Below the pieces are notes generated by a model that saw nothing but the letters and a program-made list of their open reading frames with translations, had not been told where the DNA came from and ran no database searches. Made by a program: the position numbers and the translations under genes. From NCBI GenBank assembly GCA_903926465.1, contig CAIYJE010000195.1, forward strand, positions 1 to 64,000: DNA of 64,000 bases, in the 5' to 3' direction. The DNA comes from an uncultured Planctomycetales bacterium. GTDB lineage: Bacteria > Planctomycetota > Planctomycetia > Isosphaerales > Isosphaeraceae. Positions 1 through 64,000 of the stretch are shown here, piece by piece; the first letter of the stretch is position 1, and each line of letters opens with the position of its first letter.

Positions 1-30
1 GCGGGAGAAGGTGGCCGAAGGTCGGATAAG

Positions 31-110
31 GGCGTATTTTCTGAGATACCGTGGCGATAAGAAGCCACACGATCGATCATCCGAGACCCTGCTTCATTTC
101 AGCACCGTTT
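31..110. repeat. Dispersed ~80-bp intergenic repeat, copy 1
   Basis: This stretch aligns with 4571-4649. Both contain GGCGT, then a TTTTCT-like run, then GTGGCG, AAGAAGCCA, ATCGATCAT, CTTCATT and CACCGTTT in the same order, and by eye roughly three quarters of positions agree. Both copies lie just downstream of minus-strand genes (a glycosyltransferase here, a methyltransferase there). The nature of the element is unknown. Bases 1-30 and 111-159 show no gene. Confidence 0.55.
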
Positions 111-159
111 GTTCACTGATTCCGCGGCTCAGGCCCAATCCCAGTCAGGGCCTCAATTC

Positions 160-1326
160 TCAACCAGTCCGTCTGACCAGGCTGCGTACGCGCCTGGCCA
201 TATGTATCGCCGGCTCAGGCGCATGCTTACGCACCAATTTACGCAAACCCGCCCAGCGAGCCTCGCTGGCCACGGCCCCCGCCGCCACCTCATCCGGGTG
301 GGTCTGGCACCAGTGCAGGAACGACCGCGACTCGCTCTCGGTCTCATACGGGTTCGGATACTTCGCCTGCAAGTCGGGCCGGTTGCGGTAAACCAAGCGA
401 TGCGCATCGGGCACGCGCAAGCCGTTGGCGTAGGCGGCATGGATGCACGGCACCGAGCCGAGTTCGGCCTGGCCAAACTCCTGGCAACGGGCAATGTACC
501 AGTCTCTCAGCTCGGTGTAGACCGGGCTGTGCGACCCATACCGCTCAAGCATGATCCGCTGACCACCACTATCAAAACCCGAGAAATGGTAGAAGCCCAG
601 CGGTTGGCCGTTGATCAAGACCGCGTCGGGCACCCGGCCGGTGGCGCGCCGGTGGGTCATATTCCAGGTGGCCACGTTGTATTGGGGGTCCCTGAGAATC
701 CGGATGTCATCAAAGAAGGCCGGTGCCAGGTCAATCCAGCGCTGGTCGGTGAACAGACCGCCCGGAATATTGTCATGGCAGTAACTACGGAGCCGGTCGG
801 CCCACCAGTCAATGAATCGACGCCCTTCGGCCGAAGTGCGCACGGCCAAGAAGCCCAGGTTGTACACCCCGTGCTTCAGTGAGTTGATCTCATTATCCAT
901 GATCGCCTGCACTGCGTGCGCGGGCTCTGGCTCAATCTGGTGCGGCGTCAAGAGTACACTGGCCCGACCGAGTTCGGCTTCCAGCCCTTCAAGGCGCTGA
1001 AATATGGCGATATCGGGATCAAAGTAATAGATTCGCTCAGCGCCCAACCGATCGGCGATATGCTGGAACGCTGCCCCTTTCACGGCCGTGCACAGTTCCA
1101 CCAGCCTGTGTTTGAACACCCAGGCCGACCGATTTTGCGGAAGCGGCAGCTCGCCGATTCCAATGATCGTGTCAAACGCCGCCAGCGTGGAGCTGGGGCA
1201 ACCGGCTGGCAACGTGTCGGAAAGCACCAGATGAAACCTGGCTTCCGGGTGATATTTTTTGATCGAGTGCGCCAGCACGGCGGCCTTGGGCAGATAATTG
1301 GCCGTGATACTAGTGAAGACGTGCAT
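160..1326 (-). CDS. Glycosyltransferase, GT8-like GT-A fold
   Basis: This 388-residue protein is predicted to transfer a sugar from a nucleotide donor onto a glycan in the cytoplasm. Visible signs are a GT-A start (MHVFTSITANYLPKAAVLAH), an acidic metal-binding DPD within IYYFDPDIAIF at about residues 103-105, then NLGFLAVR, TDQRWID and YNVATWNM, which resemble GT8-like enzymes. The start at 1326 is chosen because the protein then begins directly with the Rossmann strand; an in-frame start at 1392 would add an unstructured leader. It overlaps the end of the upstream gene (1310-2821) by 17 bases, so the two are probably translationally coupled. Acceptor and donor are not predictable. Confidence 0.8.
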   Translation of the reverse strand: MHVFTSITANYLPKAAVLAHSIKKYHPEARFHLVLSDTLPAGCPSSTLAAFDTIIGIGELPLPQNRSAWVFKHRLVELCTAVKGAAFQHIADRLGAERIYYFDPDIAIFQRLEGLEAELGRASVLLTPHQIEPEPAHAVQAIMDNEINSLKHGVYNLGFLAVRTSAEGRRFIDWWADRLRSYCHDNIPGGLFTDQRWIDLAPAFFDDIRILRDPQYNVATWNMTHRRATGRVPDAVLINGQPLGFYHFSGFDSGGQRIMLERYGSHSPVYTELRDWYIARCQEFGQAELGSVPCIHAAYANGLRVPDAHRLVYRNRPDLQAKYPNPYETESESRSFLHWCQTHPDEVAAGAVASEARWAGLRKLVRKHAPEPAIHMARRVRSLVRRTG

Positions 1327-2821
1327 GGCGTCTCCGGTTCTGAAAATGAGGGGATGAGAGTCCAGCGGCCTGGGCCAACGGCACGCCCACACGGGCCAGT
1401 TGCTGGGGTGAAAAGTCGTAGTAATCTGTGAGCAGATTGGGATAGACCACCGTGGGTGGCGGCGGAGCCTGGGCTTGAGTCCGGGCCAGCCAGTCGGCCG
1501 CCTCGATCAGAGCCTGATTGATGGTGGCGTCTGGGCTGGCCAGTGGTAAGGCTCGGCCATGGCCCCAGGCCCGAATCCGGTCAGCCTGAGCTCCCAGGTC
1601 AAATCCAAACGTGTAGAATCCTGCAGCCATTGCCACCGACAGGGTATACATGAAGGTCTCGGGCCAGACCGAAGGCAAGAACGCCACGTGGCATTGCGCT
1701 TGCTTCAGAAGCTCGAACACCTGGACCTCTTGATAGGGGCCCAGCACCTTCACGTTCCCCAGGCGCGTGAGATCACGATCGCGATCGGTCGAGCCGATCA
1801 CATGAAACTCCAGTGGCAACCCACGCGTTCGCGCGTCTGAGGCACAGGCCAGTAACCGGTCTGAGCCTTTGACGTGGACAATGGAACCAATTACCGCCAC
1901 ACGCACAGGCTCAGCAGCCTGACGCCGCACCGCCAGGGGTGGGGAACTGGGCAATTCTTCAAAGTGCGGACGCACCGTCAGCGGTAGACCCGGAAGATAC
2001 CGTTCGATCCGCCGGGCGACATCGTCACTGGGAACGAACACCCGTCGGCTCGCCTGGAGCCGACCCGCGTAAACCGCGCGCCAGGTCTCGATCGAGCCCG
2101 AAAACGGCTGACCGTGGAAGTTCCCATGCGTGGCCAGGCACTGTTGACAACTGGCGGCCGCCGGTTCGCCGCAGTAGCCCTGCTGAGGCTGGCTCAAATT
2201 GATGCGCGGGCAAATGGCATGATAGTCATGAATGGTCCAGTCTGGGGTCAGCCCTCGGGCCGCCAAGCGGTCCAGCAACACGGACGGAATATCCACCATA
2301 TGGTGCACATGGGCATGACGCGGATCGATGAGCGCCAGCAGCCGACCAATGTCCGCGCTGTTCATGGCGGTGCGGCGACACCAGATCGGCTGGCCACCGG
2401 CATCCTGTTCTTGCCAGATCAGCCTCCCCTGGTGGTCTGGGGCCAGCAAGATCGGCCGCACCCGTTCGGCCCTCAGGCGATGCATGAGTTCGGTCACATG
2501 CTTCTGGGTGCCGCCCCCCCAGGCATGACAGACCTGCAGAAACACCGGCCGCTCATCTGGCAACCAAGCACGCCGCCCGACCCGCCAGGCCTGATACCGG
2601 CGTCCCACCGCACGCTGTACCCGGCGTCCGAACTTCTGGCCAAAAGCCCTTGGGCCCTGCCGCTTCCACGTTTCCCAACCCCGACCAACCAACGCCCAGC
2701 GCTGAGCCCAGATACCAGGCTCGGGTCCAGCTTCCTGGCCGAGTTCCTCAGACGGATTTCGAACCGCCTGGGGCATTTCCAGCGCGCTCGGTCTCGGGTT
2801 GCCAGTTGCAGTGTCAGACAT
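1310..2821 (-). CDS. GT4-type glycosyltransferase
   Basis: This 503-residue retaining GT-B glycosyltransferase is probably cytoplasmic. The first ~90 residues are basic and without recognisable domain. The N-terminal Rossmann domain starts around VFLQVCHAWGGGTQKHV and includes DWTIHDYHAICPRINL and a Cys pair (CGEPAAASCQQC). The C-terminal nucleotide-binding domain runs from VRVAVIGSIVHVKGSDRL through WPETFMYTLSVAMAAGF, where the glutamate fits the donor-binding E of the GT4 EX7E motif. It is the first gene of a two-gene minus-strand operon with the GT8-like gene. The shared upstream region (2822-3138) faces the acyltransferase gene on the other strand. Confidence 0.82.
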   Translation of the reverse strand: MSDTATGNPRPSALEMPQAVRNPSEELGQEAGPEPGIWAQRWALVGRGWETWKRQGPRAFGQKFGRRVQRAVGRRYQAWRVGRRAWLPDERPVFLQVCHAWGGGTQKHVTELMHRLRAERVRPILLAPDHQGRLIWQEQDAGGQPIWCRRTAMNSADIGRLLALIDPRHAHVHHMVDIPSVLLDRLAARGLTPDWTIHDYHAICPRINLSQPQQGYCGEPAAASCQQCLATHGNFHGQPFSGSIETWRAVYAGRLQASRRVFVPSDDVARRIERYLPGLPLTVRPHFEELPSSPPLAVRRQAAEPVRVAVIGSIVHVKGSDRLLACASDARTRGLPLEFHVIGSTDRDRDLTRLGNVKVLGPYQEVQVFELLKQAQCHVAFLPSVWPETFMYTLSVAMAAGFYTFGFDLGAQADRIRAWGHGRALPLASPDATINQALIEAADWLARTQAQAPPPPTVVYPNLLTDYYDFSPQQLARVGVPLAQAAGLSSPHFQNRRRHARLH

Positions 2822-3138
2822 CAGCGCGTCCCACCATCCATGGTTGGGGACAGGAAGCAGATTATGGCCATGAGTTTTTAGCGGGATACCCCCAATCTGT
2901 CAATTGAGGCTGATCCCACAGAATAACGCGCCAGCCCCGATTAACTTACTATAGCAATTCTGGCAACAACCTGCCATATTGGCTATCTAAGGCCACTCTT
3001 GTGCGTCAATAGCCTATTCACTCCGTCTGGAATGCAACCCAGCTTTCCAGAGTTCCAAAACCTACCTCGCAGAGGGACGCCGGGCGTGAAACGACGCATG
3101 GCCCGTACGGGCCTGAACCGAGGTGCGAAGGAGTTTCC
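2822..3138. other. Divergent intergenic region
   Basis: These 317 bases separate the divergent glycosyltransferase (minus) and acyltransferase (plus) genes. The part from about 2920 to 3060 is visibly richer in A and T than the flanking genes, as expected of a region carrying promoters for both directions. No promoter could be assigned with confidence. A clear ribosome-binding site AAGGAG (3128-3133) precedes the ATG at 3139. Confidence 0.5.
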
Positions 3139-4224
3139 ATGTTTGGACTGTACCGCTACGGACTGGCGGTTTGTGTGGTGATCAGCCATTTGTGGGCTGG
3201 CATGCTGGGCGGGCCGGCGGCGTTTGCCGTCTGGGGGTTTTACTGTTTGAGTGGGTTTTTGATGACGCTGGTGCTGCATGAGAAGTACGGCTTCTCGCCA
3301 CGCGGGCTGGCCCGGTTCGCACTCAATCGGGGTCTCCGCATCTACCCTTGTTACTGGGCGATCGGGATGGGAATGGCTTTCCTGTTCTACGTCTTTCCGG
3401 AGCCATCCACGCGATTCCTGGAGCACTTGAAAATGCCCGCAACGCTTCAGAGCTGGCTCTATTCAATCACGCTTCTGATCCCAACCGATAGCGGCGAGAT
3501 CTTGCATGGGTCGAGCGCGCTCCGAACCGAGCTGTGGTTTTATATCGCCATGGCGATTGGACTTTCCCGAAATTTAACCATAACCTCGATCTGGTTCGCC
3601 ATCAGTCTGTTTTATACCGGGTGGCTGCTCAAAACCAATACTCCTTTTAATCAGCGATATACTTATATTACCGCCTGTTCGCTGGCGTTCAGCCTGGGGG
3701 CCTTGATCTATCACCTGCGGGCATTTCTGCCCGTCATCAAGTCGCCCTGGGCCAGTGTTTCCGCGGCGGCCATCTGGTGGCTCCATGTCTGGTTCACCCA
3801 GAACATTCCAGGTGGGCCCTGGATCTATGGGCTGTATACCTCACTGGCGGCATCCGCCTTCGCCATGCTCACGCTCATGAACCTGGATACCAGTCGCATA
3901 CCCAGATGGCTGGTCACGCTGGATCGTGGGCTGGGAAACCTGAGCTACCCAATTTACCTATGTCACTGGGGCGTGGGCATTACGGTTACTCTCATATTCC
4001 CCAACCTGTCACGTAACGATCTTGCGGTGTTCTGGATTGGATTTCCCCTGGTCAACCTGGTCGCGTACCTGCTTGCGCGTTTTGTGGAACAACCTCTGAC
4101 GACCTGGAAGTACCAGGCTCGACCCAGTGCCGTCTTGCCGGCGCAGACTCGCGTCCATTGGCCGATCCGTTTATTCACCGGTAACCCGAATCATACGCGC
4201 TCAGGCGTTCGGTCCTGCAGATGA
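3139..4224 (+). CDS. Acyltransferase-3 family membrane protein
   Basis: This 361-residue integral membrane protein belongs to the acyltransferase-3 (OafA/NodX-like) family, which transfers acyl groups (often acetyl) onto extracytoplasmic glycans. The family start is clear: an N-terminal helix with the histidine of VVISHLWAGML, then FYCLSGFLMTLVL (family F-x-LSGF) and RGLRIYPCYWA (R-x-x-R-IYP). About ten hydrophobic helices follow, ending in NLSYPIYLCHWGVGI and FVEQPLTTWK, both typical family endings. The start is supported by AAGGAG five bases before ATG. It is a single transcription unit. In this setting it probably acylates the glycan made by neighbouring glycosyltransferases, which is inference from context. 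Confidence 0.85.
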   Translation: MFGLYRYGLAVCVVISHLWAGMLGGPAAFAVWGFYCLSGFLMTLVLHEKYGFSPRGLARFALNRGLRIYPCYWAIGMGMAFLFYVFPEPSTRFLEHLKMPATLQSWLYSITLLIPTDSGEILHGSSALRTELWFYIAMAIGLSRNLTITSIWFAISLFYTGWLLKTNTPFNQRYTYITACSLAFSLGALIYHLRAFLPVIKSPWASVSAAAIWWLHVWFTQNIPGGPWIYGLYTSLAASAFAMLTLMNLDTSRIPRWLVTLDRGLGNLSYPIYLCHWGVGITVTLIFPNLSRNDLAVFWIGFPLVNLVAYLLARFVEQPLTTWKYQARPSAVLPAQTRVHWPIRLFTGNPNHTRSGVRSCR

Positions 4225-4237
4225 GGCAGAACCAAAG

Positions 4238-4320
4238 AATGGACGGAAATGGACGGGATGGACCCGAACGAGACCCCGCCGGCTGGCGGTCTTTGCCTAC
4301 CATTCCGATCCATTCAATCT
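4238..4320. repeat. TGGACGGAATGGAC-type hairpin repeat, copy A
   Basis: The left arm (4238-4265) has three tandem ATGGAC-type units, and the right arm (4298-4320) carries CCATTCCGATCCATTC, its imperfect inverse complement. Read in inverse, copy D (62091-62182) shares an 18-base block GAATGGACGGAAATGGAC and the interior block CTGGCGGTCTT. This indicates a true dispersed repeat family rather than chance low complexity. Confidence 0.65.
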
Positions 4321-4570
4321 ATGGGTGCTATTCGTACCCTCTGACTCGTGGTCTTGTATTGATTTTATCTCTTATGAAACGGTGGCAAAATGAACCCATA
4401 CCCAAGGAATTCGGTAGCTTTTATTTGGCCGCCGTTACGCCATAAACCATCCTGAAGTCTGGTCTATTCACCGCTTCTTCCACGTGCTCGATTGCCCAAT
4501 CTGAAACCAGCAATTGAGACGTACGCCCAAGTGAAATTTACGTTTATGTCAACACTTGCCAAATCGGCCC

Positions 4571-4649
4571 GGCGTTTTCTCGGAGAACGAGTGGCGGCAA
4601 GAAGCCAGACCATCGATCATGGGAGCCCTTCTTCATTCCGCCACCGTTT
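4571..4649. repeat. Dispersed ~80-bp intergenic repeat, copy 2
   Basis: This is the second copy of the element at 31-110, in the same orientation. It sits in the 600-base gap 4225-4824, which otherwise holds hairpin repeat A and a terminator-like stem and no convincing gene. Confidence 0.55.
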
Positions 4650-4756
4650 CTTAGGAGTTTGTGGTGCCAGCGTCGAGGTAACCTGCCTGCAACCATGAGA
4701 GACACCCACACGCCTGAACGCATTGCAACTCAGAACCCAAAGACGAATCAACGAAG

Positions 4757-4790
4757 CCAGCCCTGGCGCTGTGAACAACGCCAAGGCTGG
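4757..4790 (-). terminator. Terminator-like hairpin after methyltransferase gene
   Basis: CCAGCCCTGGCG (4757-4768) pairs with CGCCAAGGCTGG (4779-4790), giving a near-perfect 12-bp stem with a 10-base loop. It lies 35 bases beyond the stop of the minus-strand methyltransferase. There is no long T run, so factor-independent termination is only inferred. Confidence 0.45.
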
Positions 4791-4824
4791 TCGTGTAAGT
4801 TACCCGTGGTGGGTGGGCGCAGGC

Positions 4825-5997
4825 TCAGTCTTGCCGTTTCACGACCCAAAGGTCTTGGTGGCCCGACCAGTAGCCGTGCCGATATTCCACAATGGGGGCG
4901 GCTGTCTGGCGAAAGATCTCGCCAATCACGAAGTCAGGGGTGGTGATGGAGGTCCCGTATTCGGCGGGATCGAGATCATGCTCTTCGCTGGCACCGCGAT
5001 ACCAGAAGCCATCGGCGGGAAGCTCGGCCGGGGTCATCCCTTGGTGGGCGCAGCTCTTCAACCCATGGGTGGTAAAAATCAGGTAACCGGGCGCATTCAG
5101 CGTGTCATAAAGCGCACGAATCCAACGCCCGAACGAGGCCTTGGGCATCTGCGTAAAGAATCCAAGGGCAAACACAATATCATAAGACTGGGGCACCACC
5201 AGGGCCTCGGGCAGGCTATCCGACAGCACGGACCTGACCCCGAGCGCATCCTGTAAGAAGGTGGTAGCTGGCTCGTGGATATCGCAGCAGCTCAGCTTGA
5301 TCCGGGGATATTTTTTCAGGTGCCGGCTCACCCGGCCGTAACCCGACGCAAATTCCAACAGATCGACCGAGCGGGGATCCAGGTCGGGCAGCCCACGCAC
5401 AATCTCAACCAGTTGCTTGGCCGAGCGGGCACCATCGCTGAAGTAATACTGAATCCCCTGCTCTTCGGTGAGCATGGGATGGGTGCAAGCCGCTTGATAC
5501 ACAGAATCCCCAGGATGCACGTCCGGCAGCACGTCTTCCTCGGCAGCAGCTTCGCGATTGAACGCGCGTTGCGTTTTGGTCAGCTCGACTGTGGGTTCAG
5601 AGAGATTGGCGTCCAGGTCTGGTTGTGGCTCTGGCTCGGGAGTCCGAACAATCGCGACCGGGGCCGCCGGTGCGGGTGCAGGAGCGGCGGCAGGCTTGGC
5701 CACGGCAGCCACCCGGGCCACCTTGGCCACCACAGGCGCTTCCACCGGGGTCTCAACCGCAGGCACCGGCAGCGTCTGGGCTAGCTCGGGCACGGGTTGG
5801 GCTTCAACCACGGCGGCTGGAGCGGAAGTTGCCAACGGGGCGGCGGCCACCGGCTTCGGCTTCACCTCGTCACGGGCGACCGTCCGTTCTCCCACCACCT
5901 TGGAAAACAGGCGACGCAAACCGGTCCGTTTTTGCTGCGGATCCTGACTCTCAACGCCCTGGTCTGGTGCCCCATGCGATCCTGTCGCTGCTTGCAT
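4825..5997 (-). CDS. SAM-dependent methyltransferase with Pro/Ala-rich N-terminus
   Basis: This 390-residue protein has three parts: a basic start with LRRLFSKVVGER (about 27-38), a low-complexity Ala/Pro/Val linker (about 45-125), and a class I methyltransferase core. The core carries YYFSDGARSAK, the SAM-binding LLEFASGYGRVSRHL, an acidic strand end CDIHE, YDIVFALGFF and GYLIFTTHG. The start at 5997 is chosen because GAGGAAAGG lies 12 bases upstream and because the resulting N-terminus aligns with the paralogue at 7470-8468, whose start has the same spacing. The substrate is unknown; a sugar or glycolipid is suggested by the neighbours. The linker is much longer than in the paralogue. Confidence 0.85.
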   Translation of the reverse strand: MQAATGSHGAPDQGVESQDPQQKRTGLRRLFSKVVGERTVARDEVKPKPVAAAPLATSAPAAVVEAQPVPELAQTLPVPAVETPVEAPVVAKVARVAAVAKPAAAPAPAPAAPVAIVRTPEPEPQPDLDANLSEPTVELTKTQRAFNREAAAEEDVLPDVHPGDSVYQAACTHPMLTEEQGIQYYFSDGARSAKQLVEIVRGLPDLDPRSVDLLEFASGYGRVSRHLKKYPRIKLSCCDIHEPATTFLQDALGVRSVLSDSLPEALVVPQSYDIVFALGFFTQMPKASFGRWIRALYDTLNAPGYLIFTTHGLKSCAHQGMTPAELPADGFWYRGASEEHDLDPAEYGTSITTPDFVIGEIFRQTAAPIVEYRHGYWSGHQDLWVVKRQD

Positions 5998-6020
5998 CGT
6001 GCCAGCCAACCTTTCCTCAA

Positions 6021-6224
6021 TCACCAAGACGCGGTCCAAGCCAGAGAACGTTCCCACCAGCTCAAGCCCCAACGCACGGTCTGCTCATCAATCTCAACCA
6101 GGCCAACCCACCACGCAGGCGTGGCTAGCCCGATCAGGGACTCGCGGATCAAGCCCAGTTGAGCGCCCGTTATTGCTCGGACTTCCAAGCCTTTTTCGGT
6201 GAATAATTCACTGCCTTGAGCCAT
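6021..6224 (-). CDS. Possible small protein upstream of methyltransferase
   Basis: This 67-codon frame ends 23 bases before the methyltransferase start. It reads like protein for most of its length (GAQLGLIRESLIGLATPAWW, LVEIDEQTVRWGL). Near its end the overlapping frame that continues into the methyltransferase (GLELVGTF, then LDRVLVIEERLAG) also looks protein-like, so a single-base frameshift could join the two. No strong ribosome-binding site precedes 6224. It could be a small gene, a decayed N-terminal extension or chance. Confidence 0.25.
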   Translation of the reverse strand: MAQGSELFTEKGLEVRAITGAQLGLIRESLIGLATPAWWVGLVEIDEQTVRWGLSWWERSLAWTASW

Positions 6225-6637
6225 GATTTTCTAGTTATCGCCATTTTAAGCAGGAAAGGATGACCCTTTTTCACTCACCGGCTGATTGGCATCGAGACCA
6301 TCGGCTTGCTGCCCCAACCTTTCCGGCAACCGCCAGTCCGCGGGGCCGCCAGAGATCCACTCTGAAGGTGTTCCGCCATTCCAACGGCTCAGCACAATGC
6401 CGGGCGTTGCCGGTTCGGGATCGACCCAGAGGTCGGGGTGGGGTTGTAGCGTTTGGTTCCGAACATAAAAACTGGGGCCGGATCCGCCCCAAAAATCGCA
6501 CACAACTCTACAAACTTGACCGAAGATCTGTTTAACGTTCCAATCTCAGGGGCCGATTTTGGGGATAGAAACCCGGAGAGCCGTCCGGAATGATTCGCCG
6601 AATTCGCTCGCAGACGTCACGAGAAAGCGTTTAAGCC
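6225..6637. other. Intergenic region, no gene seen
   Basis: About 410 bases lie between divergent units. Short frames on both strands lack protein-like character. The sequence becomes richer in A and T toward 6490-6560 ahead of the sulfotransferase gene. No defined site was recognised. Confidence 0.4.
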
Positions 6638-7342
6638 ATGGACAAAAAACGAAAACGTTTCCCATTTTTTTTCAAGAAACCGATCGTCGCTCAGAGTGGT
6701 TTGAAGCATCATGTCATTATCTCAGGGACAGGTCGATCGGGAACAACTTTTTTGACTGAGCTTCTCACCGAACTCGGCTTGGATACAGGATTCACCCGGT
6801 CAACGCTGGCCGCCAACATCCATCAGAATTGCAATGCCGGCCTGGAATTAGATATCCGATCCCAAAACAGCCCCTATCTCATCAAGAGCCCTTGGCTGTG
6901 CGATCAGCTTCCAGAGATTTTGAGTGAGAAACGAATTGTCATTGATCATGCATTGATACCTATCCGGGATATCTTTGACGCCGCTGAAAGCCGCAGGCAG
7001 GTCCAGAACGCGGCAGACCCAGCTCTGGGCCCCGATAGCGTGCCTGGTGGGCTCTGGCGTACGGAAACCCCAGAGCATCAAGAGTTCATTCTGAGTATGC
7101 AGTTTTATAAACTGATCGACGTATTGACAGACCACAATATCCCGATGACTTTTATCAGGTTCCCTCGATTAACCAGCGATCCTGAATATCTGTATCAGAA
7201 GCTTGATTTTTTGATGAAGAACATCTCTTATTCCACATTCTCAAAGACCTTCACCCAGGTTGTGAAACCCAACCTCGTACACAGTTTCCCAAAGCAGGTA
7301 GACCGCTCGATCATGGCGAACGGTCACAGCCTGGCTCTCTAG
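6638..7342 (+). CDS. Sulfotransferase-like P-loop protein, AT-rich
   Basis: This 234-residue protein opens with a basic stretch (KKRKRFPFFFKK) and then HVIISGTGRSGTTFLTELL. The latter is the 5'-PSB loop that binds the phosphosulfate part of PAPS in the sulfotransferase fold, at about residues 24-42. Later signs are weaker (LIKSPWLCDQLPEIL, ALIPIRDIFDAAESRR), the second resembling the 3'-phosphate-binding R-D-x-x-x region. It is shorter than typical sulfotransferases (250-350 residues). Base composition is clearly lower in GC than both flanking methyltransferase genes, suggesting separate acquisition. It probably adds sulfate to a glycan, though a kinase-like or other P-loop role cannot be excluded. 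Confidence 0.65.
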   Translation: MDKKRKRFPFFFKKPIVAQSGLKHHVIISGTGRSGTTFLTELLTELGLDTGFTRSTLAANIHQNCNAGLELDIRSQNSPYLIKSPWLCDQLPEILSEKRIVIDHALIPIRDIFDAAESRRQVQNAADPALGPDSVPGGLWRTETPEHQEFILSMQFYKLIDVLTDHNIPMTFIRFPRLTSDPEYLYQKLDFLMKNISYSTFSKTFTQVVKPNLVHSFPKQVDRSIMANGHSLAL

Positions 7343-7425
7343 ACGCGCACACCCGCGACCCAGCCAAGGCTGTGATTTCCAAAGTGGCACGGCCATGAGC
7401 TGGATTCGAGCCTTGATGCGCTGGA

Positions 7426-7468
<43 letters not shown>

Positions 7469-7469
7469 C

Positions 7470-8468
7470 TCAGGCTTCCCGCTTGAGCACATATAGGTCC
7501 TGGTGCTCCCACCAGCCGGCCTGGCGATAGGCCACAATCCGGGCCCCCGTCTGGCGGTAGATCTCGCCAATCACAAAGTCAGGCGTGGTGATGGAGGTGC
7601 CGTATTCGGCCGTATCCAAGTCATGCTGCTCACTGGCAGCGCGAAACCAGAAGCCATCGGCGGGAATGTCGTCTGGCGTGATACTCTGCATCGAGCAGCT
7701 TTTCTGGCCGTGGGTGGTGAACAGGAGATAACCGGGCGACTTCAGGCAACCATACAGCGCCCGGACCCAGCGCCCAAATGACGACTTGGGCATATGCGAA
7801 AAAAATGACAGCGCAAACACCAGATCATACGATTGCAGAAGCGTGAACGCCTCGGGAGTGCTTTTGGAAAGCACCGTCTTCACCCCCAGCGAGTCTTGCA
7901 CAAAACCCACCGCCTGCTCATGAATGTCACAGGCGGTCAGGTTGATCTGAGGATATTTCTTGAGGTGGCGGCTCACGCACCCATAACCGGATGCAAATTC
8001 AAGCAGATCCATCGAGCGAGGATTGAGGTCCTCAAACGTACTCACCAGATCCACAAATTTCCGGGCCGAGCGTGCACCGTCGGAAAAGTAATAATTGGCC
8101 GCCGCTTCGGGAGTGAGCTGGGGATGGGTGCAGCAAAAATGATAGATGAAATCTTGGGGATGAACGTCGGCACTCACGCCCTCTTTGCGGGCGGCCACCG
8201 CATTGTGCCCAAGCTGGATCTCGGTCAGATCGCCATTGGGCTCATAGGCACTGATCTTGGGCGGTTCTTCGACCACCGGTTCCGGCTCGGGGTCTGGCTG
8301 AACCACAGCCGGGGCAATGGGCGGTGGCCCCAATTCCGCGAGCACCGCCACCGGTTTTTCACCGGTGATCCGCGAGAACAGCCGCCGCATGCGCGAAGGG
8401 CGTTGCTGGTTCTCCTGATTTTCCGGGTTTTCAGAGATCGAGTGTTCCGAATGTTTGGATGCGGACAT
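7470..8468 (-). CDS. SAM-dependent methyltransferase, paralogue of 4825-5997
   Basis: This 332-residue protein matches the methyltransferase at 4825-5997 through most of the core: YYFSDGARSARKFV, LLEFASGYGCVSRHLKKYP, ACDIHE, LVFALSFFSHMPKSSFGRWVRALY, GYLLFTTHG and EYGTSITTPDFVIGEIYRQTGA. It shares the N-terminal MRRLFSRITGEK, but the Pro/Ala linker is far shorter. The start at 8468 is preferred over 8480 because AGGGAAGG then sits 12 bases upstream, the same spacing as in the paralogue. It lies 112 bases downstream of the fused glycosyltransferase gene (8581-11520) on the same strand, likely one operon. The two paralogues probably methylate related sugar substrates, which is inference. Confidence 0.87.
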   Translation of the reverse strand: MSASKHSEHSISENPENQENQQRPSRMRRLFSRITGEKPVAVLAELGPPPIAPAVVQPDPEPEPVVEEPPKISAYEPNGDLTEIQLGHNAVAARKEGVSADVHPQDFIYHFCCTHPQLTPEAAANYYFSDGARSARKFVDLVSTFEDLNPRSMDLLEFASGYGCVSRHLKKYPQINLTACDIHEQAVGFVQDSLGVKTVLSKSTPEAFTLLQSYDLVFALSFFSHMPKSSFGRWVRALYGCLKSPGYLLFTTHGQKSCSMQSITPDDIPADGFWFRAASEQHDLDTAEYGTSITTPDFVIGEIYRQTGARIVAYRQAGWWEHQDLYVLKREA

Positions 8469-8580
8469 TGAATTTGCCATCCTTCCCTGGTGAACGAGAT
8501 CCTGGTGTCGGCGGAACTCTGCGGCGACCAGCGCCCAGGTCCCACCCCTCAGAGCGACATGTTGATTCAAGCAAATGGGA

Positions 8581-11520
8581 TCAACGGACCAGCTCACTCC
8601 GGCTGTCGGCGGTGGCCCCCAGCACCCGCGCCCCATGATGAGGTACAGCTGTACCCGGATGCACAATGAGCTGAGCCGCCCCCCGACCGGTTGCCTCCAG
8701 GGGCCGGAGCTGGGTTTCCCAGCCCTCGCACAACTGGTGCACAAATTGCTGAGCGTCTGGCGTGATCGTCTTGACCGCCCTGATCTGGTGAAACCGGATC
8801 AGTTCCCGTAGGAGGCGAGTCCGGACATCGGGCCTGGGTGAGGAAGCCTGACTCGTCGGGTCGACAACCGCCGACCAGGGCATCCGGTTGGGAGTGCCCT
8901 CCAGCAGAACCACCTGGGCGGCAAGCCTTGAAGGACGCTTGCCTACATGATCATGGGGATGCACCAGGCAAACAAAGACCAGGCGATCCTGAGCCAGCCG
9001 ATTGGCCTCGTGCACACCAGGATCAAGCCGGCCACCATCCATCTCATCAAGCCGGTCAAGCACCAGCAGCACAGGTTCCGCAGTGCCTGCCGAGACACCA
9101 GTCTGGGCCGCAAACCGGGTGCGTAAACGATCGAATGCGGGCACCAGCGCGGGGTTCGTGGTCAGTGGAGGCTGATCCAGCCCATACATGGTACCCAGAA
9201 ATTCATGTTCAAACATGGCTTGGGCCAGACTGCGGGCCATAGTATCGGCGGAAACCGGATACATTTCACAAACCAACGCCCGCACCAGTAAGGTTTCAAA
9301 CGCATGCAGGTGGCCCCGCACCGCATGCTGAGTGACCCCCTGGGGATGACGACGAAATCCATTGAGAGATTCCGGGATGAACGCCACTCTCCCGTTCTGG
9401 ATCTGCCTGGCGTACAGGTACCAGTCTCCTGCAAACTTCAACTGGAGTTGCAGAAGCTCTTGGGCGTGTTCGAGCAGGCCTGCGCGGCGGAACAGCACGG
9501 CACTGGCGTTGGGAATGGTGTTCTTGATCGCCAGGCCCCGTTCCACGTCTTCACGGCCCGACACCACGTACGGGGCCCGCCAGCGGGTGGGGGAAAGGTC
9601 ATGGGTGTGGTCCAGAAAATCGTCGGCCAGCCGTTCATCCTCGGGCCCCAGCAACCTGGACTGGCAGTAGGCCAGCTTCACATCCTGGTCCATGAATCGG
9701 GGCACCAGGCGTCTCAGAAAATCGGGATGGCAGCAGTCATCCGACTCGGCAATCCAGACCAGGTCGCCGGTGACTAGCTCCAGCCCCTTGATCCACTGGC
9801 GGAAGGTGCTGCCGCTGTTCTGGGTGTTGGGCACAATTCTGAACGGCACCGGTGACTCGGCGGCCAGTCTTTCGATCACCTCCAGGCTGTGGTCGGGCGA
9901 GGCGTCATCCAGCACCACAATTTCCGAGGGCAGCAGAGTTTGCTGAAAGATGCTGCGGAGCCTGGTTTCCAGGTACTGGGCATGGCGATAGTTGGGAACA
10001 ATCACCGAGACCGTGGGCACCCGCTCAGGTCGATCGGGCTGATACTGATAGCTGGATTCCAGCAGTTCCCGGAACCGGGCCAGGAACCGGGGCCAGGTGA
10101 ATTCGGTGCGAATGGCGTGCTGGCCATGTTGCCCCAGGGCCTGTCGCCGGTCGGGATCTTGAAGCAGGCGATGGGCGGCCTGCGCCATCGCTTCCACGTC
10201 GAGGTACGGCACACAAATTCCAGAGCCGGGCAGCACCTCTTCGGCCCCGCCAGAGCCCGCGAATGCGAGCACCGGGAGCCCGGTCTCCATCGCTTCCAGC
10301 ATGGCAAACGGGCAGGGATCTTCACGCGAGGTCAGCAAGAAGAGATCGGAGGCCAGAAAGAAGTCGGTGGGGTCTGGCCGGGGCCCGACAAAATGAATGC
10401 GGTGGGCCTGGGACGTGGCCTGGACATCATGTTCGAGCCAGGTTTTGAGCAAAATGTCATTGCAATGCCCAACCCAAATGAAGTGGGTGGGCGAGCCGTC
10501 GAACTCGGTGTCCAGCAAGCGGCCGGCCACCTGCACGAACAGGTCGGCCCCCTTGCGCTGGTCCACGGTACCACAGCCCAGAACGAGCCGGCTGTTCTCG
10601 GGAAGCTGGAGTTCCTGCAAAATCCGTTTCCGAGCGCTCGCGCGATCTTGGCCCCAGGTCTTGGGCGCCAGACCGTAATGGAATGTTTCCACGGCGGCCG
10701 AATTGAAGCCGTGAAGATCGACCAGCGACTGTTTGACAACGTTCGCCGGTGCAATCACTTTCCTGGAGGCCGCTTCGATCTGCCGCATGGCTTGCTGGCC
10801 ACCATAGATCTGGATGGCCCTGGGCAGTTCATGGATCCAGGAGAGTACCGGCACGCCGGCATCGGCCAGGGCCGGGTGAAAGTCGCTCACTGCCATGGTG
10901 TTGCAAAGCGCCATCCCCTCCTCGGCATAACCGCGGAACATGCGTGCGATCAGCGCGGGCAGGTCGGTGAGCGCACCAAAGCCGCGCTCTTCCAGCTGTT
11001 TGAGTTCCAGGGTTGGGGCGGCCTTGGCAAACGCCTCCACCAGGTCCCCTCCCTCTTTCAAAACCACCCAGCAGTCCAGCTCTGGAAAACCACGAAGTTC
11101 TTCGGCCAGCCGCAGCAAGCAGTGAGGCGCACCCGTACGACAGGCAGAATGCCCCACCAGCAGCAACTGGAACCGGTTGCCGGCACGGGCTGCCGGACCG
11201 GCCCCGGTGCCTTGGTAATTCCACGGCAACTCCGAAAACAAGAGCCCCTGGCCGGTCGCTGGGGTCCAGATCCGGAGCCGGCTGCGCAGGCCTGGAAGGT
11301 TACGGATCACCCGATAGCTTCGTTTCAACGCCTGGCGACGGCGAGATTGGGGCGGGGCCACCCGTCGGGCTGCGCCTCGGATTTTGTTGGCAAGCTTCCA
11401 GGTCAGAGAACTGGAGACCTGCTCTTGGTGGCGTTCGAGCTCATCGAGCCGCCGTTCAAGGCGGTCGATCCTGGCATCTTTCTCAGCGAGACGGATTTGC
11501 CACTGATCATTCGTGAGCAC
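8581..11520 (-). CDS. Fused multi-domain glycosyltransferase (GT4 + GT2)
   Basis: This 979-residue protein starts with a charged coiled coil (RLAEKDARIDRLERRLDELE) followed by SSSLTWKLANKIRG. A GT-B (GT4-like) unit follows, with LVLGCGTVDQRKGADLFVQV, HFVGPRPDPTDFFLASDLFL and DPCPFAMLEAMETGLPVLAF (donor-binding E region). Then comes a GT2 unit with VSVIVPNYRHAQYLETRL, VVLDDASPD and a DDCCHPDFL acidic motif. The last ~200 residues (PVLLVLDRLDEMDGGRLD onward) resemble no domain I recognise. The GTG start at 11520 is supported by GAGGAG seven bases upstream; a longer frame to 11703 lacks this. It presumably adds two different sugars in sequence. It is the first gene of an operon with methyltransferase 7470-8468. 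Confidence 0.85.
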   Translation of the reverse strand: MLTNDQWQIRLAEKDARIDRLERRLDELERHQEQVSSSLTWKLANKIRGAARRVAPPQSRRRQALKRSYRVIRNLPGLRSRLRIWTPATGQGLLFSELPWNYQGTGAGPAARAGNRFQLLLVGHSACRTGAPHCLLRLAEELRGFPELDCWVVLKEGGDLVEAFAKAAPTLELKQLEERGFGALTDLPALIARMFRGYAEEGMALCNTMAVSDFHPALADAGVPVLSWIHELPRAIQIYGGQQAMRQIEAASRKVIAPANVVKQSLVDLHGFNSAAVETFHYGLAPKTWGQDRASARKRILQELQLPENSRLVLGCGTVDQRKGADLFVQVAGRLLDTEFDGSPTHFIWVGHCNDILLKTWLEHDVQATSQAHRIHFVGPRPDPTDFFLASDLFLLTSREDPCPFAMLEAMETGLPVLAFAGSGGAEEVLPGSGICVPYLDVEAMAQAAHRLLQDPDRRQALGQHGQHAIRTEFTWPRFLARFRELLESSYQYQPDRPERVPTVSVIVPNYRHAQYLETRLRSIFQQTLLPSEIVVLDDASPDHSLEVIERLAAESPVPFRIVPNTQNSGSTFRQWIKGLELVTGDLVWIAESDDCCHPDFLRRLVPRFMDQDVKLAYCQSRLLGPEDERLADDFLDHTHDLSPTRWRAPYVVSGREDVERGLAIKNTIPNASAVLFRRAGLLEHAQELLQLQLKFAGDWYLYARQIQNGRVAFIPESLNGFRRHPQGVTQHAVRGHLHAFETLLVRALVCEMYPVSADTMARSLAQAMFEHEFLGTMYGLDQPPLTTNPALVPAFDRLRTRFAAQTGVSAGTAEPVLLVLDRLDEMDGGRLDPGVHEANRLAQDRLVFVCLVHPHDHVGKRPSRLAAQVVLLEGTPNRMPWSAVVDPTSQASSPRPDVRTRLLRELIRFHQIRAVKTITPDAQQFVHQLCEGWETQLRPLEATGRGAAQLIVHPGTAVPHHGARVLGATADSRSELVR

Positions 11521-11962
11521 AAACCTACTCCTCAAAAACGCCCCCGGCGGCCAGTTTCGCGCGGCCGACCCTATCGCTCCTGGATTTCCCACGAGAGCAA
11601 CCGCACTTGGCGGTGGGGCGTGGAACACGGCGGGGATGTTAAGCCGAGAGCCAGATCTCGTCCAGATCCGTTCCCAGATCAGCCCATTTCCCTGTTCGCT
11701 CACCCGGTTTCCAACCGTCCTCTAGTTCTGTGAAGTGATCCCAAACCGGCTCGGCCGCGACCAAGCCGGTCGGTAGCAGGTTCCAACAAGGATTGCAGGA
11801 AGGAAGACGATGGCAGGCCGCTAAGCCTATCGAGGCCAAGAGGGGACTTGCCCAAACTTGCATCCCCAACACGTACCGATCCAAGCAAGGCAAACCACCA
11901 GGCCTACACAGGCCCCGTGAACAGCCCAAACCTCCTGGCTCATTCCCAATGAGGGCAACCCG
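11521..11962. other. Divergent intergenic region
   Basis: About 440 bases separate the fused glycosyltransferase (minus) from the next plus-strand unit. No convincing gene is seen; the short overlapping frames have no protein-like composition. Promoters for both directions must lie here, but none could be named. Ribosome-binding sites are clear on both sides: GAGGAG near 11528-11533 on the minus strand and GAGGG at 11951-11955 on the plus strand. Confidence 0.4.
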
Positions 11963-13009
11963 GTGAACCACGCGGCCCCAAAGATCGTTGGCAACACCCT
12001 GTCTGAGCCACCACACCTCTGGCAACCGCCACCAGAGCGGCTGCGGGTGTTGGTTTTGATTCCCGGCACTGTCCATGAATTCCATGATCTGTATGGCCGC
12101 TGGCTGGGAGAGGCCGTGCAAGCGCTGGGAGCAACAGTGACGGTGTGCACCGTGGACGCGGTGCCGCCAGGGGGCTACGAACTTTGCCTGATCGCCAACA
12201 TCAGCGAGGTCCTCGATCATGCAGGGACGGACGGCCGTTCCCTGCTGTCCAGGGTCTGCCTGCAGTGCGAGAGCACGGTGGCCTTGACGTGGGATTGTGT
12301 TCGAACGAACGAGTACCGCCGGGGGCTGGAGCACTGCCGGGCGCTGGGAATTCGCCGGGTGCTTGACCTCGGTTATGCCGAGCAGGGTGAACCGGTGCAG
12401 AAGCAGGGATTCAGGTACGACTTCGTATTTGACGGGCTGCTGAAGTCACAGACTCAGCTCCAACACGTGGCCGACCCAGGGCCCGAGCGCACCATTCCCT
12501 GGGCCTTTGTGGGTTTGAATCAGCCGCGGTGGGTGGCCCTGGCTCACCAGCTCGTCAAAGAGTTCGATCCTGGCGGGTTTATCTACCTGCCCGAGGTTTC
12601 AGCCCTGAAAAAGCCTGGTGCTCCGCACCTGGGTCCACGGCAGCTCCTAAAGGTTCTGGAACGAACGCAATTCTACGTGTGGTGCTCGCATCACGAGCAC
12701 TTTTCCATGGAATTGCTCCGGTTCAAGTCGGCCTGGATGGCCGGCTGTGTTCCGATCAAGGTGGTGGGCGACCGTGACCAGCTACCAGCCCATCTGCCGT
12801 TCGCGGATCTGGTGGTCCGTGAATCCCACGTGGCTGAGATGCTGAACTGCCTGGATTTCCAGGAATCTTGGCAGACGTTCGCAGCCGAATACTTGCGCTT
12901 CCCCAGGCTGGAAGACGAGATCCGGCGATGGTTGACCACGTGTGGATTCGTTCAACCGTCCACGGTGCATGGGAATGGTCCGGCAAGTTCGCTGAAACGG
13001 GTGGCCTGA
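11963..13009 (+). CDS. Putative GT-B glycosyltransferase-like protein
   Basis: This 348-residue protein has a GTG start with GAGGG seven bases upstream. The N-terminal half begins RLRVLVLIPGTVHEFHDLYGRWLGEAVQAL and continues YELCLIANISEV, a Rossmann pattern. The C-terminal half (FIYLPEVSALKKPGAP, FYVWCSHHEHFSMELLRFKSAWMAGCVPIKVVGD) resembles the donor-binding half of CgeB/GT1-like proteins, where an E and a G-x-x-P-I/V element face the nucleotide sugar. Family assignment is tentative. It is the first of a plus-strand run of five genes to 18696, with 26 bases before the GT2 gene that follows. Confidence 0.55.
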   Translation: MNHAAPKIVGNTLSEPPHLWQPPPERLRVLVLIPGTVHEFHDLYGRWLGEAVQALGATVTVCTVDAVPPGGYELCLIANISEVLDHAGTDGRSLLSRVCLQCESTVALTWDCVRTNEYRRGLEHCRALGIRRVLDLGYAEQGEPVQKQGFRYDFVFDGLLKSQTQLQHVADPGPERTIPWAFVGLNQPRWVALAHQLVKEFDPGGFIYLPEVSALKKPGAPHLGPRQLLKVLERTQFYVWCSHHEHFSMELLRFKSAWMAGCVPIKVVGDRDQLPAHLPFADLVVRESHVAEMLNCLDFQESWQTFAAEYLRFPRLEDEIRRWLTTCGFVQPSTVHGNGPASSLKRVA

Positions 13010-13035
13010 CCGCAGGCAGAGGGGGGTTGGCAAAC

Positions 13036-13806
13036 ATGGATGGCCTGACGATTGCGATTCCGACCTGGAATCATGAATTCTTCCTGCCTCGCTCGATCCT
13101 TTCAGCCCTGGAGGTGGTGCGTGAATTGCGGTCCTTCGATGTGCCGGCCGAAGTGCTTGTCATCGACGACGGTTCACGCGACGGTTCCTCGGGACTGCTA
13201 CGCAACCTTGAGGCGCGTTATGCCGGCAAGGGGCTCCGGGTTCGCCAGCACCTGACCAATTCCGGCCCAGCAGAGACACGCAATTCCGCCTTGCGGCACT
13301 CCCAGTATGCGTCGATTGTGTTCTTGGACGCAGACAACGAGCTTTTCCCCCAGAACATGCCCACGCTCTATCGGGCTCTGCGCGAAACCGGCGCGGCGAG
13401 CGTTTACGGCAACCTGTTCAAATGCCGCCAGGGCTCGTCCAAGGCATTTCAACTCCTGAGCAATGAGAGTATCCAATCCCGCTTATTTGATCAGAATTAC
13501 ATTGATACTTGTGCGCTCTTTGATCGGGCTCAACTTCTGGATCTGAATGGCTACTGTTCTCAGTACTGGGAAGACTGGGAAATGTGGATGCATCTGGCCA
13601 CCAACGGTCGCCGGATCATCTTTATTCCCCTCTCCATCGGCTGCTATTACGAGCTGCCCAACTCGATGGTTCAAGCCCACTCGGATACCCAGTGGAACGC
13701 GCAATGGGACCGTACCCAGCGGATCTATAAGCAGGTCGGCTTCCGGAAATTCCTAGCCACTCGCACCGAGCAACTGAGCTATCTCCCCGGAGTGGGTTAC
13801 CTCTGA
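13036..13806 (+). CDS. GT2 family glycosyltransferase
   Basis: This 256-residue inverting GT-A enzyme is compact. It has LTIAIPTWNHEFFLPRSIL at the start, VLVIDDGSRDGS (first acidic motif), NSGPAETRNSALRHSQYASIVFLDADNELFP (DAD metal site near residue 100), and a late YWEDWEMWMHLATNG that supplies the ED pair seen in GT2 acceptor regions. The start at 13036 is chosen because the first strand begins immediately and GAGGGGGG lies about ten bases upstream. It lies 26 bases downstream of 11963-13009, consistent with co-transcription. Confidence 0.85.
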   Translation: MDGLTIAIPTWNHEFFLPRSILSALEVVRELRSFDVPAEVLVIDDGSRDGSSGLLRNLEARYAGKGLRVRQHLTNSGPAETRNSALRHSQYASIVFLDADNELFPQNMPTLYRALRETGAASVYGNLFKCRQGSSKAFQLLSNESIQSRLFDQNYIDTCALFDRAQLLDLNGYCSQYWEDWEMWMHLATNGRRIIFIPLSIGCYYELPNSMVQAHSDTQWNAQWDRTQRIYKQVGFRKFLATRTEQLSYLPGVGYL

Positions 13807-13954
13807 GTCACGGTTTTCGGCCCTGACGAGCCGTTTCAAACCCGGGCCTGGCTCCAAAGTCTGCAAGCTGGCGGGACGAGGTTTTGAAATCACGTGTTGA
13901 CGCAGGGCTTGCGCCACTTTTGAGTCACATATCCAGAGTCAGGATCTCAAGTTC

Positions 13955-14911
13955 ATGACCACGCCTTCCACGCCACGGCTCCCCAAGATCGCCACGCTCG
14001 ACTCGGTCTGGAGTTCCGTTGCCGAGTTTGCAGCCAGGAGGGGGGCCAGTCCTTCGCAAACCGACCGGTTTGGCCCGCTTGACGCGTACCTGATTCACCT
14101 GTTTCTTGAATTTGGTCCCGGGCCGGCCCTGGTCATCGACCTGGCCTGGGCCACAACCGGGGCGGGAAGCAGCGTGGTTTGCCTGGCCAACGACCGAACG
14201 TGCAGGCTACTGGTCGAGCCAAGCGACCAGGCCGAATTACCCGGGCTCTTGACCAATTACGCGCTGGACGCGGCCCTGGCTGCGGCTCGGACGCTGCAAC
14301 CCATCTCGCAGGCAGACGAAGCCCTGGCGGTGGCGCGGCGAAGGCCCCATGAAAAGCCGTTGATCCTGGTCGACGCCCAGCGGTCTCCCCTGGCCGCCGA
14401 TGGCCCACTGGCCATTTTGCAAGACGCCCCAGAGGCCTTGATTCTTGTTCTTGGGGCGGGGCGACTTGACACATGCACTGCGGCCAACCAATTGGTGGCC
14501 GCCTGCCTGGACTCGGCAGAGGCCCGGTTCTGGCGGTTGAGCGAGGTTTCGGCCTCGCTCCACGGAGCGCAGACCGTGCTGCTAGCCCACCGCGACAATT
14601 CCCACGCACCAGCGCTCGTCCGACAAATTGAGGACCTGTTCACCACCAATTTCGATTATCTAGATGCCCTCCACAAGGCTTGCATGTACACCGTGAACCG
14701 GGCGATTGCCGAGCGGCTGGAACGTGAAGTCGAGCAGTTGAAACACACCGTGAAACGGCTTGAAACGCCGTTGATCTTGCAGACCTATCGTCGGGTGACC
14801 GGCTTTGCCAGGCGCCATCGCAAACTGCTTGCTCCGCCCGGTTCCTCGCGGGAAGCTGCGGCGCTCAGGTTGGTGGCAGCCAGGCGTCAACTCCGGAAAA
14901 CGGCCGCATGA
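13955..14911 (+). CDS. Unrecognised protein with C-terminal coiled coil
   Basis: I do not recognise this 318-residue protein as a known family. Its middle has alternating hydrophobic strands (ALVIDLAWATTGAGSSVVCLA, KPLILVDAQRSPLA, ALILVLGAGRLD, QTVLLAHRDNS) that suggest a Rossmann-like fold, perhaps a methyltransferase relative without a clear SAM motif. The last part is a coiled coil (ERLEREVEQLKHTVKRLE) followed by basic, Arg-rich sequence. That arrangement also occurs in neighbouring glycan proteins here. AGGA lies about 11 bases before the ATG. The 148-base gap before it and the 264-base gap after it show no gene. Confidence 0.6.
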   Translation: MTTPSTPRLPKIATLDSVWSSVAEFAARRGASPSQTDRFGPLDAYLIHLFLEFGPGPALVIDLAWATTGAGSSVVCLANDRTCRLLVEPSDQAELPGLLTNYALDAALAAARTLQPISQADEALAVARRRPHEKPLILVDAQRSPLAADGPLAILQDAPEALILVLGAGRLDTCTAANQLVAACLDSAEARFWRLSEVSASLHGAQTVLLAHRDNSHAPALVRQIEDLFTTNFDYLDALHKACMYTVNRAIAERLEREVEQLKHTVKRLETPLILQTYRRVTGFARRHRKLLAPPGSSREAAALRLVAARRQLRKTAA

Positions 14912-15175
14912 CCCATCCCAAATCCGGACCAAGCCCTGTTCAAGGCCCGATGCCAACCGCGTTCCAAGGCCGGCCGGCTGGTGCCGCCCCGTGGGCCGAC
15001 CGGGATTGACGCAATGGGACATCTTTGCGAAAACGCGAACGCAAAGCCGATCTTGTGACGCGGCCCAAACAAACTGCCGAGAACAAAGGGGGCCATGGCA
15101 TGGACGCCAGGTTACCCGGATCTACGCCTTGCCACGCGCAATTCTGCTCCGCTGCCGGAAAGGAAAAGGCAGGAT

Positions 15176-17587
15176 ATGGATCACACAGGCGAGCAGACGC
15201 GGCTGAGAGCCCAGATTGCCTCCCTTGAGAATCAGAACCTGTTGCTCAAGCAGAGCCTGGCCGAACTTGAGACCAGCCTGGCCTGGGTTCTCGTGTCTCG
15301 GGCACGCTCGGCCAGACGCAAGCTGTTTCGGGAAGGGACGTTCCGAGGCCGGTGCTGGAACGCGTTCGCGCGGTTCGGCCGGAGCACCCTGACCCAGGGA
15401 CCAGTCTCCGCTTGTCGCAAAGCAGGCCGGCGGATTCTAGGCCGCCCGCCAGTTCAGGAGCCAATCGCTTCTGAAATCCAGAATCTGGGGGCGCACTTTC
15501 AATCAGATCTCGATCCAGGCCCACTCCCAATCCCGGTCTTCACGCACTGGAGTCCGGTCGACGTCTCGATCATCATTCCGGTCTATAACCACCTGGAACA
15601 AACGCGGGCCTGCCTGGATTCGATTGCTCGGTCCACCAGTCCCGAGATCCGTTACGAAGTGGTGGTCATCGACGATGCTTCCAGCGACGACACCCAGGCC
15701 GTCCTGGAGAATGGCCCGGGCCTGGTCTACCTGCGCAACCCCCAGAACCTGGGTTTCATTGGCTCCTGCAACCGGGGCGCCAGCGCCGCACGCGGTGCGT
15801 ACCTGGTATTTCTGAATAATGACACGGTGGTCACCCAGGGCTGGCTGGCCGCCCTGCACGAAACCTTCCAGCAGATTCCCGAGGCCGGCCTGGTGGGTGC
15901 CAAGCTGGTTTACCCGGATGGCCGGCTCCAGGAAGCCGGCGGTGTGATCTGGGGCGATGCCAGCGGCGCCAACTACGGCCACTCAGACGACCCAGAGCAC
16001 CCGCGCTACAACTTCCTACGCGAGGCCGACTACTGCTCAGGCGCGTGCATCATGGTTCCCAAACCGCTGTTTGAGGAACTGGGCGGCTTCGATGCCCATT
16101 ACAGCCCCGCCTATTACGAAGACGTCGATCTGGCCTTCAAAGTCCGGCACGCGGGCCACAAGGTGCTGTACCAGCCTCGCGCCCGGATTATCCATCATGA
16201 AGGGGTCAGTTCCGGCACCAACCTGGACTCGGGCGTCAAATCGTTCCAGCGGATCAATCAGCCCAAGTTTCGTGACCGGTGGCAGCACCGGCTCAAGGGT
16301 CATCCCACGCCGCCCACCAGTCGGTTCCGGATTGTGGATGCCCATGGTTTAGCCAGCCCCCGGCCCGACCACATTCTGGTCATTGATCACCGCGAGTTGA
16401 CCCCCGACCGAGACTGCGGCTCATTGCGCATGTGGGAGTTGCTGGTCGCGTTCCGGGCCCGTGGCCACCACGTCACGTTTGTCCCAGAAAACCTGATTGC
16501 CAACCCTCCGTATCTGGACAATCTCCAGGCGCTGGGCGTAGAGGTGATCCGCAAGCCCTATTATGACCACATCAACACCTACCTGCGCGAACAGGGGACC
16601 GATTTCGGCCTGATCGTACTTTCCAGGGCGTTTGTGACGGCCAGACATCTCTGGGCTGTCAGACAATACGCGCCCCAGGCTCGGGTGGTGTTTGACACGG
16701 TCGACCTGCAGTTTCTGAGGGAAGAACGGCAAGCCCGGATCCAGAGGCTGACCGACCTGCCGGCCGATCTTCTGGACCGCAAGGCCGAGGAACTGCGCCT
16801 GGTTGAGCAAACCGACCTCACGCTGGTGGTGAGCACCGAAGAGCAGAAGCGGCTCCAGGCGGAATGCCCAGGGTGCACAATCAAGGTTTTGCCAACCATT
16901 TATCCGGTCGATCATTCCCCACGCCCAGGATATCAGCAACGCCGAGACTTCTTGTTCATTGGCGGGTTTGAGCATGCGCCCAACGCGGATGCCGTGCTCT
17001 ATTTTGCACGCGAGATCTTTCCAGAGATCCAGGCCCAGCTCCCTGAGGTGGTCTTTCACGTGGTGGGCCCAGATCCCACGCCTGAAATTCTGGCCTTGGC
17101 AGGTCCCCAGATTCAGGTGCACGGCCATGTGCCCCAGGTGGAACCCTTGTTCGACCGTTGCCGACTTTCCGTGGCTCCACTCCGGTACGGGGCCGGCGTG
17201 AAGGGGAAGGTGAACCAAAGCATGGCGCTGGGGGTACCGGTGGTGGGGAGCCCGATTGCGGCCGAGGGGATGCACCTCACGCACGGACATGACATCTTGA
17301 TTGCCAGCACGCCCCACGAGTTCGCCACCGCGGTGGTCAGGCTCTGGAGCAGCCCCGACCTCTGGCAGCAACTGGTCACCCATGGACGCCAGAATCTGCA
17401 AGATCATTACTCGGTCCAGGCGGCCAGTCCCCGGGTGGATGAGTTGCTGGCCTGGGCCGGAATCCGCACCCAGCAGCCGGTGAATCCGGCAACCAAGGGC
17501 CCTCATCGGTTCGTTCGCCCGTCGGCCAGGCATCTGGAATTGCAACAGCGCTTCACGAACCCGGACCAAACCCCACAGCTTCGCTAG
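15176..17587 (+). CDS. Fused GT2-GT4 glycosyltransferase
   Basis: This 803-residue bifunctional glycosyltransferase begins with a leucine-rich coiled coil (RAQIASLENQNLLLKQSLAE) and TSLAWVLVSRARSARRK. The GT2 domain spans about 120-400: VSIIIPVYNHLEQTRACL, VVVIDDASSDD, NLGFIGSCNRGA, VFLNNDTVV (DxD-like) and YYEDVDLAFKVRHAGHKVLY. The C-terminal GT-B domain (about 430-760) holds RDCGSLRMWELLVAFRARGH, FLFIGGFEHAPNADAVLYF, VVGPDPTPE and RYGAGVKGKVNQSMALGVPV. The start at 15176 is favoured by AGGAAAAGGCAGGA just upstream; a frame start at 15095 would add a non-conserved leader. It sits mid-operon between 13955-14911 and 17653-18696. Confidence 0.88.
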   Translation: MDHTGEQTRLRAQIASLENQNLLLKQSLAELETSLAWVLVSRARSARRKLFREGTFRGRCWNAFARFGRSTLTQGPVSACRKAGRRILGRPPVQEPIASEIQNLGAHFQSDLDPGPLPIPVFTHWSPVDVSIIIPVYNHLEQTRACLDSIARSTSPEIRYEVVVIDDASSDDTQAVLENGPGLVYLRNPQNLGFIGSCNRGASAARGAYLVFLNNDTVVTQGWLAALHETFQQIPEAGLVGAKLVYPDGRLQEAGGVIWGDASGANYGHSDDPEHPRYNFLREADYCSGACIMVPKPLFEELGGFDAHYSPAYYEDVDLAFKVRHAGHKVLYQPRARIIHHEGVSSGTNLDSGVKSFQRINQPKFRDRWQHRLKGHPTPPTSRFRIVDAHGLASPRPDHILVIDHRELTPDRDCGSLRMWELLVAFRARGHHVTFVPENLIANPPYLDNLQALGVEVIRKPYYDHINTYLREQGTDFGLIVLSRAFVTARHLWAVRQYAPQARVVFDTVDLQFLREERQARIQRLTDLPADLLDRKAEELRLVEQTDLTLVVSTEEQKRLQAECPGCTIKVLPTIYPVDHSPRPGYQQRRDFLFIGGFEHAPNADAVLYFAREIFPEIQAQLPEVVFHVVGPDPTPEILALAGPQIQVHGHVPQVEPLFDRCRLSVAPLRYGAGVKGKVNQSMALGVPVVGSPIAAEGMHLTHGHDILIASTPHEFATAVVRLWSSPDLWQQLVTHGRQNLQDHYSVQAASPRVDELLAWAGIRTQQPVNPATKGPHRFVRPSARHLELQQRFTNPDQTPQLR

Positions 17588-17652
17588 CCGTCCCCAGATC
17601 AAGAACCCACCCGGCGACCACGTGCCCAAGCCTTCATGAGGAAGCTGATACC

Positions 17653-18696
17653 GTGTCTGGAACCATCAATCCGCTCGACCATCCCGTGTGCCTGGAAACC
17701 CCCAGACGGCTTGGGCACTCGGCCTGGATCGAACACATTCCGTTCGCGTTCTGGCTCACCTCGGTCCTGAAGCCACGCGTGCTGGTGGAACTGGGCGTGC
17801 ACCACGGCGTTTCCTTCTGCGCCTTTTGCCAGGCGGTGGGAAACCTGAGCCTGGATACCAGGACCTTTGGCGTAGACACCTGGGCCGGAGATCCGCACGC
17901 CGGCAATTACAGCGAGCCGGTGTTCCAGGATCTTCAGGCGCACCATGGGGCCCACTACGCCCGGTTCTCCAGCCTGCTCAGAATGGATTTTGATCAGGCT
18001 GCCAACCTGTTCTCAGCAGGTCAAATTGATCTCCTGCATATTGATGGCTACCACACGTATGAAGCCGCGCGCCATGACTTTGAGACCTGGCTCCCCAAGA
18101 TGAGCCAGCATGGGGTGATCTTGTTCCACGACGTAACCGAGCGCCAGACCGATTTCGGCGTCTGGAAGGTCTGGGAAGAACTGACGGCCCGCTACCCCAG
18201 CTTCACCTTTGGTCATGAGCACGGCCTGGGCGTGCTGGCGGTGGGAACCGAGCTGCCGCCAGCGGTGCGCACCCTGGTTTCCACCCAAGGCGCACCGGCC
18301 GACCAGCTTCGCGCGTTCTTTGAACAACTGGGGCAGCGAATTCGCTTCGGCATGGAACTGCAAACCGCCCAGCAGCATCTGGTCAGGCAACAGCAGCTCC
18401 TGACCGAACAGGACCAAATGCAGGCCGAACTCGGCCGGCTCCAGACCATCGTTACCCACCAGCAGCAACATATTCACCATGTTGAAGCGGAACACCAGCG
18501 CCTGATCCAGGCAGAAGCCGACCTGACCCGCCAGCTCGAACAGACCCGCCGTGAACAGGCCGAACTGGAATCGTCGACCGCCTGGAGACTGAGCCACCGG
18601 CTTTCAAGGCTGAGCAAGACCGTGGCCCCCGTGGGCACCAAACGCCGAGCCCTGCTGGTACCCGGCTCGCACGCCGTTGACCAGGGGCATGGCTGA
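17653..18696 (+). CDS. Class I SAM methyltransferase with coiled-coil tail
   Basis: This 347-residue protein is a Methyltransf_24-type enzyme: VLVELGVHHGVSFCAFCQAV is SAM-binding motif I, TFGVDTWAGDPHAG the acidic strand end, and LLHIDGYHTYEAARHDFETWLP with GVILFHDVTERQTDFGVWKVW the later motifs. From about residue 230 a long Gln/Glu-rich coiled coil (LVRQQQLLTEQDQMQAELGR) leads to ELESSTAWRLSHRLSRLSK at the C-terminus. The GTG start has GAGGAAG about nine bases upstream. It is the last gene of the run 11963-18696, 65 bases after the fused glycosyltransferase, and probably methylates a sugar on the same product. Confidence 0.85.
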   Translation: MSGTINPLDHPVCLETPRRLGHSAWIEHIPFAFWLTSVLKPRVLVELGVHHGVSFCAFCQAVGNLSLDTRTFGVDTWAGDPHAGNYSEPVFQDLQAHHGAHYARFSSLLRMDFDQAANLFSAGQIDLLHIDGYHTYEAARHDFETWLPKMSQHGVILFHDVTERQTDFGVWKVWEELTARYPSFTFGHEHGLGVLAVGTELPPAVRTLVSTQGAPADQLRAFFEQLGQRIRFGMELQTAQQHLVRQQQLLTEQDQMQAELGRLQTIVTHQQQHIHHVEAEHQRLIQAEADLTRQLEQTRREQAELESSTAWRLSHRLSRLSKTVAPVGTKRRALLVPGSHAVDQGHG

Positions 18697-18794
18697 GAAC
18701 AGCCTCTGGAAAACCCCTGAAAACTTGCCGGCCAAAGGCATCACTCGCTCACACGCTGGGCGATGAGGAACACGGCGGCCGCTGGACCGCTGGC

Positions 18795-19493
18795 TCACAG
18801 CTTGCGGAAGTAAATGTCTTTAAACTGCACGGTCATCGGCTCGCCTGATCGCAGTTGCAAGCCCAGGAACCCGCTCAGGTCATACTGGCCGTCTTCTTGA
18901 TCGATCAACTCGGTACTCTTGACTCCGTTGATTTCCAGAATGATGTGCTGACCTTGGGCCGTGATGTGATAGTCGTTCCACTCGCCGGGTGGTTTCATGG
19001 TGGCCATGGCACCCAGATCGGTGGCCGTGCGTTGGCCGGTTGCGTCTATGACTGACTTTTTCCCATTGGCGGCCAGCAATTCCGGACCCTTACGCGTGTG
19101 CAACTCATCACACACGCCACCCAGATAAGGCCCGCTCTGATAAATGTCGGCCTGGTACCCAACCGCCAGCCCATCGGGCCTGAGCACGCTGCGGAACTGA
19201 ACCCCTGAGTTGCCGCCGTTCCCCGTCACTCGAAATTTGAGTTTCAACTCAAAATCCGCAACGTCACCCCCCTGCCACACCATGAATTGATTCGATTTGC
19301 AAGGGTTCTCAAGGGTCGACTGCCCGGTGATGGCCCCATCACGCACCGACCAGTAACTCATCTCCAGCGCCTTCCAGCCCTTCAACGTTTGACCATCGAA
19401 CAGCGACTGAAATTCCGCTTCGGGCCTGGCTCCAGCCGTCAAGACGGCCAATAGGCAAAACGCGACCGGTGCCAGGAAAGATCTGGGGTTCAT
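18795..19493 (-). CDS. DUF1080 (3-keto-disaccharide hydrolase-like) secreted protein
   Basis: This 232-residue exported protein has a signal peptide (about 1-22, FLAPVAFCLLAVLTAGA) followed directly by a DUF1080 beta-sandwich. Family marks are FQSLFDGQTLKGWKAL, YWSVRDGAITGQS, DFELKLKFRVTGNGGNSGVQFRS, GYQADIYQSGPYLGGVCDE, EWNDYHITAQGQHIILEING and the ending TVQFKDIYFRKL. The family is abundant in planctomycetes, and some members act on 3-keto-glycosides. Gene context does not say which sugar. It is monocistronic as far as visible, facing the end of the glycan operon across ~100 bases. Confidence 0.9.
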   Translation of the reverse strand: MNPRSFLAPVAFCLLAVLTAGARPEAEFQSLFDGQTLKGWKALEMSYWSVRDGAITGQSTLENPCKSNQFMVWQGGDVADFELKLKFRVTGNGGNSGVQFRSVLRPDGLAVGYQADIYQSGPYLGGVCDELHTRKGPELLAANGKKSVIDATGQRTATDLGAMATMKPPGEWNDYHITAQGQHIILEINGVKSTELIDQEDGQYDLSGFLGLQLRSGEPMTVQFKDIYFRKL

Positions 19494-19709
19494 GATAAGT
19501 CACATCCTGATCTGGAATTCTCATGGGGTTCAAGCCAAAGACCTCTTCAGGCGGGTCTTGAGGCCGGAGTTCCCAATGGTAACACCCCTCCCGCCGCGTT
19601 GTGTGGTGTTTTCTCCAGTTCCGGCCGTAAGCATTCTCCAGCCTGTTCCCCAAGCGGGCCCCACCACGCGCTTGAAGCAGGCTGGGGTGAAGGAGTTTAC
19701 GAGCGGCCG

Positions 19710-21770
19710 TCAGCCGGCTCCCAGTTTGGCCAGCGCTTGTGCCAGGGCTTCGGCGGTTTCACCCAGGGCCCAGACCGCCGCCACCGCCAGGCAGAGGGCT
19801 TCTTCATCGGTCAGCCCCAGTTCCTGCCCTTGCAACTCTTTGAGCACACTGCGGGCACCCGCCAGCACCTTGGCATCGCAGCCAAGCCGGCAGGCTTCCG
19901 CCCCACCGCCGGGCACCAGCACCAGGGCCGAGGTATGGGCAGGGCCGGCTTCCAGATAGACACAAGGGCCGCCGGCCGCCTGATGCGCCGCCAGAGCCGG
20001 CAGGTCGGCCGCCGGCCCCACCAGCAGCACCCGCCCCTTGGCTTTCTCCACCATTGCGTCCAGGTGCGGGTTGGTGGCCCATAAAACGCTGGTGCCGCTG
20101 TCTTGCACCACCTCCAAAACGCACCGCTCGGCGCGGAACAGATTCTCGGAAGGATGCTCAAAGCCCCAGCCTGGCAAGGGTAGCTCGGCATGCTCGTCCA
20201 GGCCGGTCACCACGCCCACGGCGCAACGGTCAAAGCCCAGGCCGTCCATCAGCACATCGCGGCGGCCCACCTCAACCACGGCCACTTCCAGCTGGGGGTT
20301 GAGCAACAGCGAGCGGGTTGCGTCAAATGCGCAGGTGAACCGGCCGTGTAAATCGTGGCCGTTCAGCCGCAAGCCATGCCCCGCATGACCAATCCCGGTT
20401 CGTTCAAGTGCGTGCAGTAAGCCTTCGACCAGACGGCCAACCTTGTACCGTTCGGGGCCGCCAGCCAGGGCCACCAGTGGCAACCGGCCCTGGACTCCCT
20501 GGGGGAACACCCGCTCAAGCAGCAGTTCGACAATCGGCCGGGGCTGGTTGGTCCGGGGTGGGAGAAAGGGAGAGAGGTCCGGTCGCCCCTCGATTGATCG
20601 CACCACACCCCCCTGCGCTTTCAAGGGGCGATCAATGGCCTTGGCAATCACCACCACGGTGGCCACGTCCAGCCCCACTAGCCGCACGGCGTCGGCCGCT
20701 TGCTGGGCGGTCTCCAGGGCAACGCGATCGGTCACATCGTGGACCGGAACATCGACCGTGCCGGGGTCGGGGTCGGGAACCGCGGCGGCGGCCACCATCC
20801 GGCCATCGATCATCAAGAGTTCGAACCGGTCGCCCTCAACCACCTGTTCCACGGCCACATAGGAAGAGATCATGACCGCCGCCGCAAACGCGGCCTCGAT
20901 CTCTTCACGGGTCGAGAGAGGCGCACTGATTCCTGGCCCTCGGTCACGATACTGCGGCTTGACGATGACGGGGAGACCAAGCGACTCGGCCTCTTCCCAG
21001 GCCGCCTTGGCCGAGTGAACCCGTTCTCCCTGGGGCACAGGAACGCTGAGCGACTCCAGCAAGGGGCGGTAAATGGACCGGTCATCGGCAATTTCTTCAG
21101 CCACCGCCGGCGTGGTTTCGGTGGCCGTGCCGTGGATCCGTCGCATCTGTTTGCCTTGCCCCATCATCAGCAGGCCCAGTTCCCCCATTTGCACGCACGG
21201 AATTCCGCGGGTCCGGGCGGTTGCCTGCAAGGCCCTGGTGGTGGGGTCGAGAACGGCTGCGGTGCCGACCGCCGCTCGAATTCTGGCCACGGCCGCCGGA
21301 ACATCAAAGCGGGTATCGGCATAGGCGGCCTGGATCAAAACCAGGGCCTCGTTCACCGCGGCCCTCGCCAGTTGAAAATCATCGCACCGGATCACCACCC
21401 GGTAAATCCGCTCTGCGTGGTGCATGGCCCGGGCCCGGCCATAGCCCACATTGGTACCGGCCAGGGTCTGCAGCTCCAGCGAGACATGCTCCAGAATATG
21501 CGCGGGGTACGTGCCATCCCGTAATCGCTGGAAAAATCCCCCGCGTTCACCCACCGAGCAGCGGTGCTCGATCATGGTTGGCAGCCAGGCCATCAGCCGG
21601 TCATTGAAACCGGGAACGTCGGTTGAGGCCGTCTCGGTCAGCGGGCCCAGATCTACCCACAGTTCCAGCGCAGGGTGATTGGTCCACAGGTTGGGCCCCC
21701 GCAGTTCATGAATGGTCTGAACCTGGAGTAACGGCCAGTCGCCGGGAAAGTCGTTTGACAAGTGATCCAC
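19710..21770 (-). CDS. Cyanophycin synthetase homologue with degenerate active sites
   Basis: This 686-residue protein follows the layout of cyanophycin synthetase (CphA): an N-terminal domain (VQTIHELRGPNLWTNHPALELWVDLG, YPAHILEHVSLELQTLAGTNVGYGRA), an ATP-grasp domain (about 225-400, LGLPVIVKPQYRDRGPGIS, VAVEQVVEGDRFELLMIDGRMVAA) and a Mur-ligase-like C-terminal domain. It is about 200 residues shorter than usual. Key sites differ: the Mur P-loop, normally GTNGKTT, reads GGPERYKV, and the ATP-grasp E-x-N before AP reads S-x-E (GGVVRSIEGRPD). GTG is chosen as start because GAGAAAGG lies six bases upstream. It is probably not a functional polymerase, perhaps a partner or regulator (inference). 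Confidence 0.75.
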   Translation of the reverse strand: MDHLSNDFPGDWPLLQVQTIHELRGPNLWTNHPALELWVDLGPLTETASTDVPGFNDRLMAWLPTMIEHRCSVGERGGFFQRLRDGTYPAHILEHVSLELQTLAGTNVGYGRARAMHHAERIYRVVIRCDDFQLARAAVNEALVLIQAAYADTRFDVPAAVARIRAAVGTAAVLDPTTRALQATARTRGIPCVQMGELGLLMMGQGKQMRRIHGTATETTPAVAEEIADDRSIYRPLLESLSVPVPQGERVHSAKAAWEEAESLGLPVIVKPQYRDRGPGISAPLSTREEIEAAFAAAVMISSYVAVEQVVEGDRFELLMIDGRMVAAAAVPDPDPGTVDVPVHDVTDRVALETAQQAADAVRLVGLDVATVVVIAKAIDRPLKAQGGVVRSIEGRPDLSPFLPPRTNQPRPIVELLLERVFPQGVQGRLPLVALAGGPERYKVGRLVEGLLHALERTGIGHAGHGLRLNGHDLHGRFTCAFDATRSLLLNPQLEVAVVEVGRRDVLMDGLGFDRCAVGVVTGLDEHAELPLPGWGFEHPSENLFRAERCVLEVVQDSGTSVLWATNPHLDAMVEKAKGRVLLVGPAADLPALAAHQAAGGPCVYLEAGPAHTSALVLVPGGGAEACRLGCDAKVLAGARSVLKELQGQELGLTDEEALCLAVAAVWALGETAEALAQALAKLGAG

Positions 21771-21873
21771 GTGCGACCTTTCTCAAATTGGGGGCAAGGT
21801 ACTGGTAGAAAGCGAACCGGCCGCCAGGAGCCCGCAGCGAAGATCCAGGAACGCGGCGGCCAGGGTATCCGGG

Positions 21874-22434
21874 TCAGGGCTTCTGAGACCAAAGCGTGCG
21901 GCTGGCCCGATCCGCAAGGGCTTCTGGATAACCGCTCGTGGTGACAAACGATCGGACGGCGTCGGTCTGGCCCCAGGCTACCAGTTCCAGGTAGGTGCGC
22001 CCGGCACCCACCGGCAAGCCCGAGGCCTCAAACAACTCGACCCAGCCATCATCACCATCGGTCCTTACCCACACAATCCAGAGTGGCCGCAGCAAACTCG
22101 GATCAGCAGCCCGATAGAGCCGCACCGAGCCCCAGTCTGGCCGTTCCACATGCTCAAAATAATAGTCAACCGCCGTCAGCACCGGTTCCGGGATCCGGGT
22201 CCGGGCCTGAGGCATACGTACGTCCACCAGAACCCCCGGCTGAAACGGGCCCAGTTCGGGTCCAGCCGCCTGGTGGGCTGCAAAGACCGCCTGATGGTGC
22301 TGCCTGATCAAACGTTCAAAAAAGGCCCGGTCAGACTCACGAGCCGGCCGGCCGGCCAGCGAATTGCCAGGGCCTGAATCCACGGCGGTGCAGCCCAACA
22401 CCACCAGCAGCCAGGCGGAAACGATCACAATCAT
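21874..22434 (-). CDS. Predicted lipoprotein, unknown function
   Basis: This 186-residue protein has a short hydrophobic start (MIVIVSAWLLVVLGC) ending in a lipobox VLGC, so it is probably lipid-anchored at Cys15. The mature part has no domain I recognise. It contains RAFFERLIRQHHQAVFAAHQ, VLTAVDYYFEHVERPDWG, PLWIVWVRTDGDDGWVELFE and a short acidic/aromatic pattern. It lies upstream of the CphA-like gene on the same strand with a 103-base gap and may be in the same operon. Confidence 0.65.
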   Translation of the reverse strand: MIVIVSAWLLVVLGCTAVDSGPGNSLAGRPARESDRAFFERLIRQHHQAVFAAHQAAGPELGPFQPGVLVDVRMPQARTRIPEPVLTAVDYYFEHVERPDWGSVRLYRAADPSLLRPLWIVWVRTDGDDGWVELFEASGLPVGAGRTYLELVAWGQTDAVRSFVTTSGYPEALADRASRTLWSQKP

Positions 22435-22607
22435 GCGGATTCCAACCGGCCCGGTGGGCCGCAGTTCCAGCGCACAGGGAAGCCCCCCCTCTGCAAGACT
22501 GCCGCCATGTTACCCGAACTTCCGGTTGGCGGGCACGCCCCCCGCAACCCAACCCCAACGCTTCCCCCCTGCCCATGGCCTGAACCAAACCAGGGGGAAC
22601 ATGCAGG

Positions 22608-23468
22608 TTAACGCTTGCTCGATACCAGGGCCGCCTTTTCTGCTCGACAGTGCGGGCAGGGCTCAAAATGCCGGCAGTACCAGCCATCGTGATCCAGGAG
22701 ATCAGGATGCGGTACCGGAGGGTTCAGGCCCACCTCTCGGTAACCCGCCTCAATCAGCGGTTCCGGGTTGGCCACGGCACTGCTGGCAAAGCGCAACATT
22801 CTCAACCCGCGATAACTGAGCAGGGGCTCGTCCGTATAGGGCCGCACACACATGTAACCACAATCATGCAGCCGAGGATCAGACTCCAATGCCTGCCGGA
22901 TCGACTCACTCACACCCAGATGGAAGGCATCATGGAACAAGACATAGCCCCCGTCTGCCAGGTAAGGCAGCGACCCCGCCAGGTCGGCCGCACACTGGCG
23001 ATGGGTATGAAGCCCGTCAATGAAAACCAGATCGAAGAACCCATTGGCAACCTGGTACGCCTCGGGAATGGCCTCGGGGGACGGCCTGGAGATCAGATGG
23101 AACCGACCATGAAACAACGACTTCTTGACCGTGATGTCCGGACCCGGGTCAATCCCGATCACCTGGCCTCGACCGTTATCCTCCATGGCGCAGGAAATGA
23201 TGGCCGCCGAGCCGCCATGACGGGAGCCAATCTCCAGAACCCGCTGGGGGCGGGTTCCGCGAATGAAGGCGAACAGGAACAGCCGTTCCTCGATACTCAT
23301 CTCACTGGGCACGCGATACACAATGCCCACCCGCTCCTGGCTGGTCATCCGGTTCAGGTAGGGAATCGAAATTCGCTCCTTGAGGCTCTTCCATCCCTTG
23401 GCCACGGATTTCTTGACCCGTCTCACCGACTGTTTGAGCGGACCTGGTGCTGAATTCTGGGCTGACAT
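22608..23468 (-). CDS. Class I SAM methyltransferase (Methyltransf_24 type)
   Basis: This 286-residue protein resembles cephalosporin-hydroxylase/rhamnosyl O-methyltransferase-like enzymes. It has a basic N-terminus, then RVLEIGSRHGGSAAIISCAM (SAM motif I), GRGQVIGIDPGPDI, FDLVFIDGLHTHRQCAADLAG and DGGYVLFHDAFHLGVSESIRQAL. A short C-terminal tail contains a CRHFEPCPHC cysteine/histidine cluster that could bind a metal. GGAG lies seven bases before the ATG. It is divergent from the GT2 gene at 24012. Confidence 0.85.
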   Translation of the reverse strand: MSAQNSAPGPLKQSVRRVKKSVAKGWKSLKERISIPYLNRMTSQERVGIVYRVPSEMSIEERLFLFAFIRGTRPQRVLEIGSRHGGSAAIISCAMEDNGRGQVIGIDPGPDITVKKSLFHGRFHLISRPSPEAIPEAYQVANGFFDLVFIDGLHTHRQCAADLAGSLPYLADGGYVLFHDAFHLGVSESIRQALESDPRLHDCGYMCVRPYTDEPLLSYRGLRMLRFASSAVANPEPLIEAGYREVGLNPPVPHPDLLDHDGWYCRHFEPCPHCRAEKAALVSSKR

Positions 23469-24011
23469 TACGAACTCCGCTGCATGCCGTCTAAAGAATC
23501 CCCTGCTCCACTGAATTTCAAACTAAGTTTTAACCGATTCCCGAGGCCATGTGCGGCCACCCCACCCTGATTCAGCAGACAGAAGTATCAATTGTTACAA
23601 AAGCATGAATGCTAACCATGCAATGCCCCTCATTTTCGTGGAATTAAGATTCACCGTTGAAAAATCTCCACGGCCGTGTCATTGTCCATACAACGATGGC
23701 ACCACCCTTCGAAGAAGAAGTTCGTGGCCCAGTGACGCTACTTCCACACGGAAGGCGGGGTTCATCTTGCAGGCTCGTGGGGAATGCCCCCAACCGATCC
23801 AGCCACCCCACGGCTCCTTGACACGGAACGTACCATCCCTTGTGAACCCGTGGCCGCTGGCCAATGGCGTCGCACCGGGCGTTCCAAGAAAGAAACAGTC
23901 GGGGACGGAACGTCGTTTAAGATCACAGGTAGCTGATCTTGGCAATTCCCAGCGTGGTACCTTGGACTGGTTGGGGATAGCTTCGCTCCTAAGGGTTTCG
24001 AGTACATTCCG
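23469..24011. other. Divergent intergenic region
   Basis: These 543 bases lie between the methyltransferase (minus) and GT2 (plus) genes. The part from about 23510 to 23700 is richer in A and T than its surroundings. Short frames on both strands look non-coding. No repeat copy or named site was recognised. Confidence 0.4.
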
Positions 24012-24992
24012 ATGAGAATTGACCTGGATACCGAGGTCGAGTTGGATCAGGAAGCGACGAGGATTAGAACAGGGACCACGGGCGCGGTCACGGTAATCAT
24101 CCCTTCCTATCAAGGAGGGGTGGATCTACTGCAGTGTTTGCAGTCACTGGAGGCAAGCACCTATGGAAAGCTGCAACTGCTGGTGGTGGATAATGCCTCC
24201 AACGATGGTTCGGTTGAAGCGGCGCACCGCCAGTTCGAATCGGTAGAGTTTGTGCGCAATACCACCAACGTCGGCTTTGGTGCCGCCTGTAATCAGGGGA
24301 TCCGCCAGGCCATGGAGCGGGGCGACGAGTTCGTGCTCCTGATCAACCAGGACACCCTGGTGGCTCCTGACCTGATTGAGAAGCTTGTGGCCTGTGCAGA
24401 CCGTTATCCCCGCGCCGGCGTGATTGGCGCCAAGACCCTTTCAAGCCAACCGATGCCTGACGGCTCGACCCGGCTGCTATATGCCGGTGCCTGGAAGCGA
24501 ATCTTGCCCTTATGGCAATCCATTCCAGGCATTGGAAAAGCGGACCAAGGCTTGGTGACGCAGCCGATCCAGGTTGATTATGTGTGGGGCCACGGCATGC
24601 TCTTGCGAACCGCCGCCTTGCGCGAGGTCGGCCTGTTTGATCCTGGCTTTTTCATGTATTACGAAGACATGGACCTCTGTCTGCGCATGCAGGAAGCCGG
24701 CTGGCAGATCTGGTGCGACCCCCAATCGCTGATGTGGCACGATGTCGAAGACGGTGCCCGGGCTCAGAAATCGGATCGCTGGCGCTGGAACCTGAAGGTG
24801 GAAAGCGCTCGCCATTTCCACCGCAAGCGGTACGCGTTGCTCACGGCGGAACTGCTGCTGTTTGCCACCATTGTGCGTGAGGCCGCGGCTCTGGCGTGGG
24901 ACGGCCATTTCCAGGCATTGCGTCACCTATGTGGGGCCTGGTGCGGGTGCACTTGGGGCCAGGCTTCTCCCCACGCGTACCGGCCGTCTTGA
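24012..24992 (+). CDS. GT2 family glycosyltransferase, rhamnosyltransferase-like
   Basis: This 326-residue protein is close to the WbbL/rhamnosyltransferase group of GT2. It has VTVIIPSYQGGVDLLQCLQSL, LLVVDNASNDGSVEAA, VRNTTNVGFGAACNQGIRQA, FVLLINQDTLVAPDLI (metal-site region) and FFMYYEDMDLCLRMQEAGWQI (catalytic ED). A C-terminal stretch RHFHRKRYALLTAELLLFATIVREAAAL has a hydrophobic, possibly membrane-associated helix. The ATG at 24012 lacks a strong ribosome-binding site, so the exact start is less certain than the family. Confidence 0.85.
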   Translation: MRIDLDTEVELDQEATRIRTGTTGAVTVIIPSYQGGVDLLQCLQSLEASTYGKLQLLVVDNASNDGSVEAAHRQFESVEFVRNTTNVGFGAACNQGIRQAMERGDEFVLLINQDTLVAPDLIEKLVACADRYPRAGVIGAKTLSSQPMPDGSTRLLYAGAWKRILPLWQSIPGIGKADQGLVTQPIQVDYVWGHGMLLRTAALREVGLFDPGFFMYYEDMDLCLRMQEAGWQIWCDPQSLMWHDVEDGARAQKSDRWRWNLKVESARHFHRKRYALLTAELLLFATIVREAAALAWDGHFQALRHLCGAWCGCTWGQASPHAYRPS

Positions 24993-25182
24993 GCTGACCG
25001 GCCCCCCCTTTTTTTCTGGCTTGTGCCCAGGATTTTACGGGCGATACCGTAGGGTGTTGCCAAGGACTGAGGGGGCAAGGCCGCCCCCACTCGGCCTGAG
25101 CGTTTTCAACGCTTGGGGTCTCCCCGCGAATGGCCAATTCGGCAACCTCTCGGCCCGAAAAAAACGTGTGTGAGAGCGGGCC

Positions 25183-25210
25183 CAGCCCTGATCGCCGGGG
25201 ATCAAGGGCT
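25183..25210. terminator. Hairpin between convergent genes
   Basis: AGCCCTGATC (25183-25192) pairs with GATCAAGGGCT (25200-25210) with one bulged base. It lies 50 bases from the stop of the minus-strand methyltransferase gene at 25260 and about 190 bases after the plus-strand GT2 gene. A bidirectional terminator role is inferred from position. The rest of the gap 24993-25259 shows no gene. Confidence 0.4.
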
Positions 25211-25259
25211 GACTTTGGTCCGTTTTGGGCCATTCAACATCGTCCGTCTAGGGCTGGGC

Positions 25260-26003
25260 TCAGGCAAAATGGTCAGCCAGAAAACGGTCGAACGTCTCGG
25301 GAGGCCGCAAATCGAGCAAATCATCACGCCTGGATTCCAGATCCTGGTATGTCAGCGCGTCAATTTCGGTCTCGCTGAAGGGAAGTTGCGTCGGGTTGGT
25401 TCCCCGGGTGACAATCCCCAACCCAAAATCTGAGTCCAGCACAAACGTGCGAACATCGGTGCGAAGCGACCGGAGCATCACAACGGCCTTCCAGACATCA
25501 CCGCACCAGCGCGTATCACCATCATGAGGGAAGGTTTTCAGGGCCTCGGCATGAGAATAAGCACGCAGGCCGATTCGCTCCGAGGGCGGATTGCAATCAT
25601 GCATCACGATCACCCCGTTCGGGCTCAGTACGTCTAAACAGTTAATCACATCTTGATAAGCTTGTTCATAGGTATGCAAGCCATCCACCAGCGCCACGTC
25701 TATGGTTTGTGCCCCCAAGATCGATTGGCGATTCGCAAAAAATTCGTCACTGGTCATCTGCAATAAGCGAACCTTCTCGGAAGAGAGAAGGTTGTGCAGG
25801 CCCATCGTAATTCGACCACGCCACGGGACGATGGGGTTGGGATCCACACCCAGCTTGTTCTTGGCGTGGATCGGCAGCAAACTCTGGCCGAGCTCCACCC
25901 CAATTTCCAGGTAGGTTTGGCCACCGAGCCGGGTCAACAGTTCTTGGATAATCGACTTGCGGTCCAGGAATGAGGCCGTGCGAACGGGAAGAGAGTCGAT
26001 CAT
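25260..26003 (-). CDS. Class I SAM methyltransferase (Methyltransf_24 type)
   Basis: This 247-residue protein has TYLEIGVELGQSLLPIHAKN (SAM motif I), LGVDPNPIVPW, IDVALVDGLHTYEQAYQDVI and NGVIVMHDCNPPSERI, the order typical of Methyltransf_24 enzymes. The ATG at 26003 has AAAAAGGTGA about six bases upstream. A GTG nine bases earlier (26012) overlaps the stop of the upstream GT2 gene as GTGA and is an alternative start. Either way, the two genes are tightly coupled. Confidence 0.85.
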   Translation of the reverse strand: MIDSLPVRTASFLDRKSIIQELLTRLGGQTYLEIGVELGQSLLPIHAKNKLGVDPNPIVPWRGRITMGLHNLLSSEKVRLLQMTSDEFFANRQSILGAQTIDVALVDGLHTYEQAYQDVINCLDVLSPNGVIVMHDCNPPSERIGLRAYSHAEALKTFPHDGDTRWCGDVWKAVVMLRSLRTDVRTFVLDSDFGLGIVTRGTNPTQLPFSETEIDALTYQDLESRRDDLLDLRPPETFDRFLADHFA

Positions 26004-26008
26004 GATGC

Positions 26009-27007
26009 TCACCTTTTTGACCCTTGACTATCGATCCAACCCATGCCCGAAACATCTTGAACCAAGGTTAAGACCTGCTGTTTCAAGCGGTCCAATTTCT
26101 TCTGCCACACCAGCGGGGAAAACTTGTCCGGCACCAGTTCGGACCTGAGCGAATTCCTGGGAAGTTCTCCCCAGAACACGAGCGGCTTGCTGGGATAACG
26201 ATAATCATGCCCCCGAAGGGCACGGTATTCTCGATTGTACTGGGCAAACAGTTGCCGTTGCCTGGGAGCATTGGTGGACACCCCACCATGCACCTGGTGG
26301 AACGTCGCTTCTCCCTGTAACACCACGGCCGTTGAGTCCGAAAGCTCGCACGCGCGAGACCATGTGTCCAGATTCGCCAGACCGCCCCCCGGAATCTGGA
26401 AGCCGGCATCATAACCGCCCAGCTCGGTCCAGAGAGACCGAGTCATGAACAGACTGTTGCTCTCGCTAATCGGGTCATACCAGGTGGGTCCCGAGGATTC
26501 ATCAAAGACGGAAACGTCCAAGAGTTTGTAACCGTCGCTTTCCCAGCCACAATCCGCCAGCAACTGGTCTTCCACCGCCTGGTTGTAACCTCTGGCCATG
26601 GAGAGGCGCTGAAACTGGGGCCCCAGATAACGGCCACGTGAGCCCACGAATGCGCGCTTATGGGTTTGCAAGGCGGCTCGGGCTTCCACCAGCAAACCGG
26701 GCGACGCCAGTCTTGCGCCATCAATGAACACGCCGATAATCTCCCCAGACGACTGTCTGAGGCCCTGATTGATCGCCGCGACGGGACTGGAAGACTGGAC
26801 CTCGGTGGATTCGATCCTCAGATTCAGGTCAAGGTGGGCAAAATCCGCTAGCTGGGGGGGCTTCGCCGAGCCGTTGTCGAGCACAAGGACTTCGTAATCG
26901 TCACGCGGGATACCCCGTTGATAGGCGGCCGACAGCGAGAACAACGTTCTGGGAAGTTCCCGCGGGAGATTGTAGCTAACCACCACCACCGACAAGGAAA
27001 CAGACAT
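26009..27007 (-). CDS. GT2-like glycosyltransferase
   Basis: This 332-residue protein starts with VSLSVVVVSYNLPRELPRTL and YEVLVLDNGSAKPPQ, then VAAINQGLRQSSGEIIGVFIDGARLASPG, where IDGA takes the usual DxD place, and a late GGYDAGFQIPGGGLANLDTWSRACE in place of the ED motif. The match to GT2 is clear at the N-terminus and weaker later. The start at 27007 puts the first strand at once; an upstream in-frame start at 27148 would add a 47-residue leader without the family pattern. It is the first gene of a two-gene unit with methyltransferase 25260-26003. Confidence 0.78.
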   Translation of the reverse strand: MSVSLSVVVVSYNLPRELPRTLFSLSAAYQRGIPRDDYEVLVLDNGSAKPPQLADFAHLDLNLRIESTEVQSSSPVAAINQGLRQSSGEIIGVFIDGARLASPGLLVEARAALQTHKRAFVGSRGRYLGPQFQRLSMARGYNQAVEDQLLADCGWESDGYKLLDVSVFDESSGPTWYDPISESNSLFMTRSLWTELGGYDAGFQIPGGGLANLDTWSRACELSDSTAVVLQGEATFHQVHGGVSTNAPRQRQLFAQYNREYRALRGHDYRYPSKPLVFWGELPRNSLRSELVPDKFSPLVWQKKLDRLKQQVLTLVQDVSGMGWIDSQGSKR

Positions 27008-27481
27008 AGAAGCACCGTCGGACTGGCCGGCTTGCCATTTCTCAGGAGCGTAAGAACGGGCGAACAAATGGTGGCCAGGATCACCCAAGACTTGAGCGTC
27101 GGACGTCAAATCCGATCGATCCCAACCAACGCCTGGTTGCGGTTTCAAAACCAGAGCATTTGCCTATTTTGAAACTCAAAGTAGAACAAAAGATATCACA
27201 TCGTAGGCTGGCTCTCGCAATTAGTTCGGGACGGGTAAGAACGCCGTTGCAATCTCTTGACGTGTGCGGATATTACAAAACAAAAAATTGTCCTGGGTCC
27301 ACTTTAAGCCCCACGCCGCCGTTTCCTGTGGCTTTCACGCCTTCCGTTCGACACCCTCAAGCGTCTGACGGTATTCTTGGCTGTGCGAATTGGTAAGAAC
27401 GGTGGATCGCTGACATCACATTCCCTGAATCAGGCTCAACGGCCGTCCTCCAACCTAGATTCTTTTGTTCACCTTGCTGCC

Positions 27482-28402
27482 ATGAACTTTAAAAACGCCA
27501 ATTCCTTACCGATTCTCAATGCAATGTCCCCTCTGCTCGGGGTAGCTCAGCGCAAGCTGAACGAATATCGGCTCGATACCATTGGCACGTTTCACTTCGA
27601 TATTGTGCAAGGCTGCCAGTTGCGCTGCATCGGGTGCCCCAACTCGATCCTGCTGCCCAAGATCGACCACATCACTCCCGAGGCGTTCGATGCCTGCTTG
27701 CGGAATGTGGATGTCAATCGTGTGAAGGTGATGCGGTTATTCAATTTTGGAGAGCCGTTCCTCCACCCCGATCTCAAAGGATTGCTGGAGGTCTTGAAAA
27801 CTCAGACTTGGAAGCGAGACCGCGTGGAGGTTTCGACCAATGCGATGATCTTCGACGAGAAGAAACTTCGCGACGTGATTGGCTCGGGAGTGGTCACGCA
27901 CCTCTTTGTCAGTTGCGACGGTGATGGCACTCCCGCCGAGTTTGAACGGCTCCGACCGCCCGCCAAGTGGCACAAGCTGATCACGTTTCTGGAAGGGGCC
28001 GCTCGGATCAAGCAGGAACTGGGGTCCCCAATCCGCCTGGGCACCCGCAATGTCTGCAACACGACCGAGGGCCGGAATCGCTGGACCGAGTTGTTGCAAC
28101 CACGCGGCTGGGATCCGGAATTTCGCGACTGGCTGGCGCTTCCCAACACCAGTGGCAAACCCTGGGATCGGGACCTCAAGGTCACCAACAAGGTCTGCTG
28201 GCCCATGAGCGGCGTGAACCTGTTCGTCAATGCCCTGGGCGACGTCATCCCCTGCTGCCACTATCCAGACATGGTTCCCATGGGCAACCTCAAGACCCAG
28301 ACGTTCAGCGCCGTGCACCGGGGCGCACTCAGGCGGCAAATGCTCAACCTTTTGAAGACCGACCGCGTGAACGACAAGATCTGCGGGCAATGCGAAGTGT
28401 GA
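27482..28402 (+). CDS. Radical SAM/SPASM-type protein
   Basis: This 306-residue protein has the radical SAM cluster motif C-x3-C-x2-C (CQLRCIGC, Cys45, Cys49, Cys52), then VKVMRLFNFGEPFLHPDLKG (GGE-like region), VEVSTNAMIFDE and a SPASM-like Cys-rich ending (KVCWPMSGVNLFVNALGDVIPCC, then ICGQCEV). Such proteins bind two or more iron-sulfur clusters and carry out radical chemistry, often on peptides or sugars. No precursor peptide was recognised nearby. The neighbours are glycan genes, so a sugar or lipid substrate is possible. The start is uncertain: no good ribosome-binding site precedes 27482, and in-frame upstream codons begin at 27377. Confidence 0.82.
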   Translation: MNFKNANSLPILNAMSPLLGVAQRKLNEYRLDTIGTFHFDIVQGCQLRCIGCPNSILLPKIDHITPEAFDACLRNVDVNRVKVMRLFNFGEPFLHPDLKGLLEVLKTQTWKRDRVEVSTNAMIFDEKKLRDVIGSGVVTHLFVSCDGDGTPAEFERLRPPAKWHKLITFLEGAARIKQELGSPIRLGTRNVCNTTEGRNRWTELLQPRGWDPEFRDWLALPNTSGKPWDRDLKVTNKVCWPMSGVNLFVNALGDVIPCCHYPDMVPMGNLKTQTFSAVHRGALRRQMLNLLKTDRVNDKICGQCEV

Positions 28403-28584
28403 TAGACTTATCCAGTTGCGAACCCACCCACTGGCTCCACATCGGTACGAGCGGGCTGTTGGTTGCAGGTTGGGAAATCCTGTGCTAGAGCGTTGACAGG
28501 CAGGCCCCTGGTCCTGCGCCTCCTTGATCGCCTCAACCGACCGACCGATGTCGCTGAGACGGCGGTTTTCTGGGAGCTCTCGCC

Positions 28585-29679
28585 GTGTTGTCTGGATCGT
28601 TTCTCAGCGGTTGCACCGCACGTGACTGGGCCGCCATCTTGCGTGAAAACCGCGGACGCGTGCACCTTCCGTTCTTCCCCCGCGCTGCCGCCATCAGCCT
28701 GGAAACCGTGGCCACCTCGCTGTTGGCCAGCGTGGAACCCAACCCCCAACTCACCGCACCGCAGCAGGCACTCTGGGACCAGACCATCTTCGTGCTGGGC
28801 CTGCCCCGCAGTGGAACCACCCTGCTGCAGAATTGGCTTGCCGCCAATCCCGAGCTGACCTACCCCACCCGGCTAGATTGCTTCAATCCCCATACCTTCC
28901 TCACTCTGCGTCGCCTGGGCCTGGGGCGGCTCCTGGGCCAGATTCCTGCCCGGAAACGGTCGCTCGACAATGTGAAGATGGGCTGGTCGAGCCCCGACGA
29001 GGACGAGTTCGCCCTGACGGTATTGGCTGCCGCGGGACCCTGGCTGGGGGTCGTCTTTGGAGAACGCCGCGATCACTACCGGGAACAGTGCCCCCTCAAC
29101 CCCCGCTGGCAAGGAGCCCCACGCTGGAAGGCCGCGCTGGAACGGTTCACCAGGAAACTGGTGTGGCTCCACAATCAACCGCTGGTGCTGAAGTCACCAC
29201 TGCACACCATGCGCATCCCCGACATTCTTGAGGTTTTCCCACAAGCCCGGTTTGTCACGATCTTTCGCCACCCCCACGAACAATGCCGCTCGACGATGTC
29301 GGTGGCCAGACAGAAATCCATCTGGCCCGCGCTCCAGACCTACCGCCCCGAAGAACGCGAATACTTTGAATACAATCAGCGAATCCTGGACCGTTACTTC
29401 GAGACCCGGAACCTGATCCCCTCAGCAAACCTCGTGGAAGTAACCTACGAAAGCCTGGTGGCATCCCCGGCCGAGACCCTGCGGCAAATTCATGAAAAGC
29501 TGGGCCTTCCCGGCCTGCAAACCCTGCTGGAACGGGTGGCCCATGACAACTCCCACCGCGAATACCAAAAGAACCAGCACCAGGAATTGACCCCAGACGA
29601 ACGGGAACGGGCCCTGAAGCTTTCTCAGCCCTTACTCAAGGCGGGGTTTTATCCCGAGTTCCTGGCTGACAATCTCTGA
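28585..29679 (+). CDS. Sulfotransferase family protein
   Basis: This 364-residue protein carries IFVLGLPRSGTTLLQNWLAA (5'-PSB loop for PAPS binding, about residues 71-90) and later FVTIFRHPHEQCRSTMSVARQ, matching the 3'-phosphate-binding region (R-x-P-x-x-x-x-x-S). The ending (LVEVTYESLVASPAETLRQIHEKLGLPG) is typical of sulfotransferase_3-type proteins. The GTG start is supported by GGGAG eight bases upstream. It could sulfate a glycan or small molecule made by the neighbouring cluster. It is downstream of the radical SAM gene on the same strand, with 182 bases between. Confidence 0.85.
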   Translation: MLSGSFLSGCTARDWAAILRENRGRVHLPFFPRAAAISLETVATSLLASVEPNPQLTAPQQALWDQTIFVLGLPRSGTTLLQNWLAANPELTYPTRLDCFNPHTFLTLRRLGLGRLLGQIPARKRSLDNVKMGWSSPDEDEFALTVLAAAGPWLGVVFGERRDHYREQCPLNPRWQGAPRWKAALERFTRKLVWLHNQPLVLKSPLHTMRIPDILEVFPQARFVTIFRHPHEQCRSTMSVARQKSIWPALQTYRPEEREYFEYNQRILDRYFETRNLIPSANLVEVTYESLVASPAETLRQIHEKLGLPGLQTLLERVAHDNSHREYQKNQHQELTPDERERALKLSQPLLKAGFYPEFLADNL

Positions 29680-29698
29680 AAACATGGCTGTCCATGGG

Positions 29699-29732
29699 GT
29701 CCATTCTTATCCAGAGATTCTTGGTCCTGAGG
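29699..29732. repeat. Partial copy of dispersed repeat (right flank only), copy E
   Basis: GTCCATTCTTATCC followed by AGAGATTCTTGGT (29699-29725) matches 24 of 27 bases with 30704-30730, the right end of hairpin-repeat copy C, in the same orientation. Both continue into CCTGAGG, the longer copy with an extra ~15 bases between. Confidence 0.6.
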
Positions 29733-29758
29733 AAAGTGCCCAATTCCTTGCGCGGGCC

Positions 29759-30319
29759 TCACCATGCGAAGCTCAAACATGATTCAAGGCGTCCAGCGGT
29801 GGCCTTGGCCCTGCCCAGGGCCACCACACCGCCGACCATCGCCAGCAGGCCGGCCATCACCATGGTCCCTGGCTCGGGCACGGCCGAGGCCGTCACCGTG
29901 ATCGTGCCACCCTGGAGCGTCAGTGGCAGGATCTCGCTCGGCAAACCGTCATAAATCTGGGTCCCGTCTATGCTGAAGGTGAGTGCGATCGGAACTCCAG
30001 CCGGCGTGGACGAGGCCAGCGTGTATAGCACGTGCGCTAAACCCACGGTAACGCCCGCGCCCACCGTCTGTGTTCCCGAGTTCAAATAATCGGAAAGCGT
30101 CAGGGTGTAACCCGAGATCGTGCCCAGTGGCCCATTTTGCACGGTCCCAAAAATGTAGCCGGGCGTGGTGCTGCCATCCGCCCCGTTGAAGGTCAGCCCG
30201 CCATTACTGGCCACTTCCACAATGGTATTGAACGAACTGATCTCCACGCTGTTAGTGGCATCATCATTCGTGAGCAGTAAGTCGAACGTACCACTGCCGC
30301 TGGAAGGTCGCTCGGCCAT
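29759..30319 (-). pseudogene. 5'-truncated PEP-CTERM protein gene
   Basis: The C-terminus is a clear PEP-CTERM sorting signal: VPEPGTMVMAGLLAMVGGVVALGRAKAT, with the VPEP motif, a hydrophobic helix and basic residues. The preceding part (GSGTFDLLLTNDDATNSVEISSFN onward) reads like the usual beta-sandwich body. The N-terminus lacks any signal peptide: from the first ATG at 30319 only MAERPSS precedes the domain. PEP-CTERM proteins need export, so the front of the gene appears lost at a junction near 30300-30320, where the opposite strand carries a TPR fragment. It is most likely a remnant. No exosortase gene is in the window. Confidence 0.6.
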
Positions 30320-30584
30320 GGTGATCGAGCAAATTCTGACCGTGCGCCGGGGCCTGGCCACACTGCTGGCCGCGCAGGGAGATCACGCCGCTGCGGCCGC
30401 TGAACTGGAGAAAGCGTTGGCGTTGGCCCCCGCCGACCAGCGACCCGCGTTGCTCATGCGACTGGCTTGCGAACAACGGGCAAACGGCCAGGTTGTGGCG
30501 GCCCGTGCCTCTGCAGGGCAAGCACTCAACGACCCAGCCTCTCGGGACCAGGCCCTGGAATTTCTGAACCGTCTTGACCCCTGA
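30318..30584 (+). pseudogene. Short TPR protein or C-terminal TPR fragment
   Basis: This 88-codon frame encodes two TPR-like helical hairpins (GLATLLAAQGDHAAAAAELEKALALAP and LMRLACEQRANGQVVAARASAGQAL) and ends normally. ATG 30318 has GGAAGG ten bases upstream, so a small expressed protein is possible. It reads more like the tail of a larger TPR enzyme. It abuts, head to head, the truncated PEP-CTERM gene on the other strand, so both are best read as pieces joined by a rearrangement. Confidence 0.45.
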
Positions 30585-30626
30585 TTGGCCTGGTCCATGG
30601 AGGACCACCGCGAAGCGGTTTCGGAT

Positions 30627-30730
30627 TTTATGGACGGTATGGACACGGAGGAAGCCTGGTCTGGTCTGGTCTGGTCTGGCTTTGGGTCCATTCCGTCCAT
30701 TCCGTCCATTTTTATCCTGCGATTCTTGGT
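30627..30730. repeat. TGGACGGAATGGAC-type hairpin repeat, copy C, with CTGGT tract
   Basis: The left arm TATGGACGGTATGGAC (about 30629-30644) and right arm GGTCCATTCCGTCCATTCCGTCCATT (30685-30710) are inverse complements. Between them lies a pentamer tract with four perfect CTGGT units (30656-30675) and a fifth CTGGC. The right flank TTTTATCC...GATTCTTGGT is shared with the partial copy at 29699-29725. The element runs to within about ten bases of the OGT gene end. Confidence 0.65.
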
Positions 30731-30739
30731 TTTGATCTC

Positions 30740-32623
30740 TTAGGACCTGAGGTGCGGCACTGAGGATGTGGTCCCCTTCTCCACCATCGCCCGCAGCGTT
30801 TGGCCAAAATCTTGGGCAAACCCCGCTTCGTTCCGCAACCGACTTTGGGCCAGTTGGTCACGCATCCCCAGCCGAACCTGGTTCAGGTGCTGGATGTCGC
30901 TGGCCAGCCCCACGGCTAGATTAATATATGCGTCTGGATCAACGGCAATCCACTCGGGCCGGCCCAAGCTCTTGAGAATGCTCACACCCATCCGGCCCAC
31001 CGACCGGTTTCCCAACAGAGTCACCACAGGAACACCCATCCACAGGGCATCGCAGGTGGTGGCCCCGCCGTTATACGGAAACGGGTCGAGTGCAATATCA
31101 ATATCCCGGTACGTGCTCAGGTGCTGATTATTGTGCGAGTAGGGGTGCATGTCGATTCGTTCAATGTCTATTCCAAACGCCTCGAACAGGCCCCGGAAAT
31201 AGCCGGTGGTGCCGGGATCGACAAACAGTTTGGCCTGCATGATCAGACGGCTGTGGGGCACGCGCTCAAGAATGGCGGCCCAGGTTCGGATGGTGGCCAC
31301 CGACAGCTTGCGGACGTTGTTGAGGGAACCGAACGTGACGTGCCCCCGCGTCAGCGCAGGCGTGGCGACAACCGCCGGTGCCTTGGCTTCTGGACGGAAC
31401 GTGAACTGGCTGCCGCTGAGGTAGGCCAGCGCTTCGGTATGAACCTCGGCACTTTCCGGTTCGGGATCGGTCCAGCGATCGGTGATCCGGAAATCAATGG
31501 CCGGGGAACCGGTGGTGGCCATGTAGCCAAGCCAGGTGGCAATGCAAGGCGCAGGTCGCAAGGCCAGCATTTCCATGCGCTGACCATCGGTATGACCGTT
31601 GAGGTCGACCAGAAGGTCCAGGTGATCTTCGCGGATCAGGTTGGCGGCCGCTTGATCAGAGACACCGGTGATCTCTCGCCAGGTCAGCGGTAACGACCGA
31701 ATGAACCCGGTCACGTGGTCAGACTGGGTCTGGTTGGCATAGCAAAACACCTCGAATTGCTGGCGGTCCAGGTGTTCCAGCATCGGTGTTACGAACATCG
31801 CCATGGCATGATTGCGGAAATCGGCCGACAGAAAACCGACGCGAATCTTGCCGTCGCTGACATCGCGAGGAACCGGCCGGGGCGCGAGCTGGTCTACCTG
31901 TTTCGCGCCATAACGCTGGTGCTGCTGGTAAATTTGCTCGTTAGTGAGTTGCTCCAAAAACAGCAGGTTGAACAGGCGTCCGCCACCGGCGTTATGGCGT
32001 GCGTCTGGATGATCGGGCTGAATTTTCAAAACCTCGTCGTAACAGCGGTCGGCTTCTCGGATCCTGCCCAGATCGATCAGCGCGCAGCCCAAATTATTCC
32101 AGGCCCCCACATGCCGGCCATCGATGGCCAAGGCCTTGCGGGCCGCGGTTTCGGCCTCCGTAACTATACCCATGATCCGCAGGCTGTTTGAGAGATTGGC
32201 CCAGGCATTGGCGTACCGCTCATCCAGGGCCAGGGCTTCCCGGTAGCAGGTGCACGCCCTGCCATGGTCGCCGGTGGTCTGAATGGCGTTCCCCTGGTTG
32301 TTGAGCAGCCTGGCCAGTTCGGTGACCGCGTTGGGGGCGGGGCGGGGCCCAAGCCGGCTCCTTCGGATGGTGATCAGAGTGACATACGATGGTAAGAATT
32401 GCGGCCAGCGATTGAGTACCTCATAAAACCAGCGTTCGGCCTCAACCGTCTCACCCAGGTCGGTCAGAATCTGGGCCCAGTTGTGCCAGAGATGGGGATG
32501 GGGCGGAACCTGGTTGAGCGCCGGGGCCAGCAGGTTCTTGGCCTCTTGCAACCGCCCCTGCCCCGCCAGTTGACCGGCCTGTGAAGCGAGCCCGATGATC
32601 TCTGCTTCCGTCGTCTGTGCCAT
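30740..32623 (-). CDS. TPR-containing O-GlcNAc transferase-like protein (GT41)
   Basis: This 627-residue protein has an N-terminal TPR solenoid (about 1-235; units such as LARLLNNQGNAIQTTGDHGRA and NLGCALIDLGRIREADRCYD) and a GT41 catalytic region. The catalytic signs are IRVGFLSADFRNHAMAMFV, DLLVDLNGHTDGQRMEMLALRPAPCIATWLGY, VTFGSLNNVRKLSVATIRTWAAIL, RLIMQAK, DIALDPFPYNGGATTCDALWMGVPVVTL. This is the order in eukaryotic OGT and bacterial SPINDLY-like proteins, which glycosylate proteins on Ser/Thr. GAGGCGAG lies just before the ATG. Targets are unknown. A remnant of a second such N-terminus lies at 35151-35245. Confidence 0.88.
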   Translation of the reverse strand: MAQTTEAEIIGLASQAGQLAGQGRLQEAKNLLAPALNQVPPHPHLWHNWAQILTDLGETVEAERWFYEVLNRWPQFLPSYVTLITIRRSRLGPRPAPNAVTELARLLNNQGNAIQTTGDHGRACTCYREALALDERYANAWANLSNSLRIMGIVTEAETAARKALAIDGRHVGAWNNLGCALIDLGRIREADRCYDEVLKIQPDHPDARHNAGGGRLFNLLFLEQLTNEQIYQQHQRYGAKQVDQLAPRPVPRDVSDGKIRVGFLSADFRNHAMAMFVTPMLEHLDRQQFEVFCYANQTQSDHVTGFIRSLPLTWREITGVSDQAAANLIREDHLDLLVDLNGHTDGQRMEMLALRPAPCIATWLGYMATTGSPAIDFRITDRWTDPEPESAEVHTEALAYLSGSQFTFRPEAKAPAVVATPALTRGHVTFGSLNNVRKLSVATIRTWAAILERVPHSRLIMQAKLFVDPGTTGYFRGLFEAFGIDIERIDMHPYSHNNQHLSTYRDIDIALDPFPYNGGATTCDALWMGVPVVTLLGNRSVGRMGVSILKSLGRPEWIAVDPDAYINLAVGLASDIQHLNQVRLGMRDQLAQSRLRNEAGFAQDFGQTLRAMVEKGTTSSVPHLRS

Positions 32624-33012
32624 GAAACTCGCCTCTGTTTGCAGATCGTGCCCTCACCTGGGGGACCCTCTGATCTTAACAACCTGGTCTGGAGGATTTC
32701 CTCTCAGTCTGGAGTTTGTGGGCAAAAAACTGAGGGGAAGATCTTCAGTCTGCGTCAGCATTCCGCGGAATTCCGTCCACCATCGGCCCTGGGCTGTTTT
32801 CCGGCGTTACGGTCCAAATTACGGATCGGCTCAAGAATACTTGCTGATACCGACGGATTCTCGTTAACCTCCGTGGGCTCTTGAGCTTTGAATCGCGATC
32901 GCTCCCATCGGCCGATCCTCGTGGATCAGGCCCGCTCCGCTCTGTGTGCCAGGTTGAGCGGTTGGGCTTCTCGGATATTGGAACAATCACCTGCCGGCAT
33001 TCGAAGAATGGA
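32624..33012. other. Divergent intergenic region
   Basis: About 390 bases lie between the OGT gene (minus) and the spermidine-synthase-like gene (plus). The frame of the latter is open from 32881, but its first 44 codons lack family character. No defined regulatory site was recognised. Confidence 0.4.
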
Positions 33013-35154
33013 ATGATGACAAAAAATCCAGGCGATCAGCACGCATTTTCCAAAACCAAGACTGTGCCTGGTGAAGCGATGCCTGCGGTTGCCCCCAGTG
33101 GGTTCGGCTGGATTTTCGCCCTGGCGATCCTGACCGGCGCGTTCTTGCTGTTCCAGGTTCAACCCCTGATCTGCAAGTTCATCCTGCCCTGGTTTGGAGG
33201 TGGGCCCGCAGTCTGGACCACCTGCATGCTGTTCTTCCAAACATTTCTGTTTGCGGGCTATGCCTACGCCCACTTCACGGCAAGGGTCTTGAACCCCCGC
33301 ATGCAGGGGATTTTGCACATCGCCTTGATTGCAGCGGCCATCCTCTGCCTACCAATCTTACCGTCCGCAGCCTGGCGGCCCACGGCAGCAGGTGACCCCG
33401 TCTGGCGGATCCTGATTCTGCTCTGCAGTTGCGTGGGCCTGCCCTACCTGGTCCTTGCCTCCACCGGACCACTCGTTCAGTCTTGGTACGCACAAGCCTT
33501 CCCAGGCCGATCTCCCTATCGACTCTACGCACTCTCAAACCTGGGCTCGCTGGTGGCGCTGGTCAGTTATCCGTTCATCTTCGAGCCGAACTGGACTCTC
33601 AAAACGCAGTCCACGGCGTGGTCACTCGTTTTTGGAGTGTATGCAACCTTCTGCGGAGCCTGCGCGGTGTGGGTCATTACACACCGGCCACCAGCCAGAA
33701 CCGTTGACACCCTGGAATCGAATGGGTTCAACGAGGGTACGCCGTCTTGGCTTCGACGCCTGTCCTGGGTTGCACTACCAGCCGTGGCGTCACTCATGCT
33801 TCTGGCGGCGACAAATCATGTTTGTTCCGATGTCGCCCCAATGCCGTTCCTGTGGGTTGTGCCACTCGCCCTCTATCTGCTGACATTCGTGATCGCTTTT
33901 GACCATGAACGCTGGTACCTGCCCAAGCTTTTCGCAATTCTGACCCTCATCACCATTCTTGGTCCTAGTCTGTTTTCCAGCTTTTCGTTGGAGATTCCAG
34001 GGTTGGAGTCTAGCTTGGCCGGTGAAATTGTTCTGATCTTCACCACGCTCTTCCTGGTGGCCATGGTTTGTCACGGAGAGCTTGTGTTGCGTCGCCCAGG
34101 ATCAAAACATCTGACGGAGTTTTATTTATCAATTTCGGCCGGTGGTGCGCTCGGGGGGGTGTTTGTCAGTCTGGTGGCTCCTCACATATTCACAAGTTAC
34201 TTTGAGTGGCCGATTGCACTGGCCGTGGGCCTGATCATTGCCTCTTGGATTTTGATACGCCGCCTGAACAGCAAAAAGCTTCGCCTCATTGGTGCTGGAC
34301 TTGCTGTGGTTTGTTCCGCTCTCGTCGTTTCCATGAACACCGAACAAGACAGGCCAATTGCTCGAGCCCGGAATTTTTACGGGGTTACCGAAGTCTTTGA
34401 AAATCGAAATCCGAGCGAGCCCGAACATTCCAATACGTCACTGGTGGTGGAAGGGGTGAACCACGGTCGACAGCTTCTCGATCCTGCGAAACGCCAACTT
34501 CCTCTGGCCTACTATGGGCCAGAAACGGGAGTCGGTCGGGCGTTTGCCTACCTCTCCAAACGTGACCAACCGCTGCGGATTGGTGTGGTTGGAATGGGAA
34601 TTGGCACGCTTGCGACCTACGCAAAACCAGGCGATCTCTTGAAGTTCTATGAGATTAACCCGGACGTCCTTCGATTTGCCGAGAAGAATTTTACCTATCT
34701 GAAAGACTGCAAGGGCCAACTTGAGATCGTGATGGGTGATGCCCGGCTCTCTCTGGAACGCGAGGATTCCAACCAGTTTGACATCCTGGTTCTTGACGCC
34801 TTTTCAGGGCACTCGGTTCCCACCCACTTGCTCACGCGTGAGTCGGTGGAGATTTACCTCAGGCATCTCAAGCCTGATGGCATCCTGGCGTTCCACGTGA
34901 CCAACACGTTCCTGGAACTGACGCCCATTGTGGTTCGCCTCGCTGATGAGTTTGGACTCCGCGCCGGAATGGTTGAAACCAAGCTAGACCGAGCTCAGTT
35001 CAAGTGGCGAACGGTGTACGTGCTTGTCAGTCGAGAGGCTTCGCTCTATCAAAGTGTGGAAACCGACCCGTTGAAATCCGCAGAGAGTCGGGCTCCACTC
35101 TGGACTGACGGGTTCAACGATCTCTTCAGTGTTCTGGCCCAGGGGCGAGATTAA
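33013..35154 (+). CDS. Membrane-fused spermidine-synthase-like protein
   Basis: This 713-residue protein has an N-terminal membrane half with ~10-12 helices, starting FALAILTGAFLLFQVQPLICKFILPWFGGGPAVWTT, a recognisable opening of 'fused MFS/spermidine synthase' proteins. A soluble C-terminal half (about 480-713) resembles the SpeE Rossmann fold: RIGVVGMGIGTLATYA (glycine-rich), KFYEINPDVLRFA, IVMGDARLSL and FDILVLDAFSGHSVPTHLLT. The known members have no settled substrate, and polyamine synthesis should not be assumed. The start at 33013 is the first ATG near the domain; the ribosome-binding site is weak. Confidence 0.85.
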   Translation: MMTKNPGDQHAFSKTKTVPGEAMPAVAPSGFGWIFALAILTGAFLLFQVQPLICKFILPWFGGGPAVWTTCMLFFQTFLFAGYAYAHFTARVLNPRMQGILHIALIAAAILCLPILPSAAWRPTAAGDPVWRILILLCSCVGLPYLVLASTGPLVQSWYAQAFPGRSPYRLYALSNLGSLVALVSYPFIFEPNWTLKTQSTAWSLVFGVYATFCGACAVWVITHRPPARTVDTLESNGFNEGTPSWLRRLSWVALPAVASLMLLAATNHVCSDVAPMPFLWVVPLALYLLTFVIAFDHERWYLPKLFAILTLITILGPSLFSSFSLEIPGLESSLAGEIVLIFTTLFLVAMVCHGELVLRRPGSKHLTEFYLSISAGGALGGVFVSLVAPHIFTSYFEWPIALAVGLIIASWILIRRLNSKKLRLIGAGLAVVCSALVVSMNTEQDRPIARARNFYGVTEVFENRNPSEPEHSNTSLVVEGVNHGRQLLDPAKRQLPLAYYGPETGVGRAFAYLSKRDQPLRIGVVGMGIGTLATYAKPGDLLKFYEINPDVLRFAEKNFTYLKDCKGQLEIVMGDARLSLEREDSNQFDILVLDAFSGHSVPTHLLTRESVEIYLRHLKPDGILAFHVTNTFLELTPIVVRLADEFGLRAGMVETKLDRAQFKWRTVYVLVSREASLYQSVETDPLKSAESRAPLWTDGFNDLFSVLAQGRD

Positions 35155-35245
35155 CGCCGCTTCTCCTGCCCAGCCAGTGGACCGACCCGTGAACCCAGCA
35201 CGAGCGACTGGGCTTCCATCGTCTGTGCCTGGGAACGCGCCTCGC
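35151..35245 (-). pseudogene. Remnant of an OGT-like gene N-terminus
   Basis: Read on the minus strand, this segment gives AQTMEAQSLVLGSRVGPLAGQ, which aligns in frame with AQTTEAEIIGLASQAGQLAGQ at the start of the TPR-OGT gene at 30740-32623. The DNA is also similar over about 70 bases (shared GTCTGTGCC, GACCG and GCCAGT blocks). The start codon position now reads CAG, and the frame runs into a stop after about 25 residues, overlapping the stop of the plus-strand gene ending at 35154. It looks like a leftover from a duplication. Confidence 0.6.
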
Positions 35246-35280
35246 ATGTTGCCCTTTGTGAAAATTCAAGGAGCCATCGC

Positions 35281-36816
35281 TCACTGGGAACCGTGGCCGG
35301 AACCGAACTGGTAAGCGCGGGTCCCTTGGGAATGCGGTGGAGCGACCGAAGCGGCCAGCACCAGGACCGGTAAAAAGTAATGCGGGAAGCTGGTGGGCTG
35401 TACCAGTAACGCGGCGCACAGACTAACCGCCAGCACGGCCAGCACCGAAGCGGGGCCAGACGCACGCCGGCCGGCCAAGGTGGCCATGATCAAAATGGCG
35501 GCCGTCAAAACCAGGCTGGCATGGGGCAGCCAGCCCGAAAAGAGGGGCAGGAGCGTGAACCGGCCCGACATCTGGGCGGCCGAAAACGGCTCAGGCCGGC
35601 CCCAGGTTTCCGCCAGGAACTGAGACGGGTTCCAGGCCAGAAACGGAGCGACAGTCGCCAGAAAAACGGCCATCGCCAGCATGGTCAGCCCGAGCGCCGA
35701 TTTCAGGCCGGCACGCCCCAGCCAGTAGCCAAACAAGGGCGGCCCCAGCACCAGCAACATCTGGTTCGACGCCAAGGCCCAGCCCAACGCCAGTGCCTGC
35801 CAGCGCAAGCCCTGCGTTGCCACCGCTTGGCCCAAAACCGCTGTGGCCAGCACACAGGGGGCAAACTGGGTGTTCACGCTGCTATAAACCCAGGCCGGAG
35901 ACAGCAGAAAGAACAGCAGGGCCAGATTGAGGGTTGGGGGCTGGGCCGGGTCTGGCGGATTGGGGGAGTTCCCCGCCATCAGAGTGGCCCCTGGTGTCAG
36001 GTTTGAAGTTGGGCGGGGAGAGTCGGAAACCCGAGATGAATCCCCGGACGCCATGTTGCTCATCGCCCGAACCGAGAGCGAGGGATTCTTGGTCTGGGAG
36101 CCGGTTACCAACGTTTTCCACCCGCCAACCGCCAAAAGCACCAGGGCGGCATCCAGCACGAGGTTAGAGATTCTCAGGTCCCAGCCCAGGGCTTTGGGGG
36201 GTAAATAGGCCAGAAACATGGCCGGCAAGTACGGCATCCGTGGCACCAAGCCCTGGTAGGGGAACTGACCGCCCAGGAGGGCTCCCAGCCCCCGGTCAAT
36301 GGCCGGCAGCATGTCGCCCGGCAAGCGGTTAAACGGCACGGCCAGCAGGACCAGGAGCCGGGTTCCCACAACCAAGCCTGCCAGCCCCAGCATGCAACTT
36401 CGCGCGGTGAGGTCGTGACGAGCCACCCCCACCAGAAACACCAGCCAGGCTCCCACCACCGCCAGTGCCGCCCCAACAGGCGCGGGACTCCGTTGCACCA
36501 GGAAGTAGGGACTCAAGCGATTGGCGAATAGATTCAACACCAGCAGGCATGAGGCCGCCCCAAGTACCGCCCTGGTGAGCGCAGCCTGTGTTGGATCGTT
36601 CGCCCGCACCAGGCCCAACCGTGTACCCACCGCCAGGGTGACATATTCCAGCAAGAACCCCAGCAAGCTCAAAGACAGGACGGTGCCGGCAATCGCCCGG
36701 GTGGGTTCGGTCAACCGGCTGACCACCAAGGGCTGGCCGGCCGCCGTGAAGGCCAGTGCCGCGCCGATCAGAAACCGGTAGTTCGAGACCTGAGCAAATG
36801 GCGAAGAGTCTGGCAT
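35281..36816 (-). CDS. Multi-spanning membrane protein, GT87-like
   Basis: This 511-residue protein has about 11-12 hydrophobic helices, for example FLIGAALAFTAAGQ, AVLGAASCLLVLNLFA and VVGAWLVFLVGVA, and a periplasmic loop with PGDMLPAIDRGLGALLGGQFPYQGL. The pattern resembles GT87/polyprenol-phosphate-mannose transferases, in which an acidic loop after the first helix pair is catalytic. An acidic residue is present in the loop, but the match is weak. The start at 36816 is favoured by GAGG five bases upstream; 36888 would add a charged leader. A long low-complexity loop (about 270-300) carries many Ser/Pro/Asn residues. The function is a guess. Confidence 0.6.
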   Translation of the reverse strand: MPDSSPFAQVSNYRFLIGAALAFTAAGQPLVVSRLTEPTRAIAGTVLSLSLLGFLLEYVTLAVGTRLGLVRANDPTQAALTRAVLGAASCLLVLNLFANRLSPYFLVQRSPAPVGAALAVVGAWLVFLVGVARHDLTARSCMLGLAGLVVGTRLLVLLAVPFNRLPGDMLPAIDRGLGALLGGQFPYQGLVPRMPYLPAMFLAYLPPKALGWDLRISNLVLDAALVLLAVGGWKTLVTGSQTKNPSLSVRAMSNMASGDSSRVSDSPRPTSNLTPGATLMAGNSPNPPDPAQPPTLNLALLFFLLSPAWVYSSVNTQFAPCVLATAVLGQAVATQGLRWQALALGWALASNQMLLVLGPPLFGYWLGRAGLKSALGLTMLAMAVFLATVAPFLAWNPSQFLAETWGRPEPFSAAQMSGRFTLLPLFSGWLPHASLVLTAAILIMATLAGRRASGPASVLAVLAVSLCAALLVQPTSFPHYFLPVLVLAASVAPPHSQGTRAYQFGSGHGSQ

Positions 36817-37164
36817 CCTGGCCTCAGCGTCCCAAGAAAGAAGTGGCCCCAGAGCGCACCTTTTGAGTTTGAAAAAAGCCGTTCGCAAGCGATTCGCTTG
36901 GTAATCGTCCGTGCCTTGTGTGGCTCAAGGGCTCGGACTGGCTGGTGTCATGCAGAAGCGTGCGGTGTGGTTGATCTGGAGTTCTCAAAGTTGTGGGAGT
37001 GATCACGATCCTTGAAATTCCAGACATCTTACCGCAACCTGGCGGTTTCCGGATGCCAGGGGGATGAGTACACTGAAAAGGTGACGCGGTTGCGCCTTGA
37101 GCCAAGGCGGCTGCGTGCATTCACGGAATGCCCGGCACCCACCCCCCTTGATGGTTAACGCCTC
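36817..37164. other. Divergent intergenic region
   Basis: About 350 bases separate the GT87-like gene (minus) and the first retropepsin-like gene (plus). No gene or site was recognised. Confidence 0.4.
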
Positions 37165-38091
37165 ATGAACCGGCAGTTCCCAATTCGTCCCCGCGCACTG
37201 GTTCTGGCGATGCTGGCTCTGGCCCTGGTTCTGGATGAGGCCCCACCCACCCAGGCCCAGCAACCGCCGGCCGCCGCCAGGGATCCCCAAATTGGCCAGG
37301 CGTTTCCTGTTCCCTACCGCCGCACGCTCACCAACCACTACTTGGTGCGGGCCCGGATCAATGGCCAGGGGCCGTTCAACTTCCTGGTGGATACCGGGGC
37401 CCCCGCCCTGTTCATTGGCACGGCCGTGGCCAAGAAGATTGGCCTGAACCCCGAGGCTGGTGAATTCTGGACGGCCGTGGATCGGTTCGACCTGGAAGGG
37501 GGCATCAAGCTGACCAACCTCAAGGCCCGGGTGGAAGACCCGTTCCAGCTTGAGGGGATGAACGCCCTGGGGCTTCCGGGGGCCACCATCGATGGCATTC
37601 TGGGGTTCACCGTACTCGCTCGGTTCAAGATGGAGTTCGACCCCCGCAGCGACCGCATGACCTGGACCCGGCTGGACTACGAACCCAAGGAACCGTTCGT
37701 GCCCAAAGATCCGGCCGACCGCCAGGCTCCCGCCGAAGTCCAAGCCATGAACATGCTGGGCCCCGCCATGAAGCTGGCCGCCATGTTTCTGGGCAAACAG
37801 CCCGAAGACCTGAAACAACCCCAGGGAGTCCTGGGCATGGCCCTCAAGGAAACCGGCGAGGGGAACACCCTTGCCGTTCAAATCGCCCAGGTCTGGCCCC
37901 GGTCGGCCGCGCACCAAGCGGGCCTCGAACCCGGCGATCAACTGGTGTCGCTGGGCAAGCAATCGGTCCATTCGCTCCAGGCTGCCCATGAGGCCATGGC
38001 CCAGGTGAAGCCCGGTGATCCGGTTGAGATCACCATTCAGCGCGGCGCTGACAGGCTGGAACGAACCGTGACGGCCGGCCCTGGATTCTGA
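37165..38091 (+). CDS. Secreted retropepsin-like aspartic protease with PDZ domain
   Basis: This 308-residue exported protein has a signal peptide (about 1-32, RALVLAMLALALVLDEAPPTQA). A retropepsin-like domain follows, with TNHYLVRARINGQGPFNFLVDTGAPALFIGTAVAKK, where D-T-G-A is the catalytic aspartate motif, and IDGILGFTVLARFKMEFDP. The PDZ domain is at the C-terminus (GLEPGDQLVSLGKQSVHSLQ, DPVEITIQRG). Single-domain bacterial retropepsins act as dimers. The next gene is a tandem paralogue with the same layout. The ATG lacks a strong ribosome-binding site. Confidence 0.82.
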   Translation: MNRQFPIRPRALVLAMLALALVLDEAPPTQAQQPPAAARDPQIGQAFPVPYRRTLTNHYLVRARINGQGPFNFLVDTGAPALFIGTAVAKKIGLNPEAGEFWTAVDRFDLEGGIKLTNLKARVEDPFQLEGMNALGLPGATIDGILGFTVLARFKMEFDPRSDRMTWTRLDYEPKEPFVPKDPADRQAPAEVQAMNMLGPAMKLAAMFLGKQPEDLKQPQGVLGMALKETGEGNTLAVQIAQVWPRSAAHQAGLEPGDQLVSLGKQSVHSLQAAHEAMAQVKPGDPVEITIQRGADRLERTVTAGPGF

Positions 38092-38187
38092 ACCAGGGGT
38101 TACCGCCGGGCGTCGGCTCGGCGCGGTTTCACCTCCCCCCCATCTTCCCATCCCTTCGCTCGCTCTGGTCCGGTCTTGGGAGCCCCC

Positions 38188-39084
38188 ATGAAGACGTTGA
38201 TCCCCCTGCATCGCGCACTACTCGGACTGGGACTTGGCCTGTGTGCCTGGGGCTGGAGCGATGCGCAGCCACCCGCCCCAATGGCCAGGGCCGGCGAAAA
38301 CGTGCAGGATGGTGCCAGTGCCAAAGCAGAGGCTCAGCCGGTCGTCGTTCCGTTCAAGATGCTGCCCTCCAATCACATGGTGGTAGAACTCAAGCTCAAC
38401 GGCAAAGGCCCGTACCGGTTCATTTTTGACCTGGGCGCGCCGGTGACCCTGGTTAATGGCAAGACGGCCGAAGAGAGTGGTGCCATTCCCAAGAATGCCC
38501 CGCGTTCATTCATGATGGGGGTCCGTGGTGAGGGCAAAGCCGAAAAGCTGGAAATGGGTGACCTCCAGGCGAGTGAAGTCCCCGTGATTGTGATGGACCA
38601 CCCCGCCCTGAAGGCGCTCAGCGGCATTCTGGGCCGCCCCTTGGTTGGCATTGTCGGCTACACCTTCTGGGCCCGGTACAAGATGACCATCGACTACCAG
38701 GCCAAGCAAATGACCTTCGTGCCGATCGACTTCGAGGTTCGTGACCTCATGAAAGACCTGCCCGAGCGGATGAGCGGGTCCAAGAAGCGTCAGACCATCA
38801 TGCTCGCCCCTCGCAGCCTGTGGGGTCTGACCGTGGCGGAACCCAGCGACGGCCTGAGCAGCCGCGGGGTCCCCATTGAAGGGGTTGTCCCGGGCTCACC
38901 GGCCGAGACCGCCGGCCTGAAACCGGGCGACATCCTGATGGCCATCGACGGCCGCTGGACCAGCTCTGTGGCCGATTCGTTTGATGCCGCCCAGACCATA
39001 GCGCCCGGCAAAACCGTGGCCGTGCACATCTTGCGCGACGGGGTTGAGGTCGAACGCATGCTCACTCCGGCCGAAGGTATCTGA
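38188..39084 (+). CDS. Retropepsin-like/PDZ paralogue with altered active-site motif
   Basis: This 298-residue protein repeats the layout of its neighbour: signal peptide (MKTLIPLHRALLGLGLGLCAWG), retropepsin-like domain (NHMVVELKLNGKGPYRFIFDLGAPVTLVNGKTAEE, LVGIVGYTFWARYKMTIDY) and PDZ (VPGSPAETAGLKPGDILMAIDGR). The catalytic D-T-G-A reads D-L-G-A here, with the Asp kept and the Thr lost, so activity is doubtful. ATG 38188 is chosen over a TTG at 38176 because GGGAG sits five bases upstream. It lies 96 bases after the paralogue and is probably co-transcribed. Confidence 0.8.
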   Translation: MKTLIPLHRALLGLGLGLCAWGWSDAQPPAPMARAGENVQDGASAKAEAQPVVVPFKMLPSNHMVVELKLNGKGPYRFIFDLGAPVTLVNGKTAEESGAIPKNAPRSFMMGVRGEGKAEKLEMGDLQASEVPVIVMDHPALKALSGILGRPLVGIVGYTFWARYKMTIDYQAKQMTFVPIDFEVRDLMKDLPERMSGSKKRQTIMLAPRSLWGLTVAEPSDGLSSRGVPIEGVVPGSPAETAGLKPGDILMAIDGRWTSSVADSFDAAQTIAPGKTVAVHILRDGVEVERMLTPAEGI

Positions 39085-39937
39085 GCCTGGTCAGCATTCC
39101 GCCTTGTCCCTGGTTTTCTCAGCACATCCCGGTCCACCACCGCCTGAAACGATCACGCTCGGCCGGCGAATAGAGTTGGATCGTTCCCAGAAATCCATGA
39201 CGGGACCACGGCCACCCACGTGCAGGCCTGCGATCAGCCCCCCCCACACACACACACCCAAAAAAACTGCCGAATTTTCCAAAAAAAAATCTGGCCCGGC
39301 AACCGCCTTGCGTAACCGCGTCTGGGAGAGTTTTCCCACCTACCCCAGAGTCCAATCTGGGAGACCAAACTGGCAGAATAAGCACGATAGGGCCTACAGG
39401 AAATCAAAGCAGGATAAAAAGACTGGACTATTTAAGGCCGAGGTTACGGCCATCTCCTGTTCATCTGGTCCCTGAAAAACCTGCATAACCGCCGGCAAAA
39501 GATTTATCTAGGCAAGTCTTCAGGTGGCACCGGATTGGGAATCCTGCCTGGATTCGGGTTGGGAAGGAACGCGGAAGGCTCACGGGCTCGGGCTCCACGG
39601 CTGTCGCTGCCGGCCCGGTAGAGAGCTAAATACGCGATAAAACTGGCGTTCCACGGGATGATTGGATGATCGGCTTGCTTGACTGATCCGTACCGATTTG
39701 GTGAGATTTATGGGTCAGACTGGATTCAGAATGAACGAGGCCAAATCCACGTCGATTTTTTGCCTCCCTCAGTTCTGGTCTTTGCGGGGTAAACCCGTGG
39801 TGTTTTGAACTTTTGATCGGCAACTTCGGGTTTCCCTGGGTCACACGATTTTGCCCGGCTTTGGTGGCGGTTTGCACTCGACAAAGGGGTCGGGTACTGT
39901 TTGCCCCCCCGCGGTACCTGCTTAAAAGGAGGATTTG
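39085..39937. other. Long intergenic region
   Basis: About 850 bases hold no convincing gene. Low-complexity tracts lie at 39238-39295 (C runs, (CA)n, A runs). The sequence AGCAGGATAAAAAGACTGGAC near 39408 faintly resembles the inverted right flank of the dispersed repeat, but the match is short. The region may carry a long leader or promoter for the PEP-CTERM gene that follows. Confidence 0.4.
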
Positions 39938-40729
39938 ATGATTCGTAGAGTTTCGATGGCGCTGGCAATGGCCGGCCTGCTCGGTCTGACCGCTTCCAAC
40001 GCCCACGCTGGACTGACCAACCTGCTGACCGACGGCAGCTTTGAAGCCGCCACCCTGAACCCGAATCCAGGTGCGAACGTCAATAACGCCAATGCGATTG
40101 GGACCACAAGCGGCACGCTGCTGGGTTCATCCTCTTGGACCGTGACCGACACCCTGGCCTCTGGTACCAAGCGTGGTGTGATGATTGCCTCAACCGGCAA
40201 CTCCACCGCCAATACCTATTTTAGTGCGACCTTGCCCGCCGACCCGCTGACCGCTGGAGTGGCCACCGAACTGGCCGGTACCCAGGTAGCCTACTTCATC
40301 GGTGATACCGAAATCGTGAGCTTGGGTCAGTCGCTTTCGGTCGTCGCCGGACAGACCTACACGTTCGGCTTCGACGCCGCGACCACCTGGACCAGCCGCA
40401 ATAACGCCAACACGTCGTCACTGGTGGCAACCCTCGGTAGTGCCACGCTGAGCACAACCAGTGCTTCACTGCCCACTCCCACCTCGGCGACCTCCGATAA
40501 CTCTTGGACCCATTTCTCGGGCTCATTCACGGCAACCACCACGGGAACAGAAAACTTCCTCTTCACCTACACCGGTGGCGCCGCAGCAGCTCAGGACATC
40601 TTGATCGACCGCGTGTTCGTGACCACCGCTGTGCCTGAGCCAGGCACCATGGCCTTGGGCGCGATCGTCTGTGGCATTGGTGGCATGGCCTATCGCCGCA
40701 CCCGTGCCCGCCAGAACACCGCCGTCTGA
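39938..40729 (+). CDS. PEP-CTERM sorting-signal protein
   Basis: This 263-residue exported protein has a signal peptide (MIRRVSMALAMAGLLGLTASNAHA), a Thr/Ser/Asn-rich beta-sandwich body beginning GLTNLLTDGSFEAATLN, and a C-terminal PEP-CTERM signal VPEPGTMALGAIVCGIGGMAYRRTRAR. In known systems exosortase cleaves at the PEP motif and releases or anchors the protein at the cell surface. AAAAGGAGG five bases before ATG is one of the strongest ribosome-binding sites in the window, which suggests high expression. A strong terminator follows. The body resembles carbohydrate-binding or choice-of-anchor modules. Confidence 0.9.
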   Translation: MIRRVSMALAMAGLLGLTASNAHAGLTNLLTDGSFEAATLNPNPGANVNNANAIGTTSGTLLGSSSWTVTDTLASGTKRGVMIASTGNSTANTYFSATLPADPLTAGVATELAGTQVAYFIGDTEIVSLGQSLSVVAGQTYTFGFDAATTWTSRNNANTSSLVATLGSATLSTTSASLPTPTSATSDNSWTHFSGSFTATTTGTENFLFTYTGGAAAAQDILIDRVFVTTAVPEPGTMALGAIVCGIGGMAYRRTRARQNTAV

Positions 40730-40794
40730 GCGAAGGTCCGAGGCCACATCTCCTGGATGTGACTCGGGCTTGATCTCAAACCGATCAATTCCAC

Positions 40795-40836
40795 AAGGCC
40801 CCGGCACTCTCTGCCCAGAGAGTGACCCGGGGCTTT
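40795..40836 (+). terminator. Intrinsic terminator of PEP-CTERM gene
   Basis: AAGGCCCCGG-CACTCTCT (40795-40812) pairs with AGAGAGTG-ACCCGGGGCTTT (40817-40836), a long GC-rich stem with loop GCCC and a short T run. It lies 66 bases after the stop of the PEP-CTERM gene. Confidence 0.85.
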
Positions 40837-41156
40837 GTGCGTTCCTGGGCCTGGGGCTTGAGGAATCTCTTGAGCGGTGCTGTATAGTTCTTGGGACGCC
40901 ACAGTTGCCAACGCACCAGGATCCGGCGGATACTCACACCTGCTTGAACGACATCAACGTCAATGCGAGAAGCCCTTCCGCAGGAAGCGTGTCGGAAGAA
41001 GGGCTTTGCTACGATTGGCCACGGTGCCAGCTTCCACAGCGCAGACCACCGACGAGGTGGGTCCTGAAAGTCCGGTGGCCAGACAACGCCCCACCCGGCA
41101 CTTTGAGAAGCAACATCCAGAAAATTGCCACGCCTTGAGGGATGGAGGAACCGGCC
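40837..41156. other. Intergenic region
   Basis: These 320 bases lie upstream of the subtilase-like gene. No gene or named site was recognised. The ribosome-binding site GGAGGAA (41144-41150) precedes the chosen start. Confidence 0.4.
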
Positions 41157-44100
41157 ATGCGTTTCAAGAGTGCGCCACGCGGGTTATGGGCCAACCTGCC
41201 TCCGGCCAATCGTCGTTCGCAATGTTCCAGGCGTTTGCGCTGCCGGCTGGAGCACCTGGAAGACCGCGCCCTGCTCACGATCAACGGCCAGGTGATGGAT
41301 GCCCTGGGAAGCCTGGTGCCCGTGGACACGCGGGTGGCCGGCAAACTTGGCGATAGCCTGGCCTACCTGGCGGCCGACTACCAGATGTGGGCCGGTAGTG
41401 CCGGCCAGTTGAACCACAACCCGACAACCGCTTACCTGCCGTCGAGTGCCCAGCCTCTGCTCAACCTGATACGGTTTGGGACCGGCACGGTGGGGGTGGT
41501 GGCCATTGCCACGGGGGTCCAATCCGACAGGCTGGCGCTGGAAATGGCCGCGTTGGGGGCCCAGGTCACCGGCAGCTACGGGGTGATGGTCTCGGCGATG
41601 GTGCCTGATGCGGCCCTAGCTGGGCTTGCGAACCTGGCCGATCTCCGGTTTGCCAGGCCCGAGTATTTGCCCGTGGTCAGCGCCGGCAAGGTCGAGAGTC
41701 AGGCGGTGGCCGCCCAGAAGGCCGACATTGGCGGCACGACGTTTGGCGTGGATGGGTCTGGTCTGACCATTGGCTTGCTGTCTGATAGCTTCAACAACAA
41801 GAGCGGGTATAGCGCCGATGTGGCCAGCGGCGACCTGCCGCCCGGCGTGCAGGTGCTAACCGACCTCAGCAGCGGCGGCACCGATGAAGGCCGCGCCATG
41901 GCCCAGTTGGTGCATGACGTGGCACCGGCCAGCAAGCTGGCGTTCGCCTCGGCATTTCTGGGTGAAGCGGCGTTTGCCCAGGGAATTATCAACCTGGCCA
42001 AACCGGTGACCCAGGGGGGCGCGGGAGCCCAGGTGATTGCCGATGACGTGTTTTACTTCGATGAGCCGATTTTCCAGGACGGCGTGGTGGCCCAGGCGGT
42101 GAACACCGCGGCCAACACCTATGGCGCAGCCTACTTCTCATCGGCCGGCAACCAGGCCAACCATGCTTTCCAAACGGCCTGGAATGGCACCACGGCCAGC
42201 CCTGCCGGCATGCCCGCCAACAGCATGGTCCAGGATTTTGGTGGCGCCACCGGCATTTTCTTGCCGATCAGCGGGAACCTGACCACCACCTTCCAGTGGG
42301 ATTCGCCCTACGCCTCGGCCGGCAACGGCAGCCCAGGCTCCAGTAACCAGCTTGACCTCTATTTTTACGGGGCCGACAAGACAACCCTGCTTGGAACCAT
42401 CACCGATAACACGATTGGCGCGGATCCCACCAAGATTTTCCAGGCCAACTTCGGGACCCAGGCGTACATGGTGGTTCGACTGGCGGCCGGGAATGCACCC
42501 ACCACGTTCAAGTACATCAATGTTGGCGGCGGCACCATGCCCTATAACGCGGGGGCATCGTTTGGCCATAACCAGGCGGCCGGCGGCGCGGGGGTGGCGG
42601 CCTCGGCCTATAACGGCACCCCCGCCTACGGCAACAGTCCACCTGCGGCCGATAGCTACACGTCTCTGGGGGGCACCGCCATCTTGTTTGACCCGGCCGG
42701 CAACCGGCTGGCCACCCCCGACCTGCGGCCACAGCCCCGGTTCACCGGCGTGGATGGAATTGATACCACCTTCTTCGGCAGTGATTCCGATGGCAACGGC
42801 CTGCCCAACTTCTACGGTACCTCGGCGGCAGCCCCCGACGTGGCTGGCGTGGCCGCCCTGTTGAAGCAGGCGGTGCCATCGCTCACCCCCGCGCAGATCT
42901 ACGCGGCCCTGGCAGCCACCGCCATTGACATGAACACACCTGGATATGATTACCGCACGGGCGCGGGGCTGATTCAGGCCCATGCCGCCCTGGCCAACGT
43001 TACCGCCAACTCCATTACCGGCAAGGTCTTCCAAGATACCAATGGGGACGGCATCCGGAACGATGGCGATACCGCGATCATCGGTCAGACCGTGTTTCTG
43101 GATACCAACAGCAACGGAACGATTGACTCTGGAACCACCGCCGCGCTGACGTCCGCCGATGTCCCCAAGATCATTCCCGACGGCTCAACCGGCAACCCCT
43201 CGCGAGTCACCTCGGCACTGGCCGTGAGTGACGTGCCCGGGCGGGTCACCAAGGTCACCGTGACCCTGAGCATCAATCACGCCAGAGACTCCGATCTTTC
43301 GGTGAACCTGATCAGTCCATCAGGCATGCGCATCCCCCTGTTCAGCAATGTGGGCGGCGCCAGCCCTCTGGGGTTCAGCAACACGGTTCTGGACGACGCC
43401 GCGGCCACCCCCATCCGAAACGGGACCGCGCCGTTCACCGGCACGTTCCATCCCCTGGTGGCCTTGGCCGGCCTGATCGGTGAAAACCCCAACGGCACCT
43501 GGCAACTGGAAGCTCGTGATCACTTCAGCGGCAATACCGGCTCCATCCAGGCCTGGTCGCTGGTCATCCAATACGCGGAAACCAGTACCACCACCAACGC
43601 CGCTGGAAACTACAGCTTCACCGCGGCTCCGCCGAGTTCGTACTACGGAACTTACTCGGTGCGCACCCTGGTATCCGCGCCGGCGGTCCTCTCTTTGCCC
43701 CGCTCACCGTATGACCTGGACCTGACCAATACCGCCCCGCTCACCGGCAAAGACTTTGGCCTCACCCTGCCCTTGCTCACCATCACCGCCAACGACGTGA
43801 CTCGCGTCTACGGCGCACCTGACCCAAGCCTGGGCGTGACCTACTCTGGATTCCTCGGCACCGACACGCCCAGCGTGCTGGGTGGCACCCTGAACCTGGT
43901 TGACACCCAGGCCGATCCCACCACGACCGTGGGACTCTATGCCGGCGCCATCCTCGGTTCCGGACAGACCTCTTCCAGTTACCGGCTCAACTACGTCCCG
44001 GGCAACTTGACCGTTCTGGCGGCCCCCACCATGACGAATCTGGTGGCTTCGGCCAATCCCGCCTGGTTCGGTGACCCGGTGACATTCACCACCACCGTCA

Positions 44101-46679
44101 TCGCCAGTGCGCCAAGCACAGCTACACCCAGCGGTGCCGTTCAGTTTCTGGTGGATGGTCAAAACTTTGGCGCACCGGTCACACTCACGGGCGGCACCGC
44201 CAGCCTGACCGTTTCCGATCTGAGCGTAGGCTCCCACACCGTCACGGCCGCCTACTCAGCCGATCCCAACTTTGTCTCAAGCGTCTCCACCAACCTGACG
44301 CAAACGATCAATGACGCCCTGGCCGCCCCCACCGTTGCCACCCAGCCGGCCAATCTCACCGTGAACGCCGGCGAGACCGCCAGTTTCCACGCCACCGCCA
44401 CGGGTAACCCCGCCCCCACCATCCAGTGGATGGTCAGCAGCGATAACGGCCAGACCTGGACCAGCATCCCAGGCGCCAGCGCCACCACTTACAGCTTCAC
44501 CACGGCCGCCAGCGACAATGGTTCGCGCTATCAGGCGGTGTTCACCAACAGCGTGGGCACCGCCACCACCAGCGCCGCCACGCTCACTGTCCATGTGCCA
44601 TTACCAACCGGTTCCGCCAGTTTCTTACTGCAGGACGCGCTCACCCAGGGGACCTGGAAAACCGCCTATGGGGCCGATGGGTTCAACATCAGCCAGGACG
44701 GCAGCGCCAATAATCCGAGTATTCCCGCCTACGCCAGCCTGAGCATCACCGACGCCTCGGGAACCACCTGGAAACAGGCCACCACCGACTCCAGGGCGTT
44801 GCAAAAATCCAGTCCCACCGCCACCGATCGGATTGCAGGCACCTGGTACAGTTCCAGTAGCTTCTCCATCGACGTGAAGATCAAGGACGGCAAGACGCAC
44901 CAGCTCACGCTGTACGCGCTCGATTGGGATAGTACCAGTCGTACCGAGACGATTCAGGCGATAGACGATGCCACGGGCGCTGTGCTCGATACCCAGACCC
45001 TGGCCAGTTTCCATCAAGGGGTTTATCTGGCCTGGAACATCCAGGGGAATATCACGTTCAAGGTGACCAACACCGGCTCCAGCCCCAACGCGGTGGTGAG
45101 CGGGCTCTTCTTCGGGGCCGCGCCGATCATCGCTGGACAGGCCACCTTCCTGAAACAGGATATAACCACCCAGGGGAACTGGAAGGCCGCGTATGGCGCT
45201 GAGGGGTTTGACCTGAGCCAGGACGGCAGTGGCAACAACCCCAGTCTTCCCAGCTACGCCAGCCTGTCCTTCAGCACGGCCAAGACTACCACCTGGAGTT
45301 CATCAACCACCGACGTCCGCGCCCTCCAGAAAGCCGCACTTAGTGCCACCGACCGCATCGCCGGCGCCTGGTACAACAACAACGCTTTCGCGATCGATCT
45401 CAAGACCAGGGACGGCAAGACGCACCAGGTGGCCCTTTACGCCATAGACTGGGACAGCAACACCCGCGCCCAGACCGTTCAGGTGATTGACGATGCCACG
45501 GGCGCTGTGCTCGATACCCAGTCCCTGGCCGGTTTCCACGGTGGAACCTACCTGGTCTGGAATGTTCAGGGCAATGTGACCTTCAAGGTCACCAACACGG
45601 GCCCCAGCTCCAACGCCGTGCTCAGTGGCCTCTTCTTCGGCAGCGCGCCCGGTGGTGCCAGCCTGGTCAAGCAAGAGACAACCACGAAAGGGAACTGGAA
45701 GCCTTTCTATGGCGCCGATGGATTCAACATCAGCCAGGACGGCAGTGCCAATAACCCGAGTATTCCCGGCTATGCGGATGTCAGCTTCAGCACGGCCAAG
45801 AATACGGTCTGGACGCCCTCAACGGCCGACATTCGCGGCCTCCAGAAGGCAGCCCCCAACTCCACCGACCGCCTGGCTGGCGGCTGGTACAACGGCTCCA
45901 GCTTCTCCATGGACGTCAAGATCAACGATGGTAAGATCCATCAGCTTGGCCTCTACGCCGTGGACTGGGATGGCAACACCCGCGCCGAGATGATTCAGGT
46001 GATTGACGATGCCACGGGCACGGTGCTCGATACCCAGACCCTGGCCGGTTTCCATGAGGGGGTTTATCTGGCCTGGAACATCCAGGGGAACGTCACGTTC
46101 AAGGTGACGAACACCGGCCCGTCCAACGCCGTACTCAGTGGCCTCTTCTTTGGGGGTGCTCCGCTCGTGGCCGGCCAGGCCACTTTTGTGACTCAAGACA
46201 CGGCCACCCAGGGAACCTGGAAAGGTGTTTATGGCGCGGATGGATTCAACATCAGCCAAGATAGGAGCGCGGAGAACCCCAGCTTTCCGGGCTACGCCAC
46301 CGTGAACCTGAGCAACGCCGCGGGCTTCGTCTGGAACGCGTCCACCACCGACTTCCGTGCGCTACAAAAAGTAGCCGCGAACGCCCCCGACCGAATTGCG
46401 GGCACCTGGTACAACGCCGACACAATCTCAACCACGATCAGCATCAACGACGGCAAAACTCACCAGCTTGCCCTCTACGCGGTGGACTGGGACAACTCGG
46501 CCCGGGTTGAGATGGTGCAGGTGATCGACACCGCCACGGGCAGCGTGCTCGATAGCCGCGCGCTGGCCAGCTTCCGGAACGGCGTGTACCTGGTCTGGAA
46601 CATCGCCGGCAGCGTGACCGTGAAGGTGATCAATACCGGTTCGAGCAACGCCGTGCTCAGCGGCCTGTTCTGGGGCTGA
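41157..46679 (+). CDS. Giant secreted subtilase-like repeat protein
   Basis: This 1840-residue protein starts with RLEHLEDRALL (about 30-40), a common planctomycete motif at the front of large secreted proteins. A subtilase-like domain spans about 185-615, with Asp210 (GLLSDSF), SAGN (oxyanion Asn) and Ser556 (GTSAAAPDVAG). Where HGTH is expected the sequence reads DEGRAM, so Glu244 takes the His place. Then come an SdrD-B-like domain (about 618-865) with a proprotein-convertase P domain inserted (about 671-804), an MBG-like domain (871-955), two Ig-like domains (957-1148) and four repeats of about 170 residues. Start: GGAGGAA six bases before 41157 is better placed than for 41142. It is probably extracellular. 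Confidence 0.85.
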   Translation: MRFKSAPRGLWANLPPANRRSQCSRRLRCRLEHLEDRALLTINGQVMDALGSLVPVDTRVAGKLGDSLAYLAADYQMWAGSAGQLNHNPTTAYLPSSAQPLLNLIRFGTGTVGVVAIATGVQSDRLALEMAALGAQVTGSYGVMVSAMVPDAALAGLANLADLRFARPEYLPVVSAGKVESQAVAAQKADIGGTTFGVDGSGLTIGLLSDSFNNKSGYSADVASGDLPPGVQVLTDLSSGGTDEGRAMAQLVHDVAPASKLAFASAFLGEAAFAQGIINLAKPVTQGGAGAQVIADDVFYFDEPIFQDGVVAQAVNTAANTYGAAYFSSAGNQANHAFQTAWNGTTASPAGMPANSMVQDFGGATGIFLPISGNLTTTFQWDSPYASAGNGSPGSSNQLDLYFYGADKTTLLGTITDNTIGADPTKIFQANFGTQAYMVVRLAAGNAPTTFKYINVGGGTMPYNAGASFGHNQAAGGAGVAASAYNGTPAYGNSPPAADSYTSLGGTAILFDPAGNRLATPDLRPQPRFTGVDGIDTTFFGSDSDGNGLPNFYGTSAAAPDVAGVAALLKQAVPSLTPAQIYAALAATAIDMNTPGYDYRTGAGLIQAHAALANVTANSITGKVFQDTNGDGIRNDGDTAIIGQTVFLDTNSNGTIDSGTTAALTSADVPKIIPDGSTGNPSRVTSALAVSDVPGRVTKVTVTLSINHARDSDLSVNLISPSGMRIPLFSNVGGASPLGFSNTVLDDAAATPIRNGTAPFTGTFHPLVALAGLIGENPNGTWQLEARDHFSGNTGSIQAWSLVIQYAETSTTTNAAGNYSFTAAPPSSYYGTYSVRTLVSAPAVLSLPRSPYDLDLTNTAPLTGKDFGLTLPLLTITANDVTRVYGAPDPSLGVTYSGFLGTDTPSVLGGTLNLVDTQADPTTTVGLYAGAILGSGQTSSSYRLNYVPGNLTVLAAPTMTNLVASANPAWFGDPVTFTTTVIASAPSTATPSGAVQFLVDGQNFGAPVTLTGGTASLTVSDLSVGSHTVTAAYSADPNFVSSVSTNLTQTINDALAAPTVATQPANLTVNAGETASFHATATGNPAPTIQWMVSSDNGQTWTSIPGASATTYSFTTAASDNGSRYQAVFTNSVGTATTSAATLTVHVPLPTGSASFLLQDALTQGTWKTAYGADGFNISQDGSANNPSIPAYASLSITDASGTTWKQATTDSRALQKSSPTATDRIAGTWYSSSSFSIDVKIKDGKTHQLTLYALDWDSTSRTETIQAIDDATGAVLDTQTLASFHQGVYLAWNIQGNITFKVTNTGSSPNAVVSGLFFGAAPIIAGQATFLKQDITTQGNWKAAYGAEGFDLSQDGSGNNPSLPSYASLSFSTAKTTTWSSSTTDVRALQKAALSATDRIAGAWYNNNAFAIDLKTRDGKTHQVALYAIDWDSNTRAQTVQVIDDATGAVLDTQSLAGFHGGTYLVWNVQGNVTFKVTNTGPSSNAVLSGLFFGSAPGGASLVKQETTTKGNWKPFYGADGFNISQDGSANNPSIPGYADVSFSTAKNTVWTPSTADIRGLQKAAPNSTDRLAGGWYNGSSFSMDVKINDGKIHQLGLYAVDWDGNTRAEMIQVIDDATGTVLDTQTLAGFHEGVYLAWNIQGNVTFKVTNTGPSNAVLSGLFFGGAPLVAGQATFVTQDTATQGTWKGVYGADGFNISQDRSAENPSFPGYATVNLSNAAGFVWNASTTDFRALQKVAANAPDRIAGTWYNADTISTTISINDGKTHQLALYAVDWDNSARVEMVQVIDTATGSVLDSRALASFRNGVYLVWNIAGSVTVKVINTGSSNAVLSGLFWG
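44616..46676 (+). repeat. Four tandem ~515-bp coding repeats
   Basis: These lie within the giant secreted protein. Units start near 44616, 45136, 45655 and 46174. Each begins with a Gln-Asp/Glu and GTWK or GNWK followed by YGADGF or YGAEGF, continues through DGKTHQL, YAVDWD and VIDDATG, and ends in SGLFFG or SGLFWG. The spacing is regular at about 515-520 bases, and the sequences are diverged at the DNA level. Confidence 0.9.
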
Positions 46680-46920
46680 GCGTGCCGGCTCGGAATACGT
46701 CAACGCCATCTGAACAGAGCCCAGAGCGTGAGCTTTGAAGTTGCGCTTTTGGGATCAGTGCCCATCCGCCAATGCGATGAACCTGGTGTCTCTGGCCTCC
46801 TGGCGGCGTTTGGACTTGTGGAGAACCACACGCCCTTCGGCCTGGGCGATAAGAACTGGCCTTTCAAGGCCGGGAGACCAGCTTTTTCAGATCGGACTCT
46901 TTTGTGTTTCGCCTACCTTT

Positions 46921-49900
46921 TTAATGCAAAAACGGCCCCAGGATGACCAGCAAAGTGTCATAAAAGCCGTAGAGCAGAGTGGCCAGCAGGGCGAGCACGG
47001 GCGCCACGTACGTCATCAGCTTGGACAAGAACTCCAGGTTCCAGATCGAGCCGCCGAACGGCGTCTTCTTGACCCGACTGATGAGCGGGTCTTTTTGCAT
47101 GCCCACGAGCACCAGAATGATCGGCACGGTGGACGCAAGGACGACCACCATCATCCACTGAGAGAGCTGGCCAGTGGGCTGGAACGGGTAACTGTTACAA
47201 CTGGCCATCAAGAGCAGCGCGGTCACCATGACCAGCACCACCATGTTCCAGACCAGGTCCAGCACGCGGTCGGCATGGCGGACCAGGTGAAAGGTCAGGA
47301 AGTCCTCGGCCAGGCGCACCGCCTTCTCGCCCCGGCTGAGTTCAGCGTCCGAGCCACTGGCAACGCCTGCCTGGCGGGTGGCGGTGGTCAGCAGGTCGGC
47401 CTCGTGCTGCTCCCACTGCTGCCAGAGCGGCCGGAGCGCAGGGACCATGGCATGGCAAAGCTCCAGGTTGGAGAAGCCGTTTTTCCCCTGTCGGCCCAGT
47501 GTCAGGTTCTGGAGCATTTGCTTGGCCTGAACGAGCAGTGGGTCGGTCGGATGGTCGGGGTCGGGCTCTGCGCGGCTCTCTTCGATCGCCTTGTCCAGCA
47601 CACGCCTGAAGTGCTGAATCTGCGGGTTCACGTTGGTCTCATCATCACCAATCAACGCCTGCAAGTACCCGCCAAATCGCGCGGCCAGGGGGCGTGGTAG
47701 CCGGTCGATCGCCTGGCCAAACGGCATGTCTAACAACGCCAGGGCGAACCGCTGGTAACGCCGCCACATTTCCAGCAACCAGGCCGATTCCAGCAACAAC
47801 AGCACGAATAACACCAGTACCGCCACCGGTAGCGTGATCCTGGACCACAGGTCGTCGGGTTCGATCGTAGACATTCGCAGTACCACAAACGCGGTCACCT
47901 GCACCAGTAGCACCAACATCAACACCAGCACCGCCTGGCTACGCTTGTGTGAGCGCTTGGAGCCGGCCTCGTGCGGCTGCCTGAACGTTTTGACGCCGGC
48001 AAGTAGCCGGTTCAGACCGGGCAGCCGATTGAGCCGTGAGACCAACACCAGCGCCAGGACCCAGACCAACAGCGTGGATTGCAACAGCGGCCGACCCAGC
48101 CACTGGAGATACCCCTCAAGCCGTGGATCTCCTACGCCCACCAACCAGTCTTGCCCACCCCTCCACAACCCGCCCAGCAAGGCGAGCAGGCCCAGCCCAA
48201 ACAGCAACGAACCGACACCACGCAGCCAGGGTAGCGCACCACCCAGCAAATCGTTCTTCCGGTCCGAAAGTTCACGCTCCAACTCCAGATCAACATCCTC
48301 ACGCGCACGCCGGCCAGGCTCTGCCAGCGGCCAGGCGTGCACCAGATCATGATGCACGCCATGACTGCGCTGGTACGCCACGAAGAAGCAAACCAGGGCA
48401 ATAAGCGCGAGCACCAACGGTAACAACGGCGTGGTACCGCTCGCCCAGCGCAAGTAACGCGACCAGGCCAGGTCGGCGTCGTCTTTACCAACCAGCGGAA
48501 ACGCAGCCACCGTGGAACTTGCATCCGGTTGCTTCGCTTCGGCCTTCAGGCGTGCACGCTCATGCAAGAGCGAGCCCATCGCCAGCCGACCGGCTGAGTC
48601 GCGGAACGAGCCGGCTACACCGCGGCCAAGCTCTGCACCCTGTGGGCTGCCCGCCTCGCCTTGCACCTGCGCCTGCGCCGGCCGTTCCAGCATCAGCGGC
48701 TCGAACCCCTTGTACCCCACCACGCTTAGCCAGATGGGCGAGACCGTGTCCTGACCGCCACTGCCCGGCCATGACGCCGAGATGAACCCCGACCCCAGAA
48801 AATCGGCCAGGTCTTGGTCCGGCTCAGACTCGATCAAATGCACGAGCGCCGCATTGTAAAGCGCAAACGACGCGTTCATCGGCAGCGTTTGCACACGCAG
48901 GTCTGGCAATGACGCACCGTCTAGCTTCGCCCCCTGCGCGCCCGGCATGGGCGACCAGTCAATATCCTGGTCCTTGAGCCAGAGCGGGTAAGACGAAGCC
49001 ACAATCACACCCCGCAACGACGAGATATGCTCGTGGTGCGTCAGCGCTTCGTCGTTACTGAGCGTGGCCAGTTGCACGTTCGGGCAATGCTCGCGGAAGA
49101 AACTCGCCAGAAATAGATAATCACGCACGTCGGTGGCGCTGAAGATGGCGAACCGGATCCCCCGGCGATTGATGTCTTGCACCATCCGCAGCAACCGCAG
49201 CTCATCGTAAGCGGCCATCATCCCAGGCGATTCAGACGCCAAGAACTCTGGGGAATCGACCCCGTCGTTAGAGAACTGCAACCGCTCAGACGGTTTCACC
49301 TTCAGGTCCTGGTCGCCCAGCTTCACGGTGGCCTGGTCCGCCTGCTCCTGGCTCTGGTACCGCTTCCGGATTTCGGAGATGTGCGCGGGGAATGTGTAAC
49401 GATAGATGGCGAAATGTTTCTCCAGGCTCTTGAGGTTCTGGGTTTTGTCCGCGGCGGGCGATGATTCGGCAGACGCCGTGGGCGGGGCTGCCAACCGCTT
49501 GCTTGAGAGCCGCCTGGACTTCACGCTTCCCTTGGCCTTGAACGCTTTACTGGAGGCTTCACCAAACCCGGTCGTCTCCTCCGTCAGGTAGGCCAGGCCA
49601 TCTCCACCCACCAGCGGCTTGATGGTGATCAGGTATTCCAGGAGCGCGCGGTTGAGTTCTGGCGAGGAGTCTGTGGTGGCGCGGAAGGTGACCGCGCCTG
49701 GGACCAGGGTGTCGAACTGCTCCATCATTCGGCCGTGATCAATGGCCACCGCAGCACCATTGACCCAGGAGATCAGCGCCGAGCCAGACTCCAGATCCGG
49801 CAGGCCGTCTGGATTCTGCTGCTTGAACTCGGCCAGCCAGGCCGAGAGCGAGCGCACCAGCGACGGGCCGGAGCCGGTGAAGTTGGGGCCAACCACCCGC

Positions 49901-50760
49901 ACTGGCGGGCCGGTTTTCTCTGGCTGCAGCTTCCAGGCGCGGATTGCGATATCCAGGCAGTTGTGCAGCATGACCGTGTTCACACCCCTGACCGGCGTTT
50001 CCGCCACCAGCAGCAGCACGATCAGGTCATTGGAATCGGTCAGGCCGGTCGTGGTGCTAGGCTCGGCGTTGGGGTCTGGCGGGCGCAGCTTGCGCAACAA
50101 GATCAGCCCGGGCGCCCTGAGGTCGTCGTCTTCAGCGCTGTTATAAACCATCTCGCCGGTCTCGGTGCGCTTCTTGGCCTTGGCGGTGTCGGCATTGGTG
50201 CGCGTGCGGTGCCAGTGATCGAGGTCGTGCGAGTCCAGCACATAACCACCGCGCCGGAACGCCAGCAGCATGGACGTGAGTGCCTGGTCATAGCGGTAGG
50301 CCGAACCGGAGCGCACGGGGTCTGGGACGAGCGCGACCATGAACCGCATCCGGTCTTGACCATCGGCGCCACTGAGCAGGTACTCAACATGCCGCTTGGC
50401 GCTGCTGAGCAGGCGTTTCCCCTGGTCCGGGGTTCGCGCCAATCGTGGGGCCTGGAACCGGTCCAGCACTTCGAGCATGGGTAGCAGCTTGTCGTCGTCC
50501 TGAGCGGCCCAGTGCTGCTGAACCAGCTTGGCACCATTGAAGGCCTGCGGATCCTCGCCCGAGCTATCGCTACTCTCGGCCGCCGCGGCCGCAGTTGCGG
50601 ACCCAGGGGCAGACCTGGGCGCCGAGGCTCCCTGCTTGCCAGGCATGGCCACCACGCCCATCATCGCCATGGCCGATAACACCAGCGCCGAGAGCGACGC
50701 CTTGCCACCGCCACCGCCACTACCGCCGCCGCCGCTGGTACCCGATTCCTCGCTGCTCAT
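46921..50760 (-). CDS. Large multi-spanning membrane protein of unknown function
   Basis: I do not recognise this 1279-residue protein. It opens with a Ser/Gly-rich stretch, then one hydrophobic helix (ASLSALVLSAMAMMGVVAM). About 720 residues of probably extracytoplasmic, alpha/beta sequence follow, with Rossmann-like strands (NDLIVLLLVAETPVRGV, PVRVVGPNFTGSGPSLVRSL, IRFAIFSATDVRDYLFLASFF, LRGVIVASSYPLW) that recall type-1 periplasmic-binding folds. The C-terminal ~480 residues hold about nine helices (LVLALIALVCFFVAY, LLVWVLALVLVSR, VVLVMVTALLLMA) and a cytoplasmic helical block (ALLDMPFGQAIDRLPRP). Start: GGAAAGGG six bases before 50760. A ligand-sensing or transport role is conceivable, but nothing shows it. 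Confidence 0.75.
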   Translation of the reverse strand: MSSEESGTSGGGGSGGGGGKASLSALVLSAMAMMGVVAMPGKQGASAPRSAPGSATAAAAAESSDSSGEDPQAFNGAKLVQQHWAAQDDDKLLPMLEVLDRFQAPRLARTPDQGKRLLSSAKRHVEYLLSGADGQDRMRFMVALVPDPVRSGSAYRYDQALTSMLLAFRRGGYVLDSHDLDHWHRTRTNADTAKAKKRTETGEMVYNSAEDDDLRAPGLILLRKLRPPDPNAEPSTTTGLTDSNDLIVLLLVAETPVRGVNTVMLHNCLDIAIRAWKLQPEKTGPPVRVVGPNFTGSGPSLVRSLSAWLAEFKQQNPDGLPDLESGSALISWVNGAAVAIDHGRMMEQFDTLVPGAVTFRATTDSSPELNRALLEYLITIKPLVGGDGLAYLTEETTGFGEASSKAFKAKGSVKSRRLSSKRLAAPPTASAESSPAADKTQNLKSLEKHFAIYRYTFPAHISEIRKRYQSQEQADQATVKLGDQDLKVKPSERLQFSNDGVDSPEFLASESPGMMAAYDELRLLRMVQDINRRGIRFAIFSATDVRDYLFLASFFREHCPNVQLATLSNDEALTHHEHISSLRGVIVASSYPLWLKDQDIDWSPMPGAQGAKLDGASLPDLRVQTLPMNASFALYNAALVHLIESEPDQDLADFLGSGFISASWPGSGGQDTVSPIWLSVVGYKGFEPLMLERPAQAQVQGEAGSPQGAELGRGVAGSFRDSAGRLAMGSLLHERARLKAEAKQPDASSTVAAFPLVGKDDADLAWSRYLRWASGTTPLLPLVLALIALVCFFVAYQRSHGVHHDLVHAWPLAEPGRRAREDVDLELERELSDRKNDLLGGALPWLRGVGSLLFGLGLLALLGGLWRGGQDWLVGVGDPRLEGYLQWLGRPLLQSTLLVWVLALVLVSRLNRLPGLNRLLAGVKTFRQPHEAGSKRSHKRSQAVLVLMLVLLVQVTAFVVLRMSTIEPDDLWSRITLPVAVLVLFVLLLLESAWLLEMWRRYQRFALALLDMPFGQAIDRLPRPLAARFGGYLQALIGDDETNVNPQIQHFRRVLDKAIEESRAEPDPDHPTDPLLVQAKQMLQNLTLGRQGKNGFSNLELCHAMVPALRPLWQQWEQHEADLLTTATRQAGVASGSDAELSRGEKAVRLAEDFLTFHLVRHADRVLDLVWNMVVLVMVTALLLMASCNSYPFQPTGQLSQWMMVVVLASTVPIILVLVGMQKDPLISRVKKTPFGGSIWNLEFLSKLMTYVAPVLALLATLLYGFYDTLLVILGPFLH

Positions 50761-51418
50761 CGCCGACCCTTTCCCACGCCAGCACTGGAACGACCTGAGC
50801 ACCTAGCATTCAGGAAAACCGGGGTCTGTCAATGCAGAGCGAGCGCTTGCCGTGAACGCATGCCTAGAACGAGATCCGTGGCGTGGCAGTTTGGGGAAAC
50901 CAGGGAAATGGACGGAATGGACCCGATGGACGACGCCTTTTCAGGAATCCTTTCTCTTGCCCAGCACGGCTTGGCTTTGAATAGACAACCGCCGGGGGTT
51001 TCCTCGAACAGGAAATGCCCGGCGGCTCAGATTCTCAGCTCTCCCCTAAAAGCTCACGTGCCTTCCTCTGAAAAAAACCAAGGCTATTTCCACGGTTATG
51101 GAATTCAAGTGAATGCCGATCTTGATTTCAGCCATAGCTGTGGCCTGGTAGAACGATATTCATGGATTTGGCAGGCGTGGGAAGCGGTGTCTGGATCTCA
51201 GAACCAATGGAAATGCCGCGCCGTCCGATTTGCAGCCTGCTGCTTTTTCTGGCGACTTCCGTCGAAGCAGAGGCCCTGAAAGAGGCGGCCTCTGAGTCCG
51301 AAGTCTTGTTTAAAAAAGATGTCGCACTTACTCAACATTTCCGGAACCAGCAGCTTTGGTATTCCGGCATCTTTGCAACCGTCTCCCCTGTTCTCTTCAT
51401 GCGCTTTTCCGGGGCCGT
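50761..51418. other. Intergenic region with repeat copy B
   Basis: About 660 bases lie between the large membrane protein gene (minus, starting here) and the end of the GH-like gene (minus). They hold hairpin-repeat copy B at 50905-50936. A plus-strand frame at 51162-51518 has a signal-peptide-like start but overlaps the next gene and is not supported. Confidence 0.4.
50905..50936. repeat. TGGACGGAATGGAC-type repeat, copy B (left arm only)
   Basis: GAAATGGACGGAATGGACCC followed by GATGGACGACGCC gives three tandem ATGGAC units, as in the left arm of copy A. No inverse-complement arm was found within the next 150 bases, so this copy appears partial. Confidence 0.5.
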
Positions 51419-53050
51419 TCACGGCTCGATACCGGTCAAGTCCCGCACCGCCTGCCACTTGGGGGTATCCAGGTTGACGATATCCTCGCTCAGGCCCCAG
51501 CAGCCGAACCGGCTGTAGGTTGAGCAGTGGGAGAAGATCATGTACAGGTCGCCACCGCGTTCGAACCAGTTGCCGCGGGCATCGTGCAGTAACAGTTCGC
51601 GCATCCGGGGGCTGCGGTTGGCCAGAATCCGGTTGGCCACATTGTCGGTCTTGCCGCCGCCCACATCGGGGCCCACCTCGTACTGGCAGTGCTTCAGGCC
51701 GTGCTGATCGGCAATCGCCTGGATTTCGGTCCGGAACTTGAGGTTGTCATCGCTGCTGGCGCGCATGGCGTCAATGAGCTGGTCGGGCGAGGCGTTCAGG
51801 CCGGCCTTCTCGATGTTGAAGTAGGCCGCGCCGGCGATGCCGTAAAAATGATCGGCGGGCGGTCCGTAGGTCTTGGCCACCCAGTCCAGCACCTCACCGT
51901 AATAGGGGCCCGGAAAGATCACCCACGAGGCATAGATGGGCCGAACCCGGCGCGCCCCGGCTGGCCCAAACGTGTTGCGAAACGTCTGGCCAATCTTCAC
52001 CACCCGCTGGGCATGCCTGCGCCTGGCCCAGGTTTCTTCATCGCTCGAACCATCGGCGTTCAGCAGGCTGCCACCCTGTTTCACCGCGTCAATGGCCGCC
52101 AGCTTGTTGTAGATGTACTGGGGGAACCCAAAGTTCCAGACCTCGTTGGAGTGCTCGATGTAGACCGCCAGATTGGAGTCCAGTTTTTCATGCAGAAACC
52201 GGGCCAGCTCGGCCACATACGCATCGGTGGCCGCCACCGGCACGTTGATCCAGAGGTCTTTGTGGGTCTGGTTGGCCAGCGCCACCAGGTATTCCCAGGC
52301 CACGCCGTAGGTGGTACCCGTGCTGACCTGAGTGGCATCCTCTGGTAGACGACGGGCCGACCACTCCAGGGCATGGTGTCCGGCATCCCCGTAAAAACCA
52401 GGCTGGTGGTTGGTGTCTAGCCAGTCCATGGCCCGGAGCACGGCAAACGGCTTCAGCGATTTCAGGAACTCCCGTGTGAAGATTTCCTGGGTCTCCAGAG
52501 CATAGCCAGGACGTAACACGCGTAAGGTGGTGATCCCCGTGCCCAGGGCACTTTGTGGAGTTTTTTTGGAGTCCAGGAACGAGACAACCAGAATTCCACT
52601 TGCTTGGCCCACCACAATCTGGCCAGTGGTGGTATTGGAGTTGGCATTGTAGTGCACGTTTTCCAATCGGCAGCCTGGCCCTTCGCTAATCGTGAGCTCG
52701 GCTTGCCCCAGGAACGAGAACTGGTAGACGCCGCTCCAGTCGGGCTGGAAGGCCTGAGGGTCGTCGATGGGCGGGGCCCAGGCAAACGCCGGCCGGATAT
52801 CGAAGAGGACGGTGCTGGCATCCGAGGTGGGCCAGCCTGCCTGATCGATGGGGGCCGGCTCACCGGTGCCTGGCTTGGTCCAGGGACGCAAGGTTTTCGC
52901 CAGATCAACAAACGGGCGCGAGCGGGCGCCGTCGCCCAGGCCATCGAGTTCCACACCCAACCGGCTGGCGACCGGAGTTTGGGCCGAGACATCATCCTGA
53001 ACAAAAACCACCAGAACCAGGCAAACCAGGGAAAAACGGCACCAGGCCAT
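51419..53050 (-). CDS. Secreted glycoside-hydrolase-like (clan A type) protein
   Basis: This 543-residue protein has a signal peptide (MAWCRFSLVCLVLVVFVQDDVSA). A TIM-barrel-like region includes LWINVPVAATDAYVAELARFLHEKL and VYIEHSNEVWNFGFPQY, where the NE of SNEVWN fits the acid/base position of clan GH-A glycosidases. A later Glu (CQYEVGPDVGGG) is a candidate nucleophile. The N-terminal ~170 residues form a beta-rich region (VYQFSFLGQAELTISEG, QIVVGQASGILVVSFLD). Family members are annotated 'cellulose-binding domain-containing protein', but activity is not proved. It is probably periplasmic or extracellular. Confidence 0.7.
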   Translation of the reverse strand: MAWCRFSLVCLVLVVFVQDDVSAQTPVASRLGVELDGLGDGARSRPFVDLAKTLRPWTKPGTGEPAPIDQAGWPTSDASTVLFDIRPAFAWAPPIDDPQAFQPDWSGVYQFSFLGQAELTISEGPGCRLENVHYNANSNTTTGQIVVGQASGILVVSFLDSKKTPQSALGTGITTLRVLRPGYALETQEIFTREFLKSLKPFAVLRAMDWLDTNHQPGFYGDAGHHALEWSARRLPEDATQVSTGTTYGVAWEYLVALANQTHKDLWINVPVAATDAYVAELARFLHEKLDSNLAVYIEHSNEVWNFGFPQYIYNKLAAIDAVKQGGSLLNADGSSDEETWARRRHAQRVVKIGQTFRNTFGPAGARRVRPIYASWVIFPGPYYGEVLDWVAKTYGPPADHFYGIAGAAYFNIEKAGLNASPDQLIDAMRASSDDNLKFRTEIQAIADQHGLKHCQYEVGPDVGGGKTDNVANRILANRSPRMRELLLHDARGNWFERGGDLYMIFSHCSTYSRFGCWGLSEDIVNLDTPKWQAVRDLTGIEP

Positions 53051-53190
53051 ACGTGAACTCCTTTGAAAGTCGGCCGGGGTTGCAGTGTCGACCGATTTGG
53101 GGACCGGTTTGGCTCAGGATTGAGACGATTTGTGACCCTGATAGAGCAAGGTCCAAACGCATGAATCAAGCTATGGCTGCCACCAACGAG

Positions 53191-53217
53191 CACGGGCCCG
53201 GCAAAGCCGGGCCCGTG
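53191..53217. terminator. Perfect hairpin downstream of RNA helicase gene
   Basis: CACGGGCCCGGC (53191-53202), loop AAA, GCCGGGCCCGTG (53206-53217) form a perfect 12-bp stem. It lies about 37 bases beyond the helicase stop on the minus strand. There is no T run, so it may be a terminator or an mRNA-end stabilising structure. Confidence 0.6.
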
Positions 53218-53253
53218 ACACGTTCAACAGTTTACGAATCCGCGCGGCCGCGG

Positions 53254-55095
53254 TCAGTCTTTACTCGTATCATCGGCGCGACGCACGCGAACCTTCTTGC
53301 CCTTGAGCTTGCTGGTCTTGAAGACATTCAGCACCTGATCGACGGCCGATTCAGGAACCTCGACCAGGGAGAAGTTGTCGGCAATTTCGATGGCGCCAAT
53401 ACTCCGGCCCGGGATATCGGCCTCGCCGGCAATGGCGCCCACCAGATCTTGAGGCCGCACACCGGCAGCTCGCCCGGCACCAATGCGAAGCTGGATCATC
53501 GGCCCAGACGGAGGGGCGCCGCCGCCGCCGCCACCACCACCGTTGCTAGGTCCTCGGCGTTCGCCGGGCCCGCTCGGCCGACCACCACCGCAACGGTCTG
53601 CGCGGGGGCCCCGGCCCGAAGGAGGACCACCGCCACCCATCCGACCCCGTGGCCCTGGCCCACCAGGCCCTGGGCCGCGGTCGTCCCGGCCCCCCGAGCG
53701 GCGGCCGCCTGGAGCCTTGTCGAACACCGGGACCTCAGGAATCTCTTGCTCCTGGTCGAGGTCGCCACCTTCCCCCTTGTGGGCCAGCTTGATGGCGGCC
53801 ATGGCAATTTCCATGATGTCAAAGTCATTGGCCAATGACTCGACCACCACCCGGAAGTGCTCAAGGTCGCCACCGCTAATGGCTTCACGCACAGATTCGC
53901 GGGTCAGTTCCAGACGGCGGGCATGAAGATCGGCCACCGAGGGAACCCGCTCGACCTTGATCTTTTGCTTGGTGGCCTGCTCAATGCCGCGCAGCTGGCG
54001 GTACTCGCGAGGCTCGGCCAGGGTGATTGCCACCCCTTCACGACCCGCACGGCCCACCCGGCCAATGCGGTGCACGTACGACTCGGGCTCGGACGGCACG
54101 TCATAGTTCACCACGTGCGAGAGCTGGGCAATGTCCAGACCGCGGGCCGCCACATCGGTGGCGATCAGCAGGTCGACCGTGCCGCCCCTGAACTTCTTCA
54201 TCACCCGGTCACGCTGTTCCTGAGACATACCACCGTGCAGGGCCTCGGCATGGTAGCCACGGCCGTTCATGGCTTCGGCCAGGTCATCGACCTCGGTGCG
54301 GGTGCGGCAGAAGATCAGGGCCGAGGTGGGGTTTTCCACATCCAGCACCCGGCCCAACGTTGCCAGTTTGTGCATGCGGGAGACAATGTAGGCAACCTGC
54401 TTGACCTTGGGCAGAGAATCGGCCGAGGTCTTCTCGCGGCCCACCTGGATGGTGAGCGGGTCAGTGAGGTGGCGGCGGGCAATGGCGGCAATCCGGGGCG
54501 GCATCGTGGCCGAAAACAGCAGGGTCTGGCGAGTGCGGGGGGTATCTTTGAGGATCGTTTCGATATCCTCGGCAAACCCCATGTCCAGCATCTCGTCGGC
54601 TTCGTCAAGCACCACAATGGCCAGATTGTCCAGCCGCAGCGTGCCACGCCGCAAATGGTCAAGGGCCCGGCCGGGGGTGGCCACCACCACATCCACACCC
54701 CGTTCCAGGGCGCGAAGCTGTGGGCCATAGCCCTGGCCACCATAAATCGGTAGCACACTGGTCCCCAGGGCCCGACCGTACTTGTGAACCGCCGTGGCCA
54801 CTTGCATGGCCAGTTCACGGGTCGGAACCAGAATCAACGCAGAAGGCTGGCCGGCGTTTCTCCCAAGTGCACTGATGCGGTGCAAGAGCGGGAGGGCGAA
54901 GGCAGCCGTTTTACCGGTACCCGTGGCGGCCTGGCCGACCAGGTCACGCCCCTCCAGCAAAGGTGGAATCGCCGAACGCTGGATCGGGGTGGGCTCTTCG
55001 TAGCCCAACACCGCCAGGGTTTCCTGCAAGCGGGGGTCGAGACCGAGCTGATCAAAAAGAGTACGCTCGGCCGGGCCTGAATCCGCATCCGCCAT
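53254..55095 (-). CDS. DEAD-box RNA helicase (DeaD/CsdA/DbpA type)
   Basis: This 613-residue ATP-dependent RNA helicase acts in ribosome assembly and RNA decay in known relatives. All core motifs are present: Q motif (PTPIQRSAIPPLL), Walker A (ATGTGKT), PTRELA, VATPGR, DEAD in VVLDEADEMLDMGF, SAT, ATDVAARGLDI and HRIGRVGRAG. After a helical region a Gly/Arg/Pro-rich linker (about 450-530) leads to a DbpA-type RNA-binding domain (IQLRIGAGRAAGVRPQDLVG, ADIPGRSIGAIEIADNFSLVEV) and a Lys/Arg-rich end. The linker is longer and more Gly-rich than in Escherichia coli homologues. It is monocistronic. Confidence 0.93.
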   Translation of the reverse strand: MADADSGPAERTLFDQLGLDPRLQETLAVLGYEEPTPIQRSAIPPLLEGRDLVGQAATGTGKTAAFALPLLHRISALGRNAGQPSALILVPTRELAMQVATAVHKYGRALGTSVLPIYGGQGYGPQLRALERGVDVVVATPGRALDHLRRGTLRLDNLAIVVLDEADEMLDMGFAEDIETILKDTPRTRQTLLFSATMPPRIAAIARRHLTDPLTIQVGREKTSADSLPKVKQVAYIVSRMHKLATLGRVLDVENPTSALIFCRTRTEVDDLAEAMNGRGYHAEALHGGMSQEQRDRVMKKFRGGTVDLLIATDVAARGLDIAQLSHVVNYDVPSEPESYVHRIGRVGRAGREGVAITLAEPREYRQLRGIEQATKQKIKVERVPSVADLHARRLELTRESVREAISGGDLEHFRVVVESLANDFDIMEIAMAAIKLAHKGEGGDLDQEQEIPEVPVFDKAPGGRRSGGRDDRGPGPGGPGPRGRMGGGGPPSGRGPRADRCGGGRPSGPGERRGPSNGGGGGGGGAPPSGPMIQLRIGAGRAAGVRPQDLVGAIAGEADIPGRSIGAIEIADNFSLVEVPESAVDQVLNVFKTSKLKGKKVRVRRADDTSKD

Positions 55096-55613
55096 AGAAA
55101 GGTCTCGCTCCCGGCGCCAAGATTGATGGGTAGACCAGGGCGCACCGGCAGCCCCGAACCCGTCACTCAGACTGTTCAGCCGGCGATCCTCCGCCAGCCC
55201 ATCCTCTTTCTAAGATAGCAGAAATTGGCAAACCTCGTCGCAAATCTATCGAACAGGATTGCCACCCTGGTCTCAAATTGACCTTTGCTAGAGAGCCGCC
55301 CGGCCCCTGGGGAAATCCTGGAAATTTCTCTGGAAAGGCCCAGGCAGGCCCCGTTTGCGCACCGGAATCGAACCTTGGTCCCCCCGCGCCGGCCAGCCAC
55401 GCAAACCCGGCCCGAGCGGCTGGATCTGCGACCGCCGGCCAGCACCGTTGCGGCTTCCTGGGCAACGGGATGGGCCGCGCCCTTGTGACGGCTGGGCCTG
55501 TGTGCCATTCTGACAGATCGCATCCGAAAACACCCACCCATCGGGCCTGGGTCGGTCGTGCTCGTTTGGCCTGGCCCCGCATTCCGCTGTTCGCCCGGAG
55601 GCTTGATCCCGGT
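55096..55613. other. Divergent intergenic region
   Basis: About 520 bases separate the helicase (minus) and MFS (plus) genes. Frames here do not look protein-coding. Bases 55200-55290 are richer in A and T and are the likely promoter side, but no site could be named. Confidence 0.4.
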
Positions 55614-56993
55614 ATGTCTTCCAACGCCGCTCCCAATCAGGCGCTCGACCGGGCGATCCGGAAAGCCTACTGGCGCCTGATCCCCCTGCTCTTCATCTGC
55701 TACGTGATCGCCTACATCGACCGCGTCAACGTCAGCTTTGCCAAGCTGAACATGCAGACCGATCTCGCCGGCAACGGCTTCAGCGAGAGCGTGTTCGGCT
55801 TCGGCATGGGGATCTTCTTCCTGGGATACCTGCTGCTGGAAATTCCAGGCACCCTGCTCGTCGAACGCTGGAGCGCCCGCAAGTGGATCAGCCGGATCAT
55901 GATCAGCTGGGGGTTCATTGCGGCCATGACCGCCTTTGTACGCACCCCTTCCCAGTTTTATGGAATTCGCTTCCTGCTGGGGCTGGCCGAGGCCGGGTTC
56001 TTTCCGGGGATCATCGTGTACCTCACACACTGGTTCCCCAGTCGCGACCGGACCCGGGCCCTGGCCCTGTTCCTGATCGCCTCACCCATCTCAGGCATGA
56101 TCGGGCCACCCCTCTCCAACGTGTTAATGGGGATCGGGGTCGGCGATCAACCCCGGTTGCTGGGCCTGGTGGGCTGGCAGTGGGTGTTCATTGCCTGGGG
56201 AATTCCAGCGGTGATCCTGGGCTTTGTGGTCCTGAAATTCCTGACCGACCGCCCCGGCCAGGCCGCCTGGCTAAGCGTTGAGGAACGGGCGGCCCTGGAA
56301 GCCGAGCTGGCGCGCGAGAAGGCCGAACATCAGCTAGGCAGTGGCCACCTGACCATTAGCCAGGCCCTGACCAACCCCAAGATCTTGCTGCTGGCGCTGG
56401 CGTACTTCTTTGTGGTCACCGGCAATTACGGCATCGAGCTGTACATGGCGTCGATCTTCAAAAGCTGGTACGGCCTTGAGGTCAAGAAGGTGGCCTGGCT
56501 GCTGGTGATCACCTCGGTGGGCTCGTTGATCGGCCAGATCTTGATTGGCTGGAATTCGGACCGAACCCTGGAGCGGCGCTGGCACGCCTCGTTACCCATT
56601 CTGATGGGGGCCGCGGCCCTGGCGCTGGCACCGTTTAGCAAGGGGAATCTCTGGCTCTCGGTGGCCCTGTTCACCCTGACCATGACCGGGGTCAAGGCGT
56701 ACTTGCCGGCGTTCTGGGCTCTGCCCAGCCTGTTGATGACCGCCTCGGCCGCCGCCGCCAGCATCGGCCTGATCAACTCGTTCGGCAACCTGGGCGGCTG
56801 GGTTGGCCCCTCGGTGGTGGGGGCCATCAAGCAGTACGCCGACCAGCACCTGCAAGGGGACGTCGGCTACAGCATTGGCCTCTGGTTCCTGGCCGCCTCC
56901 ATGGTGGTGGCCGCCATCATGATCATCCGTCTGGGGATCGGCAAGCAGGCCAGCGGAACCAAGGCGGCGGGCGCCAAAGCGGTCGATTTCTGA
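55614..56993 (+). CDS. MFS transporter, anion:cation symporter family
   Basis: This 459-residue, 12-helix inner-membrane transporter matches the ACS family (hexuronate, tartrate, phthalate and similar organic acids). Typical signs are the N-terminal LFICYVIAYIDRVNVSFAKL (YxDRxNVSFA), FFLGYLLLEIPGTLLVERWSARKWISRIM and RFLLGLAEAGFFPGIIVYLTHWFPSRDR, and the later WNSDRTLERRWHAS loop. The start at 55614 follows GGAGG by 12 bases, a longer spacing than usual; the upstream frame to 55278 is not transporter-like. The substrate is not predictable. No catabolic neighbour gives a hint. Confidence 0.9.
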   Translation: MSSNAAPNQALDRAIRKAYWRLIPLLFICYVIAYIDRVNVSFAKLNMQTDLAGNGFSESVFGFGMGIFFLGYLLLEIPGTLLVERWSARKWISRIMISWGFIAAMTAFVRTPSQFYGIRFLLGLAEAGFFPGIIVYLTHWFPSRDRTRALALFLIASPISGMIGPPLSNVLMGIGVGDQPRLLGLVGWQWVFIAWGIPAVILGFVVLKFLTDRPGQAAWLSVEERAALEAELAREKAEHQLGSGHLTISQALTNPKILLLALAYFFVVTGNYGIELYMASIFKSWYGLEVKKVAWLLVITSVGSLIGQILIGWNSDRTLERRWHASLPILMGAAALALAPFSKGNLWLSVALFTLTMTGVKAYLPAFWALPSLLMTASAAAASIGLINSFGNLGGWVGPSVVGAIKQYADQHLQGDVGYSIGLWFLAASMVVAAIMIIRLGIGKQASGTKAAGAKAVDF

Positions 56994-57589
56994 CGCCAAG
57001 GGAAGCGCAAGGCCACCGGCCACTGGCCGCGCAACCGTAACCCCGGATCTCCCTGGGGCCTGCAACCGCGCCGAGTTTCCACCCGGACCAGCTCCGAGTC
57101 CCGCCGAAGGGGTTCCCACCCCGGGCCCTCCAGAGCTGGACCCGGGGTGGGTGCGCGTTGCTGCAGTCTGAGCCAGCGACCGCCTGCGCAGATCCCCCGC
57201 CGATGCGCTGAATGATCGCGGTTCACAATTGGGTTGCCCCTGGGGGAGGGGACAGCCGCCCCCGTCAGTGGAGGGGGCGGGGCGGCTTGGGAATCGCCCC
57301 AGGGCCCGGTTCCGCCACGCCCCACACAATCCCGAAGATCCCAGCCACCGGCCCTCCCCCTGGGCCGTCCCCGCGCGCCAATTCTCACGAAACCGGATGG
57401 GCCGGCGCCTCCTTGAACCCAACCGCAGGGCCCCATCCCCGCGCGTCCGGCCCCCCTTCACGAGCCGGTCTGAGCCCCCGCTGCCCCACCGAGCACGGCT
57501 CTCTACCGGACCTGGGGCTGAAAATTTCTTGAATGTTTCTCCCCCTCGGCCCGGAAAGGTCTGCGGCTTATACCGGTTTTCCGGCCCCC
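56994..57589. other. GC-rich non-coding stretch before the origin
   Basis: About 600 bases of very GC-rich sequence with many G and C runs. Long open frames exist on both strands (one on the minus strand across 56592-57731), but their Arg/Gly/Pro-rich translations lack protein character and they run across the 3' part of the MFS gene and into the DnaA boxes. Confidence 0.5.
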
Positions 57590-57910
57590 CAGACCCTGTT
57601 GATAACCTGTTGATAACTCGTGCACGGACGGTTGTTGAAAACGTAACTCTCCACAGCCGTTCTCCACCAAGTGTCGGGCCATGATCGGCGATAGACCACT
57701 CTCCACCGCCGGCTGCGCATCCTGCCAACACGGTTATCCACAGTTTGAGACCGGGGTTATTGCGACCTAACCTCTAGTGCTATCAAAAGATCGGCCAGGC
57801 CCGCCAACCCTTATCAACACCGCACGCTTGCTCTACTACTTCTGTTACGTTTTTTAAGTGAGAAACGAAAAGATATAAGCTCAGATGGTTTTACGCTTAG
57901 CTTAGTTTAC
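57590..57910. other. Putative chromosomal replication origin (oriC)
   Basis: This region contains four DnaA-box-like 9-mers: TGTTGATAA at 57597-57605 and 57608-57616 (TTATCAACA on the minus strand), a perfect TTATCCACA at 57734-57742, and TTATCAACA at 57811-57819. An AT-rich stretch follows at about 57838-57910, a candidate unwinding element. It stands just upstream of dnaN, a classic oriC neighbour. No dnaA gene is adjacent in the window. Confidence 0.75.
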
Positions 57911-58060
57911 GCGATGATGCCTGGAGTAACCTTGGCCGGGGGTCGGTGGCTGTGAGGATCAGCCAGGGTGTGATACTGTGGGACCCCTTGACTGGAGTGG
58001 ACGCAAATCGGCCGACAAATGTGAGGTCGGTCCGGGCTCTTTGCCGGAGGGGATGGGCGC

Positions 58061-59179
58061 ATGAAGGCTCTGTGCAATCGTGAGGGACTGCTCACGGCAT
58101 TTGGCATGGTGGGTGGGGTTGTGCCGGCGCGAAGTCCGAAGCCGATCCTTCAAAACGTCAAGCTTGAGGCCAGTGACGAAGAGGGCTCAACCCTGCTGGC
58201 AACCGACCTTGAGGTCGGCATTCGCTTCCGGGTCCTGGGCCTGAAGATCGAACGCCCGGGGTCGGTGATCTTGCCCCCCCAGCGGTTCAACCAGATTCTG
58301 CGAACCCTGACCGAGCCTGACTTTTCCCTTGATACCGAGGGAGAGCAAATCCTGATCCGCGGTCGCCACGCCCAGTTCAAACTTCCTAGCGAAGATCCCG
58401 ACCTGTTTCCCGATGTGGCCGACTTTGGCGCTTCGGCCTATTTCGTGCTCGCCGCCGCCGACCTCCGCCGCGCCATTCGCCGCACCGTTTTCGCCACCGA
58501 TGTCGAAAGCACGCGCTATGCCCTGGGTGGTGTGCTCTTCGAAATCAAGGACGATCTCTTGACCCTGGTCGGTACCGATGGCCGACGTTTGGCGCGTCAG
58601 GTGATTCCCATTGAGCGTGATGGCGATGTTCTGCCCCCGGCCAGTCAGCCGGTGGTGCCCGCCAAGGCTCTCAAACTTCTGGAACGCAACCTTCAAGACG
58701 ATGATCCACCGGTCCACCTCGCATTTCTGGGAAATACCGCCATCCTGGTACGCACCGATCGGGCGGTGATCTACAGTCGCCTGGTCGAAGGTCGGTTCCC
58801 ACGCTACCAGGATGTTTTTCCCGCCCATGCCGAAGTGCGTGTACCCTTGGAAGTGGGTCCCCTGCTCTCGGCCGTCGAACAGGCTTCCATCGTCACCAGT
58901 CAGGAAAGCCGAGGGGTCGATTTCCGGTTCGGAAGCGATCTCCTCAAACTGGTCACCAAGGCCCCCGATCAAGGGTCCTCGGATGTGGAACTTCCCATCC
59001 AGTACGCCGGCAAACCCCTGGAAATTACCTTCGACCCCCGTTACCTGTCCGAGGCGCTCAAGACCCTCGATCCCGTCAGTCCGATTACCGCCGAACTGAT
59101 TGACAGCAAGAATGCCGCCGTCTTCAAAACCGAAGATGCTTACACCTACGTGGTCATGCCCCTGACCAAGGACCAGTAA
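58061..59179 (+). CDS. dnaN: DNA polymerase III beta subunit (sliding clamp)
   Basis: This 372-residue protein is the ring-forming clamp that holds the replicative polymerase on DNA. It starts MKALCNREGLLTAFGMVGGVVPARSPKPILQNVKLEA (domain 1), has LLATDLEVGIRFRV, LFPDVADFG, the middle domain LRRAIRRTVFATDVESTRYALGGVLFEI, TLVGTDGRRLARQ, YSRLVEGRFPRYQDVFP, and the family-typical ending VVMPLTKDQ. Length matches the usual 365-380. GGAGGGG precedes the ATG. The position immediately downstream of a DnaA-box cluster fits an origin region. The next genes are unrelated to replication, so the usual dnaA-dnaN-recF order is not kept here. Confidence 0.95.
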   Translation: MKALCNREGLLTAFGMVGGVVPARSPKPILQNVKLEASDEEGSTLLATDLEVGIRFRVLGLKIERPGSVILPPQRFNQILRTLTEPDFSLDTEGEQILIRGRHAQFKLPSEDPDLFPDVADFGASAYFVLAAADLRRAIRRTVFATDVESTRYALGGVLFEIKDDLLTLVGTDGRRLARQVIPIERDGDVLPPASQPVVPAKALKLLERNLQDDDPPVHLAFLGNTAILVRTDRAVIYSRLVEGRFPRYQDVFPAHAEVRVPLEVGPLLSAVEQASIVTSQESRGVDFRFGSDLLKLVTKAPDQGSSDVELPIQYAGKPLEITFDPRYLSEALKTLDPVSPITAELIDSKNAAVFKTEDAYTYVVMPLTKDQ

Positions 59180-59343
59180 CCGGAAGCGGGCCATCTGCCA
59201 GGCTGGGCCAGGTGAACCTACTTGCGGATCACTCTGGCCTGGTTCAACGTCGCATCATCATCATCACAATTTCCGGCTCCTTGGGGTTTCTGGAACGGAT
59301 GCATAGGCACCCGGATTCGGGAACAAAGTCCACCCGCAGTCAC

Positions 59344-59802
59344 TCACTCAATCACAAACGAATCGGCCACGTTGGTGCCCACCGGCCGGGTGCCAACCCG
59401 GGTGGTCGTAGCTTTGCGACCAGCGCTCGATTCCCCGTCGTCGGTCACTTGCGCAGTGCGGGTGGGACCGTCTTCCGAGGTGTGGCCCTTGACCACCGTT
59501 TTGGGGCCGGTCGATGCCTGACGGTCGATATCAACCTCTTTACCAGCCTTGTCCAGGTTGGACGCGGTTTCCGATGCCGCCGGATCGACCCACTTCTGAA
59601 TCCCTGCCTTGGCCGAGGCATACCCCTTCTTGGTGCCGTTGACAATCGACCGCCCGGCCCCCTGCATCGTCGAAACCACCACGTTATCACCCGAAGTTGG
59701 CGTGGACATCGCCATCGGCTGAGTGGCCTGTTTTTTGGACGCGCAACCAGGTCCGGCCAGGATCGGCACCAGCAGCAGTAACCATGGGTATTGAGATTTC
59801 AT
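59344..59802 (-). CDS. Predicted small lipoprotein
   Basis: This 152-residue protein has a basic/hydrophobic leader (MKSQYPWLLLLVPILAGPGC), then Ser/Thr/Asp-rich mature sequence without recognisable domain (MQGAGRSIVNGTKKGYASAKAGIQKW, KTVVKGHTSEDGPTRTAQV). The GPGC before the Cys is an imperfect lipobox (Gly and Pro where small aliphatics are usual). The start at 59802 is supported by GAGGAGG about ten bases upstream. It faces the end of dnaN. Confidence 0.55.
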   Translation of the reverse strand: MKSQYPWLLLLVPILAGPGCASKKQATQPMAMSTPTSGDNVVVSTMQGAGRSIVNGTKKGYASAKAGIQKWVDPAASETASNLDKAGKEVDIDRQASTGPKTVVKGHTSEDGPTRTAQVTDDGESSAGRKATTTRVGTRPVGTNVADSFVIE

Positions 59803-60259
59803 GATGGTCATCCTCCTCGCGGTGGCGGTCAATCGACAGCGGCTTGCCTGAGGCAGGCAGGTCGACCTAACCCCTGCATCTTTCCATCGGAACTCTAAGC
59901 CGGATAACTTCACGAAATCCCCAAACTTATCCTGAATTGCCGAAAACCCCAGGGGCCCGCAATCGGAAATGTCGGTTGAGGATTTGATCCAACCCCTAAA
60001 CTTGGCCAGGGTTAACGCGGCCCCACCATACGGTTTGCCGGCCGACCTGGGAACCACAACTGGACCGGCTTTTGCCCCCCCAGCCGCCCGGTCCGCCCGT
60101 CCTGGTCGCTTCAGCCCGCGTGACCGATCGCCGGCCCAGCAACACGGTTTTGCTTTTCAGCACCACATGGACGACAATCAAGCATCGGAGTGCAGCGCAA
60201 TGCACGGAGGAGATCGTCCGGTCCGGCATGCCGGGGCCGGCGGGGAGACTTTCGACGTG
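59803..60259. other. Divergent intergenic region
   Basis: About 460 bases lie between the small lipoprotein (minus) and the HtrA-like gene (plus). The plus-strand frame is open from 59969 but lacks export or domain character before 60260. No site could be named. Confidence 0.4.
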
Positions 60260-62083
60260 ATGGACCAAGATCGACCGTTCGGACACCAGACCCGTTCCAA
60301 CCGACCACGATCCGCCAGGAGCCGCCCGGTCCGCCTGGGAATTGGTCTCCTCTGGATTCTGGGGACGGCTGCAACCCCCGCCATGGCCCAGACCCCCGAG
60401 GCCGCCGTTTCTCGCGGTGTTCCCCTCCGGCGTTCGGCGACCCCCAGCCCCAAACCCGCAGCCCCGGCCAACCCGCCCGCCTCCGTTGCCGCCTCGGCTT
60501 CCCCTACCCCCAGGCCCCCAGCGCCCGTGAGCCCGCCCGTGGCCAGCGCTCCGGCCGCCGCCCAGCCCGCTCAGGAGCCCGCCTCAGCCAGCACAGCCCC
60601 GGCCCCCAAAGTGGCCACCCAAGATCCCGTACCCACCGGCAATGGCAATAACGACGCCATCCGGAGTGCGGTGGTCAAGATCTTCACCTCGTTCAGGGCC
60701 CCCGATCCGGTCCGTCCCTGGCTCAAGCAAACCCCACGCGAGGCCACCGGCACCGGCATGGTGCTCGACGGCAAACGCCTGCTCACCAACGCCCACGTGG
60801 TGATGTACGCCAGCCAGGTGCAAATCCAGGCCTACCAGTCGAGTGAGAAGATCAACGCCCGGGTGGAGGCGATTGCCCCCGACGTAGACCTGGCCATCCT
60901 CACCCTCGAAGACGACTCGTTCTTCAAGGACCGGCCGGCCCTGACCCTGGCCGACGAACTGCCCCACGCCCAGGACTCGGTTTCGGTGTACGGCTACCCC
61001 ACCGGCGGCACCGACCAGTCGGTGACCAAGGGGATTGTGTCTCGCATCGAGTTCGACGCCTATCAGTACTTCACCCGTGGCCTGCGGATCCAGGTTGATG
61101 CCGCCATCAACCCGGGCAACAGCGGCGGCCCCGCCCTGGTGGATGACAAGGTGATTGGCCTGGCCTTCAGCAAGCTGAGTGGCGCTGACAACATTGGCTA
61201 CATCATCCCGGTCGAAGAGATCCGCCTGTTCCTGAACGACATTGCCGATGGCAAGTACGACGGCAAGCCGACCCTGCTCGATGAGTTTGTCACCCTGGAA
61301 AACCCTGCGCTCCGGGCCAGCCTCAAGCTCGACCGGGCTACCACCGGCGTGCGCGTGCAGGTTCCCGGCGATGCCGGCGAACCGTACCCGCTCCAGGTTG
61401 GCGATATCGTCACCAAAATTGGCGACCATGCCATCGACAACACCGGCAAGGTGCGGATTGAAGGGGATCGCCTGGTGGCCTTCAACTACCTGGTCCAAAA
61501 GCTGACCAAAGACGGCAAGGTACCCCTTACCCTGATCCGAAACGGCGAGACTCAGACCGTGGAGGTGCCGGTGGGCCCCGAACGTGATCGCTGGGTGATC
61601 CCGCCCCTCAAAAACACCTACCCCTCGTACTTCATCTACGGCCCCTTGGTGTTCAGTGAGGCCACCGACGAGTACATCCAGATTCTCTCTCAACTTCCCA
61701 ATGCGCTCCGGTTGCTGGGGATGCAAGGGACCCCGCTGGTGACCAGGCTCGGTCAGCGGCCCAAGTTTACCGGTGAGCGGCTGGTGGTGATTGTGCACCC
61801 GATGTTCACGCACCCGATTGGTCGCGGCTACGGCAACCCGTTCATGCGGGTGGTAGCCGAGGTCAACGGCACCCCGATCAAGAACCTGTCTCACCTGGTG
61901 GAAACCCTGAGCAAGCTCAACGACGAGTTTGTGACGATTGCGTTTGCCGGCAGCCGAGGGGTTGAAAATATCACCTTCCGCCGCGCCGAGGTGACCGCGG
62001 CCACTGAAGAGATCCTGAACGACAACGGCATCCGCCAGCCGTTCTCACCCGAACTGGCCCCGCTTTGGAACGGCGCGAAGTGA
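60260..62083 (+). CDS. HtrA/DegP-like serine protease with PDZ domain
   Basis: This 607-residue protein has an Arg-rich front and signal-like helix (LGIGLLWILGTAATPAMA), a long Pro/Ala/Ser linker (about 50-125), a trypsin-like domain and a PDZ domain. The catalytic triad is visible: His in LLTNAHVVMY, Asp in VDLAILTLEDD, Ser in NPGNSGGPALVDDKVIGLA. PDZ-like sequence is YPLQVGDIVTKIGDHAI. The last ~150 residues (FIYGPLVFSEATDEYIQI onward) resemble the C-terminal half of Deg/HtrA proteins. GGGGAG lies 11 bases before the ATG. It probably acts in protein quality control in the periplasm-like space. Confidence 0.85.
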   Translation: MDQDRPFGHQTRSNRPRSARSRPVRLGIGLLWILGTAATPAMAQTPEAAVSRGVPLRRSATPSPKPAAPANPPASVAASASPTPRPPAPVSPPVASAPAAAQPAQEPASASTAPAPKVATQDPVPTGNGNNDAIRSAVVKIFTSFRAPDPVRPWLKQTPREATGTGMVLDGKRLLTNAHVVMYASQVQIQAYQSSEKINARVEAIAPDVDLAILTLEDDSFFKDRPALTLADELPHAQDSVSVYGYPTGGTDQSVTKGIVSRIEFDAYQYFTRGLRIQVDAAINPGNSGGPALVDDKVIGLAFSKLSGADNIGYIIPVEEIRLFLNDIADGKYDGKPTLLDEFVTLENPALRASLKLDRATTGVRVQVPGDAGEPYPLQVGDIVTKIGDHAIDNTGKVRIEGDRLVAFNYLVQKLTKDGKVPLTLIRNGETQTVEVPVGPERDRWVIPPLKNTYPSYFIYGPLVFSEATDEYIQILSQLPNALRLLGMQGTPLVTRLGQRPKFTGERLVVIVHPMFTHPIGRGYGNPFMRVVAEVNGTPIKNLSHLVETLSKLNDEFVTIAFAGSRGVENITFRRAEVTAATEEILNDNGIRQPFSPELAPLWNGAK

Positions 62084-62090
62084 GGGGGCG

Positions 62091-62182
62091 ATCCATGGAC
62101 CTGATGGACGGAATGGACAGGTGTGCTGATCTGGGAAGACCGCCAGTCCTCGTGGATTCCGGTCCATTTCCGTCCATTCCTC
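62091..62182. repeat. TGGACGGAATGGAC-type hairpin repeat, copy D
   Basis: TGGACGGAATGGAC (62105-62118) and GTCCATTTCCGTCCA (62162-62176) are inverse complements except for one extra base, a strong 14-bp stem. The loop holds AAGACCGCCAG, the inverse of the CTGGCGGTCTT block in copy A. It lies between two genes on the same strand, directly after the HtrA-like stop. Confidence 0.7.
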
Positions 62183-62216
62183 TCCTCCAGTCGTACGCCA
62201 GACTGTTGGAAATTTG

Positions 62217-62245
62217 TTGGAGCTTTTTGGCCGATCGGGTATAGT
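62217..62245 (+). promoter_or_regulatory. Sigma-70-type promoter candidate for PSD1 gene
   Basis: TTGGAG (62217-62222), a 17-base spacer and TATAGT (62240-62245, five of six consensus bases) precede the PSD1-type gene by about 50 bases. The -10 box is good and the -35 box is weak. Confidence 0.45.
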
Positions 62246-62294
62246 CAGAAGGATGAAATTGGTTGTATTCCGCATCGGTTGAGGAGCGATTCCG

Positions 62295-64000
62295 ATGCCT
62301 GGACGACTCTTCGGCCTGCTGGTTGGGTTGGCCTGCTGCATTCCGTACCAAGGTTTGGCCGGCGAGGGTTCCGCGACCGAGGTTGTGACCTTTGAACGCG
62401 ATATTCAGCCGATCCTGACCCGGGCCGGTTGCAATGCCGGGGCGTGTCACGGCAAGGCGAGCGGTCAGAACGGATTCAAGCTCTCGCTGCTCGGGTTCGA
62501 CTCTGACTTTGATCATATCGCCATCACCCGCGAAGGGGGCGGCCGGCGGGTCTTGGGCTTCCGGCCCGACGAGAGCCTGTTGCTTCGCAAGGCGACCGCC
62601 GAGATACCGCATGGCGGTGGGCGTCGGATCGAGCCGGGGAGTCCGTTTTATCAGACCCTCCGCCAGTGGATTGTTGAAGGGCTTCCGCGCACCCCTGCCG
62701 ATTCGCCAAGGTTGGTCAAGGTGACGATGGACCCGACCGAGCGGCGCGTTGGTCGCAATGAAACGTTCAGCGTGCACGCAACCGCCGCTTATAGTGATGG
62801 CTCCTCGCGAGACGTCACCCATCTCGCCGCGTTTGCCTCGAACGACGCAACTCTGGTGGCGGTCGACCCGCACGGCGTGGTCAAAGCGGGGGCGTTTCCC
62901 GGCGAGGCAACCGTCTCGGCGCGGTTTGACGGGATGTTCGCCAATTGCGATGTCACCATTCCCCTGCCCGGCGAGATCTCCGCGAGCGTTTATCGTGCAC
63001 TTCCCCGGTCGAACTTCATCGATGGTCTGGTTTGGGAGAAGCTCCAAAAACTGGGGCTGACCCCTTCGGGACCGGCGAGCGATTCCACCTATTTGCGGCG
63101 TGCTTATCTCGACGTCATCGGCCGCTTGCCCACGACCGAGGAATCACGTGCCTTCCTTGCCGAGACCGCGCCCGATAAGCGCGCCAGGCTTGTCGACCAG
63201 CTTCTCGACCGCCCTGAGTTTGTCGACCACTGGGCCAATAAGTGGATGGATTTGCTCCGTCCCAACCCCTACCGCGTCGGGATCAAGGCGGTTTTCAACC
63301 TCGATGGCTGGATTCGCGACGCCTTCCGCCGCGAGATGCCCTACGACCAGTTCGTTCGCGAGATCGTCACCGCGCGTGGGAGCACGTTCGAGCAAACACC
63401 GGCAACGATCTTTCGCGATCGCCGCGAGCCCGAAGAGATTGCCCCGGTTGTCAGCCAACTCTTCCTCGGCATCCGGCTTGAATGTGCCAAGTGTCACCAC
63501 CATCCGTTCGAGTCGTGGGGTCAGGAACAGTTTTACGAGTTCGCCGCCTATTTCGCGCAGGTCGCCCACAAGGGGGCCGGGCTTTCTCCGCCGATCTCCG
63601 GCGGTGAGGAAATCGTATTTACCGCCAAATCAGGCGCAGTCAAACACCCGCTGACCGGCAAGGTTTTGCCACCTAAGCCGCTTTTTGGCGAAGCCCCACC
63701 AGACATCGACCCCGAGGCTGACCCGCGCGAAACCCTTGCCCGCTGGATGACCGCGCCTGACAACCCCTATTTCGCCAAGGTGATGGCCAACCGCGTTTGG
63801 GCCGACCTGATGGGCCTGGGGATCGTGGAACCGGTCGATGACATCCGCGCCACCAACCCGCCCAGCAACGGCCCTTTGCTCGACGCAATTGCCGACGATT
63901 TCCGATCACATGGATATAGCATCAAGCATTTGATTCGCACGATCATGGCGTCGTCGGTTTATGGGCTGAGTTCCGTACCCAACGATCGGAACAGCGCCGA
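62295..64000 (+). CDS. PSD1-type (DUF1549/DUF1553) protein, cut by window edge
   Basis: At least 568 residues are visible; the frame is still open at 64000. It begins with a signal peptide (FGLLVGLACCIPYQGLAG), then a cytochrome-c-like domain with AGCNAGACHGKASG (C-x4-CH), an Ig-like Big_2 domain (VHATAAYSDGSSRDVTHLA) and DUF1549 (LRRAYLDVIGRLPTTEESRAFL, ECAKCHHHPFESW). The start of DUF1553 (RETLARWMTAPDNPYFAKVMANRVWADLMGLGIVEPVDD) follows. The family is a hallmark of planctomycetes and often sits next to DUF1501 genes. Its biochemical role is unsettled; heme binding is suggested by the Cys-His motif. GAGGAG eight bases upstream supports the start. Confidence 0.9.
   Translation, partial: MPGRLFGLLVGLACCIPYQGLAGEGSATEVVTFERDIQPILTRAGCNAGACHGKASGQNGFKLSLLGFDSDFDHIAITREGGGRRVLGFRPDESLLLRKATAEIPHGGGRRIEPGSPFYQTLRQWIVEGLPRTPADSPRLVKVTMDPTERRVGRNETFSVHATAAYSDGSSRDVTHLAAFASNDATLVAVDPHGVVKAGAFPGEATVSARFDGMFANCDVTIPLPGEISASVYRALPRSNFIDGLVWEKLQKLGLTPSGPASDSTYLRRAYLDVIGRLPTTEESRAFLAETAPDKRARLVDQLLDRPEFVDHWANKWMDLLRPNPYRVGIKAVFNLDGWIRDAFRREMPYDQFVREIVTARGSTFEQTPATIFRDRREPEEIAPVVSQLFLGIRLECAKCHHHPFESWGQEQFYEFAAYFAQVAHKGAGLSPPISGGEEIVFTAKSGAVKHPLTGKVLPPKPLFGEAPPDIDPEADPRETLARWMTAPDNPYFAKVMANRVWADLMGLGIVEPVDDIRATNPPSNGPLLDAIADDFRSHGYSIKHLIRTIMASSVYGLSSVPNDRNSA

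Follow-up and report, generated by a model that had tools for sequence, protein, structure and literature searches.

What role might a 1279-residue membrane protein play when it is predicted to hold a large domain outside the cell and a polytopic block in the membrane, and when its gene stands alone? The protein (P0001) is encoded in the window, by which we mean the whole 64,000-nucleotide stretch of an uncultured Planctomycetales contig analyzed here, by a complete open reading frame on the reverse strand at positions 46921-50760; all P0001 features given below lie on this strand. The frame opens with an ATG at 50760, and its longest reading begins at a GTG at 50802, 14 codons upstream. The GC content at the three codon positions is 0.66/0.45/0.79, which is the expected coding pattern in a window of 61% GC overall, and homologues align over the whole length, which argues against a chance frame. 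The codon-position GC and the full-length homologues therefore establish the open reading frame as a genuine gene, as the initial annotation of a 1279-residue membrane protein had presumed. No Rfam family was found in the window.

Hydropathy divides the chain into one N-terminal helix, approximately 740 residues predicted to be extracytoplasmic, and eight C-terminal helices. The first helix spans residues 21-39 (50644-50700), and the others lie near residues 777-795, 848-866, 892-913, 943-961, 975-993, 1166-1184, 1203-1221 and 1245-1273, giving nine in total. The initial annotation was thus correct in describing a single N-terminal helix and a polytopic C-terminal block, but its count of about nine C-terminal helices has to be lowered to eight. 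The assignment of the eight-helix membrane block to residues ~777-1267 (46960-48432) is based on hydropathy, a positive-inside charge pattern and a low-confidence helical model. Across 15 homologues, the mean number of Lys plus Arg residues is 6.3, 7.1, 5.1 and 3.4 in the predicted inside loops versus 3.1, 0.7, 0.4 and 1.0 in the predicted outside loops. Because the inside loops are richer in Lys and Arg, the large domain likely lies outside and residues 994-1165 inside. This helical stretch (47266-47781), which joins the fifth and sixth C-terminal helices and is predicted to be cytosolic, carries a conserved W999, a conserved P1013 and an LPxxxAFDRLP motif in the alignment.

What fold does the large outer domain adopt? 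An AlphaFold2 model covering residues 64-770, for which the alignment input was eight sequences, has a mean pLDDT of 59.5, with a core at about 75-90 and long disordered stretches. A Foldseek search with this model retrieved 48 PDB chains at E <= 0.001 (best E 1.2e-7), and the top matches are type I binding proteins and class C receptor ectodomains, including those of CaSR and T1R. The best VIA-align match is the Thermotoga maritima LivK structure 3td9 (Z 17.5 over 323 residues, 3.8 Å, 10% identity), and all fifty rows score Z above 14, nearly all of them type I binding proteins. According to the predicted structure, residues ~136-700 (48661-50355) adopt the extracytoplasmic type I periplasmic-binding fold of LivK and the class C receptors. 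The initial annotation had proposed a periplasmic-binding-like region with Rossmann-like strands; the fold match of the predicted structure supports the former, and the strands lie within the predicted fold.

The likeness to the known type I periplasmic-binding proteins of the Peripla_BP_6 type (LivK/LivJ, AmiC, UrtA; Z 15-17.5 over about 300-340 residues) is one of predicted fold. The P0001 domain is larger, contains insertions, forms part of a nine-helix membrane protein, has no detectable sequence similarity to them and has no ABC genes found alongside. The Peripla_BP_6 profile matches neither P0001 nor 11 aligned family members, and an hhalign comparison of the family with 26 LivK-like proteins from related genomes was not significant (E 0.089), with a short stretch aligned in plausible register. 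There being no sequence signal for kinship with LivK-like proteins, the fold assignment is founded on the predicted structure. In a separate observation, Peripla_BP_6 occurs in open frames of ~800-870 residues (L138, G000:C168 11753-12775; L142; L144; L146; L153), the window genome included, where it is possibly fused to another domain.

The best-conserved columns of the family alignment read GPxFSGS, SGxA, LxESxTGYG, ATDxRD, LRGxxVASxYP and YNA, and their order appears to be that of the ligand-contacting loops in LivJ. The first corresponds in P0001 to GPNFTGS at residues 291-297 (49870-49890), a candidate ligand loop by its position. LTEETTGFG at residues 392-400 (49561-49587) represents LxESxTGYG, TDVRD at residues 543-547 (49120-49134) represents ATDxRD and has a homologous GSDxYD in a more distant family, and SSYP at residues 589-592 (48985-48996) ends the LRGxxVAS(T/S)YP motif. 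A low-complexity insertion of low pLDDT at residues ~403-450 (49411-49554) is present in the alignment only in P0001. P0001 keeps most of the conserved motifs but differs at several positions that hardly vary in the family (H182 for W, A662 for Y, S674 for P and W887 for R), and it may therefore respond to another ligand, or have another output, than its relatives.

The C-terminal half was less tractable. Residues 690-1279 gave a weak model (mean pLDDT 58.5), no Foldseek match reached E 0.001, and all VIA-align rows score Z <=9.9, within the chance range for helical models; these rows comprise designed bundles, long ABC exporter helices, TolQ and similar low scorers. Of the two halves for which a fold search had been recommended, the periplasmic half thus matches the type I binding fold, but the C-terminal half has no usable match. 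Since this search was uninformative, we do not claim a new fold for the membrane block, which may serve as a relay, a channel or a permease.

Does P0001 belong to a characterized family? Searches of Pfam, NCBIfam, PADLOC and PDB sequences with P0001 gave no significant match, nor did Pfam and PDB searches with an 11-row family alignment or PADLOC models applied to P0001 and five relatives; the NCBIfam SLATT domain model NF033634 scores 10.6 bits, below its cut-off of 41. No whole-chain match to a characterized family and no transporter, kinase, cyclase or defence family signature was found in these libraries, and descriptions of the architecture were absent from the open-licence papers searched. 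These results agree with the initial annotation, which recognized no output domain and considered the protein a strong candidate for undescribed biology. The protein has homologues and is not a one-off: on the basis of sequence comparison, P0001 is one of a family of large bacterial membrane proteins that has yet to be named.

The window genome holds one copy, and homologues occur in 11 of 58 other related genomes, some with two to three copies. Full-length homologues are ~20-30% identical to P0001, the closest relative reaching 39% over the N-terminal half; one full-length homologue is that of Aquisphaera insulae JC669 (L077 8923-12756). Further members are found elsewhere in Planctomycetota and in metagenome-assembled genomes labelled Proteobacteria and Candidatus Binataceae, one of which has two copies; the scan of genome contigs that detected these metagenome-assembled genomes used a six-row alignment, and a scan with the P0001 sequence alone found no match. 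The distribution that the initial annotation wished to see charted is patchy among related genomes and, by these labels, extends beyond the phylum. A tree of the periplasmic domain places P0001 as sister to the homologues of genomes G026 and G028 with support of 1.0. One homologue (L063 8197-11689, G061) is read in two overlapping frames, probably owing to a frameshift or sequencing error. No relatives were found in viral contigs, and none in plasmids apart from one short fragment in Methylosinus plasmid pMSC49b (L082 8899-9357), an open reading frame that matches the N-terminal part of the more distant family and lies beside a gene for a 2110-residue S8 peptidase.

The proteins of this second family, roughly 900-1600 residues long and found elsewhere in the phylum, match the P0001-family profile weakly. 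Its own profile detects members in 18 of 391 other phylum genomes and recovers P0001 at E 1e-4. Profile-profile comparison of the periplasmic domains gives a probability of 98.3% in local and 99.6% in global mode (E 1e-14 to 7e-24), by which measure the two domains are homologous. The distant proteins (for example L072 369-3698 and L067 7724-11035) resemble P0001 in having one helix, a large domain and a polytopic block, and motifs similar to those of the P0001 family recur in them; they also carry motifs of their own, WQDPF, FFTTDLDAR and GISIWPTE. Homology of the two membrane blocks was suggested by eye and is unsupported by hhalign (E 0.18).

If P0001 senses a ligand, to what does it report? 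No partner gene common to most family loci was found. In the window the gene stands alone: its downstream neighbour is a convergent S8 peptidase gene (41142-46679), and the nearest same-strand gene upstream lies more than 600 bp away (ending at 51419). That peptidase, of 1845 residues, contains P-domain, Ig-like and MBG domains; read by eye, its C-terminal part also shows about four repeats that resemble one another, each some 130-170 residues long and unmatched in Pfam. The upstream gene (51419-53050, reverse strand) encodes a 543-residue protein, also with no Pfam match, in which HSNEVWNFGF gives the impression of a glycoside hydrolase. The initial annotation had reasoned from a single gene that one chain may combine sensing with response. 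The gene is indeed isolated in the window, but in the sister clade (G026 and G028) a same-strand gene for a separate, patatin-like phospholipase follows the homologue within tens of bases, and a second protein may therefore carry the response. The sister-clade patatin matches PF01734 at E 6.8e-26, and BLAST puts the G026 and G028 patatins at 62% identity.

Both patatin genes (L031 12305-13609 and L032 5222-6628) lie directly downstream of the receptor-like gene, and their products contain GxSxG and DGG motifs. The G026 homologue is broken by an insertion (L031 8700-10150) that has a perfect terminal inverted repeat of 16 bp and, on the reverse strand, an open reading frame resembling an IS transposase, possibly of the ISAzo13 family; the downstream patatin is intact. 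A third homologue, in G029, is followed by a truncated patatin of another subfamily and then by DUF2278 and PLD-like genes (L036 11112-14217). Same-strand patatins within 500 bp number 3, versus 0.003 expected; this linkage is far from chance, with the qualification that the test was selected once the first cases were already known and that G026 and G028 share ancestry. Orthologues of the G026/G028 patatin were found in none of the other genomes among the 59. Pfam detects no patatin in the window genome, nor does a remnant of one follow the P0001 gene.

The union of a flytrap domain with a polytopic membrane block is textbook receptor design in animals, and we know of no described bacterial counterpart. 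P0001 shares with the class C GPCRs (CaSR, T1R, mGlu) a flytrap ectodomain, at the level of predicted fold, and its union with a polytopic membrane block in one chain. It differs in that eight helices, not seven, follow the domain, in its extra N-terminal helix and 170-residue cytosolic insert, and in lacking sequence similarity; neither P0001 nor the 11 family members match 7tm_3 in Pfam, and the comparison is one of analogy only. We hypothesize that P0001 is a stand-alone Venus-flytrap-type membrane receptor, a reading to which we assign an even chance. Its single N-terminal helix, together with the eight at the C-terminus, would anchor the flytrap domain on the outside of the cytoplasmic membrane, where a small ligand would bind in the cleft and shift the relation of the two lobes. 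Closure of the cleft would then be relayed inward through the C-terminal helices and the cytosolic helical stretch of 170 residues. The signal would reach, in the sister clade, the patatin-like lipid hydrolase encoded alongside, assuming that control runs in this direction; in the window organism, its receiver would lie elsewhere or in the membrane block itself. The fold match, the conserved motifs, the charge pattern, the patatin linkage and the absence of transport, kinase, cyclase or defence family matches speak for a receptor, and the missing sequence-profile link to binding proteins, the weak model of the C-terminal half, the lack of a partner common to most loci and the absence of patatin from the window genome speak against it.

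An alternative hypothesis is that P0001 is a one-chain transporter or ligand-gated channel, with the flytrap as its tethered substrate-binding domain and a pore or permease made up of the eight helices. Their number suffices for this, type I binding proteins usually feed transporters, and some ABC systems are known to have fused substrate-binding domains. However, no LivHM-type permease or other transporter family is matched by P0001 in Pfam and NCBIfam or by the 11 members in Pfam, and a Pfam search of the eight nearby window ORFs found no ABC permease or ATPase, which sets the locus apart from a LivHM-type ABC importer. Moreover, conservation in the membrane block falls mainly on Trp, Pro, Ser and Tyr, not on charged residues within helices. 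We consider a transporter or channel unlikely, if worth serious attention. It is still less probable that the fold serves protein contact rather than small-ligand binding, such that P0001 would be an envelope scaffold or regulator acting as LpoA does with a peptidoglycan synthase. The lack of sequence similarity to ligand binders and of a fixed partner gene would suit such a role, but the best-conserved columns fall, judging from motif order, in the loops where ligand-binding members contact their ligand.

The neighbourhoods of more distant relatives raise another hypothesis, that P0001 does the sensing in a conflict or cell-death system with varying hydrolase effectors (patatin, caspase, DUF900, PLD-like). 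Apart from the patatin linkage and the PLD-like and DUF2278 genes by G029, this draws on neighbours of the distant family: a caspase-DUF7379 protein and a metallophosphatase encoded in line behind the relative in G125 (L169 3047-6973), two DUF900 hydrolases next to G287, a papain-DUF900 protein next to G391 and, upstream of G400, a SIR2_2 protein. DUF900 is rare in these genomes, with 8 matches in 31, and 3 of the matches lie close by. Most loci lack such neighbours, however, the effector families were picked after being seen, and P0001 has no PADLOC match, all of which leaves this reading very improbable. A caspase partnership was dropped, since 1 case was seen versus 0.13 expected, which is not above chance.

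The receptor reading may also be stated more broadly, as a bacterial superfamily of one-chain flytrap receptors that resembles class C but was built independently, senses an extracytoplasmic ligand and switches on patatins or other hydrolases at the membrane; in this wider form we regard it as a long shot. Judged from the modelled fold, P0001 probably works like a Venus-flytrap receptor, is placed in no named family and has a membrane block that the libraries searched do not recognize. Two sequence families absent from those libraries would thus combine a flytrap domain and a polytopic block in one chain, and the phospholipase gene beside one subgroup makes the output directly testable. Even if P0001 proves to be a transporter, it would represent a large uncatalogued membrane family.
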